From Gammaproteobacteria bacterium (lineage in GTDB: Bacteria; Pseudomonadota; Gammaproteobacteria; Ga0077536), in the NCBI GenBank assembly GCA_030833185.1, contig JAURHQ010000008.1, forward strand, positions 1-49,640: a stretch of DNA of 49,640 bases, written 5' to 3'. The notes under the pieces were generated by a model. It was not told the DNA's origin. It was given only the letters and a program-made list of their open reading frames with translations, and ran no database searches. A program made the translations under genes and the position numbers. Of this stretch, positions 1 to 49,640 are shown one piece after another (position 1 is the stretch's first letter; every line of letters begins with the position of its first letter).

Positions 1-35
1 AGAGCCAGGGCGATTAAACGGAATAGTAGCTTCAT
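1..35 (-). CDS. 5' end of a possible exported protein (partial)
   Basis: Reading leftward, an ATG at 33-35 opens a frame that runs off the window and begins MKLLFRLIALA. This looks like the positively charged and hydrophobic start of a signal peptide. It lies just downstream (minus sense) of the terminator after the flavin oxidoreductase gene, so it would need its own promoter between about 36 and 126. Only 11 codons are visible and there is no clear Shine-Dalgarno sequence, so the gene itself is uncertain and no function can be given. Confidence 0.3.
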   Translation of the reverse strand, partial: MKLLFRLIALA

Positions 36-126
36 TGGGAAAACAATTTCAGACCATGCTTTCTTGATGTTGCCAGATTGTACGCGAAAAGAAATCAGAG
101 TCTCCCCAAGCCCGACAAGTCAGCAT

Positions 127-155
127 AAAAAAAACGGCACCCGCAGGTGCCGTTT
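127..155 (-). terminator. Rho-independent terminator after the LLM oxidoreductase gene
   Basis: A perfect 10-bp inverted repeat (AAACGGCACC / GGTGCCGTTT) encloses a 4-nt loop. On the minus strand it is followed by eight T residues (the A run at 127-134). It lies about 30 nt past the stop codon of the minus-strand oxidoreductase gene, where an intrinsic terminator is expected. Confidence 0.9.
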
Positions 156-186
156 GAAGCGCACGCGCCAGCCGGCGCGTGGCGAA

Positions 187-1035
187 CTATTTGATGAACT
201 TGGCGTACTTGTCGAGCACCGGCAGCACCTTGTCGGCTTCCGCCGGCGGCAGCGGCAGGATCACGCGCTTCACGCCCTTGTCGGCGAACTGGGCAATGGC
301 GTCGTCGGTCGGCGCCATCGCGAAGAACACACCGAGGTCGATGCTGGCCGGGTCGCGGCCAATCTTGTGGCAGGCGTCGTGGATCTGCTTCAGCCCGCCT
401 TCGAAGTCGTACATCCCGCCGATCGGCATCCACCCGTCGCAGAACTCGGCCACATGCGCCGCCGTCTGCGGGCCGGCCGCGCCGCCCATGATGATGTTCG
501 GGTGCGGCTTCTGCACCGGCTTCGGCCACGCCCAGCTGGCTTCAAACTTCACATGCTCGCCGTTGAAGCTCGCTTCTTCCTTGGTCCACAGCTCTTTCAT
601 GAGCAGGATGTATTCGCGCAGGATTTCGCGACGTTTCTTGAAGTTCAGTTTGTGGTTGCGCATTTCCTCCACGCACCAGCCATAGCCGATGCCGAACTCG
701 AAACGGCCGCCGGAGATCATGTCCAGGCTCGCCACTTCCTTGGCCAGCCAGATCGGGTCGCGCTGCGCGACCAGCGTGATGCCGGTGCCGAGGCGCAGCT
801 TGCTGGTGACCGCCGCGCAGGCCGTCAGGGCCACGAACTGGTCGTGGCTGCGCCAGTATTCTTCCGGCAGCGGCGGCGCGCCGGCGCGACCGCCCCAGGG
901 CGTTTCGCGGCTGGATGGAATATGGCTGTGCTCGGGAAACCACAGGGACTCGAAGCCGCGGCTTTCCACTTCCTTCGCCAGTTGAATGGGCTGAATCGCC
1001 TTGTCTGTCGGGAAAATAATGACGCCTATGTCCAT
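187..1035 (-). CDS. LLM-class (luciferase-like) flavin/F420-dependent oxidoreductase
   Basis: 282-residue TIM-barrel enzyme of the bacterial luciferase/F420 superfamily, at the usual length for the single-domain F420-type subgroup. Visible family features are the N-terminal strand and helix with GFESLWFPEHSHIP (about residues 28-41), the central GTGITLVAQRDP segment (about 90), the GGRFEFGIGYGW turn (about 115) and a late GGAAGP phosphate-binding-like turn (about 185). The start is supported by GAGGAG 8 nt upstream. The family reduces or monooxygenates organic substrates with F420H2 or FMNH2. No F420 biosynthesis gene is visible, so the cofactor is open. It lies next to crotonase and P450 genes and probably serves the same catabolic pathway, but the substrate is unknown. 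It ends before a strong terminator. Confidence 0.85.
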   Translation of the reverse strand: MDIGVIIFPTDKAIQPIQLAKEVESRGFESLWFPEHSHIPSSRETPWGGRAGAPPLPEEYWRSHDQFVALTACAAVTSKLRLGTGITLVAQRDPIWLAKEVASLDMISGGRFEFGIGYGWCVEEMRNHKLNFKKRREILREYILLMKELWTKEEASFNGEHVKFEASWAWPKPVQKPHPNIIMGGAAGPQTAAHVAEFCDGWMPIGGMYDFEGGLKQIHDACHKIGRDPASIDLGVFFAMAPTDDAIAQFADKGVKRVILPLPPAEADKVLPVLDKYAKFIK

Positions 1036-1131
1036 CAGTTCGCTCCTCGTTCGGGCCTTTGGGGGCCGTGTTGTTATCGTCGTGAATGAGCGCGCAGAAA
1101 GCGCGGGCCCCGGCAGTATACGCGCGCGATG

Positions 1132-1893
1132 CTAGCGACCGCGCCAGACCGGCGTGCGCTTGGCGGCGAAGGCGGCCGCGCCTTCTTTCGCGTCGTCGGT
1201 GCTGCGCAGGAAGTCGAAATTTTCGCGTTCGACTTCCAGCGCTGCGGCCAGCGGCAGGTCAACGCCGCGCATCACCGCATCCCGAATCTTCTCCACCGCC
1301 AGCGGCGGGCTGCGCACGATTTCTTCCGCAATGTCGGCGGCTTTTTCCAGCAGCCGGCCGCGCGGCACCACATGGTCCACCAGGCCCAGCCGCAGCGCCT
1401 CGGGCGCATCGAGCCGCGCGCCGGTGTAGAGCATTTCCAGCGCTCGCCCGCGCGGAATCAGGCGCGGCAGACGCTGCGTGCCGCCGCCGCCGGGCAGCAC
1501 GCCGAGGCGCACCTCGCCCAGCCCGAACATGGCCTCGGTGCTGGCCACACGAATGTCGCAGGCCAGCGCCTGCTCCAGCCCGCCGCCGTTGCAGTGGCCG
1601 TGAATTGCAGCAATCACCGGCTTCTTCAGAAAGCCCAGCACGCTGAACAGCCCGTTGCCGGCGGGCCGTGAGCGATCGCCAAAGCCTTCGCCCTTGATGT
1701 CGCTGCCGGCGCAGAACGCGCGCTCGCCGTTGCCGGAGAGGATCGCTACGCGCAGCTGGTCGTCTGCGTCGAAGCGGCGAAACAGATCCGCCAGCAGGGC
1801 ATAGGTTTCCAAATCGCAGGCGTTCAGCCGCTCGGGCCGGTTGTAGGTGACGTAGGCGATCGCGCCCCGTGTTTCAAACAAGACTTTTTCCAT
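1132..1893 (-). CDS. Enoyl-CoA hydratase/isomerase (crotonase family), catalytic residues intact
   Basis: 253 residues, full length for a monofunctional crotonase. The oxyanion-hole region reads AFCAGSDIKG (about 60-69). Both glutamates of canonical enoyl-CoA hydratase are in place: one in GGGLEQALACD and one in FGLGEVRLG, followed by the hallmark PGGGGTQRLPR. Hydration of a 2-enoyl-CoA is therefore the likely reaction. GGGAG lies 7 nt before the ATG. It is divergent from a second crotonase-fold gene that lacks these residues; about 120 nt between them should hold both promoters. It is likely part of the same CoA-ester degradation route as the acyl-CoA dehydrogenases downstream. Confidence 0.92.
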   Translation of the reverse strand: MEKVLFETRGAIAYVTYNRPERLNACDLETYALLADLFRRFDADDQLRVAILSGNGERAFCAGSDIKGEGFGDRSRPAGNGLFSVLGFLKKPVIAAIHGHCNGGGLEQALACDIRVASTEAMFGLGEVRLGVLPGGGGTQRLPRLIPRGRALEMLYTGARLDAPEALRLGLVDHVVPRGRLLEKAADIAEEIVRSPPLAVEKIRDAVMRGVDLPLAAALEVERENFDFLRSTDDAKEGAAAFAAKRTPVWRGR

Positions 1894-2016
1894 GCGGTGC
1901 TCCCGGCGGCCAGAGGGGCCGTAAGGTCTGCATCATTCCAGAGCCGGGCGCGGACTAACATCCCCGGCGGCCTGCTAGCATGGCGGCCCTGTCAGCAGCT
2001 GCGAGGGGAACACCGG

Positions 2017-2853
2017 ATGGATTATCAGGACATCGAATATCAGGTCGAGGATCCGGTCGCCGTGATCACCCTCAACCGACCGGACCGGCTGAACGCCATG
2101 ACGATTCGCATGCTGGCCGAGATTCGCCACGCCAGCGCGGCGGCCGAAGCCGACCCGCGCGTCGTTGGCATCATCCTGACCGGCGCCGGGCGCGGCTTTT
2201 GTGCGGGCATGGATCTTTCCGCGCTGGACGAAATCTCGGCCAACGGTGAGGTCTCCCGCGAAGCACCGCCGGAGCTGGCGGCCGAGCCCGGTGACCCGGC
2301 GATGGGCGAGGACTTCGCCGGCATCTATCAGTATTTCCTGAAGCTGCGCAAACCCGTGATTGCGGCGGTCAACGGCGCCTGCGCGGGCTTGGGCTTTTGC
2401 TTTGCGCTGCTTTGCGATCTGCGCTTTGTGGATCGCAATGCCAAGTTCAGCACGGCGTTTTCGCAACGCGGGCTGGTGGCCGAACACGGCGCAAGTTGGC
2501 TGTTGCCGCGTCTGCTGGGGACCGCAAAAGCGCTGGACTTGCTGTGGAGCGCGCGGCGCTTCGACGGCGTGGAGGCCGAGCGTCTGGGGCTTGCCGACCG
2601 GCTCTGCGAGCCGGGCACGACGGTGCCCGCGGCCCGCGAATATCTCGCCGGTCTGGCGGCGAACGTCTCGCCGACTTCCATCATGGTCATCAAGCAGCAG
2701 GTTTACCGGCAGCTCATGATGCCGCTGGGCCCAGCGATGGCAGAGACCAATCAGGCGATGGACGAGAGTCTGAAGCGCGGCGATTTCCGCGAAGGCGTGC
2801 GCTCGTTTCTGGAGCAGCGGCCACCGGTATTCCCGCGGCTTGGCGGCGGATGA
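2017..2853 (+). CDS. Crotonase-fold protein lacking both canonical glutamates
   Basis: 278 residues from ATG 2017, preceded by GAGGGG. The ORF track extends further upstream, but the crotonase homology (VAVITLNRPDRLNAM) begins just after this ATG. The CoA-binding and oxyanion segment GFCAGMDLSAL is present. The two catalytic Glu positions of enoyl-CoA hydratase are replaced: Cys in AGLGFCFALLCD and Phe in STAFSQRGL. A carboxylate is instead present slightly later, in LVAEHG. The crotonase fold supports isomerases, hydrolases and C-C cleavage enzymes, so a simple hydratase is unlikely and a ring-opening or isomerase role is possible. The stop overlaps the P450 start (ATGA), indicating translational coupling. 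Confidence 0.88.
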   Translation: MDYQDIEYQVEDPVAVITLNRPDRLNAMTIRMLAEIRHASAAAEADPRVVGIILTGAGRGFCAGMDLSALDEISANGEVSREAPPELAAEPGDPAMGEDFAGIYQYFLKLRKPVIAAVNGACAGLGFCFALLCDLRFVDRNAKFSTAFSQRGLVAEHGASWLLPRLLGTAKALDLLWSARRFDGVEAERLGLADRLCEPGTTVPAAREYLAGLAANVSPTSIMVIKQQVYRQLMMPLGPAMAETNQAMDESLKRGDFREGVRSFLEQRPPVFPRLGGG

Positions 2854-4085
2854 GCGCGGAGGAGCTGCCCGCCGGGGCGGGGCTGACCGCACGCGATCCG
2901 GCCTTTCGTGAAGATCCGGATGCGGTCTACGACCTGCTCCGCGCGCGCGACCCGCTGCATTACGACCCGGCCTACGGGCGCCGCGTGCTGACCCGATTCG
3001 AGGATGCGCGAACGGTGCTGCGGGCACGCGAGTTTGGGGTAGATGCGCGTAAAACCCGGCCCGAGTCCTATATGCGCCGCGTCGCCGGCACCGGCGTGCA
3101 GGAAGCGCGCGGTGCCACCGCCTATGAGCCGCCGCTGGTGCTGCTGGACGACCCCGCGCATCGCCGCATCCGCGGCTTGATGAGCAAGGCCTTCACGCCG
3201 AAAGCGGTGGCCGCGATGCGTCCGACGATCGAGCGCCTGACGCGCGAGGCGCTGGACGCGCTGCCCGACGCCGGCGAAATCGATTTCATTGCCGCCTATG
3301 CGGGACCGCTGCCCACCCGCGTGATCGCCGCCATGATGGGCTTGCCCGACGCCGACTGGGTGGACCTCAAACGCTGGTCCGACGCCATCCTGATGGGCTA
3401 CGACCCGGAGCGCGAAGCGCCGGTGCAGCAGCGCCTGCGTGAGGCCTATCTCGCGCTGAGTGCGCTGTTTCGCGAGGCGCTGGTGGCGCGCCGCCGGGCA
3501 CCGCAGGACGATCTGATTTCCGCGATGGTCCGCGCCCAGGACGAACAGGATCGCCTGAGCGATCTGGAGATCATCAGCCTGTGCACGCAGCTGCTGGTGG
3601 CCGGCAACGTCACCACCACGGATTTGATGGGCAACGGGCTGCACGCCCTGCTGAAACATCCTGCAGAACTCGCCCGCCTGCGCGCCGAGCCGGCGCTGAT
3701 GCCGCGCGCGATCGACGAAATCCTGCGCTATGACTGCCCGCTGACCGAGACCGCGCGCATCGCGCTTGCCGACACGGTGGTCAGCGGCTGTCCGATTGCG
3801 AAAGGCGAAACGCTGACCGTCGCGCTCGCCGCCGCCAATCACGATCCGGCGGCCTTTGCCGAACCTCATCGCTTCAGTCTGGACCGCGACGCCAGCGCGC
3901 AGCTGGGATTCGCAACCGGGCCGCACGTGTGTCTGGGCGCGCCGCTGGCGCGGCTGGAAGGCGAGATTGGCTTGCAGGCGTTTATCGAAAAATTTCCTGC
4001 GCTTGCGCCAGGCCGGCAACCGCCGCGACGCCGCGCGCTGCCGTTTTTTCGCGGCTTCGAAAGTTTGCCGGTGTGGCTGGCTTAG
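2850..4085 (+). CDS. Cytochrome P450
   Basis: 411-residue soluble bacterial class I P450 starting at the ATGA overlap with the crotonase-like gene. The heme-ligand loop FATGPHVCLG places the thiolate at Cys361. The K-helix ExxR is EILR (290-293). The I-helix reads LLVAGNVTTTD (about 248-258), so the threonines are kept but the usual acidic residue before Thr is replaced by Val. It would hydroxylate a hydrophobic substrate using electrons from a ferredoxin and reductase, neither of which is encoded nearby. Coupling to CoA-ester genes suggests oxidation of a terpenoid, steroid or other cyclic substrate; that substrate class is inference. The long minus-strand ORF opposite it is a codon-bias shadow. 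Confidence 0.95.
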   Translation: MSAEELPAGAGLTARDPAFREDPDAVYDLLRARDPLHYDPAYGRRVLTRFEDARTVLRAREFGVDARKTRPESYMRRVAGTGVQEARGATAYEPPLVLLDDPAHRRIRGLMSKAFTPKAVAAMRPTIERLTREALDALPDAGEIDFIAAYAGPLPTRVIAAMMGLPDADWVDLKRWSDAILMGYDPEREAPVQQRLREAYLALSALFREALVARRRAPQDDLISAMVRAQDEQDRLSDLEIISLCTQLLVAGNVTTTDLMGNGLHALLKHPAELARLRAEPALMPRAIDEILRYDCPLTETARIALADTVVSGCPIAKGETLTVALAAANHDPAAFAEPHRFSLDRDASAQLGFATGPHVCLGAPLARLEGEIGLQAFIEKFPALAPGRQPPRRRALPFFRGFESLPVWLA

Positions 4086-4158
4086 CGCTGCGACTGGCGT
4101 CACGCGGGCCTGCCGCGCGCGCCTTGATTCAATCCCCGTTTCCTACCGGAGCCGCGCC

Positions 4159-4494
4159 ATGAAACATCTTGTCGTCGTGTTGACCGAACCCACCGAAGGT
4201 CGTGAGGCCGAGTACAACGATTACTACGAGCACCAGCATCTGGACGATGTGCTGGCCACCACCGACTGGACGTCGGCGCAGCGGTTCAAGCTGAGCGATC
4301 AGCAGGGTATGCAATGCCCCTTGCCCTATCTCGCGCTCTACGAAGTCGAGGCCGACGACGCCACCGAGGTGCTCAAGACCCTCAACGCCACCCGCGGCGA
4401 GCGCGTGCAGAGCGCCGCGCTCAACAAGCGCACCGCTGGCGTGTGGGTATTCAGCCCGACCGGGCCCAAACACGAACGGGCGGCAGGGGAATAG
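4159..4494 (+). CDS. Small EthD/DUF4286-like ferredoxin-fold protein
   Basis: 111 residues from ATG 4159. It begins with a beta-strand (KHLVVVLTEP), then a polar loop with EYNDYYEHQHLDDVL, resembling the N-terminal beta-alpha-beta and conserved His/Tyr/Asp pattern of dimeric alpha-beta barrel proteins (EthD, DUF4286). Such proteins often accompany P450 and CoA-ester catabolic genes and may act as small isomerases or monooxygenases, but no reaction can be assigned. It lies between the P450 (73 nt upstream) and an acyl-CoA dehydrogenase gene (2 nt downstream), so it is clearly in the same operon. The family assignment rests on visual similarity only. Confidence 0.72.
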   Translation: MKHLVVVLTEPTEGREAEYNDYYEHQHLDDVLATTDWTSAQRFKLSDQQGMQCPLPYLALYEVEADDATEVLKTLNATRGERVQSAALNKRTAGVWVFSPTGPKHERAAGE

Positions 4495-4496
4495 AC

Positions 4497-5633
4497 ATGC
4501 ATTTTGGTTACACCGATGAACAGGAACAGTTTCGCGGCATCGTGGCGCGCTTTCTGCGCGAACGTGCGCCGGTCTCGGCAGTGCGCGCGCAGATGGCGAG
4601 CGAGCGCGGTCACGACCCGGCGCTGTGGCGCGGCATTGCCGGCGAGCTCGGCCTGACCGGCGTGCATGTGCCCGAGCATCTGGGCGGTCAGGGCTTTGGC
4701 CTTGAAGAGCTCTGCATCGCGCAGGAAGAATTTGGCCGCGCGCTGACCTGCGCGCCGTTCTTCGCAAGCACCGTGCTGGCCACCACGGCGCTGCTCGAAA
4801 TCGCCGATGAGGCCGAGCAAGAGGCCCTGTTGCCCGCGCTGGTGGCGGGCGAGCGCGTGGGGACCCTGGCCTGGGTCGAGCAGGGCGGCGACTGGTCGGC
4901 CAGCGCTTGCGCGATGCTGGCCACGCCCGCCGCCGACGGCGTGCGGCTCAATGGGCACAAGCACTACGTGATCGACGGCCTTGCGGCCGATCGCCTGCTG
5001 GTGGTGGCGCGCACGCCGGGCAGCGTCGGTAATGCGGGGCTCGGGCTCTACGCAGTCGAGGCGGATGCGGCCGGCCTCGTGCGGCGCGGGCTCGAGACCA
5101 TCGACACCACGCGGCGGCAGGCAGCACTGGTACTCACCGACTGCCCGGCGCGTCGGCTCGGCGCGGGCCGCGATTTCACCAGCGGGTTTGCGCGGCTGAT
5201 GGATCGGGCCACCATCGCGCTCGCTGCAGAGATGGTCGGCGGCGCCCACGCGCTGCTCGATGCGGCGGTGGACTACGCCAAGCTCCGCATGCAGTTCGGT
5301 CGCCCTATCGGCGCCTTTCAGGCGATCAAGCACAAGCTGGCCGAGATGCTGCTGGAGGTCGAACTCGCCACCGCGGCGGTGCGCTATGCGGCAGCGGCGG
5401 CTGACGCCAACGACGCTGAAACCTCGCTGCTTGCGTCCCACGCCAAGGCCATGGCGTCGGACGCCTCTATGCGCGCGGCGGTCGAGGCCGTGCAGATCCA
5501 CGGCGGCATTGGCTTCACCTGGGATAACGACACGCATCTCTGGTTCAAGCGGGCCAGAAGCTCGGCGGTCCTGCTGGGCGACGCGGCGCTGCATCGCGAG
5601 CGTTACATCGCACTGACGGAGGCCGCAGCATGA
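4497..5633 (+). CDS. Acyl-CoA dehydrogenase family subunit without a visible catalytic Glu
   Basis: 378 residues from ATG 4497, preceded by AGGGGA. It has the all-alpha N-terminal domain, a degenerate beta-domain (HKHYVIDGLAADRLLVV) and the C-terminal FAD-contacting motif RMQFGRPIGAFQAIKH. The closing loop (WFKRARSSAVLLGD) lacks the EGTSxIQ/GGTDEIQ signature and shows no catalytic glutamate at the usual end of the family. This is the pattern of one subunit of heteromeric (alpha2beta2) acyl-CoA dehydrogenases such as the mycobacterial ChsE proteins, where two unequal subunits share the FAD site. The stop overlaps the next acyl-CoA dehydrogenase start (ATGA), which fits co-assembly. Side-chain or ring CoA-ester dehydrogenation is inferred. 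Confidence 0.9.
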   Translation: MHFGYTDEQEQFRGIVARFLRERAPVSAVRAQMASERGHDPALWRGIAGELGLTGVHVPEHLGGQGFGLEELCIAQEEFGRALTCAPFFASTVLATTALLEIADEAEQEALLPALVAGERVGTLAWVEQGGDWSASACAMLATPAADGVRLNGHKHYVIDGLAADRLLVVARTPGSVGNAGLGLYAVEADAAGLVRRGLETIDTTRRQAALVLTDCPARRLGAGRDFTSGFARLMDRATIALAAEMVGGAHALLDAAVDYAKLRMQFGRPIGAFQAIKHKLAEMLLEVELATAAVRYAAAAADANDAETSLLASHAKAMASDASMRAAVEAVQIHGGIGFTWDNDTHLWFKRARSSAVLLGDAALHRERYIALTEAAA

Positions 5634-6904
5634 GCACCCCAAGCATTACACCTGAGGAAACCACGGTGCGCGCCGAACTGCGGGCGTGGCTGGCTGCGCA
5701 CTGGCAGGTCGACCGCAGTCTGGTGGCATGGCGACATCTGCTGGTCGACAGCGGCTGGGGCATGCCGCACTGGCCGCGCGAATGGCATGGCCGCGGTCTG
5801 CCGGTGGCGCTGCTGCCGGCGATCGACGCGGAATTTGAAGCCGTTGGCGCGGTGGGCGTGGCGCGCATTGGCATCCGTCTGCTGGCTGCCGCCACCCTGC
5901 TGGAACACGGTTCGGACGACCACAAGCGCCGCTTCCTGCGCCGGATCCTGAGCGGCGAAGACACCTGGTGTCAGCTCTTTAGCGAACCCGGCAGCGGATC
6001 CGATCTTGCCGGGGGCACCACCCGCGCCGAGTTTGACGGCACGCGCTGGGTGGTGAACGGCCAGAAGCTGTGGACCACCAGCGCGCACCACGCGCACTGG
6101 GGGCTGCTGCTGGCGCGCACCGACTGGGACGCGCCGAAGCATCAGGGCTTGAGTTTCTTCGTGATCGACATGCATCAGCCGGGCGTTGAAGTGCGGCCTT
6201 TGAAGCAGATGAACGGCTACGCCTCGTTCAACGAAGTGTTTTTCACCGACGCCGTGGTGCCGGCGAACAATCAGGTGGCCAATACCGGCGACGGCTGGAA
6301 GGTCGCGATGACCACGCTCGCGCACGAGCGGCGCAATGCCGATGCCCTGCGACGCTGGGGCCATGCTTCACCGCACGCCGGCCGGATTTACGACGAGGAA
6401 CGCGCCGAAATCGCGACCGTCATGGAGCCCTATCGCTGGTATCCGCAGCGCGCGGGCCGCGTCGATCTGGCGCTGCCGCGGGCGCGCAGCACCGGCCGCA
6501 TGGCCGACCCGGCGGTGCGGCAGGAACTGGCGAAACTGTTGATGCTTTCGCGCGCTTCCGAATGGCTCGCGCAGCGCGCGCGCCATGCCAAGCAGAGCGG
6601 CAAGCCGGAAGGCCCGGAAGGATCGCTAGGCAAACTGGTGGCGAGCCACGTGGCCCGCGCGGCCGCCGAGGTGCATGCGCTGATCAGCGGCGCGGACGCG
6701 ATGCTGGCCGGCGCCGACTCGCCGGAGAACGGCATGATTGCGGAGATTCTGCTGTCGGTACCTGCCACCTCGATAGCCGGCGGCACGGACGAAATCCAGC
6801 GCAACATCATCGGCGAACGCGTGCTCGATCTGCCGCGCGAACCGCGGACCGACGCCGGACCGTTTCGCGACATCCCGCGCAATCCGCCGCGGCCCCGGGG
6901 CTGA
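5630..6904 (+). CDS. Acyl-CoA dehydrogenase, partner subunit with GGTDEIQ motif
   Basis: 424 residues, starting in the ATGA overlap with the preceding subunit gene. The flavin/substrate domain carries FSEPGSGSDLAGGTTRAE and WVVNGQKLWTTSAHHA (about residues 120-155). The C-terminus carries AGGTDEIQRNIIGERVL (about 385-401), the adenine/FAD-contact motif weak in its partner. It lacks the RxQFGxxxGxFQ motif of the upstream subunit; that complementarity supports a heteromeric enzyme. The C-terminal tail is Pro/Arg rich. It would oxidise an acyl-CoA to the 2-enoyl-CoA and pass electrons to ETF. It ends 12 nt from the convergent amidase gene with no obvious terminator. Confidence 0.92.
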   Translation: MSTPSITPEETTVRAELRAWLAAHWQVDRSLVAWRHLLVDSGWGMPHWPREWHGRGLPVALLPAIDAEFEAVGAVGVARIGIRLLAAATLLEHGSDDHKRRFLRRILSGEDTWCQLFSEPGSGSDLAGGTTRAEFDGTRWVVNGQKLWTTSAHHAHWGLLLARTDWDAPKHQGLSFFVIDMHQPGVEVRPLKQMNGYASFNEVFFTDAVVPANNQVANTGDGWKVAMTTLAHERRNADALRRWGHASPHAGRIYDEERAEIATVMEPYRWYPQRAGRVDLALPRARSTGRMADPAVRQELAKLLMLSRASEWLAQRARHAKQSGKPEGPEGSLGKLVASHVARAAAEVHALISGADAMLAGADSPENGMIAEILLSVPATSIAGGTDEIQRNIIGERVLDLPREPRTDAGPFRDIPRNPPRPRG

Positions 6905-6916
6905 CGGCCGCGCGCC

Positions 6917-8329
6917 CTACGCCGGGAGGTTCGGCCGCCGCTTGTGCCAGCCGGTCGCCTGCTCGTACGCGGCGGCGACCCGGAACAGCGTCGCTTCCTC
7001 ACCGTGCCGGCCAATGAACTGCATGGCGGTCGGCAGGCCCTGGGCGGTAAAGCCGTTCGGGATCGTCAGGGACGGATGGCCGGTGAAATTGGTCGGCGCG
7101 GTATAGCGAACGAGCGGTGCGAAGCTCTCCGGCGGCGCGACCCGCTGCGGCGGGAACTCGCTTTGCGGCATGGCGGGCGAAGGTGCCGCCGGGCACAGGA
7201 TCACATCCACCTCGCGGAAGGCCCGCTCGAACAGCGCGGTGGTGAACTGGCGCAGCTTCTGCCCGCGCGCATAGTCCTCGGCGCTGACCGTGAGGCCGTA
7301 CTCCAACAGCGCGCGGAATACCGGGCCGTAGTCCGCTGCGCGCGCCGGAAACCATTCGCGATGGCGGAGCAGGGCATCGACCGCGCAGGTGTCCTGCCAG
7401 TGCGCGGCGACGTCGGTGATGCCGGCGAGGTTCACGTCCTGCACCACCATTTTCTGGCCATGCAGGAGGTAGCAGGCGCGGAAACAGGCTTCTCGCATGT
7501 CGGCGTCGGTGTCTTCGGTGCAGTAGTCGCGGTCGATGCCAACGCGAATGCCTTCGGCACCGCGCGCGATCTCGGCGAGGTAATCGACCGGCGGATCGCT
7601 GCGGGTCGACGGGTCGCGTTCATCGCGGCCTTCCAGTGCGGCCAGCATCAGCGCGCAGTCGGCAACGCTACGCGTCATCGGCCCGATGTGGTCCAGCGTG
7701 TCGGCCAGCGGAAACACGCCGTGGCGCGAGACCTTGCCGAAAGTCGGCTTCAGACCCACCACGCCGCAGGCCGCCGACGGGAAACGAATCGAGCCGCCCG
7801 TGTCGGTGCCGATCGCGCCGAAGCAAAGCCCCGCCGCCACCGCCACGCCCGAACCGCTGGATGACACGCCCGCCCAGTACTCCGTATGCCACGGGTTGCG
7901 CGGATAGTCGTAGGCCGGGTGATAGCCGTAGAGCGCGAATTCGGTGAGGTTGAGCTTGCCGGTGAAGGCCGCGCCCGCGCCGGCCAGTTTCTCCACAATC
8001 GCCGCATCAAGCAGCGGCCTGAAGTCGCGCAGGATGCCGGACGCGCAGGTCGTGGGGATGCCCTTGGTGCAGATCAGATCTTTCAAGCCCAGCGGAACGC
8101 CGTGCAGCGGGCCGCGATAGCGCCCGGCAGCGATCTCGCGTTCTGCGTCCAGCGCCTGCGCGCGGCCGAGTTCCGCAGTCACCAGCAGATGACTCCGCAG
8201 CACCCCGTCGTGCGCGCTGATGCGCGCGAGCTGGGCGTCGAAAAGTTCGACCGGGGAGATTTCGCGGCGCGCGAGGAGCGGCGCGACCTCGGTGATGGTG
8301 CGGGTGAGGAGTTCGTTTAGCGAGCTCAT
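6917..8329 (-). CDS. Amidase-signature-family hydrolase
   Basis: 470 residues, normal for amidase signature enzymes. The Ser-cisSer-Lys triad can be placed by spacing: Lys83 in GLKDL, cis-Ser156 in GVSSSGSG and nucleophile Ser180 in GTDTGGSIRFPS. The 24-residue distance between the two serines matches the family. The Gly/Ser-rich loop reads GVSSSGSG instead of the common GGSSGGS. GGAG lies about 9 nt before the ATG. It hydrolyses an amide (or possibly ester) bond. There are no GatB/GatC genes nearby, so a role in tRNA amidation is unlikely. It is convergent with the catabolic operon and could feed a carboxylate to the CoA transferase, but its substrate is unknown. Confidence 0.93.
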   Translation of the reverse strand: MSSLNELLTRTITEVAPLLARREISPVELFDAQLARISAHDGVLRSHLLVTAELGRAQALDAEREIAAGRYRGPLHGVPLGLKDLICTKGIPTTCASGILRDFRPLLDAAIVEKLAGAGAAFTGKLNLTEFALYGYHPAYDYPRNPWHTEYWAGVSSSGSGVAVAAGLCFGAIGTDTGGSIRFPSAACGVVGLKPTFGKVSRHGVFPLADTLDHIGPMTRSVADCALMLAALEGRDERDPSTRSDPPVDYLAEIARGAEGIRVGIDRDYCTEDTDADMREACFRACYLLHGQKMVVQDVNLAGITDVAAHWQDTCAVDALLRHREWFPARAADYGPVFRALLEYGLTVSAEDYARGQKLRQFTTALFERAFREVDVILCPAAPSPAMPQSEFPPQRVAPPESFAPLVRYTAPTNFTGHPSLTIPNGFTAQGLPTAMQFIGRHGEEATLFRVAAAYEQATGWHKRRPNLPA

Positions 8330-8508
8330 CGCAAGACGCTCCGTCGGGGCAGGGCCGCGTTGGGCAGATTCTCCATGGTGCGCTCCGGGGCGGGATTAAA
8401 GCGCTATTTCGACACAGCCCGCGCATGGCGGGCAACGGCTGCGCGTTGGTGCCGGGCGCTACCGCGCGCCCGTTCACCCGACAAGGTTCAGCGACGTTCC
8501 GCGCTGAT

Positions 8509-8907
8509 CTAGAGCCCTGAAGTTTCGCGCTGGATCGCAATCCAGCCCTTGATCGCCCCTTTGAATTTAATCGGCAACACCTTCCAGTGCATGATGAACG
8601 GGGTGCCGTTCTTCTTGTAGTTGATCGCGCGGTCTTCGAACTTGCCGCCGGTCGAGAGCACCTTGCGCAGCTTGTCGATCACCTTTTTGTCGGTAGCTGG
8701 GCCCTGCAGAATGCGCGGGGTCTGGCCCAGCACTTCTTCCTGACTGTAGCCCGTCAGTTTCTTGAAGGCGGCGTTCGCATAGATGATCTTGCCGTCCTTG
8801 GTGGCGTCGGTAACCAGAATCGAATCGAAACTGTTGTCTGCGAGCACCTTGAGGAGTTCGAGATTGATTTCGCCATCGGGCAGGAGCGTTTTGATTGAGA
8901 TTGCCAT
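8509..8907 (-). CDS. Single PAS-domain protein, LOV-like without the photoactive cysteine
   Basis: 132 residues from the internal ATG (MAISIKTLL), chosen because AAGGA lies 7 nt upstream; the ORF-track start is 6 codons earlier. The protein is essentially one PAS domain: NSFDSILVTDATKDGKIIYAN, then AAFKKLTGYSQEEVLGQTPRILQG and a WKVLPIKFKGAIKGW strand. The region aligns with the LOV signature GxNCRFLQ, but the flavin-adduct Cys is Pro64 (GQTPRILQ). Flavin or another ligand could still bind, but classical cysteinyl photochemistry cannot occur. It has no output domain, so it should act by protein contact. It is divergent from the CoA transferase gene and monocistronic. Confidence 0.88.
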   Translation of the reverse strand: MAISIKTLLPDGEINLELLKVLADNSFDSILVTDATKDGKIIYANAAFKKLTGYSQEEVLGQTPRILQGPATDKKVIDKLRKVLSTGGKFEDRAINYKKNGTPFIMHWKVLPIKFKGAIKGWIAIQRETSGL

Positions 8908-9072
8908 TGTTTGATCCTTATTCATTGGTGGTTGGCTGGCAGGCTGATGAACGGGCGGTCGGTCACGAGCGCCGTTATCGTCATGGTCGCGGGGAGGCTA
9001 GCGGATACCACGAAACACGGGCCTGCACCATCGCAGTCGAATCTTGATACCGCGGCGCAGATCTGGTTTACC

Positions 9073-9092
9073 CCGGATGCTGAATCATCCGG
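9073..9092. promoter_or_regulatory. Perfect 7-bp inverted repeat upstream of the CoA transferase gene
   Basis: CCGGATG and CATCCGG flank CTGAAT in the 260-nt space between the divergent PAS and CoA transferase genes. There is no T run, so it is not an intrinsic terminator. A TATCAT hexamer resembling a -10 box lies some 30 nt further on. An operator or an mRNA leader hairpin are both possible. Confidence 0.3.
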
Positions 9093-9167
9093 CTACGGAA
9101 AGCGGGCGACGTCGACGCTGCTATCATCGCCCGCACCCCCGTCTTCTGCTGCTGAAGGAACCCTCGT

Positions 9168-10352
9168 ATGACTCAAGTACTGGCCGGCGTTCGCGTGCTC
9201 GATTTCGGACGCTATATCGCAGGACCCTACTGCGCGGCGCTGCTGGCCGATCTGGGTGCGGACGTGATCCGCATCGAGCGCCTGTCGGGCGGCGAAGACC
9301 GCTGGCTGATGCCGGTGGGCGAAGACGGCACCGGCGCGCTGTATCTGCCCTGCAACCGCAACAAGCGCGGCATGACGCTGGACCCGGCGACCGCCGAGGG
9401 CCGCGAGATCGTGGCGAAGCTGGTGCGCACGGCAGATGTGGTCATCGCCAACCTGCCGCCCGATGTGCTGCGCAGTCTGGGGCTGGATCTGGAAAGCCTG
9501 CGGGCAATCAAAGCGGACATCATCCTCACCACCGTCAGCGCATTTGGTGCCGGCGGGCCCTGGAGCCACAAACACGGTTTTGACGGCGTGGGGCAGGCGA
9601 TGTGCGGGTCGGCCTACCTCACCGGCACGCCCGAGCAGCCGCTGCGCGCCGCGGTGACCTGGGTGGATTACGGCAGCGCGTCGCTGGCTGCCTTTGGCAC
9701 GCTGGCGGCGCTGATGAATCGCGCGCAGACCGGGCAGGGGCAGAAAGTGGAAGGGGCGCTATTGCGCACTGCGCTGACCTTCAACAACGCCGCGCTGGTC
9801 GAGCAGCAGGTGGCGCAGACCAACCGGGTAGCGACCTTGAACCGCGGCTATGTCGGCGCGCCGTCCGATATGTTCCGCACCCGCGACGGCTGGGTGGTGG
9901 CCTACGCACTGGGCAATCCCATGTTCAAACGCTGGGCGCGCCTGATGGGCGAGGACCACTGGCTCGCCGACCCGCGTTTTGCGACAGATGAATCCCGCGC
10001 CGATCACGGCGAGATGATTTCTGCCCGTATGAACAACTGGACCGGGGCGCGGACCACCGCCGAGGCGCTGGCCGAACTGGAACGCGTGGCCATTCCCGCC
10101 GCGCCGCTTTATTCGCCGCAGCAGGCGCTGGAAGATGAACACATCCGTGCGACCGGCTTTCTGCACGAGGTGGACTATCCGGGCCTGCCGCGGCCGGCGC
10201 CGCTCGCGACCACGCCGGTCGACCTGTCGGAAAGCCCGGGCCAGTTCCAGCGCCGCGCGCCGGCGCTGGGCGAGCACACGGATGAAATTCTCGGTGAACT
10301 GGGCTACACGGCAGACGACATCGCGGCGCTGCGCGCGCGCGGCGTGGTGTAG
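9168..10352 (+). CDS. Class III (CaiB/BaiF-type) CoA transferase
   Basis: 394 residues, standard length. The N-terminus VRVLDFGRYIAGPYCAALLADLGADVIRIE is the family hallmark (quoted only as the start of the nucleotide-type fold: GRYIAGPYCA). CNRNKRGMTLD is the conserved loop. The catalytic aspartate that forms the acyl anhydride is best placed in AVTWVDYGSAS. AAGGAA 8 nt upstream supports the ATG. It moves CoA between carboxylic acids, activating a catabolic intermediate without ATP. It shares an operon with the VOC protein 5 nt downstream. A second paralogue lies near 36 kb, so the organism may activate two different acids, or one acid at two stages. Confidence 0.93.
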   Translation: MTQVLAGVRVLDFGRYIAGPYCAALLADLGADVIRIERLSGGEDRWLMPVGEDGTGALYLPCNRNKRGMTLDPATAEGREIVAKLVRTADVVIANLPPDVLRSLGLDLESLRAIKADIILTTVSAFGAGGPWSHKHGFDGVGQAMCGSAYLTGTPEQPLRAAVTWVDYGSASLAAFGTLAALMNRAQTGQGQKVEGALLRTALTFNNAALVEQQVAQTNRVATLNRGYVGAPSDMFRTRDGWVVAYALGNPMFKRWARLMGEDHWLADPRFATDESRADHGEMISARMNNWTGARTTAEALAELERVAIPAAPLYSPQQALEDEHIRATGFLHEVDYPGLPRPAPLATTPVDLSESPGQFQRRAPALGEHTDEILGELGYTADDIAALRARGVV

Positions 10353-10357
10353 GCGGC

Positions 10358-10816
10358 ATGGATATCCGGCGAATTACCGAAGTGGGCGTGGCGGTGCGCG
10401 ATCTGGCGCAGGCCACGGATCTTTTCAAGCATCTCTTCAACGCCAGCGTGGGTGAGGTGATCGAAGTCCCGCGCTATGGCATGCACTACCGCATGTGTCG
10501 TGTGGGCAAAGTCGATTTCGAAATCATGGCGCCGACTGCCGACACCGGTGTGATTGCCGATTTCCTGCGCAAGCGCGGCGAGGGCCTGCATCACATTGCC
10601 TTTGCGGTGGACGATATCGAAGACACCATGAATAGCTTGCGCGAGAAGCAGGTGCGTTTTGTGAACGATACCCCGCAGCATCTGGAGCTCGACTTTGAAG
10701 ATTTTGCCGGGCGGCGGTTTTCTAATGAAATCCAGTTTGCCTTCTCGCACCCGGCGTCCATCCTCGGCATTCTCTTCGAGTTCATCCAGTATCCCGCCGG
10801 CTACCAAACGCCCTGA
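10358..10816 (+). CDS. VOC-superfamily protein, methylmalonyl-CoA epimerase-like
   Basis: 152 residues made of paired beta-alpha-beta-beta-beta modules of the glyoxalase/VOC fold. The motifs GLHHIAFAVDDI (about 70-81) and GILFEFIQYP near the C-terminus match methylmalonyl-CoA epimerase-type proteins. Metal-ligand candidates are a Glu in VDFEIMAP, a His in GLHHIAF and a Glu in ILFEF. The first ligand, normally His in xHIGxAV, appears as Glu8 (TEVGVAV). It begins 5 nt after the CoA transferase stop, so the two are co-translated. A CoA-ester epimerase or isomerase acting on the transferase product is plausible; a dioxygenase or lyase in the same fold cannot be excluded. Confidence 0.85.
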   Translation: MDIRRITEVGVAVRDLAQATDLFKHLFNASVGEVIEVPRYGMHYRMCRVGKVDFEIMAPTADTGVIADFLRKRGEGLHHIAFAVDDIEDTMNSLREKQVRFVNDTPQHLELDFEDFAGRRFSNEIQFAFSHPASILGILFEFIQYPAGYQTP

Positions 10817-10835
10817 GTACGACCCTTGGGGCTGC

Positions 10836-11000
10836 GTGCGACAAGCCTGATCGGCGTCACTGATACGTGCGGACCGGCCGCTAGGATGGTCTCCACGCAG
10901 GCACATCCTGAGGTGAGTGACGCGTGGCGGCGGGGCCGAGAGAACCTAAGGCAGGGAAGCGAAGGTTCACGGAACGACGGACCAGCCCACCTGCCGACCA
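10836..11000 (+). other. Structured intergenic segment, possible group II intron 5' remnant
   Basis: The 293 nt between the VOC gene and nei contain no credible ORF but several complementary stretches: CCACGC/GCGTGG (10893 and 10922), GAACCT/AGGTTC (10942 and 10963) and GGCAGG/CCTGCC (10950 and 10990). The block opens with GTGCGAC, matching the GUGYG 5' consensus of bacterial group II introns, and the phrase GAGAACCTAAGGCAGGGAAG reads like intron domain I. No reverse transcriptase or domain V is visible, so it would be a truncated remnant. The identification comes from pattern memory and is weak. A small RNA is an alternative. Confidence 0.3.
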
Positions 11001-11109
11001 CGCCCTCGCCCCAGCGATGTGCCCTGCGTCTTTCTAAGCCGGTTTACGCGGGGCGGTGATCGCCAATGCCCGCAGGGGCGTAAGGCCTAAAAACCCGCGC
11101 GCGCCTGCC

Positions 11110-11928
11110 ATGCCTGAAGGTCCCGAAATCCGTCGCGAAGCCGATGCCCTGGCCAAGGTGCTGGTGGGCCAACGCGTACTGGGGCTGTACCTGGAGCCCC
11201 CTCGCCTCGCGCACTACCGGGACCAGTTGCTGGACCGGCAGGTGCTCGCCGTAGACACCCGCGGCAAGGCGATGCTGACCCGCTTCGACAACGACCTCAC
11301 GCTGTACTCGCACAACCAGCTTTACGGTCGCTGGTACGTGAAGCCGTCCGGGCAGGAGCCCGCCACGCGCCGCACCCTGCGGGTAGCGTTGCACACGGTG
11401 GCCGGCAGTGCCTTCCTCTACAGCGCCACCGATGTGCACGTCTACACCGATGCCGATTTGGCCGTGCATCCGTTTCTCGGCAAGCTGGGGCCGGATGTGC
11501 TTAATCCCGTGCTCGACGCGAAAGCCGTGGCCGCGCGGCTCACGTCAGCCCCGTTCGCGAAGCGCGCGCTGGGCGGGCTGTATCTGGATCAGGGCTTCAT
11601 GGCCGGCATTGGCAATTATCTGCGCTCGGAAATCCTGTTTTTTGCCGGTCTGGCGCCGAGCCGGCGGCCGGTCGATCTGACGCGCGCCGAACTCAACGCC
11701 CTGGCCCGCGCCACGCTGGCCGTCAGCCAGCGCGCCTATGCCGCGCGCGGCATTACCAATCCCGCGCCGCGGGTCGCTGCGCTGAAGTCGCAAGGCCTGC
11801 GCTATTCGGATTTTCGCTTCGCGGTGTTCGGGCGCGCGGCCGAAGCTTGCTTCGACTGTGGTACCGCGATCGAGCGAATCACCGTAACCACGCGGCGGCT
11901 GTACTACTGCCCGCACTGTCAGCGGTAG
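11110..11928 (+). CDS. nei: Endonuclease VIII-type DNA glycosylase (Fpg/Nei family)
   Basis: 272 residues from ATG 11110. This start is required because the mature N-terminal proline of the MPEGPEI motif is the catalytic nucleophile. Glu3 follows, as in all Fpg/Nei enzymes. The helix-two-turn-helix region includes GLYLDQGFMAGIGNYLRSE (about 160-178). The C-terminal zinc finger is complete: CFDCG and CPHCQR. The N-terminal PEGPEIRREAD favours Nei over MutM. It excises oxidised pyrimidines from DNA and nicks the abasic site. It appears to be a single gene, unrelated to the flanking catabolic genes, and is followed directly by the REP-like repeat array. Confidence 0.93.
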   Translation: MPEGPEIRREADALAKVLVGQRVLGLYLEPPRLAHYRDQLLDRQVLAVDTRGKAMLTRFDNDLTLYSHNQLYGRWYVKPSGQEPATRRTLRVALHTVAGSAFLYSATDVHVYTDADLAVHPFLGKLGPDVLNPVLDAKAVAARLTSAPFAKRALGGLYLDQGFMAGIGNYLRSEILFFAGLAPSRRPVDLTRAELNALARATLAVSQRAYAARGITNPAPRVAALKSQGLRYSDFRFAVFGRAAEACFDCGTAIERITVTTRRLYYCPHCQR

Positions 11929-11952
11929 GAAGCACCGCCCGCGAGAGCATCA

Positions 11953-12200
11953 TCGGAGGGAGCGGCAACGCCGCGACGCCGAATGCCCGAGTCGGGGCAG
12001 CAAGCCCCTCCGACAAACTTGAAGCAGGTCGCCTGAACCAGCGCCACCATCTTCTGTGGGAGCGGCAACGCCGCGACGCCGAATGCTCGAGTTGGGGCAG
12101 AAAGCTCCTCCCACTAACTTGCAGAAGTTCGCCTGCGCCATCGCCACCATCTTCTGTGGGAGCGGCAGCGCCGCGACGCCGAACGCCTGAGTCGGGGCGG
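11953..12200. repeat. REP-like tandem repeat, 100-bp period, about 2.4 copies
   Basis: The core GGGAGCGGCAACGCCGCGAC starts at 11958, again at 12058 and (one change) at 12158, an exact 100-bp period. The third copy stops about 4 nt before the stop codon of the DUF35 gene. Each core carries the hairpin GCGGC-AAC-GCCGC. The outer ends of the first two units are also complementary: TCGGAGGG/CCCTCCGA in copy 1 and GTGGGAG/CTCCCAC in copy 2. The string TGTGGGAGCGG...CGCGA resembles Pseudomonas-type REP/BIME elements. It sits between nei and the convergent DUF35 gene and may act as a bidirectional terminator or mRNA stabiliser. Confidence 0.85.
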
Positions 12201-12203
12201 TAC

Positions 12204-12602
12204 TTAATCCCCGTCCTGCACCGCCTGCGGCAAGCAGATCGCCGGATCCTCAGTCGACTCGAACACCACCCGCACGCGCTGGCCGATGGTGGGTGCAGTT
12301 TGCGGATCGCGCAGCGTCAGCAGCAGGCGGAAGCCTTCGTCCATATCCACCAGGACGAGCACATAGGGCACGGCCGACTTGAACGCCGCGCTCGGGGCGC
12401 GGGCTACGACGGTATAGCTGTGGATGCTGCCTTGCCCGGCCGAGCGGGCCCACTGTAGCGCGCCCGCGCAGCGCAGGCAGACCGCGCGCGGCGGAAACTG
12501 CGCGTGGCCGCAGTCGCTGCAGCGCTGATAGCGCAGCTCGCCCAGCGCCGTGCCTTCCCAGTAGGCGCGGCTGTCGGCGTTTGGATGGGGCAAAGGCATC
12601 AT
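12204..12602 (-). CDS. DUF35 zinc-ribbon/OB-fold acyl-CoA-associated protein
   Basis: 132 residues. The start is an ATGATG doublet at 12597-12602; the longer ORF in the track is not supported. An N-terminal rubredoxin-like zinc ribbon is complete (CSDC at 28-31, CLRC at 42-45) and precedes an OB-fold with GSIHSYTVVARAP and PYVLVLVDMDEG. Such proteins bind acyl-CoA and form obligate complexes with thiolase-fold enzymes, for example ChsH2-DUF35 with the Ltp2 aldolase in steroid side-chain loss. A thiolase-fold protein is encoded at the head of the same operon, which fits that partnership. It lies 23 nt after the methyltransferase gene. Confidence 0.9.
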   Translation of the reverse strand: MMPLPHPNADSRAYWEGTALGELRYQRCSDCGHAQFPPRAVCLRCAGALQWARSAGQGSIHSYTVVARAPSAAFKSAVPYVLVLVDMDEGFRLLLTLRDPQTAPTIGQRVRVVFESTEDPAICLPQAVQDGD

Positions 12603-12625
12603 GCGGGCACCGCGCCGGTGGTCAT

Positions 12626-13873
12626 TCAGGCCGACGCCCCGTCGTCGGGCGCGATGGCGATCGACAGAAAGTCCAGCCGCCACAGCGCCTGCATCACGTT
12701 GCGTACCAGTTGCTCGAGCGCGGCCGGCTGATGCACGGGCAGCACGCCGATGGCTGCGGCCGCGACGATGATTTCGCGCAGCGAGCGTTGACCATCCAGT
12801 TGCTGAAGCAGCGCGAGTTGGACGGGGTCGAGGCCCATGCGCCAGTTGTAACGCGATAGCTCCCGCCCGTTCAGCGCGCAGCGATAACGCAAGGCGGGCA
12901 CGTAATCGAGCGCCGCCGCGCTGGCAAAGTCGATCTGGTATCGGGCGGGCGGGCGCTCTGGCCGGCAGGCCGTGAAGAAATGGCAGCCGTTGCGGAAGTT
13001 CACCCGCTCCATGATCGCCCACTGCTTTTCTTCCGGCAGCGCCGCGACCGCTTGATAGAAACTGCCCGGCGCGCCAAGCGGCGGGTAGTAGGGCGCCTTG
13101 ATGAACATATCCTGGAAGACGAGCCCGGCGCCGTTCACAAGGTCGCGGCACTCGGTGGTGGTATAGCTGCGGTCGCGGCCATGGAGGAAGGTGTCGACCA
13201 GTCCAGCGTCGAAGGACAGATCCGGGGCCATCGCAAGATACGGTCGAAGCGGATGGTCATCGGGCAGACAGTCGATGCCCTCTTTCACCATCAGCAAGGA
13301 GGCGTCGTTCTGGCGCAGCCCGAGTTCCCTGAACACGCTCTGCATCATCTCGACGCCCAGCCGGCCATAGGTGGCGTAGAGCATGATGGCGGCCACGCCG
13401 TCAGGGCGCAGGCATGCGGCCAGGGCGTTCATGCCGATCTGCGGATCGGCCATGTGATGCAGCACGCCGGTCGAGACAATGAGGTCGAAATCCCGCTGTA
13501 AACCGCCGGCTTCCTCGATCGGGAGCAGGTGGAGGCTGAGGTTCTTGAGGCTGTATTTTTCTTGCAGAAACCGCTGGTGGTCGAGGGAGGCCTGACTGAC
13601 GTCGATCGCCACCACCTGTGCCTCGGGGTTGTTGTAGGCAAACACGGCGGCCTGATTGGTGCCGCAGCCGGCGATGAGGATGTCGATCGCCGGACGGTAT
13701 GCGCGGTCAGGCCACAACAGCCGGTGCGCGTGGCTGGGGTCAAACCACTGCCAGTTCTGCTTCAGCCAGCCGGGGAGATCGAAAATTGGTTCGGGGTAGC
13801 GCCAGTGGCGGTACTGGTCGGACACGACATCGGCAAGGGGATCGGCGGTCATGGCGCTAGCATCCTCGTTCAT
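12626..13873 (-). CDS. SAM-dependent methyltransferase with C-terminal PqqD-like extension
   Basis: About 415 residues from the ATG at 13873 (AGGG 5 nt upstream). The ORF-track ATG is 8 codons earlier and lies within a small hairpin (CCTGC/GCAGG). The class I Rossmann domain has motif I ILIAGCGTNQAAVFA, an acidic end of strand 2 (VVAIDVS) and a post-I VSTGVLHHMADP motif. The last 60 residues (LLQQLDGQRSLREII, then LVRNVMQALWRLDFL) look like a small winged-helix or PqqD-type module. It sits between the thiolase-fold and DUF35 genes, an unusual place for a methyltransferase in a presumed aldolase operon. The substrate is unknown; it could be a CoA-pathway acid or a regulator. Confidence 0.85.
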   Translation of the reverse strand: MNEDASAMTADPLADVVSDQYRHWRYPEPIFDLPGWLKQNWQWFDPSHAHRLLWPDRAYRPAIDILIAGCGTNQAAVFAYNNPEAQVVAIDVSQASLDHQRFLQEKYSLKNLSLHLLPIEEAGGLQRDFDLIVSTGVLHHMADPQIGMNALAACLRPDGVAAIMLYATYGRLGVEMMQSVFRELGLRQNDASLLMVKEGIDCLPDDHPLRPYLAMAPDLSFDAGLVDTFLHGRDRSYTTTECRDLVNGAGLVFQDMFIKAPYYPPLGAPGSFYQAVAALPEEKQWAIMERVNFRNGCHFFTACRPERPPARYQIDFASAAALDYVPALRYRCALNGRELSRYNWRMGLDPVQLALLQQLDGQRSLREIIVAAAAIGVLPVHQPAALEQLVRNVMQALWRLDFLSIAIAPDDGASA

Positions 13874-14021
13874 TGCACCCTGCGCGGGCAGGGACATTCA
13901 GCATTTGTCTGCGGGATCCATCGCCTGTGAGGTCGGGGCCAGGGTCGTCCGTGGGCGCCGCGCCGCGCGGTCGGGTGGGCCGCGCGGCGCGTATTGTGCG
14001 ACGGCCGCCTGAGGGGCGTCA

Positions 14022-15182
14022 TCACGCGCGGACCAGCACCAGCGAGCAATGCGCCGACAGCACGCCGCCGTCGCCGTGGACGAAGGCGAGTTCGGCATCA
14101 CGGACCTGGCGTGCGCCGCACTCGCCGCGCAGTTGGCGCACCGCCTCCACCACATGAAACATGCCGCCGGCCGCGCCGGAATGGCCGAAGGACAGGAGCC
14201 CGCCGTGGGTGTTGCAGGGCAGGCGTCCGTTGAGGCCAAGTTCGCCGCGCGCCGCGGCCGGGCCTGCTTCGCCGCGTTGGAAGAAGCCGATCGATTCCAG
14301 TTCTACCAGCAGCGTGATGGTGAAGGAGTCGTAGATTTCGGCGACATCAATGTCGGTGGTCTTCACGCCGGCGCGTGCAAACGCGCGGGCAGCCGCCTGC
14401 TTGCAGCCAAAATCGGTCAGCGAGGGTGCTGCGATCAGGTGTTCGTGGGTATGACCTTGCCCGGCCCCGAGCAGGCGCACGCGCGGCGCGCGCAGGTCGG
14501 CGGCGGTGTCGGCCGCGCTGACGATTACCGCCGCGCCGCCGTCGGAAATCAGGCAGCAGTCCAGCAGCCGGAGCGGCGAGGCAATGGTCCGTGAGTGCAT
14601 GACCTCATCCAGCGTGATCGGCGTGCGCTGGTGGGCGTCGGGGTGGAGCGCAGCGTGGGCGCGATGCTGGACGGCAATCGCGGCGAGTTGTTCGACGGTG
14701 GCGCCCGTCTCGTGCAGGTAGCGCTGCGCGACCAGCGCATAAGCCGCCGGGATCGACAGGCCATAGGGCACTTCAAACTCCGGATGACCGAAACCGGCCA
14801 GTGCCGCGACGGCGCCGTCGCGGCTCATGCCGGAAAGGCGATTGTCGGCCGTCACGCACAGCACATGGCGCGCATAGCCGGCTTCGACCAGTGCTGCCGC
14901 CTGCATGATCATCGTCGCGCCGGTGGCGCCACCCAGCTGCAGGGAAAACGTCACCGCCGGCTGAATCCCCATGTACTCGCAGAATACGGAGCTCAACATG
15001 GGATAAGGCTCGACGAAGGAGTAGGCGCAAATCACGCCGTCGACGTCGCGCAGGCTGAGGCCGGCATCGGCCAGCGCGCCCTGGGTTGCTTGCGCGTGGA
15101 GGCCAAGGCAGCTGGCCTCGGGCAAGGCGCCAACGCGGGTATTGCCTACGCCGCTCAGCAACGCGGAGTGCCGGTGAGTCAT
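14022..15182 (-). CDS. Thiolase-fold protein (SCP2/Ltp2-like) lacking the nucleophilic Cys
   Basis: 386 residues from ATG 15182; the ORF extends upstream, but MTHRHSALLSGVGNTRVG is the normal family start. At the thiolase nucleophile position the sequence is LQLGGATGATM, with Gly85 where CASG/CATG would carry Cys. Later motifs typical of the SCP2-like group are intact: VAEIYDSFTITLLVELE and NTHGGLLSFGHSGAAGG. This combination, together with a DUF35 gene in the operon, resembles the Ltp2-type retro-aldolases of steroid catabolism. Cleavage of a beta-hydroxyacyl-CoA is inferred; thiolysis is unlikely. The gene is divergent from the DUF1302 operon, with about 155 nt of shared promoter region. 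Confidence 0.87.
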   Translation of the reverse strand: MTHRHSALLSGVGNTRVGALPEASCLGLHAQATQGALADAGLSLRDVDGVICAYSFVEPYPMLSSVFCEYMGIQPAVTFSLQLGGATGATMIMQAAALVEAGYARHVLCVTADNRLSGMSRDGAVAALAGFGHPEFEVPYGLSIPAAYALVAQRYLHETGATVEQLAAIAVQHRAHAALHPDAHQRTPITLDEVMHSRTIASPLRLLDCCLISDGGAAVIVSAADTAADLRAPRVRLLGAGQGHTHEHLIAAPSLTDFGCKQAAARAFARAGVKTTDIDVAEIYDSFTITLLVELESIGFFQRGEAGPAAARGELGLNGRLPCNTHGGLLSFGHSGAAGGMFHVVEAVRQLRGECGARQVRDAELAFVHGDGGVLSAHCSLVLVRA

Positions 15183-15338
15183 GGGGTTTTCTTCAGGCCT
15201 TGATCGGGTAAGAAAGACGCGTGTTCTGCCTTGAAACATCCCCCACCTGGAGGGGGTTCTGCCTGCTATCGCAGTGCGGGAGTGCGATGCCGGCGGGCAA
15301 GCCCTAGCATCCCGTTCATCCAAGCATCCGGAGTCAGC

Positions 15339-16883
15339 ATGAGGCTTTCAATCCTTCGCACGCCGCGCGCGGCCTGCGTGCTGGTCTGCGCGCTGTCCGT
15401 CCTTACCGCCCAGGCCGGCATGATGGACGACGCGTTCTCGAAATTCGACCGTTCCATGGCAACGTTTAATCCAATCGGCACCTATATCCGCAAGCCGATC
15501 GAACGGCTCTCGCCGCGCCTGTCCTTCAAGGGCTACGTGCGGCAGTCGACCGACATCCTGATCGACCCGCAGGACACGGTGGGCTTTCGCGATCAGGACT
15601 TCCGCTTTCTGCAACTACAAAACCTGCTCGAACTGAAAGCCGGCTACAACGTCGCGCCGGGGCTTGATGTGAACGCCGTGGTGCATGGCATGTACGACGG
15701 CGCTTACGACTGGCAGAGCAGCCGGGGGCTGTATGCCGACCGCCTCGACCGCACGGCCGAGGTCTATAACACCGCCGAGCGCACGCTGCGCGAGTTTTAT
15801 GTGGCCTATCGCACGCCGTCGTTCGACCTGCTGGTCGGCAAGCAGCAGGTGTCCTGGGGCAAGATGGACGGCCAGTTCATCGACATCATCAACGCGATGG
15901 ACCGGCGCGAGGCGGTGCAGCTGGAAAGCGAGGACTACGAATGGCGGCGACTGCCGACCTGGATGGTCAACACGACCTTCCACTTCGGGCTTAATTCGCT
16001 GCAGCTGCTGTATATCTTCGGCTTTGAGGAAGACCGTCAGGCGTTGCCCGGCTCGCCCTGGTATTCGCCGGCCATTCCGCCGCCGGGGCTGGATATTCGT
16101 CGGCCGGTGCGGCATCCGCGCGACGGCGATTTTGGCGATCACGAATACGGCATGCGCTTCGACCGCGCGGTGGGCGCGCTGACCTATGGTTTTGTGTACG
16201 CCTACCTGTGGGATCGCAATCCGACCGACCACGTGCTGGGCACCTCACTCGTCGGCGGGCAGCGGGTGCTCGAATTGCAGGGCGAGCACGAGCGGCTGCA
16301 TCACTTCGGCGCGACGGCCGACTACGCCACCACGCTGCCGCAGTTACCGCTGTTTGGCGCGCTGCCGGCGGTGTTCCGCGTGGAAGCGCTCTATACCAAG
16401 GACGTGCGCTATGTGGACTACGCGAAGCAGGCTGCCGCGCGCGCCGGCCAGCTGAACGACGGCACGGATCTGCATGACACCCTGCGCGCTGCGGTCGCGA
16501 GCGAGTTTGGGCTGCCCGGCAACACCACGCTCATCTTCCAGGCGTCCTACTACCAGACCATCGACTGGCGGCCCAATCAGGGCTACGGCTTCGGCGGCGG
16601 CATTGGCGACGAATGGAGCCTGATCCCGCTGGTGTTTGTGTCCCGACCCTTCGCCTTCAGCCGCGACCGCCTGAGCGCGGCGCTCACGGTGTTTCCGGTG
16701 TTGAGCGGTCCCGTGCATGACTGGCAGGGTGTGAAGACCAAGCTGCGGGTGAAGTACAAGTTCTCGCAGTTCATCACCGGTCAGCTGATTTACACCAGCT
16801 ACGACGCCGCTGCGCCCACCGACTTCTACGGCCAGTACAACCAGTACGACAACCTGGGCTGGGAGATTTCCTATGAATTCTGA
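15339..16883 (+). CDS. DUF1302-family outer-membrane beta-barrel protein
   Basis: 514 residues from ATG 15339 (GGAG 6 nt upstream). A clear signal peptide ends around ALSVLTAQAG. The mature part has alternating aromatic and polar strands, for example LREFYVAYRTPSFDLLVGKQ and MVNTTFHFGLNSLQLLYIFG. It finishes with the C-terminal aromatic strand ending YEF that is recognised by the BAM complex. DUF1302 proteins are predicted outer-membrane barrels that recur next to DUF1329 genes in hydrocarbon and steroid degraders, where substrate uptake is the usual suggestion. The DUF1329 gene starts inside its last 11 nt. There is no RND/MMPL transporter beside it, unlike many such loci. Confidence 0.9.
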   Translation: MRLSILRTPRAACVLVCALSVLTAQAGMMDDAFSKFDRSMATFNPIGTYIRKPIERLSPRLSFKGYVRQSTDILIDPQDTVGFRDQDFRFLQLQNLLELKAGYNVAPGLDVNAVVHGMYDGAYDWQSSRGLYADRLDRTAEVYNTAERTLREFYVAYRTPSFDLLVGKQQVSWGKMDGQFIDIINAMDRREAVQLESEDYEWRRLPTWMVNTTFHFGLNSLQLLYIFGFEEDRQALPGSPWYSPAIPPPGLDIRRPVRHPRDGDFGDHEYGMRFDRAVGALTYGFVYAYLWDRNPTDHVLGTSLVGGQRVLELQGEHERLHHFGATADYATTLPQLPLFGALPAVFRVEALYTKDVRYVDYAKQAAARAGQLNDGTDLHDTLRAAVASEFGLPGNTTLIFQASYYQTIDWRPNQGYGFGGGIGDEWSLIPLVFVSRPFAFSRDRLSAALTVFPVLSGPVHDWQGVKTKLRVKYKFSQFITGQLIYTSYDAAAPTDFYGQYNQYDNLGWEISYEF

Positions 16884-18204
16884 ACGAGCGGGTGTTCGCA
16901 GGCTGGTCGGCACGCTGTTGGGCGTGCTGATGCTTTGCGCCGGCGGCGCGCGGGCCGAGACGCCGACCTGGCGCACGTTGGCGCAACTGACCGAGGAGGA
17001 ACGCGCCCAGCTTGACCTTGCCACCAGCACGCCGCGCGATGCGCGACTCGACTATCTCCCGGCAGAGCCCTGGCCGTTCAAGGCCCCGTACACGGCCGAG
17101 GAAATGGGCTACCGCGCCGCCGAGTTCGTGCATATCTCGCGCTGGCCGCACAGCCTGGTCGACGTGTTTGGCGTAATCACCAGCTCCGGCTACATCAGCC
17201 AGGGCGCGGGCGTCACCTACATTCACCAGAGCGTGAAGCCGGGCTTCGAGTCCTACATGCACGATTTGCCGGCCGGGCAGGTTTATTCGCGCTGGCTGAT
17301 TTACAGCACCTTCCCGCCGCAGACCGAAGCCGAGCAGCAGCTGTGGGTACCGTATCGAACGGACGCGCAGAACCGCACAAAGATGGAGTTCTACGTTTAC
17401 GCGCCCAGCCTGCGCAAAGTGCGCCGGCAGCCGCAGCCGCGGCGTGACCAGCGCTTTCCGGACAACGCGCAGACCTTCGACGACGTGGTCGGTCGCGACC
17501 CCTGGGAGTTCAGCTGGGAACTGGTGGGTGCGGACGTCATCCAGCACACCGTCCGCTTTCCCTCGACCCGCCCCACCATATTTCTGAACATCCCGGGCAA
17601 AGGCTACGTCGAGACCAAGGTGGGCGATATCAAACCCATGGGCGATACCTACCCGTTCTATCGCCCGGACGGCGGCGTCGATTGCTGGGTGGTGAAGGCC
17701 ACCGTGCGCGAAGATCTGCTGCCGGGCTACAACGAGCACACGCTCATTTTCTGGCTCGACAAGCACTACTTCTATCCGCTGCGGATGGAGAAGTACGACG
17801 CCAAAGGCCAGTTGATGATGGTCGAAGTGCGTAACGCCAAGCAGGAAAACCCGGCGCGGGGCGAGTTTGGCTATGCTGCCTTCATGAGCAACTACTGGTT
17901 TCTCGAGCAGGATCTCCTGAGCTACAGCGTGCACGACGGCCACGAGCCGCGTGAGTGGACCGCCGAGCAAGCCGGGATGATGTTCACGCCCGAGTTCATG
18001 CGCCGGCAGTGGCTGGTGGAGCCGGTGCGCTCGCAGACCCTGATCGACGACCCGGCGCAGTACTACCTGCGGCCGGAGCTTTATGAAGGCCGCTTCCCCG
18101 AGGTCCGCAAGTTCGCGCTGGATCCGGTGCTGCGGGCGCGGGTGGACGCGCAGGAAGCTGCGGGGAAACTGGTCTTTGAAACCACCGGTGCCAATGCGCA
18201 GTAA
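16873..18204 (+). CDS. DUF1329-family periplasmic protein (LolA/LppX-like)
   Basis: 443 residues. The signal peptide spans about residues 1-28 (LVGTLLGVLMLCAGGARA) and has no lipobox. The body contains family-like stretches: YSRWLIYSTFPPQ, TKMEFYVYAPSLRKVRRQP, DDVVGRDPWEFSWE and KHYFYPLRMEKYDAKGQL. The fold is thought to resemble the lipid carrier LolA, so it may ferry hydrophobic molecules across the periplasm for the DUF1302 barrel; this is inference from family context. The start (ATGAATTCTGA) overlaps the barrel gene by 11 nt, and the lipoprotein gene in turn overlaps its end by 11 nt, which points to stoichiometric synthesis. Confidence 0.9.
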   Translation: MNSERAGVRRLVGTLLGVLMLCAGGARAETPTWRTLAQLTEEERAQLDLATSTPRDARLDYLPAEPWPFKAPYTAEEMGYRAAEFVHISRWPHSLVDVFGVITSSGYISQGAGVTYIHQSVKPGFESYMHDLPAGQVYSRWLIYSTFPPQTEAEQQLWVPYRTDAQNRTKMEFYVYAPSLRKVRRQPQPRRDQRFPDNAQTFDDVVGRDPWEFSWELVGADVIQHTVRFPSTRPTIFLNIPGKGYVETKVGDIKPMGDTYPFYRPDGGVDCWVVKATVREDLLPGYNEHTLIFWLDKHYFYPLRMEKYDAKGQLMMVEVRNAKQENPARGEFGYAAFMSNYWFLEQDLLSYSVHDGHEPREWTAEQAGMMFTPEFMRRQWLVEPVRSQTLIDDPAQYYLRPELYEGRFPEVRKFALDPVLRARVDAQEAAGKLVFETTGANAQ

Positions 18205-19126
18205 GTCCCTGCGGCTGGCGCTCGCACTCGGCCTCATCGCGACGCTCGCCGGCTGTGAACGCCCGCCGGCGGCACCGCCGGCCGTACTCAGCGGCGAGCC
18301 AGCGGGTCCGTACGACCTGCAATTGCGTCTGGCGCCGGCGGCGCCGCTGCCGGCACAGCCGACCCGTTTGCAGTTTCAGCTGCAGGAGACCACCTCCGGC
18401 CGTCCCGTCAGCGATCTGCAAATCGTGCACGAGCGGCGGTTGCATACCTTCATCGTGGCGCGCGATTTCAGCAGCTTCGCGCACCTGCATCAGGAAGACA
18501 GTGCCCCGCTGAGCGCGGAAGATCTGGCGGCCGGTCGGTTTGGGTTTGATTACAGCTTCCCCAAAGCCGGCCGGTATCGGGTACAGACCGAGTTCACCCA
18601 CCGCGACCGCAGCTGGTTGAAGTCTTTCGATCTGGATGTGGGCGAGCCGGCCTCCAGCCTGCCGCAGGTGGTGGATCTGGCGCGCTCGCAGACCGTAGGA
18701 CCCTATACCGCCACGCTGAGCCTCGCGCCCGCGGCGCCGCTGGTCGGGCAGGAGGTGGAACTGCTGCTCACGCTGGCGCGCGACGGACAGCCGGTGAGCA
18801 ATCTGCAGCTCTGGCTGGGCTCGGAAGTGCACGCGGCCTTGTGGCGGATGGACCTGCGCGAGTTTGCGCACACCCACAGCTACACGCCGGAGATGGCCGC
18901 GATGATGGCGCAGATGCAGGGCCATCGAATGTCTGCCGCGGAAAGCGCCGCCATGATGCTGACGATGTCGAGCAAGCCGGCGCAACTGGTGTTCCCGGGG
19001 CCTGCCGTGCCGCTGCGGTTTACCTTCCCCAGCGCCGGCATGTGGGTGATCTTCTGCCAGTTGGCGCCGGGCGGTGAGCCGGTGGTGTTTCGTTTCATGC
19101 TAGACGTGAACGCCGCGCCTCCGTGA
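18194..19126 (+). CDS. Lipoprotein with duplicated Ig-like domain and Met/His-rich loop
   Basis: 310 residues from ATG 18194; the longer ORF would run inside the DUF1329 gene. The lipobox LATLAGC gives a lipidated Cys at about residue 20, and CERPP does not carry the Asp inner-membrane retention signal. Two similar domains follow, each beginning with GPY and a LxLAPAAPL strand, so the protein arose by duplication. Both halves carry His clusters (HTFIVARDF/AHLHQE and HAALWRMDL/AHTHSY). The second has an insertion with eight Met and one His in about 29 residues (MAAMMAQMQGHRM and on). Such composition suggests Cu(I)/Ag binding. I do not recognise a named family beyond a resemblance to YtkA/FixH-type domains. 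Confidence 0.85.
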   Translation: MRSKSLRLALALGLIATLAGCERPPAAPPAVLSGEPAGPYDLQLRLAPAAPLPAQPTRLQFQLQETTSGRPVSDLQIVHERRLHTFIVARDFSSFAHLHQEDSAPLSAEDLAAGRFGFDYSFPKAGRYRVQTEFTHRDRSWLKSFDLDVGEPASSLPQVVDLARSQTVGPYTATLSLAPAAPLVGQEVELLLTLARDGQPVSNLQLWLGSEVHAALWRMDLREFAHTHSYTPEMAAMMAQMQGHRMSAAESAAMMLTMSSKPAQLVFPGPAVPLRFTFPSAGMWVIFCQLAPGGEPVVFRFMLDVNAAPP

Positions 19127-19698
19127 GCCGTGCGGCGCTGGCCGTCGTGTTGCTGGGCTGGGCGTTGCCGCTGTGGGCCGGCCACGGCCTCTTGAATGCC
19201 TTCGCCGGCATTGCCTGGCTGCCACCGGCCGGCACCACCCCGGATTCGCCCTGGTACGCCGCCGATCGCCTGCAGGAGCGCAGCGCGCTGGCGCTGGCGG
19301 ATGCGGCGGCAAGGCCGGATCTGATCGAAGCCATTGCGCGCGAAAAATTGGCCGAAGCCGAAGCCATGCTGAGGGCCGGCAAGCTCGACGCAGCCGCTAC
19401 CGCGCTGACGCACTGGCAGGCACTCGCGCAGACGCGGGTGGCAGAGGCGGCGCCAGCGCAGCAAGGGCAGGCGGTCAACGCCTTGCTGGAACAGCAGTAC
19501 ATTGCGCTGACCGATTATCTCGATTTGCCCCGCGCGCATCGGGTGCCGCTGCTCACCGCCACGCGGGCGGTGGCCAGCGCCTGTACGGCGTTGCTGGCGC
19601 AGCTCCCGCGACGCGAACGGGAGGGACTCTTTTTTCGGGCCGAAGAAGTACGCTGGTCGCTCGAGATGGCAGCGGCTGCCGATGAACAGGGCCTGTAG
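19123..19698 (+). CDS. Exported helical protein resembling DUF5667
   Basis: 191 residues starting with GTG in a GTGA overlap with the lipoprotein stop. A signal peptide is visible (ALAVVLLGWALPLWAGHG). The mature part is helical: PDSPWYAADRLQERSALALAD and IAREKLAEAEAMLRAGKLDAA resemble DUF5667 helical-hairpin domains of exported proteins. No catalytic motif is seen. It completes a four-gene set with the DUF1302, DUF1329 and lipoprotein genes and is probably a periplasmic accessory or chaperone-like factor. The family link is visual and moderate. Confidence 0.75.
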   Translation: MSRAALAVVLLGWALPLWAGHGLLNAFAGIAWLPPAGTTPDSPWYAADRLQERSALALADAAARPDLIEAIAREKLAEAEAMLRAGKLDAAATALTHWQALAQTRVAEAAPAQQGQAVNALLEQQYIALTDYLDLPRAHRVPLLTATRAVASACTALLAQLPRREREGLFFRAEEVRWSLEMAAAADEQGL

Positions 19699-19730
19699 TC
19701 ATTATTCCCAGAACAATCCGGAGAGAGCAG

Positions 19731-21188
19731 ATGACGAAGCAGCATGAGGTGGTAATTATTGGCGCTGGCGGCGGTGGGCTTTGTATGGCCATCAAACTGC
19801 GCGAGGCCGGCGTGAGCGATCTGCTCATTCTGGAGAAGGCCGGCGGCGTCGGCGGCACCTGGTGGCACAACCAGTATCCGGGCGCCGAGTGCGACGTGCA
19901 GTCGCATCTGTATTCGTTTTCCTTCGAGCCGAAGCTCGACTGGTCGCGACCCTTCGCCGGGCAGGCCGAGATTCTCGGTTACATGAACCATGTGGCGGAC
20001 AAATACGATCTGCGCCCGCTGATTCGCTTCAATACCGGCGTTGCCGCCCTGACCTGGCAGGACGACCGCCACTGCTGGCGCATCACCACCCAGTCGGGCG
20101 AGGTGCTGGAAGCGCGTTACGTGGTCAGCGCGCTCGGCATGTTCAACGAAATTGTTTTGCCGGAGATTCCGGGCATCGAAGATTTCAAGGGCGAGTACTT
20201 TCATTCCGCGCGCTGGAACCACGCGGTGGACCTGACCGGCAAGCGCGTGGGCGTGATTGGCATTGCCGCCAGCGCCATCCAGTTTGTGCCGGAAATCGCG
20301 CCCAAGGTCGCGCAGCTTGAGCTTTTCCAGCGCACCGCCAACTGGGTCGTGCCCAAGGGCAACGCGCCTTACAGCGCCGAACAGCTGGCGGCATTTCGGG
20401 ACAATCCGGAACTGGTACAGCAAAGCCGCGACGAGATTTACAAGACCTGGAACACGCTCTGTACCTTCAACGACCGTGAAGTGCTGGCCGGCATCGAGCG
20501 CGCCGGCATGGAACGCCTGGCCGAGGTGAAAGACCCCGTTACGCGCGAGAAGCTGACGCCGCACCATCCGTTTGGCTGCCGGCGTCCGCTCTTTTCTGAC
20601 GTCTATTTCCCGGTGTTCAACCGCGACAACGTCGCCCTGCACACCGACCGGATCGACGCCATCACCGCGCAGGGCATTCGCACCGCCGACGGCGTGGAGC
20701 ACGAGGTCGACGTCATCGTCTATTCCACCGGTTTCAAGACCACCAAATACCTCGCCGCTTTGCGCGTGACCGGGCGCGCCGGACAGCCGCTCGAGGACGC
20801 GTGGAGCGACGGCGCACAGGCCTATCTGGGCGTGACGACGGCCGGCTTCCCTAACCTCTTCATGCTCTACGGCCCCAATACCAATCAGGGCTGCATCCTT
20901 TACATGATTGAGCAGCAGGTCGGGTACATCGTGCGGCAGATTGCGCGCGCCAACGCCGAGCAGCTCGCGTTCATCGACGTCAAACCGGAAGTCATGCAGG
21001 CGTTCAACGACCGGATCCAGCAGGAGATCCGCGGCGTTGATGTGTGGCAGGCGGAATGCGGGGGCGAGTTCTACTACCGCTCCGCCAGTGGTCGCTTCGT
21101 GACGCAGTGGCCGAACTCGATGGACGCCTTTCGTGAGGCGACGAGCCGGGCGGACAGCGAGGCCTACGTGTCGGCGGCCCTTGCGTGA
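19731..21188 (+). CDS. Flavin-containing (Baeyer-Villiger-type) monooxygenase
   Basis: 485 residues; GGAGAG lies just before the ATG. The FAD dinucleotide motif is VVIIGAGGGGLCMA (about 7-20), followed by GGTWWHNQYPGAECDV. The type I Baeyer-Villiger fingerprint FxGxxxHxxxW is present as FKGEYFHSARW (about 158-168). The NADPH motif is altered: VIGIAASAIQ has Ala where the second Gly of GxGxxA is expected. It should oxidise a ketone to an ester or lactone with NADPH and O2, or hydroxylate a soft nucleophile. It lies 32 nt after the envelope operon, so it is probably co-transcribed. That suggests the transported substrate or its ketone product is its target. Confidence 0.92.
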   Translation: MTKQHEVVIIGAGGGGLCMAIKLREAGVSDLLILEKAGGVGGTWWHNQYPGAECDVQSHLYSFSFEPKLDWSRPFAGQAEILGYMNHVADKYDLRPLIRFNTGVAALTWQDDRHCWRITTQSGEVLEARYVVSALGMFNEIVLPEIPGIEDFKGEYFHSARWNHAVDLTGKRVGVIGIAASAIQFVPEIAPKVAQLELFQRTANWVVPKGNAPYSAEQLAAFRDNPELVQQSRDEIYKTWNTLCTFNDREVLAGIERAGMERLAEVKDPVTREKLTPHHPFGCRRPLFSDVYFPVFNRDNVALHTDRIDAITAQGIRTADGVEHEVDVIVYSTGFKTTKYLAALRVTGRAGQPLEDAWSDGAQAYLGVTTAGFPNLFMLYGPNTNQGCILYMIEQQVGYIVRQIARANAEQLAFIDVKPEVMQAFNDRIQQEIRGVDVWQAECGGEFYYRSASGRFVTQWPNSMDAFREATSRADSEAYVSAALA

Positions 21189-21194
21189 GGCGAC

Positions 21195-21222
21195 GGACGC
21201 CGCGTCTGCGGACGCGGCGTCC
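21195..21222. terminator. Bidirectional hairpin terminator between convergent genes
   Basis: A perfect 12-bp inverted repeat (GGACGCCGCGTC / GACGCGGCGTCC) with a 4-nt TGCG loop lies 6 nt after the monooxygenase stop and 5 nt before the chemoreceptor stop. The following sequence (TGATTTC) gives only a short T run on the plus strand, so termination may be partial. Confidence 0.75.
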
Positions 21223-21227
21223 TGATT

Positions 21228-23459
21228 TCAGGCAGCGTTGGCGTTAAACCGGCCCACCAGCGCGAACAGGCTCTGGGCGTGGTCATCCAGCGACAGGCTG
21301 CAGGCGGCGGTTTCCTCCACCAGTGCGGCATTCTGCTGGGTGCCTTCGTCAATCCGGGTAATGGCGTCGCGGATGTTCTGCAGGCCGCCCGACTGCTGCG
21401 CCGAGGCGGCGGCAATTTGCTCGATGATCTGGCTGACCTGACTGACCGAGCCGATGATGCCGTTGAGCGTCTGGCCGCTGTCGCTGACCAGCTGTGAGCC
21501 GCGCGCGACGGCCTCTGAACTGGCGTCGATCAGCGCGGTAATTTCGTTCGCCGCCTGTGCGCTGCGCTCGGCCAGCGTGCGGACTTCGGACGCCACCACC
21601 GCAAAGCCGCGACCCTGTGCCCCAGCGCGCGCGGCTTCAATTGCCGCATTCAGCGCCAGCACATTGGTCTTGAAGGCGATTTCCTCAATCATGGTGATGA
21701 TGTCGGAAATCTTCTGACTGGCCCGTCCAATCTCGCCCATCGCGGCCACCGCCGCGCCGATGACGTCCCCGCCCTGAGTCGCCTGCTCGCGTGTGCCGCG
21801 CGCCAGCCGGTCGGCTTCCTGCGCGTGTTCGGCGTTTTCGCGCACGGTCTCCGTCAACGCCACCATGCTGCGCAGGGTGCGCTGCAGATGGGCCGCCTGA
21901 TCTTCGGTGCGCTTGCTGAGATCCTGATTGCCGACCGAAATCTCACCCGCCGCGCTGTGAATGGCGCCGGATGCGGTGCGCACATCGCCGATCGTCGACG
22001 CCAGACTTTGCAGGCTGCTGTTGGTGGCCGCGGCAAGCGTGGCGAAATCGCCGGCGTACTGTCCCCGCATGCGGCCGTTCAAATCGCCATGGGCGAGGCC
22101 TTCGATGACCTGTTTCACTTCCCCGATCGGGGCCGCCATCGAGTCGAGCACGCGGTTGATGCCGCTGCCGACCCGTTGCAGGAAACCTTCACCCAGCACC
22201 GCGAGGTCGATGCGGGCACCCAGGTGGCCTTCGATGGCCTCTTCTACCAGCGTTTCGATTTGCTGTTCGGCGCGCAGTTCTTCGGTCTGGTCGGTCCATT
22301 CAAAGACGCAGCCCAACCGGCCGCCCGCGGCATCCAGCACCGGGCTAACGACGATTCTGAAACTCCGCCCGCCCAGCACAAGTTGCAGCGTCTGCGCTTG
22401 TTCGCTGGCCGCCGCCAGCGCGGACTGGCCCTTGCCCGGCTGGAAAACCTGTAGCGCGGCGCCCACCAATGCAGTCGGGTCGAACTGCGGGAGATCCTGG
22501 CGCAGTTCGGCAGCGGTGCGCTCGAACATGCGCTGCGCCGTGCGGTTCAGATAGAGAATCCGCTGGTCGACGCCGGCCAGCATCACGCTGGAACTGGCGG
22601 TATCCAGCGCCTGCACGATGCGTTGGGAGGCGGCAGCGGCTTCGCGTTCAACGCGTTGCTGTTCGGCGGCGGCCGCAAGTTCGGCGGCGCGTTTGGCTTC
22701 GTTGGCAGTGATGATGCCGTCCACCGCTTCGCCCAGCACGCGAAATTCGGCTTTGAGACCCTGCATGTGGCTGCGGTCGGCGTGACCGTCGCGGATCGCT
22801 TCAATCGCCGTTTGCAACTGCTGAACCTGCGGCACGATGCGCTGATAAAGCCCCCACATCGACAGCATCAGCAGACCGGTCATGGCCCACAGGGCCGTCA
22901 ACACAGTGCTACGCACCTGATGGTCGGCAAGTGCCGTACGCTGTTTGGCGTCTTTGAGCTTGTCGTCCAGTCGTTGGGTGAGGCCGTCCAGCTTGGCCGA
23001 CAGGGTATCCACGCGCGCGTCGAAGCCGGTGTCGGCCTGCTGCATGATGCGGTTGCCGGCCTCCATCCCCTGCTGGATGTAGATCTCCGCCATGCCGACG
23101 CCGGCCTCGTGCAGGCCACGCAGTTCGTTCGTCAGCGCGGCGGTTTCACCGGCCAATTCCGGCAAGTTCTTGCTGACCGACGCCAGTTGTGCAAGTCCGC
23201 GCGCCAGCGCGGCGGACGCTTCCTCGTAGCTCGCCAGGTCGTGGGTGGCCGCGACGTCGGTGATGGCATCCTGCATCGTGACCATCTGGAAGCGCGCGTC
23301 TTTCAGCGCGGTGACGGCCTTGATGGCGGTTTCATTGACGGCCAAGGCGGCGTCAATCTCATTGAAGTTTCGCTGGTCCAGCCAGTGCGTCACCGCGCAA
23401 ACGCCGCCTAGCAGCACCACGATGCCTATCAAAATTGCTTTTAGCGAAAGGTCTTTCAT
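21228..23459 (-). CDS. Methyl-accepting chemotaxis protein with cytoplasmic PAS domain
   Basis: 743 residues; GGGAGAG 6 nt upstream supports the ATG. TM1 covers about residues 7-25 and TM2 about 187-205, enclosing a mostly helical periplasmic domain of about 160 residues. After TM2 comes a helical linker, then a PAS-like domain ([17 protein letters not shown] to [10 protein letters not shown], about 280-400), a HAMP-like segment and the signalling hairpin with [17 protein letters not shown] and [19 protein letters not shown]. There is no C-terminal CheR-binding pentapeptide. The tip has KTN rather than the common QTN. It would modulate CheA activity in response to a periplasmic or PAS-bound signal. 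No other che genes are nearby, so it is an orphan receptor. Confidence 0.95.
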
Positions 23460-23672
23460 CCCGTCTCTCCCGACTCGAGGGCGACCACGACCAGGCCGCA
23501 GTGCGCGCGCCCGTTGTCGGTCTCTCGGCCTTAGCGGCCGATTCCCTCAGCCCCTGTAGGGAAAGATTGGCGCGGCCGCCTCGAGAACTTCGCTTGTTGT
23601 GGATCAATGGGCCCATGGCGCCGCTTCGCGACACTGCGCTTCCGTAACCCCAAGGCGCGATGCCTAGCCACG

Positions 23673-24128
23673 ATGCACGATGGAGCTCACCCGCGTCGGA
23701 CCTTGTTGGCGTTCTGCATGTTCGCACTGTCAGGAATGGCGATTGCTACTGAAGAACTACCACTGGTCAGCGATGAAGACGTCATCAACACCGGGCAGAA
23801 GGTCTATCAGACGCACTGCGCGGTCTGTCATGGCGCGCGCGGCCGGGGCGATGGGCCTTTTGCTGCGCTGTTGCGTGTGGCCCCGGCCGACCTCAGCACG
23901 CTGGCCGCCCGCAACGGCGGTGCGATGCCCTTCTGGCCGGTCTACGAAACCATCAGCGGCGCTGAGCTGCTGCCCGCACATGGCAGCCGTGAGATGCCGA
24001 TCTGGGGTGAGACCTTTGCGCGCGAATCGAGCCTGACCGGCCTCGATCCCGCGACCTACACCCGCGGGCGAATTTTCAATCTGCTCGCCTGGTTGCGCTT
24101 CATTCAGCGCGACCCGGCCAAGCCCTGA
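23673..24128 (+). CDS. Exported class I c-type cytochrome (monoheme)
   Basis: 151 residues from ATG 23673, giving a signal peptide MHDGAHPRRTLLAFCMFALSG with likely cleavage after AIA. There is one heme-attachment motif, CAVCH (Cys49, Cys52, His53), followed by GARGRGDGPFA as in small soluble cytochromes. The sixth ligand is probably the Met in SREMPIWGE. It would carry electrons in the periplasm. It is followed 22 nt later by a CBS-domain gene with a strong ribosome binding site, so the two may be co-transcribed; a functional link is not obvious. The 213 nt upstream contains a GCGGCCG/CGGCCGC and TTCCCT/AGGGAA nested inverted repeat (23534-23579). Confidence 0.88.
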   Translation: MHDGAHPRRTLLAFCMFALSGMAIATEELPLVSDEDVINTGQKVYQTHCAVCHGARGRGDGPFAALLRVAPADLSTLAARNGGAMPFWPVYETISGAELLPAHGSREMPIWGETFARESSLTGLDPATYTRGRIFNLLAWLRFIQRDPAKP

Positions 24129-24150
24129 GCGACAAACAAGGAGACTCGGG

Positions 24151-24597
24151 ATGTCGATAGCCGGAATCTGCAATCGTCGGGTCATCGTGCTCGACAAGGA
24201 ACAAAGCGTGCTCGAAGCCGCACGCCTGATGCGCGAACACCACGTGGGCGACGTCATCGTCACCAGCACCAACGGCCAACGGCGCCCGGTAGGCATCGTC
24301 ACCGACCGCGATGTGGCGGTGAGCGTGGTGGCGCTGGGCTTGGATCCCAACATCATTACGGTGGGCGACGTCATGTATCGCCAGCTGGTGACCGCGCCGG
24401 GCGATCAGGGCGTGTTCGAGACCATTCAGCAAATGCGTCAGAAAGGCATTCGGCGTCTGCCGGTGATAGACGACGGCGGCTTGCTGATCGGCATCATCAC
24501 CCTCGACGACTTGCTGCAGCTACTGGCCGAGGAGTTTGGCGAGATCGGCCGGCTGATCGGCCGTGAGCGCGCGATCGAAGCGAATCAGCGACCCTAG
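24151..24597 (+). CDS. Tandem CBS-domain protein
   Basis: 148 residues; AAGGAG 7 nt before the ATG is a near-perfect Shine-Dalgarno sequence. Two CBS motifs are clear: SVLEAARLMREHHVGDVIV with GIVTDRDVAVSVV (1-60) and VFETIQQMRQKGIRRLPVID with GIITLDDLLQLL (70-128). There are no further domains. CBS pairs bind adenine nucleotides and act as energy or redox sensors, controlling partners by contact. Its neighbours are a cytochrome c and an Hsp20 gene, a grouping that suggests a stress or respiratory response; the partner is unknown. Confidence 0.93.
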   Translation: MSIAGICNRRVIVLDKEQSVLEAARLMREHHVGDVIVTSTNGQRRPVGIVTDRDVAVSVVALGLDPNIITVGDVMYRQLVTAPGDQGVFETIQQMRQKGIRRLPVIDDGGLLIGIITLDDLLQLLAEEFGEIGRLIGRERAIEANQRP

Positions 24598-24666
24598 ATT
24601 TCCGCGGAATTTTTTCATCCGTGTCCCGGCGTCGCAGGCCGGGCGCATCAGCACAGGAGATCCCCC

Positions 24667-25194
24667 ATGACCGAGCCCCAGACAACCATCCCCGTGACCA
24701 CCAGCGAGCCACCGTCTACGACCACGGGCTGGCATCCGCTGGAGACGCTGCGCAAGGAGGTCGACCGTCTGTTTGAAGACTTCGACTGGCATCTGTTGCG
24801 CTCCCCGTTTCGCCGACCGGTATTCGACTTCGAAGCCTTCCGCCGCCAGGCCTCCGGCTTGGGGATGACGGTGGACCTGGTTGAACAGGACAAGGCCTAC
24901 GAAGTGCTCGCTGAACTGCCTGGAATGAGCGCGGGCGATGTGCAGGTAGAAGTCGTCGGCGAGAGCTTGCGTCTGTCCGGTGAAAAGCGCGACGAGCGGG
25001 CCAGCACGCCGGCGGCGGGCTATCACCTGCGGGAACGACACTTTGGCAAGTTCACGCGGAGTTTTGGCTTGCCGGAGGATGTGGATCCCGAGCAGATCAG
25101 CGCCCGTTTCGAACAGGGCGTGTTGGTCGTCACGCTGCCGCGCCGGCCGGGCAGCACGCGCGCCGCGCGAAAAATCGAGATCAAGGCGAGCTAG
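24667..25194 (+). CDS. Small heat shock protein (Hsp20/alpha-crystallin)
   Basis: 175 residues with AGGAGA before the ATG. A Thr/Pro-rich N-terminal arm and a helix (PLETLRKEVDRLFEDFDW) are followed by the alpha-crystallin domain from about residue 70: YEVLAELPGMSAGDVQVEV, LRLSGEKRDE, then FTRSFGLPEDVDPEQISARF and GVLVVTLPR. The C-terminal IxI-type anchor is KIEIKAS. It is an ATP-independent holdase for unfolding proteins. The gene follows the CBS gene by about 70 nt. No sigma-32 promoter or ROSE element was identifiable by eye. Confidence 0.94.
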   Translation: MTEPQTTIPVTTSEPPSTTTGWHPLETLRKEVDRLFEDFDWHLLRSPFRRPVFDFEAFRRQASGLGMTVDLVEQDKAYEVLAELPGMSAGDVQVEVVGESLRLSGEKRDERASTPAAGYHLRERHFGKFTRSFGLPEDVDPEQISARFEQGVLVVTLPRRPGSTRAARKIEIKAS

Positions 25195-25256
25195 GTCGGG
25201 GCGCCGATTTTAATGGTGGTGTCACCTCGGGCGGTGATGATCGGGCCACTGTCAGC

Positions 25257-25301
25257 CCCCGGGGCCGGTAGCGCGGGGATGCTGCGCGCCGGTACCCGGG
25301 G
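25257..25301. terminator. Long imperfect hairpin between convergent hsp20 and ogt
   Basis: CCCCGGGGCCGGTAGCGC pairs imperfectly with GCGCGCCGGTACCCGGGG around the loop GGGGATGCT. There is no T tract on either side, so this is a candidate bidirectional terminator or structural barrier rather than a classical intrinsic terminator. Confidence 0.4.
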
Positions 25302-25316
25302 CCGCCGGCAGGCTGG

Positions 25317-25856
25317 TTACAGCGGCAGGGCCGCGATGCCGCGTTCGTGGTTGAGCAGCCACTTCTTCCGTTCCACCCCGCCCGCATAGCCACGCAGCTC
25401 GCCGGTCGACCCGATCACGCGATGACAGGGCACCACGATGCCAATTGGATTGGCACCGTTGGCGAGCCCCACCGCCCGCACGGCGGCCGGTCTTCCGATG
25501 GCGACAGCCAGCGCGCCATAGCTGGTGGTCTCACCGGCCGGGATACGGCGCAAGGCGGCCCAGACTTCCCGCTGAAATACGGTGCCGCCGGTAGCCACCG
25601 GCAAGGCGTCGAGGGCCGTGAGCTCCCCCGCAAAATACGCCGTGAGCGCGGCATCGATCGCGGCCGGACAGCGGGCAGATTGCAGCGTCCAGCCCGTGCC
25701 TTCGGCACCGTAATGGCGGGCCAGCAGGCTGCGGCAGCGGGGCATGAAATCGGCAAAATCGAGGGCGCGCAGACAGCCGTCCGCGTCGCTCACCACGCTT
25801 AAGGGCCCCAGCGGCGACGCCACTGCGGACAGGCTCAGCGCCAACGAACTGCTCAC
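25317..25856 (-). CDS. ogt: Methylated-DNA--protein-cysteine methyltransferase
   Basis: 179 residues, the usual size for Ogt-type proteins. The active-site motif is PCHRVIG with the alkyl-accepting Cys144. The helix-turn-helix recognition region with the arginine finger is RPAAVRAVGLANGANP (about 122-137), and the C-terminal GYAGGVERKKWLLNHE is typical. It transfers methyl groups from O6-methylguanine or O4-methylthymine to itself in a suicide reaction. No Ada-type regulatory domain is attached. Its start is 27 nt from the stop of the upstream E1 gene on the same strand, so read-through is possible although the functions differ. Confidence 0.95.
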   Translation of the reverse strand: MSSSLALSLSAVASPLGPLSVVSDADGCLRALDFADFMPRCRSLLARHYGAEGTGWTLQSARCPAAIDAALTAYFAGELTALDALPVATGGTVFQREVWAALRRIPAGETTSYGALAVAIGRPAAVRAVGLANGANPIGIVVPCHRVIGSTGELRGYAGGVERKKWLLNHERGIAALPL

Positions 25857-25882
25857 CGGACGAACTCCTCAGCGGCGTGGAT

Positions 25883-28570
25883 TCAGCAATACCACGGGGC
25901 CTCATCGACCGGCTTGATGCCGTAGCGTTCGATCGCCGTCGCGCAGTGCTGGCGCGAGATCTGACCGGAGTCGGCGAGTGCCGTCAACGCCGCCAGCACA
26001 ATGTGGAAACGGTCGACTTCAAAGAAGGCGCGCAGCCGCGCGCGGGTATCACTGCGGCCGAAGCCGTCGGTACCGAGCACCGTGTAGGGCGACTGCAGGT
26101 CGTTGGCGATCAGGAGCGGCAGGGCACGCACATAGTCGCTGGCCGCGATCACCGGCGCGCCCGGCGGCAGGCAGCGCGCCACATGGCTGGTGCGTGGGGC
26201 CTCTGCCGGATGCAGGCGGTTCCAGCGGCGGGTGTCGCGGGCGTCGCGCTCGAGTTCGGTGAAACTGGTGACGCTCCAGATGTCGGCATCGATCTGCCAG
26301 TCCTCGGCCAGCAAGGCGGCGGCGGCCAGCACCTCGGGCAGCAGCGCGCCCGCGCCCAGCAGGCGCACCTCGCCGACGGGGGCGGTGACCCGCGAACTGC
26401 TGAAGCGATAAAGCCCTTTTATAAGGTCGTCGGCCACGTTCGCCGGCAGGCTCGGTTGCGGGTAGTTTTCGTTCATCACGGTAACGTAGTAGAAGACGTC
26501 TTCCTGCCGCTCCAGCATCGCGCGCATGCCGTGGTCGAGAATCACCGCCAGCTCGCCGGCAAAGGCCGGGTCATAGGCGCGGCAGTTGGGGATGGCGGCC
26601 GCCAGCAGATGGCTGTGGCCGTCCTGGTGCTGCAGGCCTTCGCCGCCCAGCGTGGTGCGCCCGGCGGTCGCGCCCAGCAGAAAGCCGCGCGCGCGCTGGT
26701 CGGCCGCCGCCCAGATCAAATCGCCCACCCGCTGGAAGCCGAACATCGCGTAGTAGATGTAGAAGGGCAGCATCGCGAGCCCGTGGGTGGAGTAGCTGGT
26801 GGCTGCGGCGACCCAGGAACTGATCGCGCCCGCTTCGCTGATCCCCTCTTCCAGAATCTGACCGTCCAGCGCTTCGCGATAGCTGAGGATCGAGCCGATG
26901 TCTTCCGGCTCGTAGCGCTGGCCGCGGCTGGAATAAATGCCGATTTGCTTGAACAGGTTGGCCATGCCGAAGGTGCGCGCCTCGTCGGCCACAATCGGCA
27001 CTAAGCGCGGCCCCAGCGTGGCGTCGCGCAGCAGGCCGGTCAGCATCCGCACGCCGGCCATGGTGGTCGACATCTCCTTGCCCTCCGCGTTCAGCGCAAA
27101 GTCCGCGTAGCGCGCCAGCGCCGGTACGGGTACCGCGGCCGCCTGCGTCCGCCGGGTCGGCAGATAGCCGCCCAGCGCCTCGCGGCGCGCGTGCAGATAG
27201 CACAGTTCGGCGCTGTCGGGCGCAGGACGGTAGAAGGCGAGCCTCGCGGCGTCCTCGTCGCTCAGCGGCAGATCAAAGCGGTTACGAAAAGCGATCAGCG
27301 CGTCGCGGTCGAGTTTCTTTTGCTGGTGGGTGGTCATCTTGCCCTGACCGGCTTCCCCCATGCCGAAGCCTTTCTTGGTCTGCGCCAGCACCACGCTGGG
27401 CCGGCCGCGGGTGGTGATGGCGGCGTGATAGGCGGCGTAGATTTTCACCAGATCGTGGCCGCCGCGTTTGAGGCGGTCGATCTGCTCGTCGGTCAGGCCC
27501 TGGGCAAGGGCGGCGAGCGCGGGGTTCTGGCCAAAGAAGTGGTCGCGGTTGTAGCGCCCGTCCTTGGCGGCAAAGGTCTGGAACTGGCCGTCGACGGTGG
27601 CGCTGAAGGCGTCGACCAGCGCGTTGTCGTGGTCGCGCGCGAACAGCCCGTCCCAGTCCGAACCCCACACCAGTTTGATGACCTGCCAGCCGGCGCCGCT
27701 GAACAGCGCTTCCAGTTCGTCGATGATGCGTCCGTTGCCGCGCACCGGGCCATCCAGCCGTTGCAGGTTGCAGTTGACCACCCACACCAGGTTGTCGAGG
27801 CCCTCGCGGGCCGCCAGCGTGAGCGCCGACATGCTTTCCGGCTCGTCCATTTCGCCGTCGCCGAATACGCCCCACACCCGCCGCCCGGCGGTGCTTTGCA
27901 GGCCGCGGTGTTCCAGATAGCGCATGAAGCGCGCCTGATAGATCGAACTCAGCGGCCCGATGCCCATTGAGCCGGTGGGAAACTGCCAGAAGTCCGGCAT
28001 CAGCCAGGGATGCGGATAGCTGGACAGCCCGCGGGCGCCGGCAGTGCGCGCGCCCAACTCCTGCCGGTAGTGGGCGAGGTCGGCTTCGGTGAGCCGGCCT
28101 TCCAGAAACGCGCGCGCGTAAATGCCCGGCGCGGAGTGCGGCTGGTAGAACACCAGATCGCCGCCGAAGTCCTCGCTCGGCGCGCGAAAGAAATGATTGA
28201 AGCCGACTTCAAACAGATCCGCCGCGCTGGCGTAGCTCGCGATATGCCCGCCCAGTTCGCCGTAGGCCTGATTGGCCCGCGCGACCATGGCAAGCGCGTT
28301 CCAGCGCATCATCGAGGCCAGTTTCTCTTCAATGGCCAGATCGCCCGGGAATCCCGGCTGGCGCGCCACCGGCACGCTGTTCACATAGGGCGTGCCATGC
28401 GCCGGCTGCCAGCCGATGGCGGGGTCGCGGGCCAGCCGCGAGAGCAGGTCCAGCAACTCATGCGCGCGCTCGCGGCCGGCGTGCTCGACCACCGCCAGCA
28501 GGGCGTCGCGCCATTCTTCGTTTTCCAGCGCCAGATCGGGATCGGGGATCGGCGGTTCGGCTGCATTCAT
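25883..28570 (-). CDS. aceE: Homodimeric 2-oxoacid dehydrogenase E1 (AceE/MdeB type)
   Basis: 895 residues, full length for the AceE class, with AGGAGG 6 nt before the ATG. The thiamine diphosphate motif is [15 protein letters not shown] ending in [14 protein letters not shown]. The C-terminal half has the transketolase-like [13 protein letters not shown] segment. It decarboxylates a 2-oxoacid and acylates the lipoyl domain of an E2. No E2 or E3 gene is adjacent, unlike a standard pyruvate dehydrogenase operon. It is instead divergent from an Lrp-family regulator, as in the Pseudomonas putida mdeR-mdeA-mdeB locus, where MdeB is a 2-oxobutyrate dehydrogenase E1. The substrate may therefore be pyruvate or 2-oxobutyrate; the E1 family call is firm. 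Confidence 0.93.
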
Positions 28571-28634
28571 CGGGGCCTCCTGTGAACCACGACCCTACGC
28601 GCGGCCGCCCGGCAGGTGTGACGGTTATGGCTGT

Positions 28635-28690
28635 TTAAGCGCGCTTAATGCAGCACAATCTGCTTTCATAAAAATGATCAGCAGCACAAT
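28635..28690. promoter_or_regulatory. Palindrome and direct repeats between E1 and Lrp-type genes
   Basis: A perfect 14-bp palindrome TTAAGCGCGCTTAA lies at 28635-28648 in the divergent intergenic region. Two exact copies of GCAGCACAAT follow at 28650 and 28681, 31 bp apart, close to three helical turns, and the second overlaps a possible regulator start. This arrangement suits cooperative binding of an Lrp/AsnC oligomer and autoregulation. Assignment is by position and symmetry only. Confidence 0.6.
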
Positions 28691-29186
28691 GACCCTCGAT
28701 TCAATAGATTTGCGGATACTGCGTGAGCTGCAGGCCGACGCCGGCTTGTCCAATGTCGAGCTCGCCCGCCGGGTGCATCTGTCGCCCTCACCCTGTCTGG
28801 CGCGGGTCAAGGCGCTGGAAGAGAGCGGGCTGATTCGCCAGTACGTGGCCTTGCTCGACCCGGCGATGCTGGGCCTGCTCTTGAACGTGTTTATTTTCAT
28901 CAGCCTCAAACAGCAGACCCGCGCGTCGCTGGAAGCTTTTGAAGCGCGGGTCTGCGCGCGGGACGAGGTGATGGAGTGCTATCTCATGACCGGCGATGCG
29001 GACTACCTGATCCGCGTCGCGGTGCCGGACATCGGGGCGCTGGAGCGCTTCATCATCGAGGAACTCTCGCCGATGCCGGAGGTAGAGAAAATCCGCTCGA
29101 GCTTTGCGCTCAAGCAGGTGCGCTATAAAACCGCCTTGCCCTTGCAGAAAGCCCAGCCTGCCGGCAAGGGGCGCAAGGCCCGCTAG
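28674..29186 (+). CDS. Lrp/AsnC-family transcriptional regulator
   Basis: 170 residues from ATG 28674 (MISST), or 165 from ATG 28689 ([14 protein letters not shown]). The second matches the usual family start; neither has a strong Shine-Dalgarno sequence. The winged helix-turn-helix has [23 protein letters not shown] (read as [19 protein letters not shown]), and the C-terminal RAM domain has [20 protein letters not shown] and [17 protein letters not shown]. Lrp proteins bind amino acids and oligomerise. Divergence from the E1 gene and the palindromes between them suggest it controls that gene in response to an amino acid such as methionine or leucine. Its last 4 nt overlap the tail of the convergent EAL gene. 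Confidence 0.93.
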
Positions 29187-30412
29187 TCGAGCAGGCGCTC
29201 GTTCAGCAGACGCGCTCGCCAGTCGGCGATCCAGCCCGGGATTGCCTCCGCCGGCATTGGCCGGGCCACAAAATAGCCCTGCGCGACGTGGCAGCCGCTG
29301 GCGCGCACGAAGTCCCAGTCCTCGCGCGTTTCCACCCCTTCGGCTACCGCTTCCATTTTCAGATGTCGGGCCAGATCGAGACTCGCGCGAAAGAAGGACG
29401 CCAGCCGCTCGTTGCGCCAGGCGTTGTGGACGAATCCGGCGTCAATTTTCAATTCGTCAAACAGCAGATCGCGCAATACGACCAGCGAAGAATGGCCGGT
29501 ACCGAAGTCGTCGATCGACAAGCGGAAGCGCTTGAGATGCAGCCGCGCCAGCACGTCCAACACGGTGGCGAGATCGAGCATCAAACGGCTTTCGGTCACT
29601 TCCAGCACCAGCATGGCGGGGTCGGCTCCGGCAGCCAGCGCCTCGTTGATGATGATGTCGGCGCTGTTGACCTCGGCGAGATTCTCCATCGACAGATTAA
29701 CCGCCACTTTCAGCGACAGCCCGGCCAGTTGCCATGCCCGGGTCTGCCGTGCGGCCTCGCCGTACACACAATGGGTTAGCGCGTTGATGAGTCCGTGTTC
29801 TTCTGCGATGCCAACAAAAAATGCCGGCGCAACGAGACCGTCTTCGGGATGTTGCCAGCGCACCAGGGTTTCCACGCCAACCACGTCGCCGCTGGTCGTC
29901 AGCACTTTGGGCTGATAGAAGTTTCGCAGTTCGCCCTGCGCGATGGCCGCGGCGACGCGGGTCGGCGAGTAGCGCGGCGACGCGCCTGCCGGGCCGTCCC
30001 GTCGGGTGCGGGCGGCGAGGTCCCGGCATTGCTCCAGCAAGGGCGAGAGCAGTTCCGGCCGGGGTGGCTTGCGGAGGGCGCCGGCCACGTTCAGCCCGCG
30101 CACGCTGGCGAGCATCGAGGTGGCGCGCACCATCGCCTCGTCTTCGCCGCTGACCAGCACGATGCCGCCGCTGAACCCGCGCTCGGCGAGCAGACGCACG
30201 AAGGCCACGCCGTCGATGCCTGGCATGTTGATGTCGAGCAGGATTGCCTGCGGCGTCACTTCCCCCGCGGCCAGCGCGGCCAAAGCCGCTTCGCCCTGCT
30301 CGTAGCAGACGACGTCCGCGTAGCCGAGACGCCGCAACATCCCGCGCATCAGCTTCAACAGGAAGGGCTCGTCGTCAATGATGAGAATCTGCATCAGGAC
30401 GCTATCGGCCAT
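29183..30412 (-). CDS. Response regulator with EAL domain (c-di-GMP phosphodiesterase)
   Basis: 409 residues from the ATG at 30412 (GAGGAG 8 nt upstream); the longer ORF in the track runs inside the kinase gene. The receiver domain (about 7-130) has IDDEP, the phosphoacceptor Asp in [11 protein letters not shown], the Ser in VLVSGED and the Lys in LRKPP. The EAL domain (about 165-405) shows ETLVRW in place of [17 protein letters not shown], the [10 protein letters not shown] loop, [14 protein letters not shown] and GYFVARP. All metal and base residues appear present, so activity is likely. It hydrolyses c-di-GMP under control of the adjacent hybrid kinase, whose stop is 13 nt upstream. Confidence 0.93.
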
Positions 30413-30425
30413 TGGCGGAGTCTCC

Positions 30426-33400
30426 TCAGCGGGCCCCGAGCGCGCGGTCGAGTTCGGCCTCGACGGTGGCGAGTTCGCCGAGCAGGCCCGCCAGCAGCGG
30501 CCCTGCCTTGGCTTCGTCTCCGGCTTTAGCCGCCTGTTCGAGCGCTTCGCAAGCCGCACCCAGCGCCAGCGCGCCAATGCTCCGCGCGGCAGATTTGAAG
30601 CGGTGGGCGGCGCGTCCGAGTTCGGCCAGCTGCCCGGCCGCTGACAGCGCGCGCAAGGTCTCGCCGGTGGCCGGCGTGGAATGGCGGAAGTCGGTCAGTA
30701 ATTCGTTGAGAGTGTCCGGGTCGTCGCCGACCAGACCGCGCAGCACAGCGAGATCCAGATGCACGGCGCTGTCGCTGGGCGGGCTGCTCGCGGCGGCCGA
30801 CGGGCTGGGCAAGGCCGGCAGCCATTGCTCGAGCAGGCGTTGCAGTTCGGGCAAGGGCACGGGCTTGGTCGCGTAGCCGTCCATGCCGACGCTCAGACAG
30901 TGCGCGGCTTCGTCCTTCAGGACATTGGCGGTCAGCGCGACGATCGGCGTACGGGGGCGCCCGAGGCGGACTTCCTCGGCCCTGATGGCGGAGGTGAACT
31001 GATAGCCGTCGACCTCCGGCATATGCAGATCCGTCAGCACCAGCGGGTAGCGCGTCTGTTGCCACATCTGCAGCGCTTCGCGGCCATTGACGGCGACATC
31101 GGCCGCGCAGCCCAGCAGCCCCAGCTGACGCCGGATGACGGTCTGGTTGATTTCGTTGTCTTCGGCGACCAGCACCAAGCGGCCCAGCGCCAGCGCCTCT
31201 GCCCGGGAGAGCAGGGTCTGATGTCCGGTACCGGCGTTCAGCGTCAGGGCCGGCGACTCAGGCAGCAGGCCGCTCAGGCGCGCGACCAGGCTCGTCAGCT
31301 TGCGGCGGGTAATGACGTTCCCGTCGACCAGCATGAGGCCCTCGGCGGCCCGCCGCGGCAGCCGCCGATGCCCGTGTTCCAGCACCAGCATGCGGGTGCC
31401 GGTCGGCACCGCGAGCCTGGCGGCAGCGAGCAGCGTGGCCTCCGGGAGTTCGTTGTTGGCGTTTACCACCACCCACAAATGGGCATCGCGAAGCTGCAGC
31501 GCCTGCTCGATGTCGGGGACCTGTCGCAGCTGGCCGCCGGCCTGCGCGAGATAGGCCACGTAGCGCGCGGTCACCGCGTCGCCCGGCCCGACGACCAGAC
31601 AATCGAGGCCGCTGAGCGGCGGCTCCGTCAAACGCTCAATGAGCGTAAAGGGCAAGCCGACGACAAACACGCTGCCGACGTCCGGCGTGCTTTCGACCGA
31701 CAGCTGACCGCCCATCAGGTCGACCAGCCGCTTGACGATCGCCAGCCCAAGGCCGGTACCGCCATAGCGGCGGGTGGTCGAGGCGTCAGCCTGCTCGAAG
31801 GAATTGAACAGGCGGGCAAACGCTTCGGGGTGCATGCCGATGCCGTTGTCGCGGACGCTGAAGTTGACCCAGCAACCTTGGTCTTCGGTACGCGCCACCG
31901 TAATCTCCACATCAACCTGGCCGGGACGTGGCAGCTGGCTGGAGAACTTGATCGCGTTGCTGATCAGGTTGTTCAGCACCTGACGCAGACGCAGATAGTC
32001 GCCCTGCAGCAGTTCGGGCAGGGCCGGATCCAGCGTCAGGTTGAGGTCGACGCGCTTCCGACGCGCGAAGTGGTCCATCAGCGTCAGCACCTGCTCCAGC
32101 TGGTCGTCGAGGACAAATTCCTCTGACACCACGTCCAGCTTGCCGGCTTCGATCTTCGAGAAGTCGAGCACGTCGTTGATGATGCCGAGCAGCGCCTGCG
32201 CGGAGTCGCGCACCACGCCCAGCATTTCCATTTGATCGGACTGCAGGCTGGTCTGGGCGAGCACATCCAGCATACCGATCACGCCGTTCATGGGCGTACG
32301 GATTTCGTGGCTCATCGCGGCCAGGAAGGCGGACTTCGCCGCATTCGCGGCATCGGCAGCCTCCCGCGCGCTCTGCAGTTCGCGGGTGCGGTCGCTGACC
32401 AGCGTTTCCAGATGATGGCGATGCTGGCTCAGTTCTGCCTCCACCAGTTTGCGCTCGGTGATGTCACGCACCACGCTGACGTACATCGGCTTGCTGTCAA
32501 CCACGAAGCTCGCGATGCGGTTATCCATCGCAAAGCGGCTGCGGTCGCGGCGCAGCCCGGTGAGTTCGACCGCGCTGCCGTAAGTCGAACCGTGGTGCTC
32601 TTCCAGCACCTTGCGCAGCCGTTGCCGGCTGTCGGACTGTGGGTCCAGCAACAGGCTGTAGTGCTCGCCCAGCACCTGCGCTGCGCTGTGCAGGAAGATG
32701 GCCTCGGCGGCCTTGCTGAAGAGCGTGATCCGCCCCTGATCGTCGGTGACCAGCACGCCGTCGTGCATGTTGTCGAGGACGGCCCGCAGGTGTTCGGTCT
32801 GTCCCGAGAGCTCGCGCAGTTGGCGCGCAATCTGCGCGGTCATCTCGTTGAAGGCGTTTGCCAGGTTGCGGACTTCGGTCGACCCTGCCGCCGCCTCGAT
32901 GGGCTCGAAGTGTCCCGCTTTGACCGCCGCCGCGGAACGCGCGATCCGGTCCAGCGGTTCCACGATATGTCGACGGCTGAGCAGCAGGGCCAGGCCGGTG
33001 ACCATGATCATCATCAGAATGTCGGGCAGCCGCTCAAGGAAGGCGTGGCGGGTCGCTTCGCGCAGACCCGGCCCAAGGTCGTAGCGTAAATACACCGCGC
33101 CGCGTTCATCGGCCCGGAGTTCGTGCGAGTCCGGCGGCGGCTGATAGGCGCCAACAAAGCGGAGCGCCAAGGCCTCTTCGACATCGGTCGCCACCTGCGC
33201 CAGACGGCGAGCGAGCGCCTGTTCCAGCAGCGCCCGGCCGGTGGCGCTTTCGAGCTCAGGATAGGGGTGTCCGATAAGCGCCCGGTTGTTGGCAAACAGG
33301 ACGGCGCCTGCCCCGTCAACGACCACTGCCTCGATCAGCGAAGGCTCTGAACTGATGAGCGAGAGTTCCTCGCGCACCAGACGGGGGTCACTGACCGCAT

Positions 33401-33590
33401 AGCGCTCGGCGTAGCGGATCAGCCGGGCCCCGACCTGACGCGCCATCCGCTCGGTCTGTCTGATGGCCTCGTGACGGTAGTCCTGCCGGGCGATGCTGAT
33501 AGACATCAGCGCCACCACGATCCATAGCACGAAGAGCAGCGCCGGGCCGGCGAAGCGTAGCGAGCCGAGTCGCCGGAAATCGAGCCGCAT
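30426..33590 (-). CDS. Hybrid sensor histidine kinase (HAMP-PAS-HisKA-HATPase-REC-REC-HPt)
   Basis: 1054 residues. TM1 is about 13-33, then a periplasmic domain of about 150 residues and TM2 at about 190-206 followed by HAMP. A PAS domain spans about 265-380 (VLDNMHDGVLVTDDQGRITL). His428 is in SHEIRTPMNGVIG. The HATPase domain shows NNLISNAIKF, DNGIGM and GGTGLGLAI. A degenerate receiver (about 660-780, LDCLVVGPGD, no phospho-Asp motif) precedes an intact one (VAEDNEINQ, VLTDLHMPEVDG). The C-terminal HPt has HRFKSAARSIGA. The architecture is BarA/TorS-like. It overlaps the solute-binding lipoprotein stop by 1 nt (TGATG), which suggests that protein is its ligand-binding partner. Confidence 0.95.
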   Translation of the reverse strand: MRLDFRRLGSLRFAGPALLFVLWIVVALMSISIARQDYRHEAIRQTERMARQVGARLIRYAERYAVSDPRLVREELSLISSEPSLIEAVVVDGAGAVLFANNRALIGHPYPELESATGRALLEQALARRLAQVATDVEEALALRFVGAYQPPPDSHELRADERGAVYLRYDLGPGLREATRHAFLERLPDILMMIMVTGLALLLSRRHIVEPLDRIARSAAAVKAGHFEPIEAAAGSTEVRNLANAFNEMTAQIARQLRELSGQTEHLRAVLDNMHDGVLVTDDQGRITLFSKAAEAIFLHSAAQVLGEHYSLLLDPQSDSRQRLRKVLEEHHGSTYGSAVELTGLRRDRSRFAMDNRIASFVVDSKPMYVSVVRDITERKLVEAELSQHRHHLETLVSDRTRELQSAREAADAANAAKSAFLAAMSHEIRTPMNGVIGMLDVLAQTSLQSDQMEMLGVVRDSAQALLGIINDVLDFSKIEAGKLDVVSEEFVLDDQLEQVLTLMDHFARRKRVDLNLTLDPALPELLQGDYLRLRQVLNNLISNAIKFSSQLPRPGQVDVEITVARTEDQGCWVNFSVRDNGIGMHPEAFARLFNSFEQADASTTRRYGGTGLGLAIVKRLVDLMGGQLSVESTPDVGSVFVVGLPFTLIERLTEPPLSGLDCLVVGPGDAVTARYVAYLAQAGGQLRQVPDIEQALQLRDAHLWVVVNANNELPEATLLAAARLAVPTGTRMLVLEHGHRRLPRRAAEGLMLVDGNVITRRKLTSLVARLSGLLPESPALTLNAGTGHQTLLSRAEALALGRLVLVAEDNEINQTVIRRQLGLLGCAADVAVNGREALQMWQQTRYPLVLTDLHMPEVDGYQFTSAIRAEEVRLGRPRTPIVALTANVLKDEAAHCLSVGMDGYATKPVPLPELQRLLEQWLPALPSPSAAASSPPSDSAVHLDLAVLRGLVGDDPDTLNELLTDFRHSTPATGETLRALSAAGQLAELGRAAHRFKSAARSIGALALGAACEALEQAAKAGDEAKAGPLLAGLLGELATVEAELDRALGAR

Positions 33591-34567
33591 CAGCCGGTGG
33601 CCGCCGGCAGAAAGCGCGACACGGCGAGGCCCTTCACGTCAAGCGTGGCGTCCAGCAGGCGCGCGTCGAGCATGATGTCGCGGACGATAGCCGCTGACTG
33701 TTCAAGCCGCGGGGACGTGCCCTCCAGCCACAGCCGGTTGGCCGCCAGATCCGGCAGGTCGATGCCCTCATAGGCGGCGGGTAAAACGTCGGGCGTGATT
33801 TCAAGGCCGGCGGCGAGCAGCGGCGTCACCGCGGCGACGTCCTGCTTGAAGCGCGCGCGGGCGGCGAAGAAGGCTTTGACCAGTTCGTGGAGGGCAAGCG
33901 GATTTTGCGCCAGCGCGCGCTCGGTGACGGCGAGGCAGTCAAGGATCTGGCCGCCCATGCTCGCGCTGTCGAAGACCCGGACGCCGCCCAGTGTTTCCAA
34001 CTGAGGAACCACCGGGTTGAAGCTGACGACCGCATCGACTTTGCCTGATTGGTACAGGCCGAGATGCTCGTCCACCGTGGCGTAAATCAGCGTGACATCG
34101 GCTGGCGTCAGACCCATCTGGCGCAGGAAGGTATGCAACATCATGGCGCCGACCGCGGTTTTCTCCACGCAAATGCGCTTGCCCCGCAGGGCGCCGGGCG
34201 AGGTCAGTTCGGGGCGCGCAATGACCGCATCGGCTCCCAGCGACTGGTCTATGACCGTCACCACCGCGAGTTTCACCCCGTTAGCGCTGGCGGTAAGGAC
34301 TTCGTCCAGCGTCAGTCCGGCGGCGTCGATCAGATCGCCGGCCAGGGCCTGCATGACCACGGTGGCGGACGGCATTCTGATCATCCGGATGCGTCGGCTA
34401 TCCAGCAGTTTCAGGCTTTCGGCCAGATACATCAGTTCGTAGCCCGGCCACAGATTGGAGCCCACCCGCAGCAAGGGCTCCTCATGGCCGCAGGCGCCCA
34501 GCAGGCCGACGCTCGCGCTTCCGGCGACGGCCTGCAAAAAGCGACGACGGGTGAGGGCAGCGGGCAT
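33590..34567 (-). CDS. Solute-binding lipoprotein (NMT1/TauA-like), likely kinase co-sensor
   Basis: 325 residues from ATG 34567 (GGAGA 7 nt upstream). The N-terminus combines a Tat-like TRRRFLQ with lipobox LLGAC (Cys26). The mature protein is a type II periplasmic binding fold: VGSNLWPGYELMYLAES, AGLTLDEVLTA, CVEKTAVGAMMLHTFL and VDAVVSFNPVVPQLE, as in NMT1/SsuA/TauA-like substrate-binding proteins. No ABC permease or ATPase gene is nearby. It is the first gene of an operon with a hybrid kinase and a REC-EAL protein, with TGATG coupling. That makes a signalling, rather than transport, role likely: ligand binding is presented to the kinase's periplasmic domain. Confidence 0.9.
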   Translation of the reverse strand: MPAALTRRRFLQAVAGSASVGLLGACGHEEPLLRVGSNLWPGYELMYLAESLKLLDSRRIRMIRMPSATVVMQALAGDLIDAAGLTLDEVLTASANGVKLAVVTVIDQSLGADAVIARPELTSPGALRGKRICVEKTAVGAMMLHTFLRQMGLTPADVTLIYATVDEHLGLYQSGKVDAVVSFNPVVPQLETLGGVRVFDSASMGGQILDCLAVTERALAQNPLALHELVKAFFAARARFKQDVAAVTPLLAAGLEITPDVLPAAYEGIDLPDLAANRLWLEGTSPRLEQSAAIVRDIMLDARLLDATLDVKGLAVSRFLPAATG

Positions 34568-34726
34568 CGGGGTGTCTCCACGGGCGTGAACCAAAGTGTG
34601 AATGGTGCAGTCGGCCGCGCCAATGCGCCAGCGCGGGCCGGGTCAGGGCGGGGACGGCGTGCTGTTCAGCGCCTGCCCGATCGGCCCACAATGCGCGCAT
34701 CTGCAATCTTGAGAGGATGCCGTCTG

Positions 34727-35935
34727 ATGAGCCTGCACGAGCCCCTTGCCCTGCACGCCGCTGCGCTGGAAGAGTCGCCGCTGGTCGCCCGCGCGCGCGA
34801 ATTGTTTCCGCTGATCCGGGCCAACGCTGCGGACACCGAGGCCGGTCGCCGTGTCGTCGACGCCAATATCGAGGCGCTGCGCGAGGCCGGCCTGTTGCGG
34901 GTCTCGACGCCGCGCCGCTTCGGAGGACATGAAGCCGGCTTGCGCACGGCGATAGCAGTATCGGGCGAAATTGCCCGCGCCTGTGGCTCCACGGGCTGGG
35001 TGACCGCGCTGACCAATATGTGCTCGTGGGTCATCGGGCTCTATCCGGAGCGGGTACAGCAGGAAGTGTTCGGCGCCAATCCGGACGCCCGGGTGGCGGC
35101 GGTCGTGGCGCCGCGATCCACGGCGCGCAAGGTCGAGGGCGGTTTTGTGGTCAGCGGCCGCTGGCCCTGGGCCTCGGGTTGTCTGCACGCGCAGTGGGCG
35201 ACGCTGGGCATCCCGGTGGTGGACGAGGCGGGCAATATGGTCGATCAGGGCCTCGCGCTGTTTCCCATGCAGGATTTATCGATCGACGACACCTGGCATT
35301 CCACCGGCATGCGCGGCAGCGGCAGCAATACGCTGGTTGCCAACGAGGTGTTTGTGCCGGCGTATCGCGTGATGTCGCTGACGCAGGCCATTGAGGGCAT
35401 TTATCCGACCGAGCACGGCGGCATTGAGCCGCTGTATCGCGCGTCCTTCATGCCGGTGCTGGTCATTATTCTGATTGGGCCGCCGCTGGGGCTGGCGCGC
35501 GCGGCGCTGGAGGCGGTCGCCGAGACGCTGCCGACGCGCGGCATTCAGTACACCACTTACGAGCGCCAGACCGACGCCCCGGTCACGCATATGCAGATGG
35601 CCGAGGCCGCGATGCTGATCGACGCCGCGCACATGCACGCCGGGCGCGCGGCCGACGACATTGACCGCGCCATGTACAGCGGTACGGCGCTCGATTTGGC
35701 GGCGCGGGCGCGCATCCGCATGGACTGCAGCCGCGCGGCCCATCTGTCCAAACAGGCGGTCGATACGCTGCTGCATGCCAGCGGCGGCTCGGCTTTCGCC
35801 GAGTCCAATCCCCTGCAGCGAATCTGGCGTGATGTGAACACCGCCGCCCTGCACGGCATTCTGACTCACAGCACCAATCTGGAAATGTACGGGCGCATTC
35901 TGCTGGGCTTGCCGCAGAACTCGCCTTTGATTTGA
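34727..35935 (+). CDS. Acyl-CoA dehydrogenase-fold flavin monooxygenase (HsaA/HpaH-like)
   Basis: 402 residues from ATG 34727 (GAGAGGA about 9 nt upstream). It belongs to the group whose fold matches acyl-CoA dehydrogenases but which acts as an FMNH2- or FADH2-dependent hydroxylase. Supporting segments are GLLRVSTPRRFGG (about 60), GSTGWVTALTNMCSW (about 85-100), VSGRWPWASGCLHAQW (about 140) and the C-terminal IWRDVNTAALHG, the family signature. The acyl-CoA dehydrogenase catalytic loop is missing. The best known relative is the steroid A-ring hydroxylase HsaA, which needs a reductase partner; none is seen here. The CoA transferase gene follows after 37 nt. Substrate unknown, probably cyclic. 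Confidence 0.88.
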   Translation: MSLHEPLALHAAALEESPLVARARELFPLIRANAADTEAGRRVVDANIEALREAGLLRVSTPRRFGGHEAGLRTAIAVSGEIARACGSTGWVTALTNMCSWVIGLYPERVQQEVFGANPDARVAAVVAPRSTARKVEGGFVVSGRWPWASGCLHAQWATLGIPVVDEAGNMVDQGLALFPMQDLSIDDTWHSTGMRGSGSNTLVANEVFVPAYRVMSLTQAIEGIYPTEHGGIEPLYRASFMPVLVIILIGPPLGLARAALEAVAETLPTRGIQYTTYERQTDAPVTHMQMAEAAMLIDAAHMHAGRAADDIDRAMYSGTALDLAARARIRMDCSRAAHLSKQAVDTLLHASGGSAFAESNPLQRIWRDVNTAALHGILTHSTNLEMYGRILLGLPQNSPLI

Positions 35936-35972
35936 TCTTAGCCGGCGCGCCGCCGGGCAGGAGTTTTGACTG

Positions 35973-37169
35973 ATGAGTGGAGCATTGGAAGGCATCAAGG
36001 TCGTTGACCTGTCGCGCGTACTGGGCGGGCCTTACTGCGGCCAGATGCTGGCGGATCACGGCGCCGAAGTGATCAAGGTAGAGCCGCCGCAGGGCGACGA
36101 AACCCGCGGCTGGGGCCCGCCCTTTGATGCCGAAGGGATCTCGGCCTATTTCTCCGGCATCAACCGCAACAAGCGCACGATTGCGCTGGACTTGTCGGTT
36201 TCGGCAGGGCGCGAGGTGTTGCTCAAACTGCTGGCTGAGGCCGACGTGCTGATCGACAACTTCAAGACCGGCACCATGGAGAAGTGGGGCATTGGCTATG
36301 CCGACACGCTGTCGCAGCAGTTTCCGCGGCTGATTCACGCCCGGGTGTCCGGCTTTGGCGCCGACGGTCCGCTGGGCGGTTTCCCGGGCTACGACGCGAT
36401 GATTCAGGCCTCTACAGGTCTGGTCTCGGTCAACGGCTCGCCCGACAGCGGGCCGGTGCGCATCGGCGTGCCGGTGGTCGATCTTTCCACCGGCATGAAC
36501 GCCTGCATCGGCATTCTGATGGCGCTGTACGAACGCACGCGTTCCGGCAAGGGACAGTTCGTCGATGCGACTTTGTACGACAGCGCGATCGCGCTGCATC
36601 AGCCGCACGCGCCCAACTATTTCGTGGGCGGCGTGAAGCCAAAGCTCCATGGCAACAGTCACGGCAATCTCGCGCCCTATGCCAACTTTCCCACCAAGGG
36701 CCGCAACATCGTGATCGGCGCCGGTAACGACGGGCAGTTCCGCAAGCTATGTCAGCTGCTCGGCAAGCCCGAACTGGCGGACGACGCGCGCTTCAAGACC
36801 AATGCCGACCGCGTCGCCAACAAGCCCGCGCTGGAAGCCGAACTGCGCGAACTGACCAAGGACCGCGACGGCGAGCCGTTTTCGGTCGAGCTGATGGAAA
36901 ACGGCGTGCCCTCCGGCGCGGTGCTGGAAGTGCCCGACGTGATGGAACATCCGCACACCCGGCATCGCGGCATGGTGTGGGAGAAAGACGGCTGGCGAAA
37001 CGTCGGGAATCCCGTGAAATTGTCGCGTACGCCAGCCAGCCCGCGCAGCAAACCGAAGACTTTTGGGGCAGATACCGCTGCGGTGTTGGCGGAGCTTGGG
37101 TACTCGGCGGCCGAGGTTGAGGCCTTGGTGGCGAGCGGGGTGGCGCTGACGGCGGTCCGCAAGGGGTAG
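35973..37169 (+). CDS. Class III (CaiB/BaiF-type) CoA transferase
   Basis: 398 residues; AGGAG about 9 nt upstream of the ATG. The N-terminal VVDLSRVLGGPYCGQMLADHG and the GINRNKRTIALDL loop are diagnostic; the catalytic aspartate is probably in VPVVDLSTGMNA (about 170). Late motifs include GAVLEVPDVMEHPH. It transfers CoA to a carboxylate. It shares an operon with the flavin hydroxylase, so it may activate that enzyme's product. It differs clearly from the CoA transferase near 9 kb and is not a recent duplicate. About 210 nt without a gene follows before the polysaccharide locus, where base composition shifts. Confidence 0.93.
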   Translation: MSGALEGIKVVDLSRVLGGPYCGQMLADHGAEVIKVEPPQGDETRGWGPPFDAEGISAYFSGINRNKRTIALDLSVSAGREVLLKLLAEADVLIDNFKTGTMEKWGIGYADTLSQQFPRLIHARVSGFGADGPLGGFPGYDAMIQASTGLVSVNGSPDSGPVRIGVPVVDLSTGMNACIGILMALYERTRSGKGQFVDATLYDSAIALHQPHAPNYFVGGVKPKLHGNSHGNLAPYANFPTKGRNIVIGAGNDGQFRKLCQLLGKPELADDARFKTNADRVANKPALEAELRELTKDRDGEPFSVELMENGVPSGAVLEVPDVMEHPHTRHRGMVWEKDGWRNVGNPVKLSRTPASPRSKPKTFGADTAAVLAELGYSAAEVEALVASGVALTAVRKG

Positions 37170-37381
37170 GTGGCTCGGGATAAATGAAGACGAGGGCGGT
37201 TCGCCGCTGACGCCCGCCGCGACAAGCCAGCTGCCCGAAGCAAGCAGCGCAGCGAGAAGCATGGCCCCGTGCCAGCGACTGGAGACGAGCGTATGTATCG
37301 ACAGAGCCCGTTCATTGTTTTTGGCATGCCGGGCGCGGCGACGACCCCGTCGGCGCCTCACGTGTTGAGTGGCCGGACCTG

Positions 37382-38242
37382 GTGACGAACATCGCTCACA
37401 AACGAATATTGCTGACCGGCGCAACAGGCTTTGTCGGCCGCCACGTGTTGCGCCAACTCCTCGTGCGCGGGGTTGCTGTGACGGTGGTAATCCGGTCGGG
37501 CACTGCAGCTCGTCTTGGCGAGTTCGCCGGGCTGGTCGAATTAATCAGCACCGACGACCTGTTTCAGGAAAGCGCCGTCTGGTGGCGAAGCGCCTGCGCA
37601 GGGATCGACACCGTGCTCCACCTGGCCTGGTACGCGAAGCCTGGCGAGTACCTTCAGTCGCCGCGCAATCTGGACTGCCTGCAAGGCACGCTCACGCTGG
37701 CGCGCGGGGCTGCAGATGCTGGTGTCAGGCGCTTTGTGGGCGTCGGCACCTGTTTTGAATATGACCTGGCCTACGGTCAGCCTGAAGGCTACTTGAGCAC
37801 CGATACGCCTCTGCGGCCGGCGACCCCCTATGCGGCCTGCAAGGTCGCTGCCTTTGTCACCCTGGCGCAATGGCTCGCGACCCAGTCGGTAGAGTTTCTC
37901 TGGGGGCGGCTGTTTTACCTTTATGGTGAGGGCGAGAATCCCCAGCGTCTGGTGCCCTACCTGCACGCGCAGCTGCGCGCCGGCGAACCCGTGGCGCTGA
38001 CCAGCGGTGCACAGGTTCGTGATTTTCTGGACGTCGGTGAGGCGGCCGAACAACTCGTGGCGGCGACGCTGGGGCGGGTTCAGGGGCCGCTGAATATCTG
38101 CTCAGGAGAGGGCATTACGGTGCGCGCGCTGGCTGAAGGTATCGCGGATAACTACAAGCGCCGTGACCTCCTGCGGTTTGGCGCCCGGCCAGACAACGGC
38201 TTCGATCCACCCTGTGTGGTCGGGGTGAGGGCGCCCGCGTGA
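37382..38242 (+). CDS. NAD-dependent sugar epimerase/dehydratase (extended SDR)
   Basis: 286 residues beginning at GTG 37382. The Rossmann motif is LLTGATGFVGRHV (about 9-21). The catalytic Tyr-Lys pair is YAACK (about 141-145), and GVGTCFEY carries the Ser/Thr position. It is somewhat shorter than UDP-glucose 4-epimerases (about 330), with a reduced C-terminal substrate domain. It probably makes or modifies a nucleotide-linked sugar, with reduction or epimerisation of the 4-keto intermediate made by RfbG as one option. It is the first gene of the polysaccharide locus and overlaps the next by 4 nt (GTGA). Confidence 0.88.
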   Translation: MTNIAHKRILLTGATGFVGRHVLRQLLVRGVAVTVVIRSGTAARLGEFAGLVELISTDDLFQESAVWWRSACAGIDTVLHLAWYAKPGEYLQSPRNLDCLQGTLTLARGAADAGVRRFVGVGTCFEYDLAYGQPEGYLSTDTPLRPATPYAACKVAAFVTLAQWLATQSVEFLWGRLFYLYGEGENPQRLVPYLHAQLRAGEPVALTSGAQVRDFLDVGEAAEQLVAATLGRVQGPLNICSGEGITVRALAEGIADNYKRRDLLRFGARPDNGFDPPCVVGVRAPA

Positions 38243-39321
38243 GTGAAACAAGCGCGCCCGAACGCGAAACCGGGCAGCAGGTTCTTTATTGTCAGCGCGA
38301 TTTTCCGGTTTTTCAGAACCGGATGTATGCCACGGCGGCTGATGCCCTTGCCTGTCCCCGCGGCGATATCGAACTCGTCGAGGACGAACTGACGGGCCTG
38401 GTTCACAACGCCGCATTCGACCCTGCGCTGATGGTGTATGACCGTGACTATCAGAACGAGCAGGGGGTAAGTCCGGCATTCAGGGACCATCTGCATGCGG
38501 TCGCCGAACTGGTGGAAGCCCGGTTGGGAAAAGCTGGGTTGATCGAAATTGGCTGCGGTAAAGGCTTCTTCCTCGACATGCTGGCGGCGCGTGGAAGCGA
38601 GATCTCAGGCTTTGATCCGAGCTACGAGGGCGATAATCCGCTTATTCATCGCCGCTACTTCAGCGCCGGAGAAAATATCCGTGCAGGCGGCTTGATCATG
38701 CGGCACGTGCTTGAGCACGTGCGGGACCCCTACGCGTTTCTGCAGACAATCCAGCAGTCTAATGGGGGCGGTGGCCTGCTCTACATTGAGGTTCCCTGCT
38801 TCGACTGGATCCTTGACCAACGCGCCTGGTTTGACGTGTTCTACGAGCACGTGAACTACTTCCGTCTGCCGAACTTGCTGGGCATGTTCGGGACGGTGCT
38901 GCATGCCGAACGCCTGTTTGGCGGACAATATCTGGGCGTGGTGGTTGAGTTGGCGAGCTTGCGGCCGCCGCGCAAAACGGTCGGCAAGCCACTGGTCTTG
39001 CCGGCGGATTTTGGCCGGATTTCACTCCGACGGAAGCCACAAGGCGCGGTAACCGCGATCTGGGGAGGCGCGTCAAAAGGGGTTATCTTTTCGCTGCTAT
39101 GCCAACGCGCGGGGCATTCCGTGGAGGTGGTTATTGATATCAATCCGGCCAAACAGGGACGCTATTTGCCCGGCACCGGGTTGCGGGTGCAATCGCCAGC
39201 GGAGGCGCTGCCTGCCTTGCCGGATGGCAGTGTCGTCTACGTGATGAATCCCATGTACCTGTCAGAAATCCGCGAGATGGCCGGCCCGCGTCTGCGCTGT
39301 GTCGGCGTGCGTAACGAGTGA
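38239..39321 (+). CDS. Methyltransferase-like protein of the sugar C-methyltransferase family
   Basis: 360 residues from GTG 38239. The SAM-binding motif is LIEIGCGKGFFLDML (about 94-108), followed by RHVLEHVRDPYAF. The C-terminal third (IWGGASKGVIFSLL, VVIDINPAKQGRYLPG) matches the C-terminal domain of NDP-sugar 3-C-methyltransferases and the corresponding part of the protein at 41974. The N-terminal zinc-binding four-Cys motif of that family is degenerate here (LYCQRDFPVF...ACPRGD), and the FYEHVNYF segment replaces YHEHFSYL. It may be an active methyltransferase of different specificity or a paralogue with altered activity. It is translationally coupled to the epimerase gene. Confidence 0.85.
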   Translation: MSETSAPERETGQQVLYCQRDFPVFQNRMYATAADALACPRGDIELVEDELTGLVHNAAFDPALMVYDRDYQNEQGVSPAFRDHLHAVAELVEARLGKAGLIEIGCGKGFFLDMLAARGSEISGFDPSYEGDNPLIHRRYFSAGENIRAGGLIMRHVLEHVRDPYAFLQTIQQSNGGGGLLYIEVPCFDWILDQRAWFDVFYEHVNYFRLPNLLGMFGTVLHAERLFGGQYLGVVVELASLRPPRKTVGKPLVLPADFGRISLRRKPQGAVTAIWGGASKGVIFSLLCQRAGHSVEVVIDINPAKQGRYLPGTGLRVQSPAEALPALPDGSVVYVMNPMYLSEIREMAGPRLRCVGVRNE

Positions 39322-39588
39322 TTGAGCCTGTGCGATCGGCTAGAACTGTGTGCCCGATGGTGTGTATTAGCCTGCCCCCAGTCAGCGCGTCGGGCGGGTC
39401 TTTGACCGGCATATTGCACGCTGTGGCATCTTTGCCCGCATTCGTGACGCCGGGGAGTCTTGCCCTCCGGAACACCCGGGCACAGGACCATCGCAATGGC
39501 CTACTTTTTTGAGGATCTCTTTCATGACATCTAATCTGTCGATAGCGGGAGCGTCCGCCGACACGAGCCGCGTGCGGCGGGCTGAGCC

Positions 39589-40362
39589 ATGAAGGCAGTC
39601 ATCCTTGCTGGCGGCCTTGGCACTCGCATCTCGGAAGAGACCCACCTTAAGCCAAAGCCGATGATTGAAGTCGGCGGCAAGCCCATTTTGTGGCACATCA
39701 TGAAGATGTATGCCGCACACGGCGTCAACGAATTCATCATCTGCTGCGGCTACAAGGGTTACGTCATCAAGGAGTACTTCGCCAACTATTTTTTGCATAT
39801 GTCGGACGTCACCTTTGACATGGCGCGTAACCACATGGAGGTGCACGAGCAAAAAGCCGAGCCGTGGCGCGTCACGCTGGTCGATACCGGCGAGCACACC
39901 TTGACCGGCGGCCGTCTCAAACGCGTTGCGAATTTTCTGGCGGGTGATGAACCATTCTTCTTCACCTACGGCGACGGGGTTGCTGATGTCGACTTCTCGG
40001 CGCAACTCGCTTTCCATCAGGCTCATGGCAGGATGGCCACGGTGACCGCGGTCCAGCCGCCTGGGCGATATGGCGCCTTGCAGTTGGAAGACGGCGTGGT
40101 GACCGGCTTTGCCGAGAAACCCCGTGGCGATGGCGGGACCATCAACGGCGGCTTTTTTGTGCTGTCATCGCGCTGCATCGATTTCATCGAGGGAGATTCG
40201 AGCAGCTGGGAAGCGGAATCGCTGCCGCTTCTGGCCACGGCGGGTGAACTGGTGGCCTACGGTCACGGCGGCTTCTGGCAAGCGATGGATACCCTGCGCG
40301 ACAAAAATCTGCTGGAAGATCTGTGGCAGTCCGGCGAGGCCCCATGGAAGACCTGGACTTGA
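39589..40362 (+). CDS. rfbF: Glucose-1-phosphate cytidylyltransferase
   Basis: 257 residues, exactly the normal RfbF size. The nucleotidyltransferase start [17 protein letters not shown] and [19 protein letters not shown] are diagnostic. The long [12 protein letters not shown] segment and [11 protein letters not shown] also match RfbF rather than RfbA. It makes CDP-glucose from CTP and glucose-1-phosphate, the first committed step to CDP-6-deoxyhexoses. A 267-nt gene-free stretch lies upstream; no strong ribosome binding site is seen. The stop overlaps the rfbG start (TGATG). Confidence 0.95.
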
Positions 40363-41420
40363 TGCCCACGGCCGCGTTTTGGCGCGGTCGGCGAGTGTTG
40401 CTGACCGGCCACACCGGCTTCAAGGGCGCATGGCTCGCCCAGTGGCTGATCATGCTGGGTGCGAAAGTCACGGGCATCGCCCTGCCGCCAGACACGAGTC
40501 CCAACCTGTTTGCAGCGGCCCGCCTTCAGGAACTGCTGACAAGTCATCTCTGTGATCTGCGTGACGCTGCTACCCTGCGCGCACTGGTAGCGGCGAGTGA
40601 GCCCGAAATCGTGTTCCATCTGGCAGCGCAGGCGCTGGTGCGGCGGAGTTATCGCGAGCCGGTTAACACTTTCGATACCAACGTGATGGGCACCGTGCAT
40701 TTGCTGGAGGCGCTGCGTTACACGCCTTCGGTGCAAGCGGCGGTGGTGGTGACCAGCGACAAGGTCTATCGCAACGATGCGGTGCGACATGCGCCCTTCA
40801 AGGAAACCGATCCACTAGGCGGGCATGACCCCTACAGCGCGAGCAAAGCGGCCTGCGAAATTGTGGTGGCCTCGTACCGTGATTCGTTTTTGCGCGAGCA
40901 GGGCGTGGTGGTTGCCACGGCGCGGGCTGGCAATGTCATTGGCGGCGGTGATTGGGCTGAGGACCGTCTGATTCCAGACGCTATCAAGGCCTGGCTTGCG
41001 GGTGATGCGCTCAAAATCCGCAAACCGGAGGCACTGCGTCCGTGGCAGCACGTGCTGGAGCCGGCACGGGGCTACCTGCTGCTCGCCGAGCAAATTGCCG
41101 CGCGCCCTGGCCTTGTCGGTGCCTACAATTTTGGCCCGGTGGCCGAGCAGGCGGCATCGGTGCGCACGGTGGTTGATCTGGCCGTTGCGGCCTATCAAAA
41201 AGGGGAAGTCGTCTACGCCGAGGATCTCAGCGATCCGCACGAGGCTCAGTGGCTGGCGCTTGATCCGACCCGCGCCCGCATCGAACTTGGCCTCGAAGCG
41301 CGATGGCCGCTGAAACAGGCGATCGACAGAACCATCGGCTGGTACCGGGCTTATGCCGAAGGCCGCTGCGCGCGCGCGCTGTGCGAGTCCGACCTGCTGG
41401 CTTACGGGGCGGTGAGATGA
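40362..41420 (+). CDS. rfbG: CDP-glucose 4,6-dehydratase
   Basis: 352 residues from ATG 40362 in the TGATG overlap. This start aligns best with family N-termini ([16 protein letters not shown]); ATG 40344 is an in-frame alternative. The Rossmann motif is TGHTGFKGAWLAQWL, which is specific for RfbG. The catalytic TSDKVY (about 131) and YSASKAACE (about 156-164) are present, together with RAGNVIGGGDWAEDRLIPD. It converts CDP-glucose to CDP-4-keto-6-deoxyglucose. No 3-dehydratase (RfbH) is found nearby, so the pathway does not lead to the common 3,6-dideoxyhexoses. Confidence 0.95.
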   Translation: MPTAAFWRGRRVLLTGHTGFKGAWLAQWLIMLGAKVTGIALPPDTSPNLFAAARLQELLTSHLCDLRDAATLRALVAASEPEIVFHLAAQALVRRSYREPVNTFDTNVMGTVHLLEALRYTPSVQAAVVVTSDKVYRNDAVRHAPFKETDPLGGHDPYSASKAACEIVVASYRDSFLREQGVVVATARAGNVIGGGDWAEDRLIPDAIKAWLAGDALKIRKPEALRPWQHVLEPARGYLLLAEQIAARPGLVGAYNFGPVAEQAASVRTVVDLAVAAYQKGEVVYAEDLSDPHEAQWLALDPTRARIELGLEARWPLKQAIDRTIGWYRAYAEGRCARALCESDLLAYGAVR

Positions 41421-41977
41421 GTCGTTTTACGACCGCGAACACGCCGCTGAGCGGCCTGATAAGGCTCGAGCGGCAGCGCCACAGTGACACGCGTGGTTTT
41501 CTTTCGCGCCTGTTCTGTGCCGACGAAATGCGCACCTTTGGCTGGCCCGGGCCGGTGGCCCAGATCAACCATACCGTCACCATGGCGCGCGGCGCAGTCC
41601 GCGGCTTGCACTTCCAGCAAGCACCGCATGCGGAGTACAAGCTGGTGAGTTGCCTGAAGGGCGAGATTTTCGACGTGGCGGTCGATTTGCGGCAGGGATC
41701 GCCCACTTTCCTGCAATGGCATGCCGAGCGGCTGTCGGCAGACAATCTGCGGGCCCTCCTGATTCCAGCCGGATTCGCACACGGCTTTCAGACGCTCAGC
41801 ACAGACTGCGAACTGCTCTATCTGCACAGCGTCCCTTATGCGCCGGACGCAGAATGCGGCTTGTCCGCCACCGACCCGCGTCTTGCTATCGCGTGGCCGC
41901 TGACCATCACCGAACGCTCGGCGAGAGACAGCGCTTTCTCGCCGCTACGCCCGGACTTCGCTGGAATTGAACTGTGA
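41417..41977 (+). CDS. dTDP-4-dehydrorhamnose 3,5-epimerase-like protein
   Basis: 186 residues from ATG 41417 (ATGA overlap with rfbG). It is a cupin-fold RmlC-type enzyme: DTRGFLSRLFCADEM, INHTVTMARGAVRGLHFQ with the catalytic His, CLKGEIFDVAVDLR, and PAGFAHGFQTLS. With no dTDP-sugar genes here and rfbF/rfbG immediately upstream, the likely substrate is CDP-4-keto-6-deoxyglucose, epimerised at C3, C5 or both. Similar genes accompany CDP-branched-sugar pathways. The specificity is inference. Confidence 0.92.
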   Translation: MSRFTTANTPLSGLIRLERQRHSDTRGFLSRLFCADEMRTFGWPGPVAQINHTVTMARGAVRGLHFQQAPHAEYKLVSCLKGEIFDVAVDLRQGSPTFLQWHAERLSADNLRALLIPAGFAHGFQTLSTDCELLYLHSVPYAPDAECGLSATDPRLAIAWPLTITERSARDSAFSPLRPDFAGIEL

Positions 41978-43200
41978 ACTGTCGCCACTGCGAAACACCG
42001 CTCGCGCTGGATTTTCTCGATCTCGGTAGCGCGCCGCCATCGAATGCCTTGCTGACTGCCGAGTCATTGTTGCGGCCGGAAAAGTGGTACCCGCTACAGG
42101 TCAAAGTGTGTACGACCTGCTGGCTGGTGCAGACCATTGATTACGCGGACCGCGCCGAGTTGTTCGCCGAGGATTACGTTTATTTCAGCTCGTATTCGAG
42201 CTCCTGGGTGCGCCACGCCGCGCGCTATGTCGAGGCCATGGTCGAGCGCTTTGCACTGACTACCAGAGCGATGGTGGTGGAGGTGGCTGCCAACGATGGC
42301 TACTTGCTGCAGTTTGTGCGCGAGCGTGGCATTCCCTGTCTGGGCATTGAACCCACCGCCAGCACCGCCAGCGCGGCGCGCGCGAGGGGCATCGAGATCG
42401 TCGAGAGTTTTCTGGGCCGGGCGCTTGGCCAGCGACTGGCGGGCGAGGGTGGGGCTGCGGATCTCATCGTCGCCAACAACGTGCTGGCGCATGTGCCAGA
42501 CATCAACGATTTTGTCGCCGGGATCGCCGCACTGCTGAAACCGCAAGGCGTGGTGACATTTGAGTTTCCGCACCTTGCGCAACTCGTCGCGGAGCGTCAG
42601 TTCGACACCGTGTACCACGAACATTTCTCTTATCTCTCGGCGCTGGCCGTCACGCGCATCCTTGAGCGCAACGGACTGCAGGTGTTTGATCTCGAGGCCT
42701 TGAGCACCCATGGCGGCAGTCTGCGCGTGTTTGCGCAGCGCACCGGTAGTGGCCGCCAACCGGTGCAGCCCTCGGTGGCCGACATGCTGGCACGGGAGCG
42801 GTTGCTTGGACTGGAGTCCAGCGCGTTTTATGTGAAATTCCAGACACTGGCGAACCGCATCAAGAACGATTGCCTCGCGTTTTTGCTCGAGGCTCACAAG
42901 GCCGGCAAGACAGTGGCCGCCTATGGCGCGGCTGCCAAGGGCAACACCTTGCTGAACTACGCCGGCGTTAAGCCCGATCTTTTGTCGTTTGTCGTCGACA
43001 AGAATCCGCAGAAACAAGGACGCTACCTGCCCGGGAGCAGGATCCCCATTGGCGACCCAGACTGGCTGCGTCAACGAAAACCGGACTACGTCGCCATCCT
43101 GCCGTGGAATTTGCGCGACGAAGTGGCCGAGGAAATTGCCTGGGTCGCGGAGTGGGGCGGGCGGCTAGTGACGTTCGTGCCCGGATTGCACGTGTGGTGA
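41974..43200 (+). CDS. NDP-sugar C-methyltransferase (TylC3/TcaB9-like)
   Basis: 408 residues from GTG 41974 (GTGA overlap). All three parts of the family are visible: an N-terminal zinc site (CRHC at 3-6 and CTTC at about 46-49), a SAM domain with VVEVAANDGYLLQFV and NNVLAHVPDIN, and the C-terminal domain with AYGAAAKGNTLLNY and QGRYLPGSRIP. The YHEHFSYLS motif supplies the catalytic His/Tyr pair known from TcaB9. It would add a methyl group at C3 of a 4-keto sugar, here CDP-linked. The product would be a branched 3-C-methyl-6-deoxyhexose; this is inferred from neighbours. Confidence 0.92.
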   Translation: MNCRHCETPLALDFLDLGSAPPSNALLTAESLLRPEKWYPLQVKVCTTCWLVQTIDYADRAELFAEDYVYFSSYSSSWVRHAARYVEAMVERFALTTRAMVVEVAANDGYLLQFVRERGIPCLGIEPTASTASAARARGIEIVESFLGRALGQRLAGEGGAADLIVANNVLAHVPDINDFVAGIAALLKPQGVVTFEFPHLAQLVAERQFDTVYHEHFSYLSALAVTRILERNGLQVFDLEALSTHGGSLRVFAQRTGSGRQPVQPSVADMLARERLLGLESSAFYVKFQTLANRIKNDCLAFLLEAHKAGKTVAAYGAAAKGNTLLNYAGVKPDLLSFVVDKNPQKQGRYLPGSRIPIGDPDWLRQRKPDYVAILPWNLRDEVAEEIAWVAEWGGRLVTFVPGLHVW

Positions 43201-43366
43201 CGCTCGCCCAGTCAGCGCTGAGTAGCCTGACGACGGGGCGCATCTCGACCCGAGCGCGACGGCTCCGACTGGCGACAGCAACGCAATTTAGCCCTCCCAG
43301 ATCGGCACGCCTGCCCGCCGCAGGTGACGCTTCGCTGGCTTATCACTCTAAATCGGACGAATCATC

Positions 43367-44119
43367 ATGAGCGAGCAGTCGCGGACCTTTGCGGAAGAAG
43401 TTGCCCAGAACATTGTGGCGCAAGCGGAAGATGACCAACTCAGGCAAAGGTCCAGAGACTGGATGGTCGACACGATCCGTCACAAGTATTCATACAACTT
43501 TTCCTGGTTGGGTCGACCCATTATTCAGTATCCGCAAGATATCGTGGCGATGCAGGAACTACTGTGGAAAGTCCAGCCGGATCTGATTATCGAAACCGGC
43601 ATTGCCCATGGCGGCTCTCTGATTTTTTCAGCCTCAATGCTCGAATTAAACGCGATCTGCGGCGGTCCGGCAGATGCCGAGCTCATCGGAATCGATATTG
43701 ATATCCGCGAGCACAATCGCGTCGCGATCGAGGCCCACCCCATGGCGCGACGCATCCGGATGATTCAGGGTTCCAGCGTTGATCCGGCGATTGTCCGTCA
43801 GGTTGCGGACGTGGTGCGGCATAAAAAGTCCGTTATGGTCTGTCTCGACAGTAATCACACGCACGAACACGTGCTGGCTGAACTCTGCGCTTACGCGCCA
43901 TTCGTTACACCCGAAAGCTATTGCGTCGTGTTTGATACGGTGGTGGAGGACCTGCCGGCCGCGCTTTACCCCGACCGGCCATGGGGGCCGGGCAATAGTC
44001 CGAAGAGTGCGGTCCGGGTGTTTCTGGAGGCGAATCCACAGTTCGAAATAGAACAGGCTATCCAGCAGAAATTGCTGGTCACGGTCGCGCCAGACGGATT
44101 TCTGAAACGTGTGCGTTAG
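43367..44119 (+). CDS. CmcI/cephalosporin-hydroxylase-family methyltransferase-like protein
   Basis: 250 residues. The Rossmann-like core shows LIIETGIAHGGSLIFSASM (about 72-90), an acidic GIDIDIREHN and VCLDSNHTHEHVLAEL (about 162-177), matching CmcI-type proteins. The name cephalosporin hydroxylase is historical; structures show a SAM/Mg2+ methyltransferase fold. In sugar loci such proteins probably O-methylate a hydroxyl group. There is a 166-nt gap upstream, and base composition from here through the glycosyltransferase at 46 kb is more A/T-rich. It probably caps or decorates the CDP-sugar or the finished glycan; this is inference. Confidence 0.88.
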   Translation: MSEQSRTFAEEVAQNIVAQAEDDQLRQRSRDWMVDTIRHKYSYNFSWLGRPIIQYPQDIVAMQELLWKVQPDLIIETGIAHGGSLIFSASMLELNAICGGPADAELIGIDIDIREHNRVAIEAHPMARRIRMIQGSSVDPAIVRQVADVVRHKKSVMVCLDSNHTHEHVLAELCAYAPFVTPESYCVVFDTVVEDLPAALYPDRPWGPGNSPKSAVRVFLEANPQFEIEQAIQQKLLVTVAPDGFLKRVR

Positions 44120-44218
44120 TCGCCTCGCTGCGTTTTGCAAGACGATTGCTTGAGCCTTGGTGGTAGTCCCCTGCCGCAGTTCCGCTGAAAACGCGGCCTG
44201 CTCAATCGCTTAACGCCT

Positions 44219-45736
44219 ATGAATATTCGACACAACCTCATCGCCAATTTTGTGGGCCAAGGCTGGGTCGCTGCTGTTTCTCTGGCCTTTATTCCGCTCT
44301 ACATCAGATATCTAGGCATGGAGGCCTATGGCCTGATTGGATTTTTCGCGCTCTTGCAGGGCTGGCTCGCGGCGCTGGATATGGGACTCACCCCAACCCT
44401 GTCCAGAGAAATGGCACGCTACGCGGCCGGGCAGCATCAGCCGCGAGACATCTGCGAAATATTCACGTCGATAGAAACCACCTTCCTGGTGATAGCCGGT
44501 CTCATCGCCTTGGGCCTCATGGCGTTAGCTGGCGTGATCGCGAGCGCTTGGTTACAGACCAGCCAGATCAACTTGTCATCACTTACAACGGCCTTGATGC
44601 TGATCGCATGGTTGATCGCGTTCAGGTGGCTGGCAGGATTGTACAAAGGGGCGATCAACGGCTTGCAGAATCAGGTTTGGTTGAACGCCTGCGTGGCAGG
44701 CTTTTCGACCCTGCGCGCGGTCGGCGTGTTGGCCGTGCTGCACTGGCTTTCATCAAGCATTGAAGCGTTTTTCCTCTACCAGTGTCTGCTGACGCTGATA
44801 GAAGCGGCAGTGTTGCGGGCACGGTTGCTTTCTTATCTGCCCAACGTGAATCCACCCGCCAGGCCCAGCCTGAGAGCGCTAGCAGGGATCTGGCAATTCG
44901 CCGGCGGCATGTTGCTTATCACCGCGCTGGCGACGCTGCTAACCCAGGTCGACAAGCTCATGCTGTCGCGCATGCTGTCGCTGGCGCAGTTCGGCAGTTA
45001 CTCGCTGGCCAGCTCGCTTTCCATGACCCTGAGCGCGTTCGCCGCATTGGTGTTTACCGCCATTTATCCCCGCCTGACGGGATTGGTTACGCAGGTCGGC
45101 GAATCAACGATCGCCGCGCACTATCATCAGTACGCGCAACTAATGAGCATGATCACGATTCCGCCAGGGTTGGTGCTGGCGTTCTTCGCGGATAGGGTGA
45201 TGTTCGCGTGGACTGGGGATCCCAAACTGACGGCAGAGGTTGCGCCGCTATTGTCGATTCTCGCGCTTGGCTCGCTGTTCAATGCCTTGATGCACCTGCC
45301 TTACGCATTGCAATTGGCCTATGGATGGACACGCTTTGCCATCAGTATGAATCTGATTTCGGTACTGTTGCTCGTGCCAGCAACCTATTGGAGCGTTTCA
45401 CATCACGGTCCCATCGCGGCGGCGGTGGTATGGATGCTGCTCAACTTGGGCTACCTCCTGGTGGGCGTCCCATTGATGCATCGACGTCTTTTGCGTGGTG
45501 AATGCTCTCGCTGGTACCGGTTTGATATCGGCCTGCCGCTACTGACAGGGACGCTGGTCATCGGCACGGTCTTCTATTTTGTGCGAGGCACTGCACTCGA
45601 AGATCGCGGTGCAAGCCTTGGTGTTGTGCTGGTGGCAGGCGCGCTGTGTACGATCGCGACGATCTTGTCCACTCCATTTGGCATACAGATGTTGCGAGGG
45701 GTGATCAAGTCGGGCAGCTTAACCATCCCGCGCTGA
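44219..45736 (+). CDS. Polysaccharide flippase (Wzx/MATE-like)
   Basis: 505 residues with about 12-14 hydrophobic segments spread evenly along the chain, such as WVAAVSLAFIPLYI, TFLVIAGLIALGLMALAG, GGMLLITALATLLTQ and ILALGSLFNALMHL. The N-terminal arrangement (FIPLYIRYLGMEAYGLIGFF) is typical of Wzx-type O-unit and capsule transporters. It would move lipid-linked oligosaccharides across the inner membrane. No Wzy polymerase is recognisable in the window, so the polymerase may lie outside it or another system is used. The DNA is noticeably less GC-rich than the catabolic region. Confidence 0.92.
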   Translation: MNIRHNLIANFVGQGWVAAVSLAFIPLYIRYLGMEAYGLIGFFALLQGWLAALDMGLTPTLSREMARYAAGQHQPRDICEIFTSIETTFLVIAGLIALGLMALAGVIASAWLQTSQINLSSLTTALMLIAWLIAFRWLAGLYKGAINGLQNQVWLNACVAGFSTLRAVGVLAVLHWLSSSIEAFFLYQCLLTLIEAAVLRARLLSYLPNVNPPARPSLRALAGIWQFAGGMLLITALATLLTQVDKLMLSRMLSLAQFGSYSLASSLSMTLSAFAALVFTAIYPRLTGLVTQVGESTIAAHYHQYAQLMSMITIPPGLVLAFFADRVMFAWTGDPKLTAEVAPLLSILALGSLFNALMHLPYALQLAYGWTRFAISMNLISVLLLVPATYWSVSHHGPIAAAVVWMLLNLGYLLVGVPLMHRRLLRGECSRWYRFDIGLPLLTGTLVIGTVFYFVRGTALEDRGASLGVVLVAGALCTIATILSTPFGIQMLRGVIKSGSLTIPR

Positions 45737-45864
45737 ACTTCCAGTAGCATCGTGCACGCGTTCTGCAGGGTGCGAAATGCCGCCACAGACTATGTTCGCC
45801 ATAGGCGCTGGCGCCCCGTCATTGAAACCGTTGAGTGCGTTCCCAAACGGCAAGCGAAACGACT

Positions 45865-46767
45865 ATGAACAACCCACTTCCGCTCGTGTCTATTGGCATT
45901 CCGACATATAACCGATGTGACTTGCTGGCCCGCGCGATTGACTCCGTATTAGGCCAATCCTATCGGGCAATCGAAGTTATCGTGTCTGACAATGCCTCCG
46001 TGGACGACACTGAGCGGGTTTGCCGAGAATTTTCGCTGCGAGATTCGCGCCTGCGTTACCATCGTGCGAAGGACAATCAGGGACCCATCTGGAATTTTTC
46101 CAAAGTGTTGCGGATGGCCACAGGCGAATACTTCATGTGGCTTGCAGATGATGATTGGATTGACGTTGGCTATGTGGCCGCGTGCTTGTCGCGACTAAGT
46201 GTCTCGCCCGACGTCAGTCTGGTTGGAGGGCGGTCTGAGTACATTCGAAACGGAGCCGTGGTTGAGTTGGGCAGCGTGGTTCAGGTGTGCGCTCTCCAGC
46301 CTTGGCATAGGGTCTTTTCCTACTATACGCAGGTCTCAGATAACGGAATTTTCTATGGGCTAATGCGGAAATGGCAGGTGGAGAAAGTCCCGCTCCGATG
46401 TGAGATGGCGAGTGACTGGCTGTTGGTCGGTGGCCTGGCTTTTCACGGAAAGATTGAAACGCTGGATGAGGTGAAAGTGCATCGGGAACTCGGTGGCGCC
46501 ACTGCCAGTTTCGCGCAAATTTGCCGAACGCTGGGTTTACCCAGAAGTCACGCGATTTTCCCCGAGCTGACCTTGGCGTTTAACGTCGCCCGGGATGCGC
46601 TGGTCAGAGGAGAGGCTTTCTCGAAGTGCCCAACTGCCGAACGGACCCTCTGGGCGAGTTTGCTTTTTGTGGCGGTTTTTGGGCGACAGGTTGTGGTGAC
46701 ATTGTGGCGGCGCCTCACGAGAATCTGTGAACGCTTTCGGAGCCGTTCCACTCGGGCTGCGCGCTAA
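45865..46767 (+). CDS. Glycosyltransferase family 2
   Basis: 300 residues from ATG 45865; the ORF-track GTG is 10 codons earlier and lacks support. The GT-A start PLVSIGIPTYNRCDLLARAI and VIVSDNASVDDT are typical, and the metal-binding DxD lies in MWLADDDWIDVGY (about 100-112). The C-terminal 40 residues contain a hydrophobic stretch (LLFVAVFGRQVVVTLW) and a basic tail, so it may attach to the inner membrane. It transfers a sugar from a nucleotide donor to a lipid-linked acceptor. Codon usage is similar to the flippase gene, suggesting joint acquisition. Confidence 0.9.
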   Translation: MNNPLPLVSIGIPTYNRCDLLARAIDSVLGQSYRAIEVIVSDNASVDDTERVCREFSLRDSRLRYHRAKDNQGPIWNFSKVLRMATGEYFMWLADDDWIDVGYVAACLSRLSVSPDVSLVGGRSEYIRNGAVVELGSVVQVCALQPWHRVFSYYTQVSDNGIFYGLMRKWQVEKVPLRCEMASDWLLVGGLAFHGKIETLDEVKVHRELGGATASFAQICRTLGLPRSHAIFPELTLAFNVARDALVRGEAFSKCPTAERTLWASLLFVAVFGRQVVVTLWRRLTRICERFRSRSTRAAR

Positions 46768-46840
46768 ATTGAGACGCTGCTTGGCTTGATGGACACAATA
46801 GAGACCCGCGTAAAACCCACGTCCAGCGGGAAGAGAGACG

Positions 46841-47965
46841 ATGCGCATTTGCTTCGACAGCCAGATCTTCGGCGTGCAGGCCTACGGCGGGATCTCCCGT
46901 TACTTTGCCGGGGTGGCGGCCGAACTGCCGCGACTTGGCGAACTGGACATCAGGATTGCAGCGCCCTTGCATATCAACGCCTATCTTGAGCAACTGCCGG
47001 CAGGGATGGTGCTCGGCCGACGGGTAGCTAATCCTCGCGGCATCTCCTTGCTTCGCCGTCTGGCCGGCGCCGCGCTGTGTGAACGCACGCAGCGACGTCT
47101 CGCGCCGGCGATCGTTCATAAGACCTATTACCACGCTTTCCCGCGGGCCCCGGCGCAGGCCAAGGTGGCCGTGACGGTCTACGACCTTATTCAGGAGCGG
47201 TTTCCGCAAGACTTTCCGCCGGGTAATTTCATTCCAAAAATGAAACGTCTGGCGGTTCAGAAGGCGGACCATATCTTCTGCATTTCGGAGCACACCAAAC
47301 GTGATTTGCTGGCCACCTATCCGGTGGATGAAAGTCGAGTGTCCGTTACGCTGCTGGGATTCGATTCCATGCAGGGGCTGTCGGAGACGGCGAATCCCGT
47401 CGAGTTCAGGCGCCGGCTGTTCGGTGGCGATCGGCCGTATCTGTTATTTGTCGGACGCCGGCCTGGCTATAAGAACTTCTGGGGCATGATCAATGCGTTT
47501 GCCGCCTCCCCTTGGCTGCGCGAACATTTTGGAGTCTTGTGTTTTGGGGGTGGCAAGTTTGGCGTAGACGAACTTGCGCGACTGCAAGAACTGGGCGTTG
47601 CGGATGCCGTGCGGCAGCTGGGCGGTAGCGATGCGGTGCTGGCAGACTGCTATCGACACGCAGCCGTGTTCGTGTTTCCGTCGCTTTACGAAGGTTTCGG
47701 GATCCCCCCGCTGGAGGCGATGTCGGTGGCTTGCCCGGTAGTCGCCAGCAACACGAGCTCGATCCCTGAGGTGGTGGGTGACGCGGCAGCCTCTTTCGAC
47801 CCGGCCTCCGATGAGGCGCTACGCGAAACGCTGGAGCGCCTGCTTAATTCGGACGACGAGCGCATGGAACTCAAGCAACGAGGATTAGCGCGCTGCGCAA
47901 GATTCTCATGGCGGCGCTGCGCAGCAGAGACATTAAAGGGCTATCACGCGATGTTACGGCGATGA
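46841..47965 (+). CDS. Glycosyltransferase family 4 (GT-B, mannosyltransferase-like)
   Basis: 374 residues; GGAAGAGAG upstream of the ATG. The GT-B fold is indicated by the glycine-rich N-terminal GVQAYGGISRYFAGV, SEHTKRDLLATYP in the middle, LLFVGRRPGYKNFWG at the start of the C-terminal domain, and the nucleotide-sugar EX7E motif EGFGIPPLEAMS (about 287-298). It resembles retaining mannosyltransferases of the WbaZ/MtfB kind. Combined with the Gmd-like gene overlapping its stop (ATGA), a GDP-sugar donor is a reasonable inference. Confidence 0.92.
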   Translation: MRICFDSQIFGVQAYGGISRYFAGVAAELPRLGELDIRIAAPLHINAYLEQLPAGMVLGRRVANPRGISLLRRLAGAALCERTQRRLAPAIVHKTYYHAFPRAPAQAKVAVTVYDLIQERFPQDFPPGNFIPKMKRLAVQKADHIFCISEHTKRDLLATYPVDESRVSVTLLGFDSMQGLSETANPVEFRRRLFGGDRPYLLFVGRRPGYKNFWGMINAFAASPWLREHFGVLCFGGGKFGVDELARLQELGVADAVRQLGGSDAVLADCYRHAAVFVFPSLYEGFGIPPLEAMSVACPVVASNTSSIPEVVGDAAASFDPASDEALRETLERLLNSDDERMELKQRGLARCARFSWRRCAAETLKGYHAMLRR

Positions 47966-48924
47966 AAGCGCTGGTCTGTGGCGTTTCCGGGCAGGATGGC
48001 ACCTATCTGGCGCGCCTGCTGCTGCAAAAGGGATATGAAGTTTGGGGCACCTCGCGCGATGCCCAGATTGCGAGCTTCAGCGGCCTTCATCTGTTGGGCA
48101 TCCACGCGCAAGTGACGCTGCGCTCAATGGCGCCCAACGATTTCCGTAGCGTGTTCTCAGTCGTCAACGACTGCCAGCCCGACGAGATCTACTTTCTTGC
48201 GGGACAGAGTTCGGTCGGACTGTCTTTCGACCAACCGGCCGAAACGCTGGAAAGCATGCTGTTGGGTGCGCTCAACTTGATGGAAGCCATTCGTCTACTA
48301 AAGCGCCCGACCCGGCTGTATCACGCCAGTTCCAGCGAATGCTTTGGCGAAATGGGCCAGCCGGCGGACGAGAGCACCTCGTTTGCACCGCGGAGTCCCT
48401 ACGCGGTGGCCAAGGCCTCTGCGCATTGGCTGGTGGCCAATTATCGCGAAGCCTATGGGCTCTTTGCCTGCAACGGTATTTTGTTTAATCACGAATCACC
48501 CTTGCGTCCGTCCCGTTTCGTAACCCGCAAAATCATTGCCGCTGCCTGCGACATCGCGTTGGGCAGCACCCAACGGCTCGCCCTGGGGCGTCTGGATATC
48601 GTGCGCGATTGGGGCTGGGCGCCAGAGTACGTCGATGCCATGTGGCGGATGCTGCAAACCGACGAGCCGCAAGATTTCGTCATCGCCACCGGCGAAGCCA
48701 ATTCGCTTGAGGCCTTCGTCGATGCGGTGTTTTCCAGTCTGGATCTGGACTGGCGTGGGCATGTGGACATCGACACCAGGCTGCTGCGTCCTTCCGATCT
48801 GAAATGGAGTCAGGGTAATCCGGCGCGCGCCGAGCGAACGCTGGGCTGGCAAGCCGCCTTCAGGATGCGCGATGTGGCGCGGGAAATGGTGCGCGTTGAG
48901 CTCGCGAGCAGACAGCGGACCTAG
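47962..48924 (+). CDS. gmd: GDP-mannose 4,6-dehydratase-like SDR
   Basis: 320 residues from ATG 47962 in an ATGA overlap. The NADP motif is GVSGQDGTYLARLLL, the Gmd hallmark GQDG. YHASSSECFGE, SPYAVAKASAHWL and LFNHESPLRP..FVTRKI all match Gmd. It is shorter than typical Gmd (340-370) because the region after the Rossmann motif, which normally holds the RRSS loop and a tetramer contact, reads GTSRDAQIASFSG. It should make GDP-4-keto-6-deoxymannose. No Fcl or Rmd gene for the next step is found downstream; the SDR at 37382 is a candidate. The substrate could also be another NDP-hexose. Confidence 0.88.
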   Translation: MKALVCGVSGQDGTYLARLLLQKGYEVWGTSRDAQIASFSGLHLLGIHAQVTLRSMAPNDFRSVFSVVNDCQPDEIYFLAGQSSVGLSFDQPAETLESMLLGALNLMEAIRLLKRPTRLYHASSSECFGEMGQPADESTSFAPRSPYAVAKASAHWLVANYREAYGLFACNGILFNHESPLRPSRFVTRKIIAAACDIALGSTQRLALGRLDIVRDWGWAPEYVDAMWRMLQTDEPQDFVIATGEANSLEAFVDAVFSSLDLDWRGHVDIDTRLLRPSDLKWSQGNPARAERTLGWQAAFRMRDVAREMVRVELASRQRT

Positions 48925-48942
48925 CGCAAACGCGCCTACATC

Positions 48943-48995
48943 TGGGGGCAGCGTAAAAATACAAATCCTTCCTCAGAATTTTTACCCTGACCCCA
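48943..48995. repeat. Palindromic REP/MITE-like element
   Basis: TGGGGGCAGCGTAAAAATA and AATTTTTACCCTGACCCCA form a 19-bp inverted repeat with about three mismatches around a 15-nt loop. The arm TGGGGTCAGGGTAAAAATT resembles the GGGGTCAGAGTAAA repeats commonly linked to REP-associated tyrosine transposases in gammaproteobacteria. It lies 19 nt after the gmd stop and could also serve as its terminator. No transposase of that type is visible here. Confidence 0.7.
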
Positions 48996-49022
48996 AACGC
49001 TTGGCCATGCTCGGCGCCCGCG

Positions 49023-49205
49023 TCAGGACATCCGTCTTCTGTTGAGCAGGGCAGCCACACAGAGGAAGCCGCCGAACAGCGCAATCAGCACCAGCCCGTA
49101 TTGGAACAGACGCCGTTCGTGCGCCTGCAACAACTCGTCCAGCCGCGCGACGCCCGCTGCGGCGTGTTCGCTGTCGGCCCGACGTCCCCCCGCTTTCAGT
49201 AGCAT
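49023..49205 (-). pseudogene. C-terminal remnant of a membrane protein truncated by the IS element
   Basis: A 60-residue frame with a polar helix (RLDELLQAHERRL), one transmembrane segment (YGLVLIALFGGFLCVAALL) and a positive tail (NRRRMS). Its ATG lies 3 nt from the apparent end of the IS3 element and is in the same frame as the transposase, separated from it by the TAG stop and two codons. The simplest reading is that the IS removed the 5' part of a larger gene, leaving the last exported or anchored segment. It could instead be a genuine small membrane protein driven from the IS end. No family is recognised. Confidence 0.5.
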
Positions 49206-49207
49206 TT

Positions 49208-49640
49208 TGATCTAGAGCCAATCCTGCCTTCGGGTTGTGTTGCTTGCCAGTTGTTTCGCATAGGCCGCAGGCGTCATTCCGCCCAGCGCCTTCTTCGGTC
49301 TTTCCTCGTTGTACTCTCGTCGCCAACGTTCGATCTCAAACCGGGCATGCGCCAGACTCGTGAACCAGTGTTCGTTCAGGCACTCATCTCGGAGCCGCCC
49401 GTTCAGGGATTCAACGTAGGCATTCTGGTTCGGCTTACCGGGTTCAATCAGTTTCAGCGTCACACCCGTCCGGTGCGCCCAGGTCAGCATCGCTCGACCC
49501 GTAAACTCCGGGCCATTGTCGGTCCGTATGATCCCGGGCTTCCCGCGACCTGCGCAGATCTCGTCGAGGATGCGAACCAGGTGGTCTCCGCCCATGCTGT
49601 GCTCGGCGACTGTCGCCACGACCTCGTGCGTCCCATCGTC
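49208..49640 (-). mobile_element. IS3-family insertion sequence, one end only
   Basis: The element seems to end at TGATCTAGAGCC (49208), consistent with IS3-family termini that begin TG and finish CA. It contains the 3' part of a DDE transposase and continues beyond the window. The outer boundary is set by this TG and the adjacent truncated gene; target-site duplication cannot be checked because the other end is missing. Confidence 0.7.
49212..49640 (-). CDS. IS3-family transposase, OrfB C-terminal part (partial)
   Basis: At least 142 residues, open at the window edge; the ORF-track GTG start is only a window artefact, since the frame continues upstream as DDGTHEV. The rve integrase core shows the second catalytic Asp in [10 protein letters not shown] and the Glu in [19 protein letters not shown]. 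The tail [19 protein letters not shown] with TPAAYA is characteristic of IS3-group (IS407/IS2-like) OrfB proteins. The stop TAG lies 4 nt inside the IS end. It catalyses copy-out-paste-in transposition. The frame seen here is intact. Confidence 0.93.

Follow-up and report, generated by a model that had tools for sequence, protein, structure and literature searches.

The closest described relative of the gene cluster considered here is AmeABCD of Castellaniella defragrans, which comprises a DUF1302 protein, a DUF1329 protein, a YCF48 protein (AmeC), and an HAE3-type RND transporter (AmeD). The DUF1302/DUF1329 pair, AmeA/AmeB, acts on monoterpenes, and deletion of AmeABCD lowers monoterpene tolerance (PMC6394551). 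PP_0765/PP_0766 of Pseudomonas putida (with PP_2018/PP_2019) is likewise a DUF1302/DUF1329 pair, predicted to form a barrel–carrier complex, and is needed on Tween 20 (PMC10866462). It uses an RND transporter encoded elsewhere, and no lipoprotein/DUF5667 pair is reported there. According to a study cited in PMC13101534, a DUF1329 gene is needed for growth on phenanthrene. The two families have also been linked to monoterpene growth and to aromatic regulons.

The locus described here joins a DUF1302/DUF1329 pair to different partners. The window, meaning the whole stretch of 49,640 nucleotides that was analyzed, makes up a single contig of a draft genome of 4.4 Mb. Its uncultured order is apparently Ga0077536, judging from named records that include the MAG Ga0077536; in papers this is an order of hydrocarbon-degrading, possibly methane-oxidizing Gammaproteobacteria. 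The four genes of the cluster and the gene that follows them are:

15339–16883, + strand: DUF1302 outer-membrane beta-barrel protein, 514 aa, with signal peptide (PF06980)
16873–18204, + strand: DUF1329 LolA-like periplasmic protein, 443 aa, with signal peptide (PF07044 and PF17131)
18194–19126, + strand: tandem YtkA-like Ig-domain lipoprotein, 310 aa, ATG start (PF13115)
19123–19698, + strand: DUF5667 exported helical protein, 191 aa, GTG start (PF18915)
19731–21188, + strand: flavin monooxygenase, FMO/BVMO-like (PF13738/PF00743), 32 nt downstream of the cluster

An earlier note on this DNA had described four overlapping reading frames, and the overlaps are indeed there, at 11 nt (DUF1302/DUF1329), 11 nt (DUF1329/lipoprotein), and 4 nt (lipoprotein/DUF5667). 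Its family calls were also correct, with scores above the curated Pfam cutoffs for the DUF1302 protein (45.9 bits against 23.2), the DUF1329 protein (PF07044, 42 bits against 23.1), and the DUF5667 protein (46.1 bits); the DUF1329 protein also matches PF17131 at 39.7 bits. Each of the four genes has a dN/dS of 0.03–0.19 against close relatives, indicating purifying selection. Their pairwise distances correlate (r 0.83–0.94), a value to which shared descent also contributes.

Like AmeABCD, the cluster encodes a DUF1302 barrel and then a DUF1329 periplasmic protein in one operon, with a likely link to hydrophobic compounds. It differs in carrying a tandem-Ig lipoprotein and a DUF5667 protein, with no adjacent YCF48 or RND gene, and in having DUF1302 and DUF1329 proteins of a divergent subfamily. 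The same genome has a canonical-looking DUF1302, YCF48, and MMPL cassette on contig C465 (L152, 3980–10052), and no homologue of the YCF48 or MMPL protein of that contig was found in any fetched cluster locus. Without YCF48 and RND genes in its cassette, the cluster falls short of the full Ame definition and is best filed as an Ame-type variant with other partners. The searchable literature holds no example of the four-gene combination.

Conservation was followed in 36 genomes from 10 genera of the order, 28 of which have the lipoprotein. The complete cluster, in the same order and on the same strand, is found in 23 of 29 lipoprotein loci and spans six genera. This is what came of the gene-neighborhood search that the earlier note had called for: the lipoprotein and DUF5667 genes do occur elsewhere with DUF1302 and DUF1329, and a four-gene order kept in 23 loci is therefore not due to chance. 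A contig end interrupts four more loci, in which the remaining genes are consistent with the cluster, and the other two, which belong to a single genus, have the lipoprotein alone, on a very long branch. Of 24 DUF1302/DUF1329 pairs, 21 show the 11-nt overlap as called by script. Because the genes flanking the cluster vary from genus to genus, the cluster is an autonomous unit.

Outside the order, the scans recovered close relatives only from Binatota. Among 369 genomes across the class, the lipoprotein profile matched the window's order and two distant proteins, and matches to the DUF5667 profile and to the window-type DUF1329 profile (E 1e-20) were confined to the order. Across 399 genomes of the phylum, the lipoprotein profile matched the window's own genome and two distant proteins. 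None of the other three cluster genes lies beside the distant lipoprotein matches. A scan of one genome per species (84,980 species) added eleven loci, all of Binatota type, in which the lipoprotein and DUF5667 genes are adjacent and DUF1302 and DUF1329 are not alongside. These eleven were placed in the Binatota group by trees; some of the records bear a different or mistaken organism name. Five metagenome records with the title Klebsiella pneumoniae (CAMCQE, CAMAXW, CAMATU, CAMCBY, and CAMBFS; loci L067, L069, L073, L082, and L086) group with the window's order or with Binatota, and their titles look wrong.

The lipoprotein has a lipobox, LAGC, at residues 18–21. The +2 residue, used to read membrane sorting, is mixed among homologues, mostly E, G, T, or W, with D in four from the window's order and in one from Binatota. 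An AF2 model (pLDDT 92) has two tandem Ig-like domains, and the two halves are homologous by profile–profile alignment (hhalign E 7e-19), which upholds the domain duplication proposed earlier. The alignment brings into register a His triad in the first domain (His84-His97-His99) and another in the second (His213-His226-His228); both triads, together with His79 and Glu211, are invariant in all aligned homologues from the window's order and Binatota. A Met-rich loop at about residues 231–268 is found in all cluster-type homologues, with 6–11 Met per 31–42 residues. The earlier description of the protein as Met/His-rich thus holds for the invariant His residues and for the Met clustered in one conserved loop but not for overall composition, which is only about 3% His and 4% Met. 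The solitary lipoproteins (L056 and L057) are very diverged; they keep the His set and have lost the Met-rich loop, with 2 Met left.

This arrangement of His and Met, as read from the sequence, is the pattern of copper-handling proteins. In Bacillus subtilis, the YtkA-domain proteins CtaK and YcnJ function in copper delivery to oxidases, and CtaK is a membrane-anchored lipoprotein (PMC13344008). The cluster lipoprotein has a YtkA-like domain in common with them and differs in its two tandem domains, its Met-rich loop, and its DUF1302/DUF1329 context; the match itself is weak, at 28.4 bits against a curated cutoff of 25.9 for PF13115, and of 23 members, 14 match YtkA at E 0.1 or lower. The copper role of CtaK and YcnJ, the invariant His residues, and the conserved Met loop count in favor of probable copper binding by the lipoprotein, at its two His triads and its Met-rich loop. 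Against this stand the weak YtkA match and the fold search, which returned generic Ig-type matches with no copper-protein fold prominent in the PDB. A PDB sequence search with the lipoprotein gave no match. Homology to acc1, an accessory protein linked to the copper membrane monooxygenase (CuMMO), was considered and dropped at an hhalign probability of only 34%.

The DUF5667 protein has an invariant Gly-His at its predicted mature N terminus and invariant columns in a C-terminal FF..EE..W motif. Its AF2 model is a confident helical bundle (pLDDT 92.6) for which no PDB relative was found, sequence matches being at chance level and the fold search giving nothing significant. No paper on the DUF5667 domain turned up in the searched literature, and the cluster supplies a genomic context for an exported member. 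The DUF1302 protein belongs to a divergent subfamily common to the window's order and Binatota and had no match in a PDB sequence search. The same search with the DUF1329 protein gave only weak LolA-like matches, and this protein stands apart from the ordinary DUF1329 paralogues in its own genome (188–191 bits).

The earlier note had suggested that the downstream monooxygenase may be the first enzyme. The flavin monooxygenase is probably cotranscribed with the cluster in the window. Only four loci, all from the window's genus, have it beside the cluster, and its association is therefore local; it was rejected as a core member, and a role as first enzyme is not supported, given that it is not conserved beside the cluster. 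On the other side, the − strand (12204–15221) carries genes divergent from the cluster: thiolase-like and ChsH2-type ones (the latter with zinc ribbon plus OB-fold), separated by a methyltransferase gene. They may belong to side-chain degradation.

CuMMO is a copper enzyme that oxidizes methane and other small hydrocarbons, and in some Binatota and Ga0077536 genomes the window-type pair or the whole cluster is found near its pmoCAB genes. Window-type DUF1329 proteins occur in all seven Binatota genomes searched, scoring about 600 bits with the profile from the window's order. In five of six Binatota pair loci, the matching DUF1302–DUF1329 pair is upstream of pmoC-pmoA-pmoB on the same strand; the sixth pair is on an 8.2 kb contig. 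The one Binatota locus annotated in detail has a multicopper oxidase gene after pmoCAB and CoA-transferase genes upstream. Within the window's order, three genomes of one sister genus have the four-gene cluster and pmoCAB about 4–6 kb apart; in one of them, a short-chain dehydrogenase and an ABC transporter lie in the interval. None of the CuMMO operon descriptions consulted includes these envelope genes. Relatives of the DUF1302 and DUF1329 genes beside CuMMO in an unrelated phylum suggest that the cluster serves as a supply line to hydrocarbon oxidation.

Twelve of the 36 genomes of the order have pmoA, including the window's own genome, in which the CuMMO operon is on contig C98. One pmoA genome is without the lipoprotein, and 17 of the 28 lipoprotein-bearing genomes, several of them near complete, show no pmoA. 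Co-occurrence of cluster and pmoA is not significant (Fisher p 0.22), and strict co-occurrence was not supported. CuMMO is therefore a likely, not an obligate, partner. For the window's genome, the CuMMO on the other contig is a better-supported functional partner than the adjacent flavin monooxygenase.

Two further observations concern the CuMMO loci. A small periplasmic protein flanks pmoCAB in both the window's order and Binatota (L169, on the window genome's contig C98, 2971–3594; L199, 2283–2855 and 6270–6842). Its mature N terminus is predicted to be HGG, or HRD in the second of the Binatota copies; His, Asp, and Cys occupy invariant positions, the members scanned have no Pfam match, and the protein may partner the monooxygenase in handling copper. 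The Binatota genomes behind loci L081, L089, L090, L092, and L099–L101 also show a large expansion of DUF1329, with 15–21 matches each, and the DUF1329 gene is tandemly duplicated in several CuMMO-linked loci.

The reading we favor, tentatively and at somewhat less than even confidence, is that the cluster encodes a hydrophobic-compound envelope unit with a copper-binding lipoprotein that supplies hydrocarbon oxidation in the envelope. The four genes would act as one unit, presumably as a complex, in which the outer-membrane DUF1302 barrel and the LolA-like DUF1329 protein would carry a small hydrophobic compound through the outer membrane and over the periplasm. The place taken by the RND pump and YCF48 protein in Ame-type systems would here be filled by the lipoprotein and its DUF5667 neighbor, with the lipoprotein predicted from its residues to bind copper at the His triads and Met-rich loop. 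The unit is presumed to deliver substrate, and perhaps copper, to envelope hydrocarbon oxidation, including CuMMO where present. A hydrophobic-compound role is supported because known DUF1302/DUF1329 systems act on such compounds; the earlier proposal of an import or export machine for a hydrophobic substrate or a metal complex is thus supported as to the hydrophobic substrate, and a metal role for the lipoprotein is plausible. Linkage to pmoCAB in five Binatota genomes (of the DUF1302–DUF1329 pair) and three of the window's order (of the whole cluster), along with the CuMMO operon of the window's own genome, also counts for the unit, as do the keeping of all four genes together amid changing flanks and the purifying selection on each. 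Counting against it are the lipoprotein genomes without pmoA, the nonsignificant co-occurrence, the separation of its two halves into different loci in Binatota, and the reservations about the lipoprotein fold noted above. A more specific version is improbable, namely that the cluster is a dedicated outer-membrane supply of hydrocarbon and copper to CuMMO, common to the window's order and Binatota and retained afterward for other hydrophobic substrates where the enzyme was lost.

Among the alternatives, a dedicated copper system is unlikely yet fares best. The barrel would then admit copper or a copper complex, relayed by the DUF1329, lipoprotein, and DUF5667 proteins to CuMMO and other envelope copper enzymes. 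The Met-rich loop and invariant His set, the known part of YtkA domains in copper delivery, and a Binatota neighborhood of pmoCAB and a multicopper oxidase all fit such a relay. Elsewhere, however, the DUF1302 and DUF1329 families are associated with hydrophobic compounds, the cluster also occurs in genomes without pmoA, and the Binatota lipoprotein/DUF5667 pair is not beside pmoCAB. Less likely is an efflux or tolerance system of the AmeABCD kind, in which the cell would be protected from toxic hydrophobic compounds and an RND pump encoded elsewhere would provide the inner-membrane step. It would match the lowered monoterpene tolerance on AmeABCD deletion (PMC6394551) and a genome rich in MMPL/RND proteins, the C465 cassette included, but no RND or YCF48 homologue is near the cluster in any fetched locus, and that canonical cassette is already there with its own DUF1302 protein. 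That the DUF1302/DUF1329 and lipoprotein/DUF5667 genes are two separate functional pairs merely sharing a promoter in the window's order agrees with their different loci in Binatota but is improbable: both pairs co-occur in the two groups, and in six genera of the order they stay joined despite changing flanks.

Little is understood of how hydrophobic substrates and copper cross the outer membrane to reach oxidases of the envelope. The envelope unit favored here is compact and conserved, and its four genes give a testable prediction of a metal site. They also represent an uncharacterized DUF1302/DUF1329 subfamily that is tied to CuMMO in two phyla.
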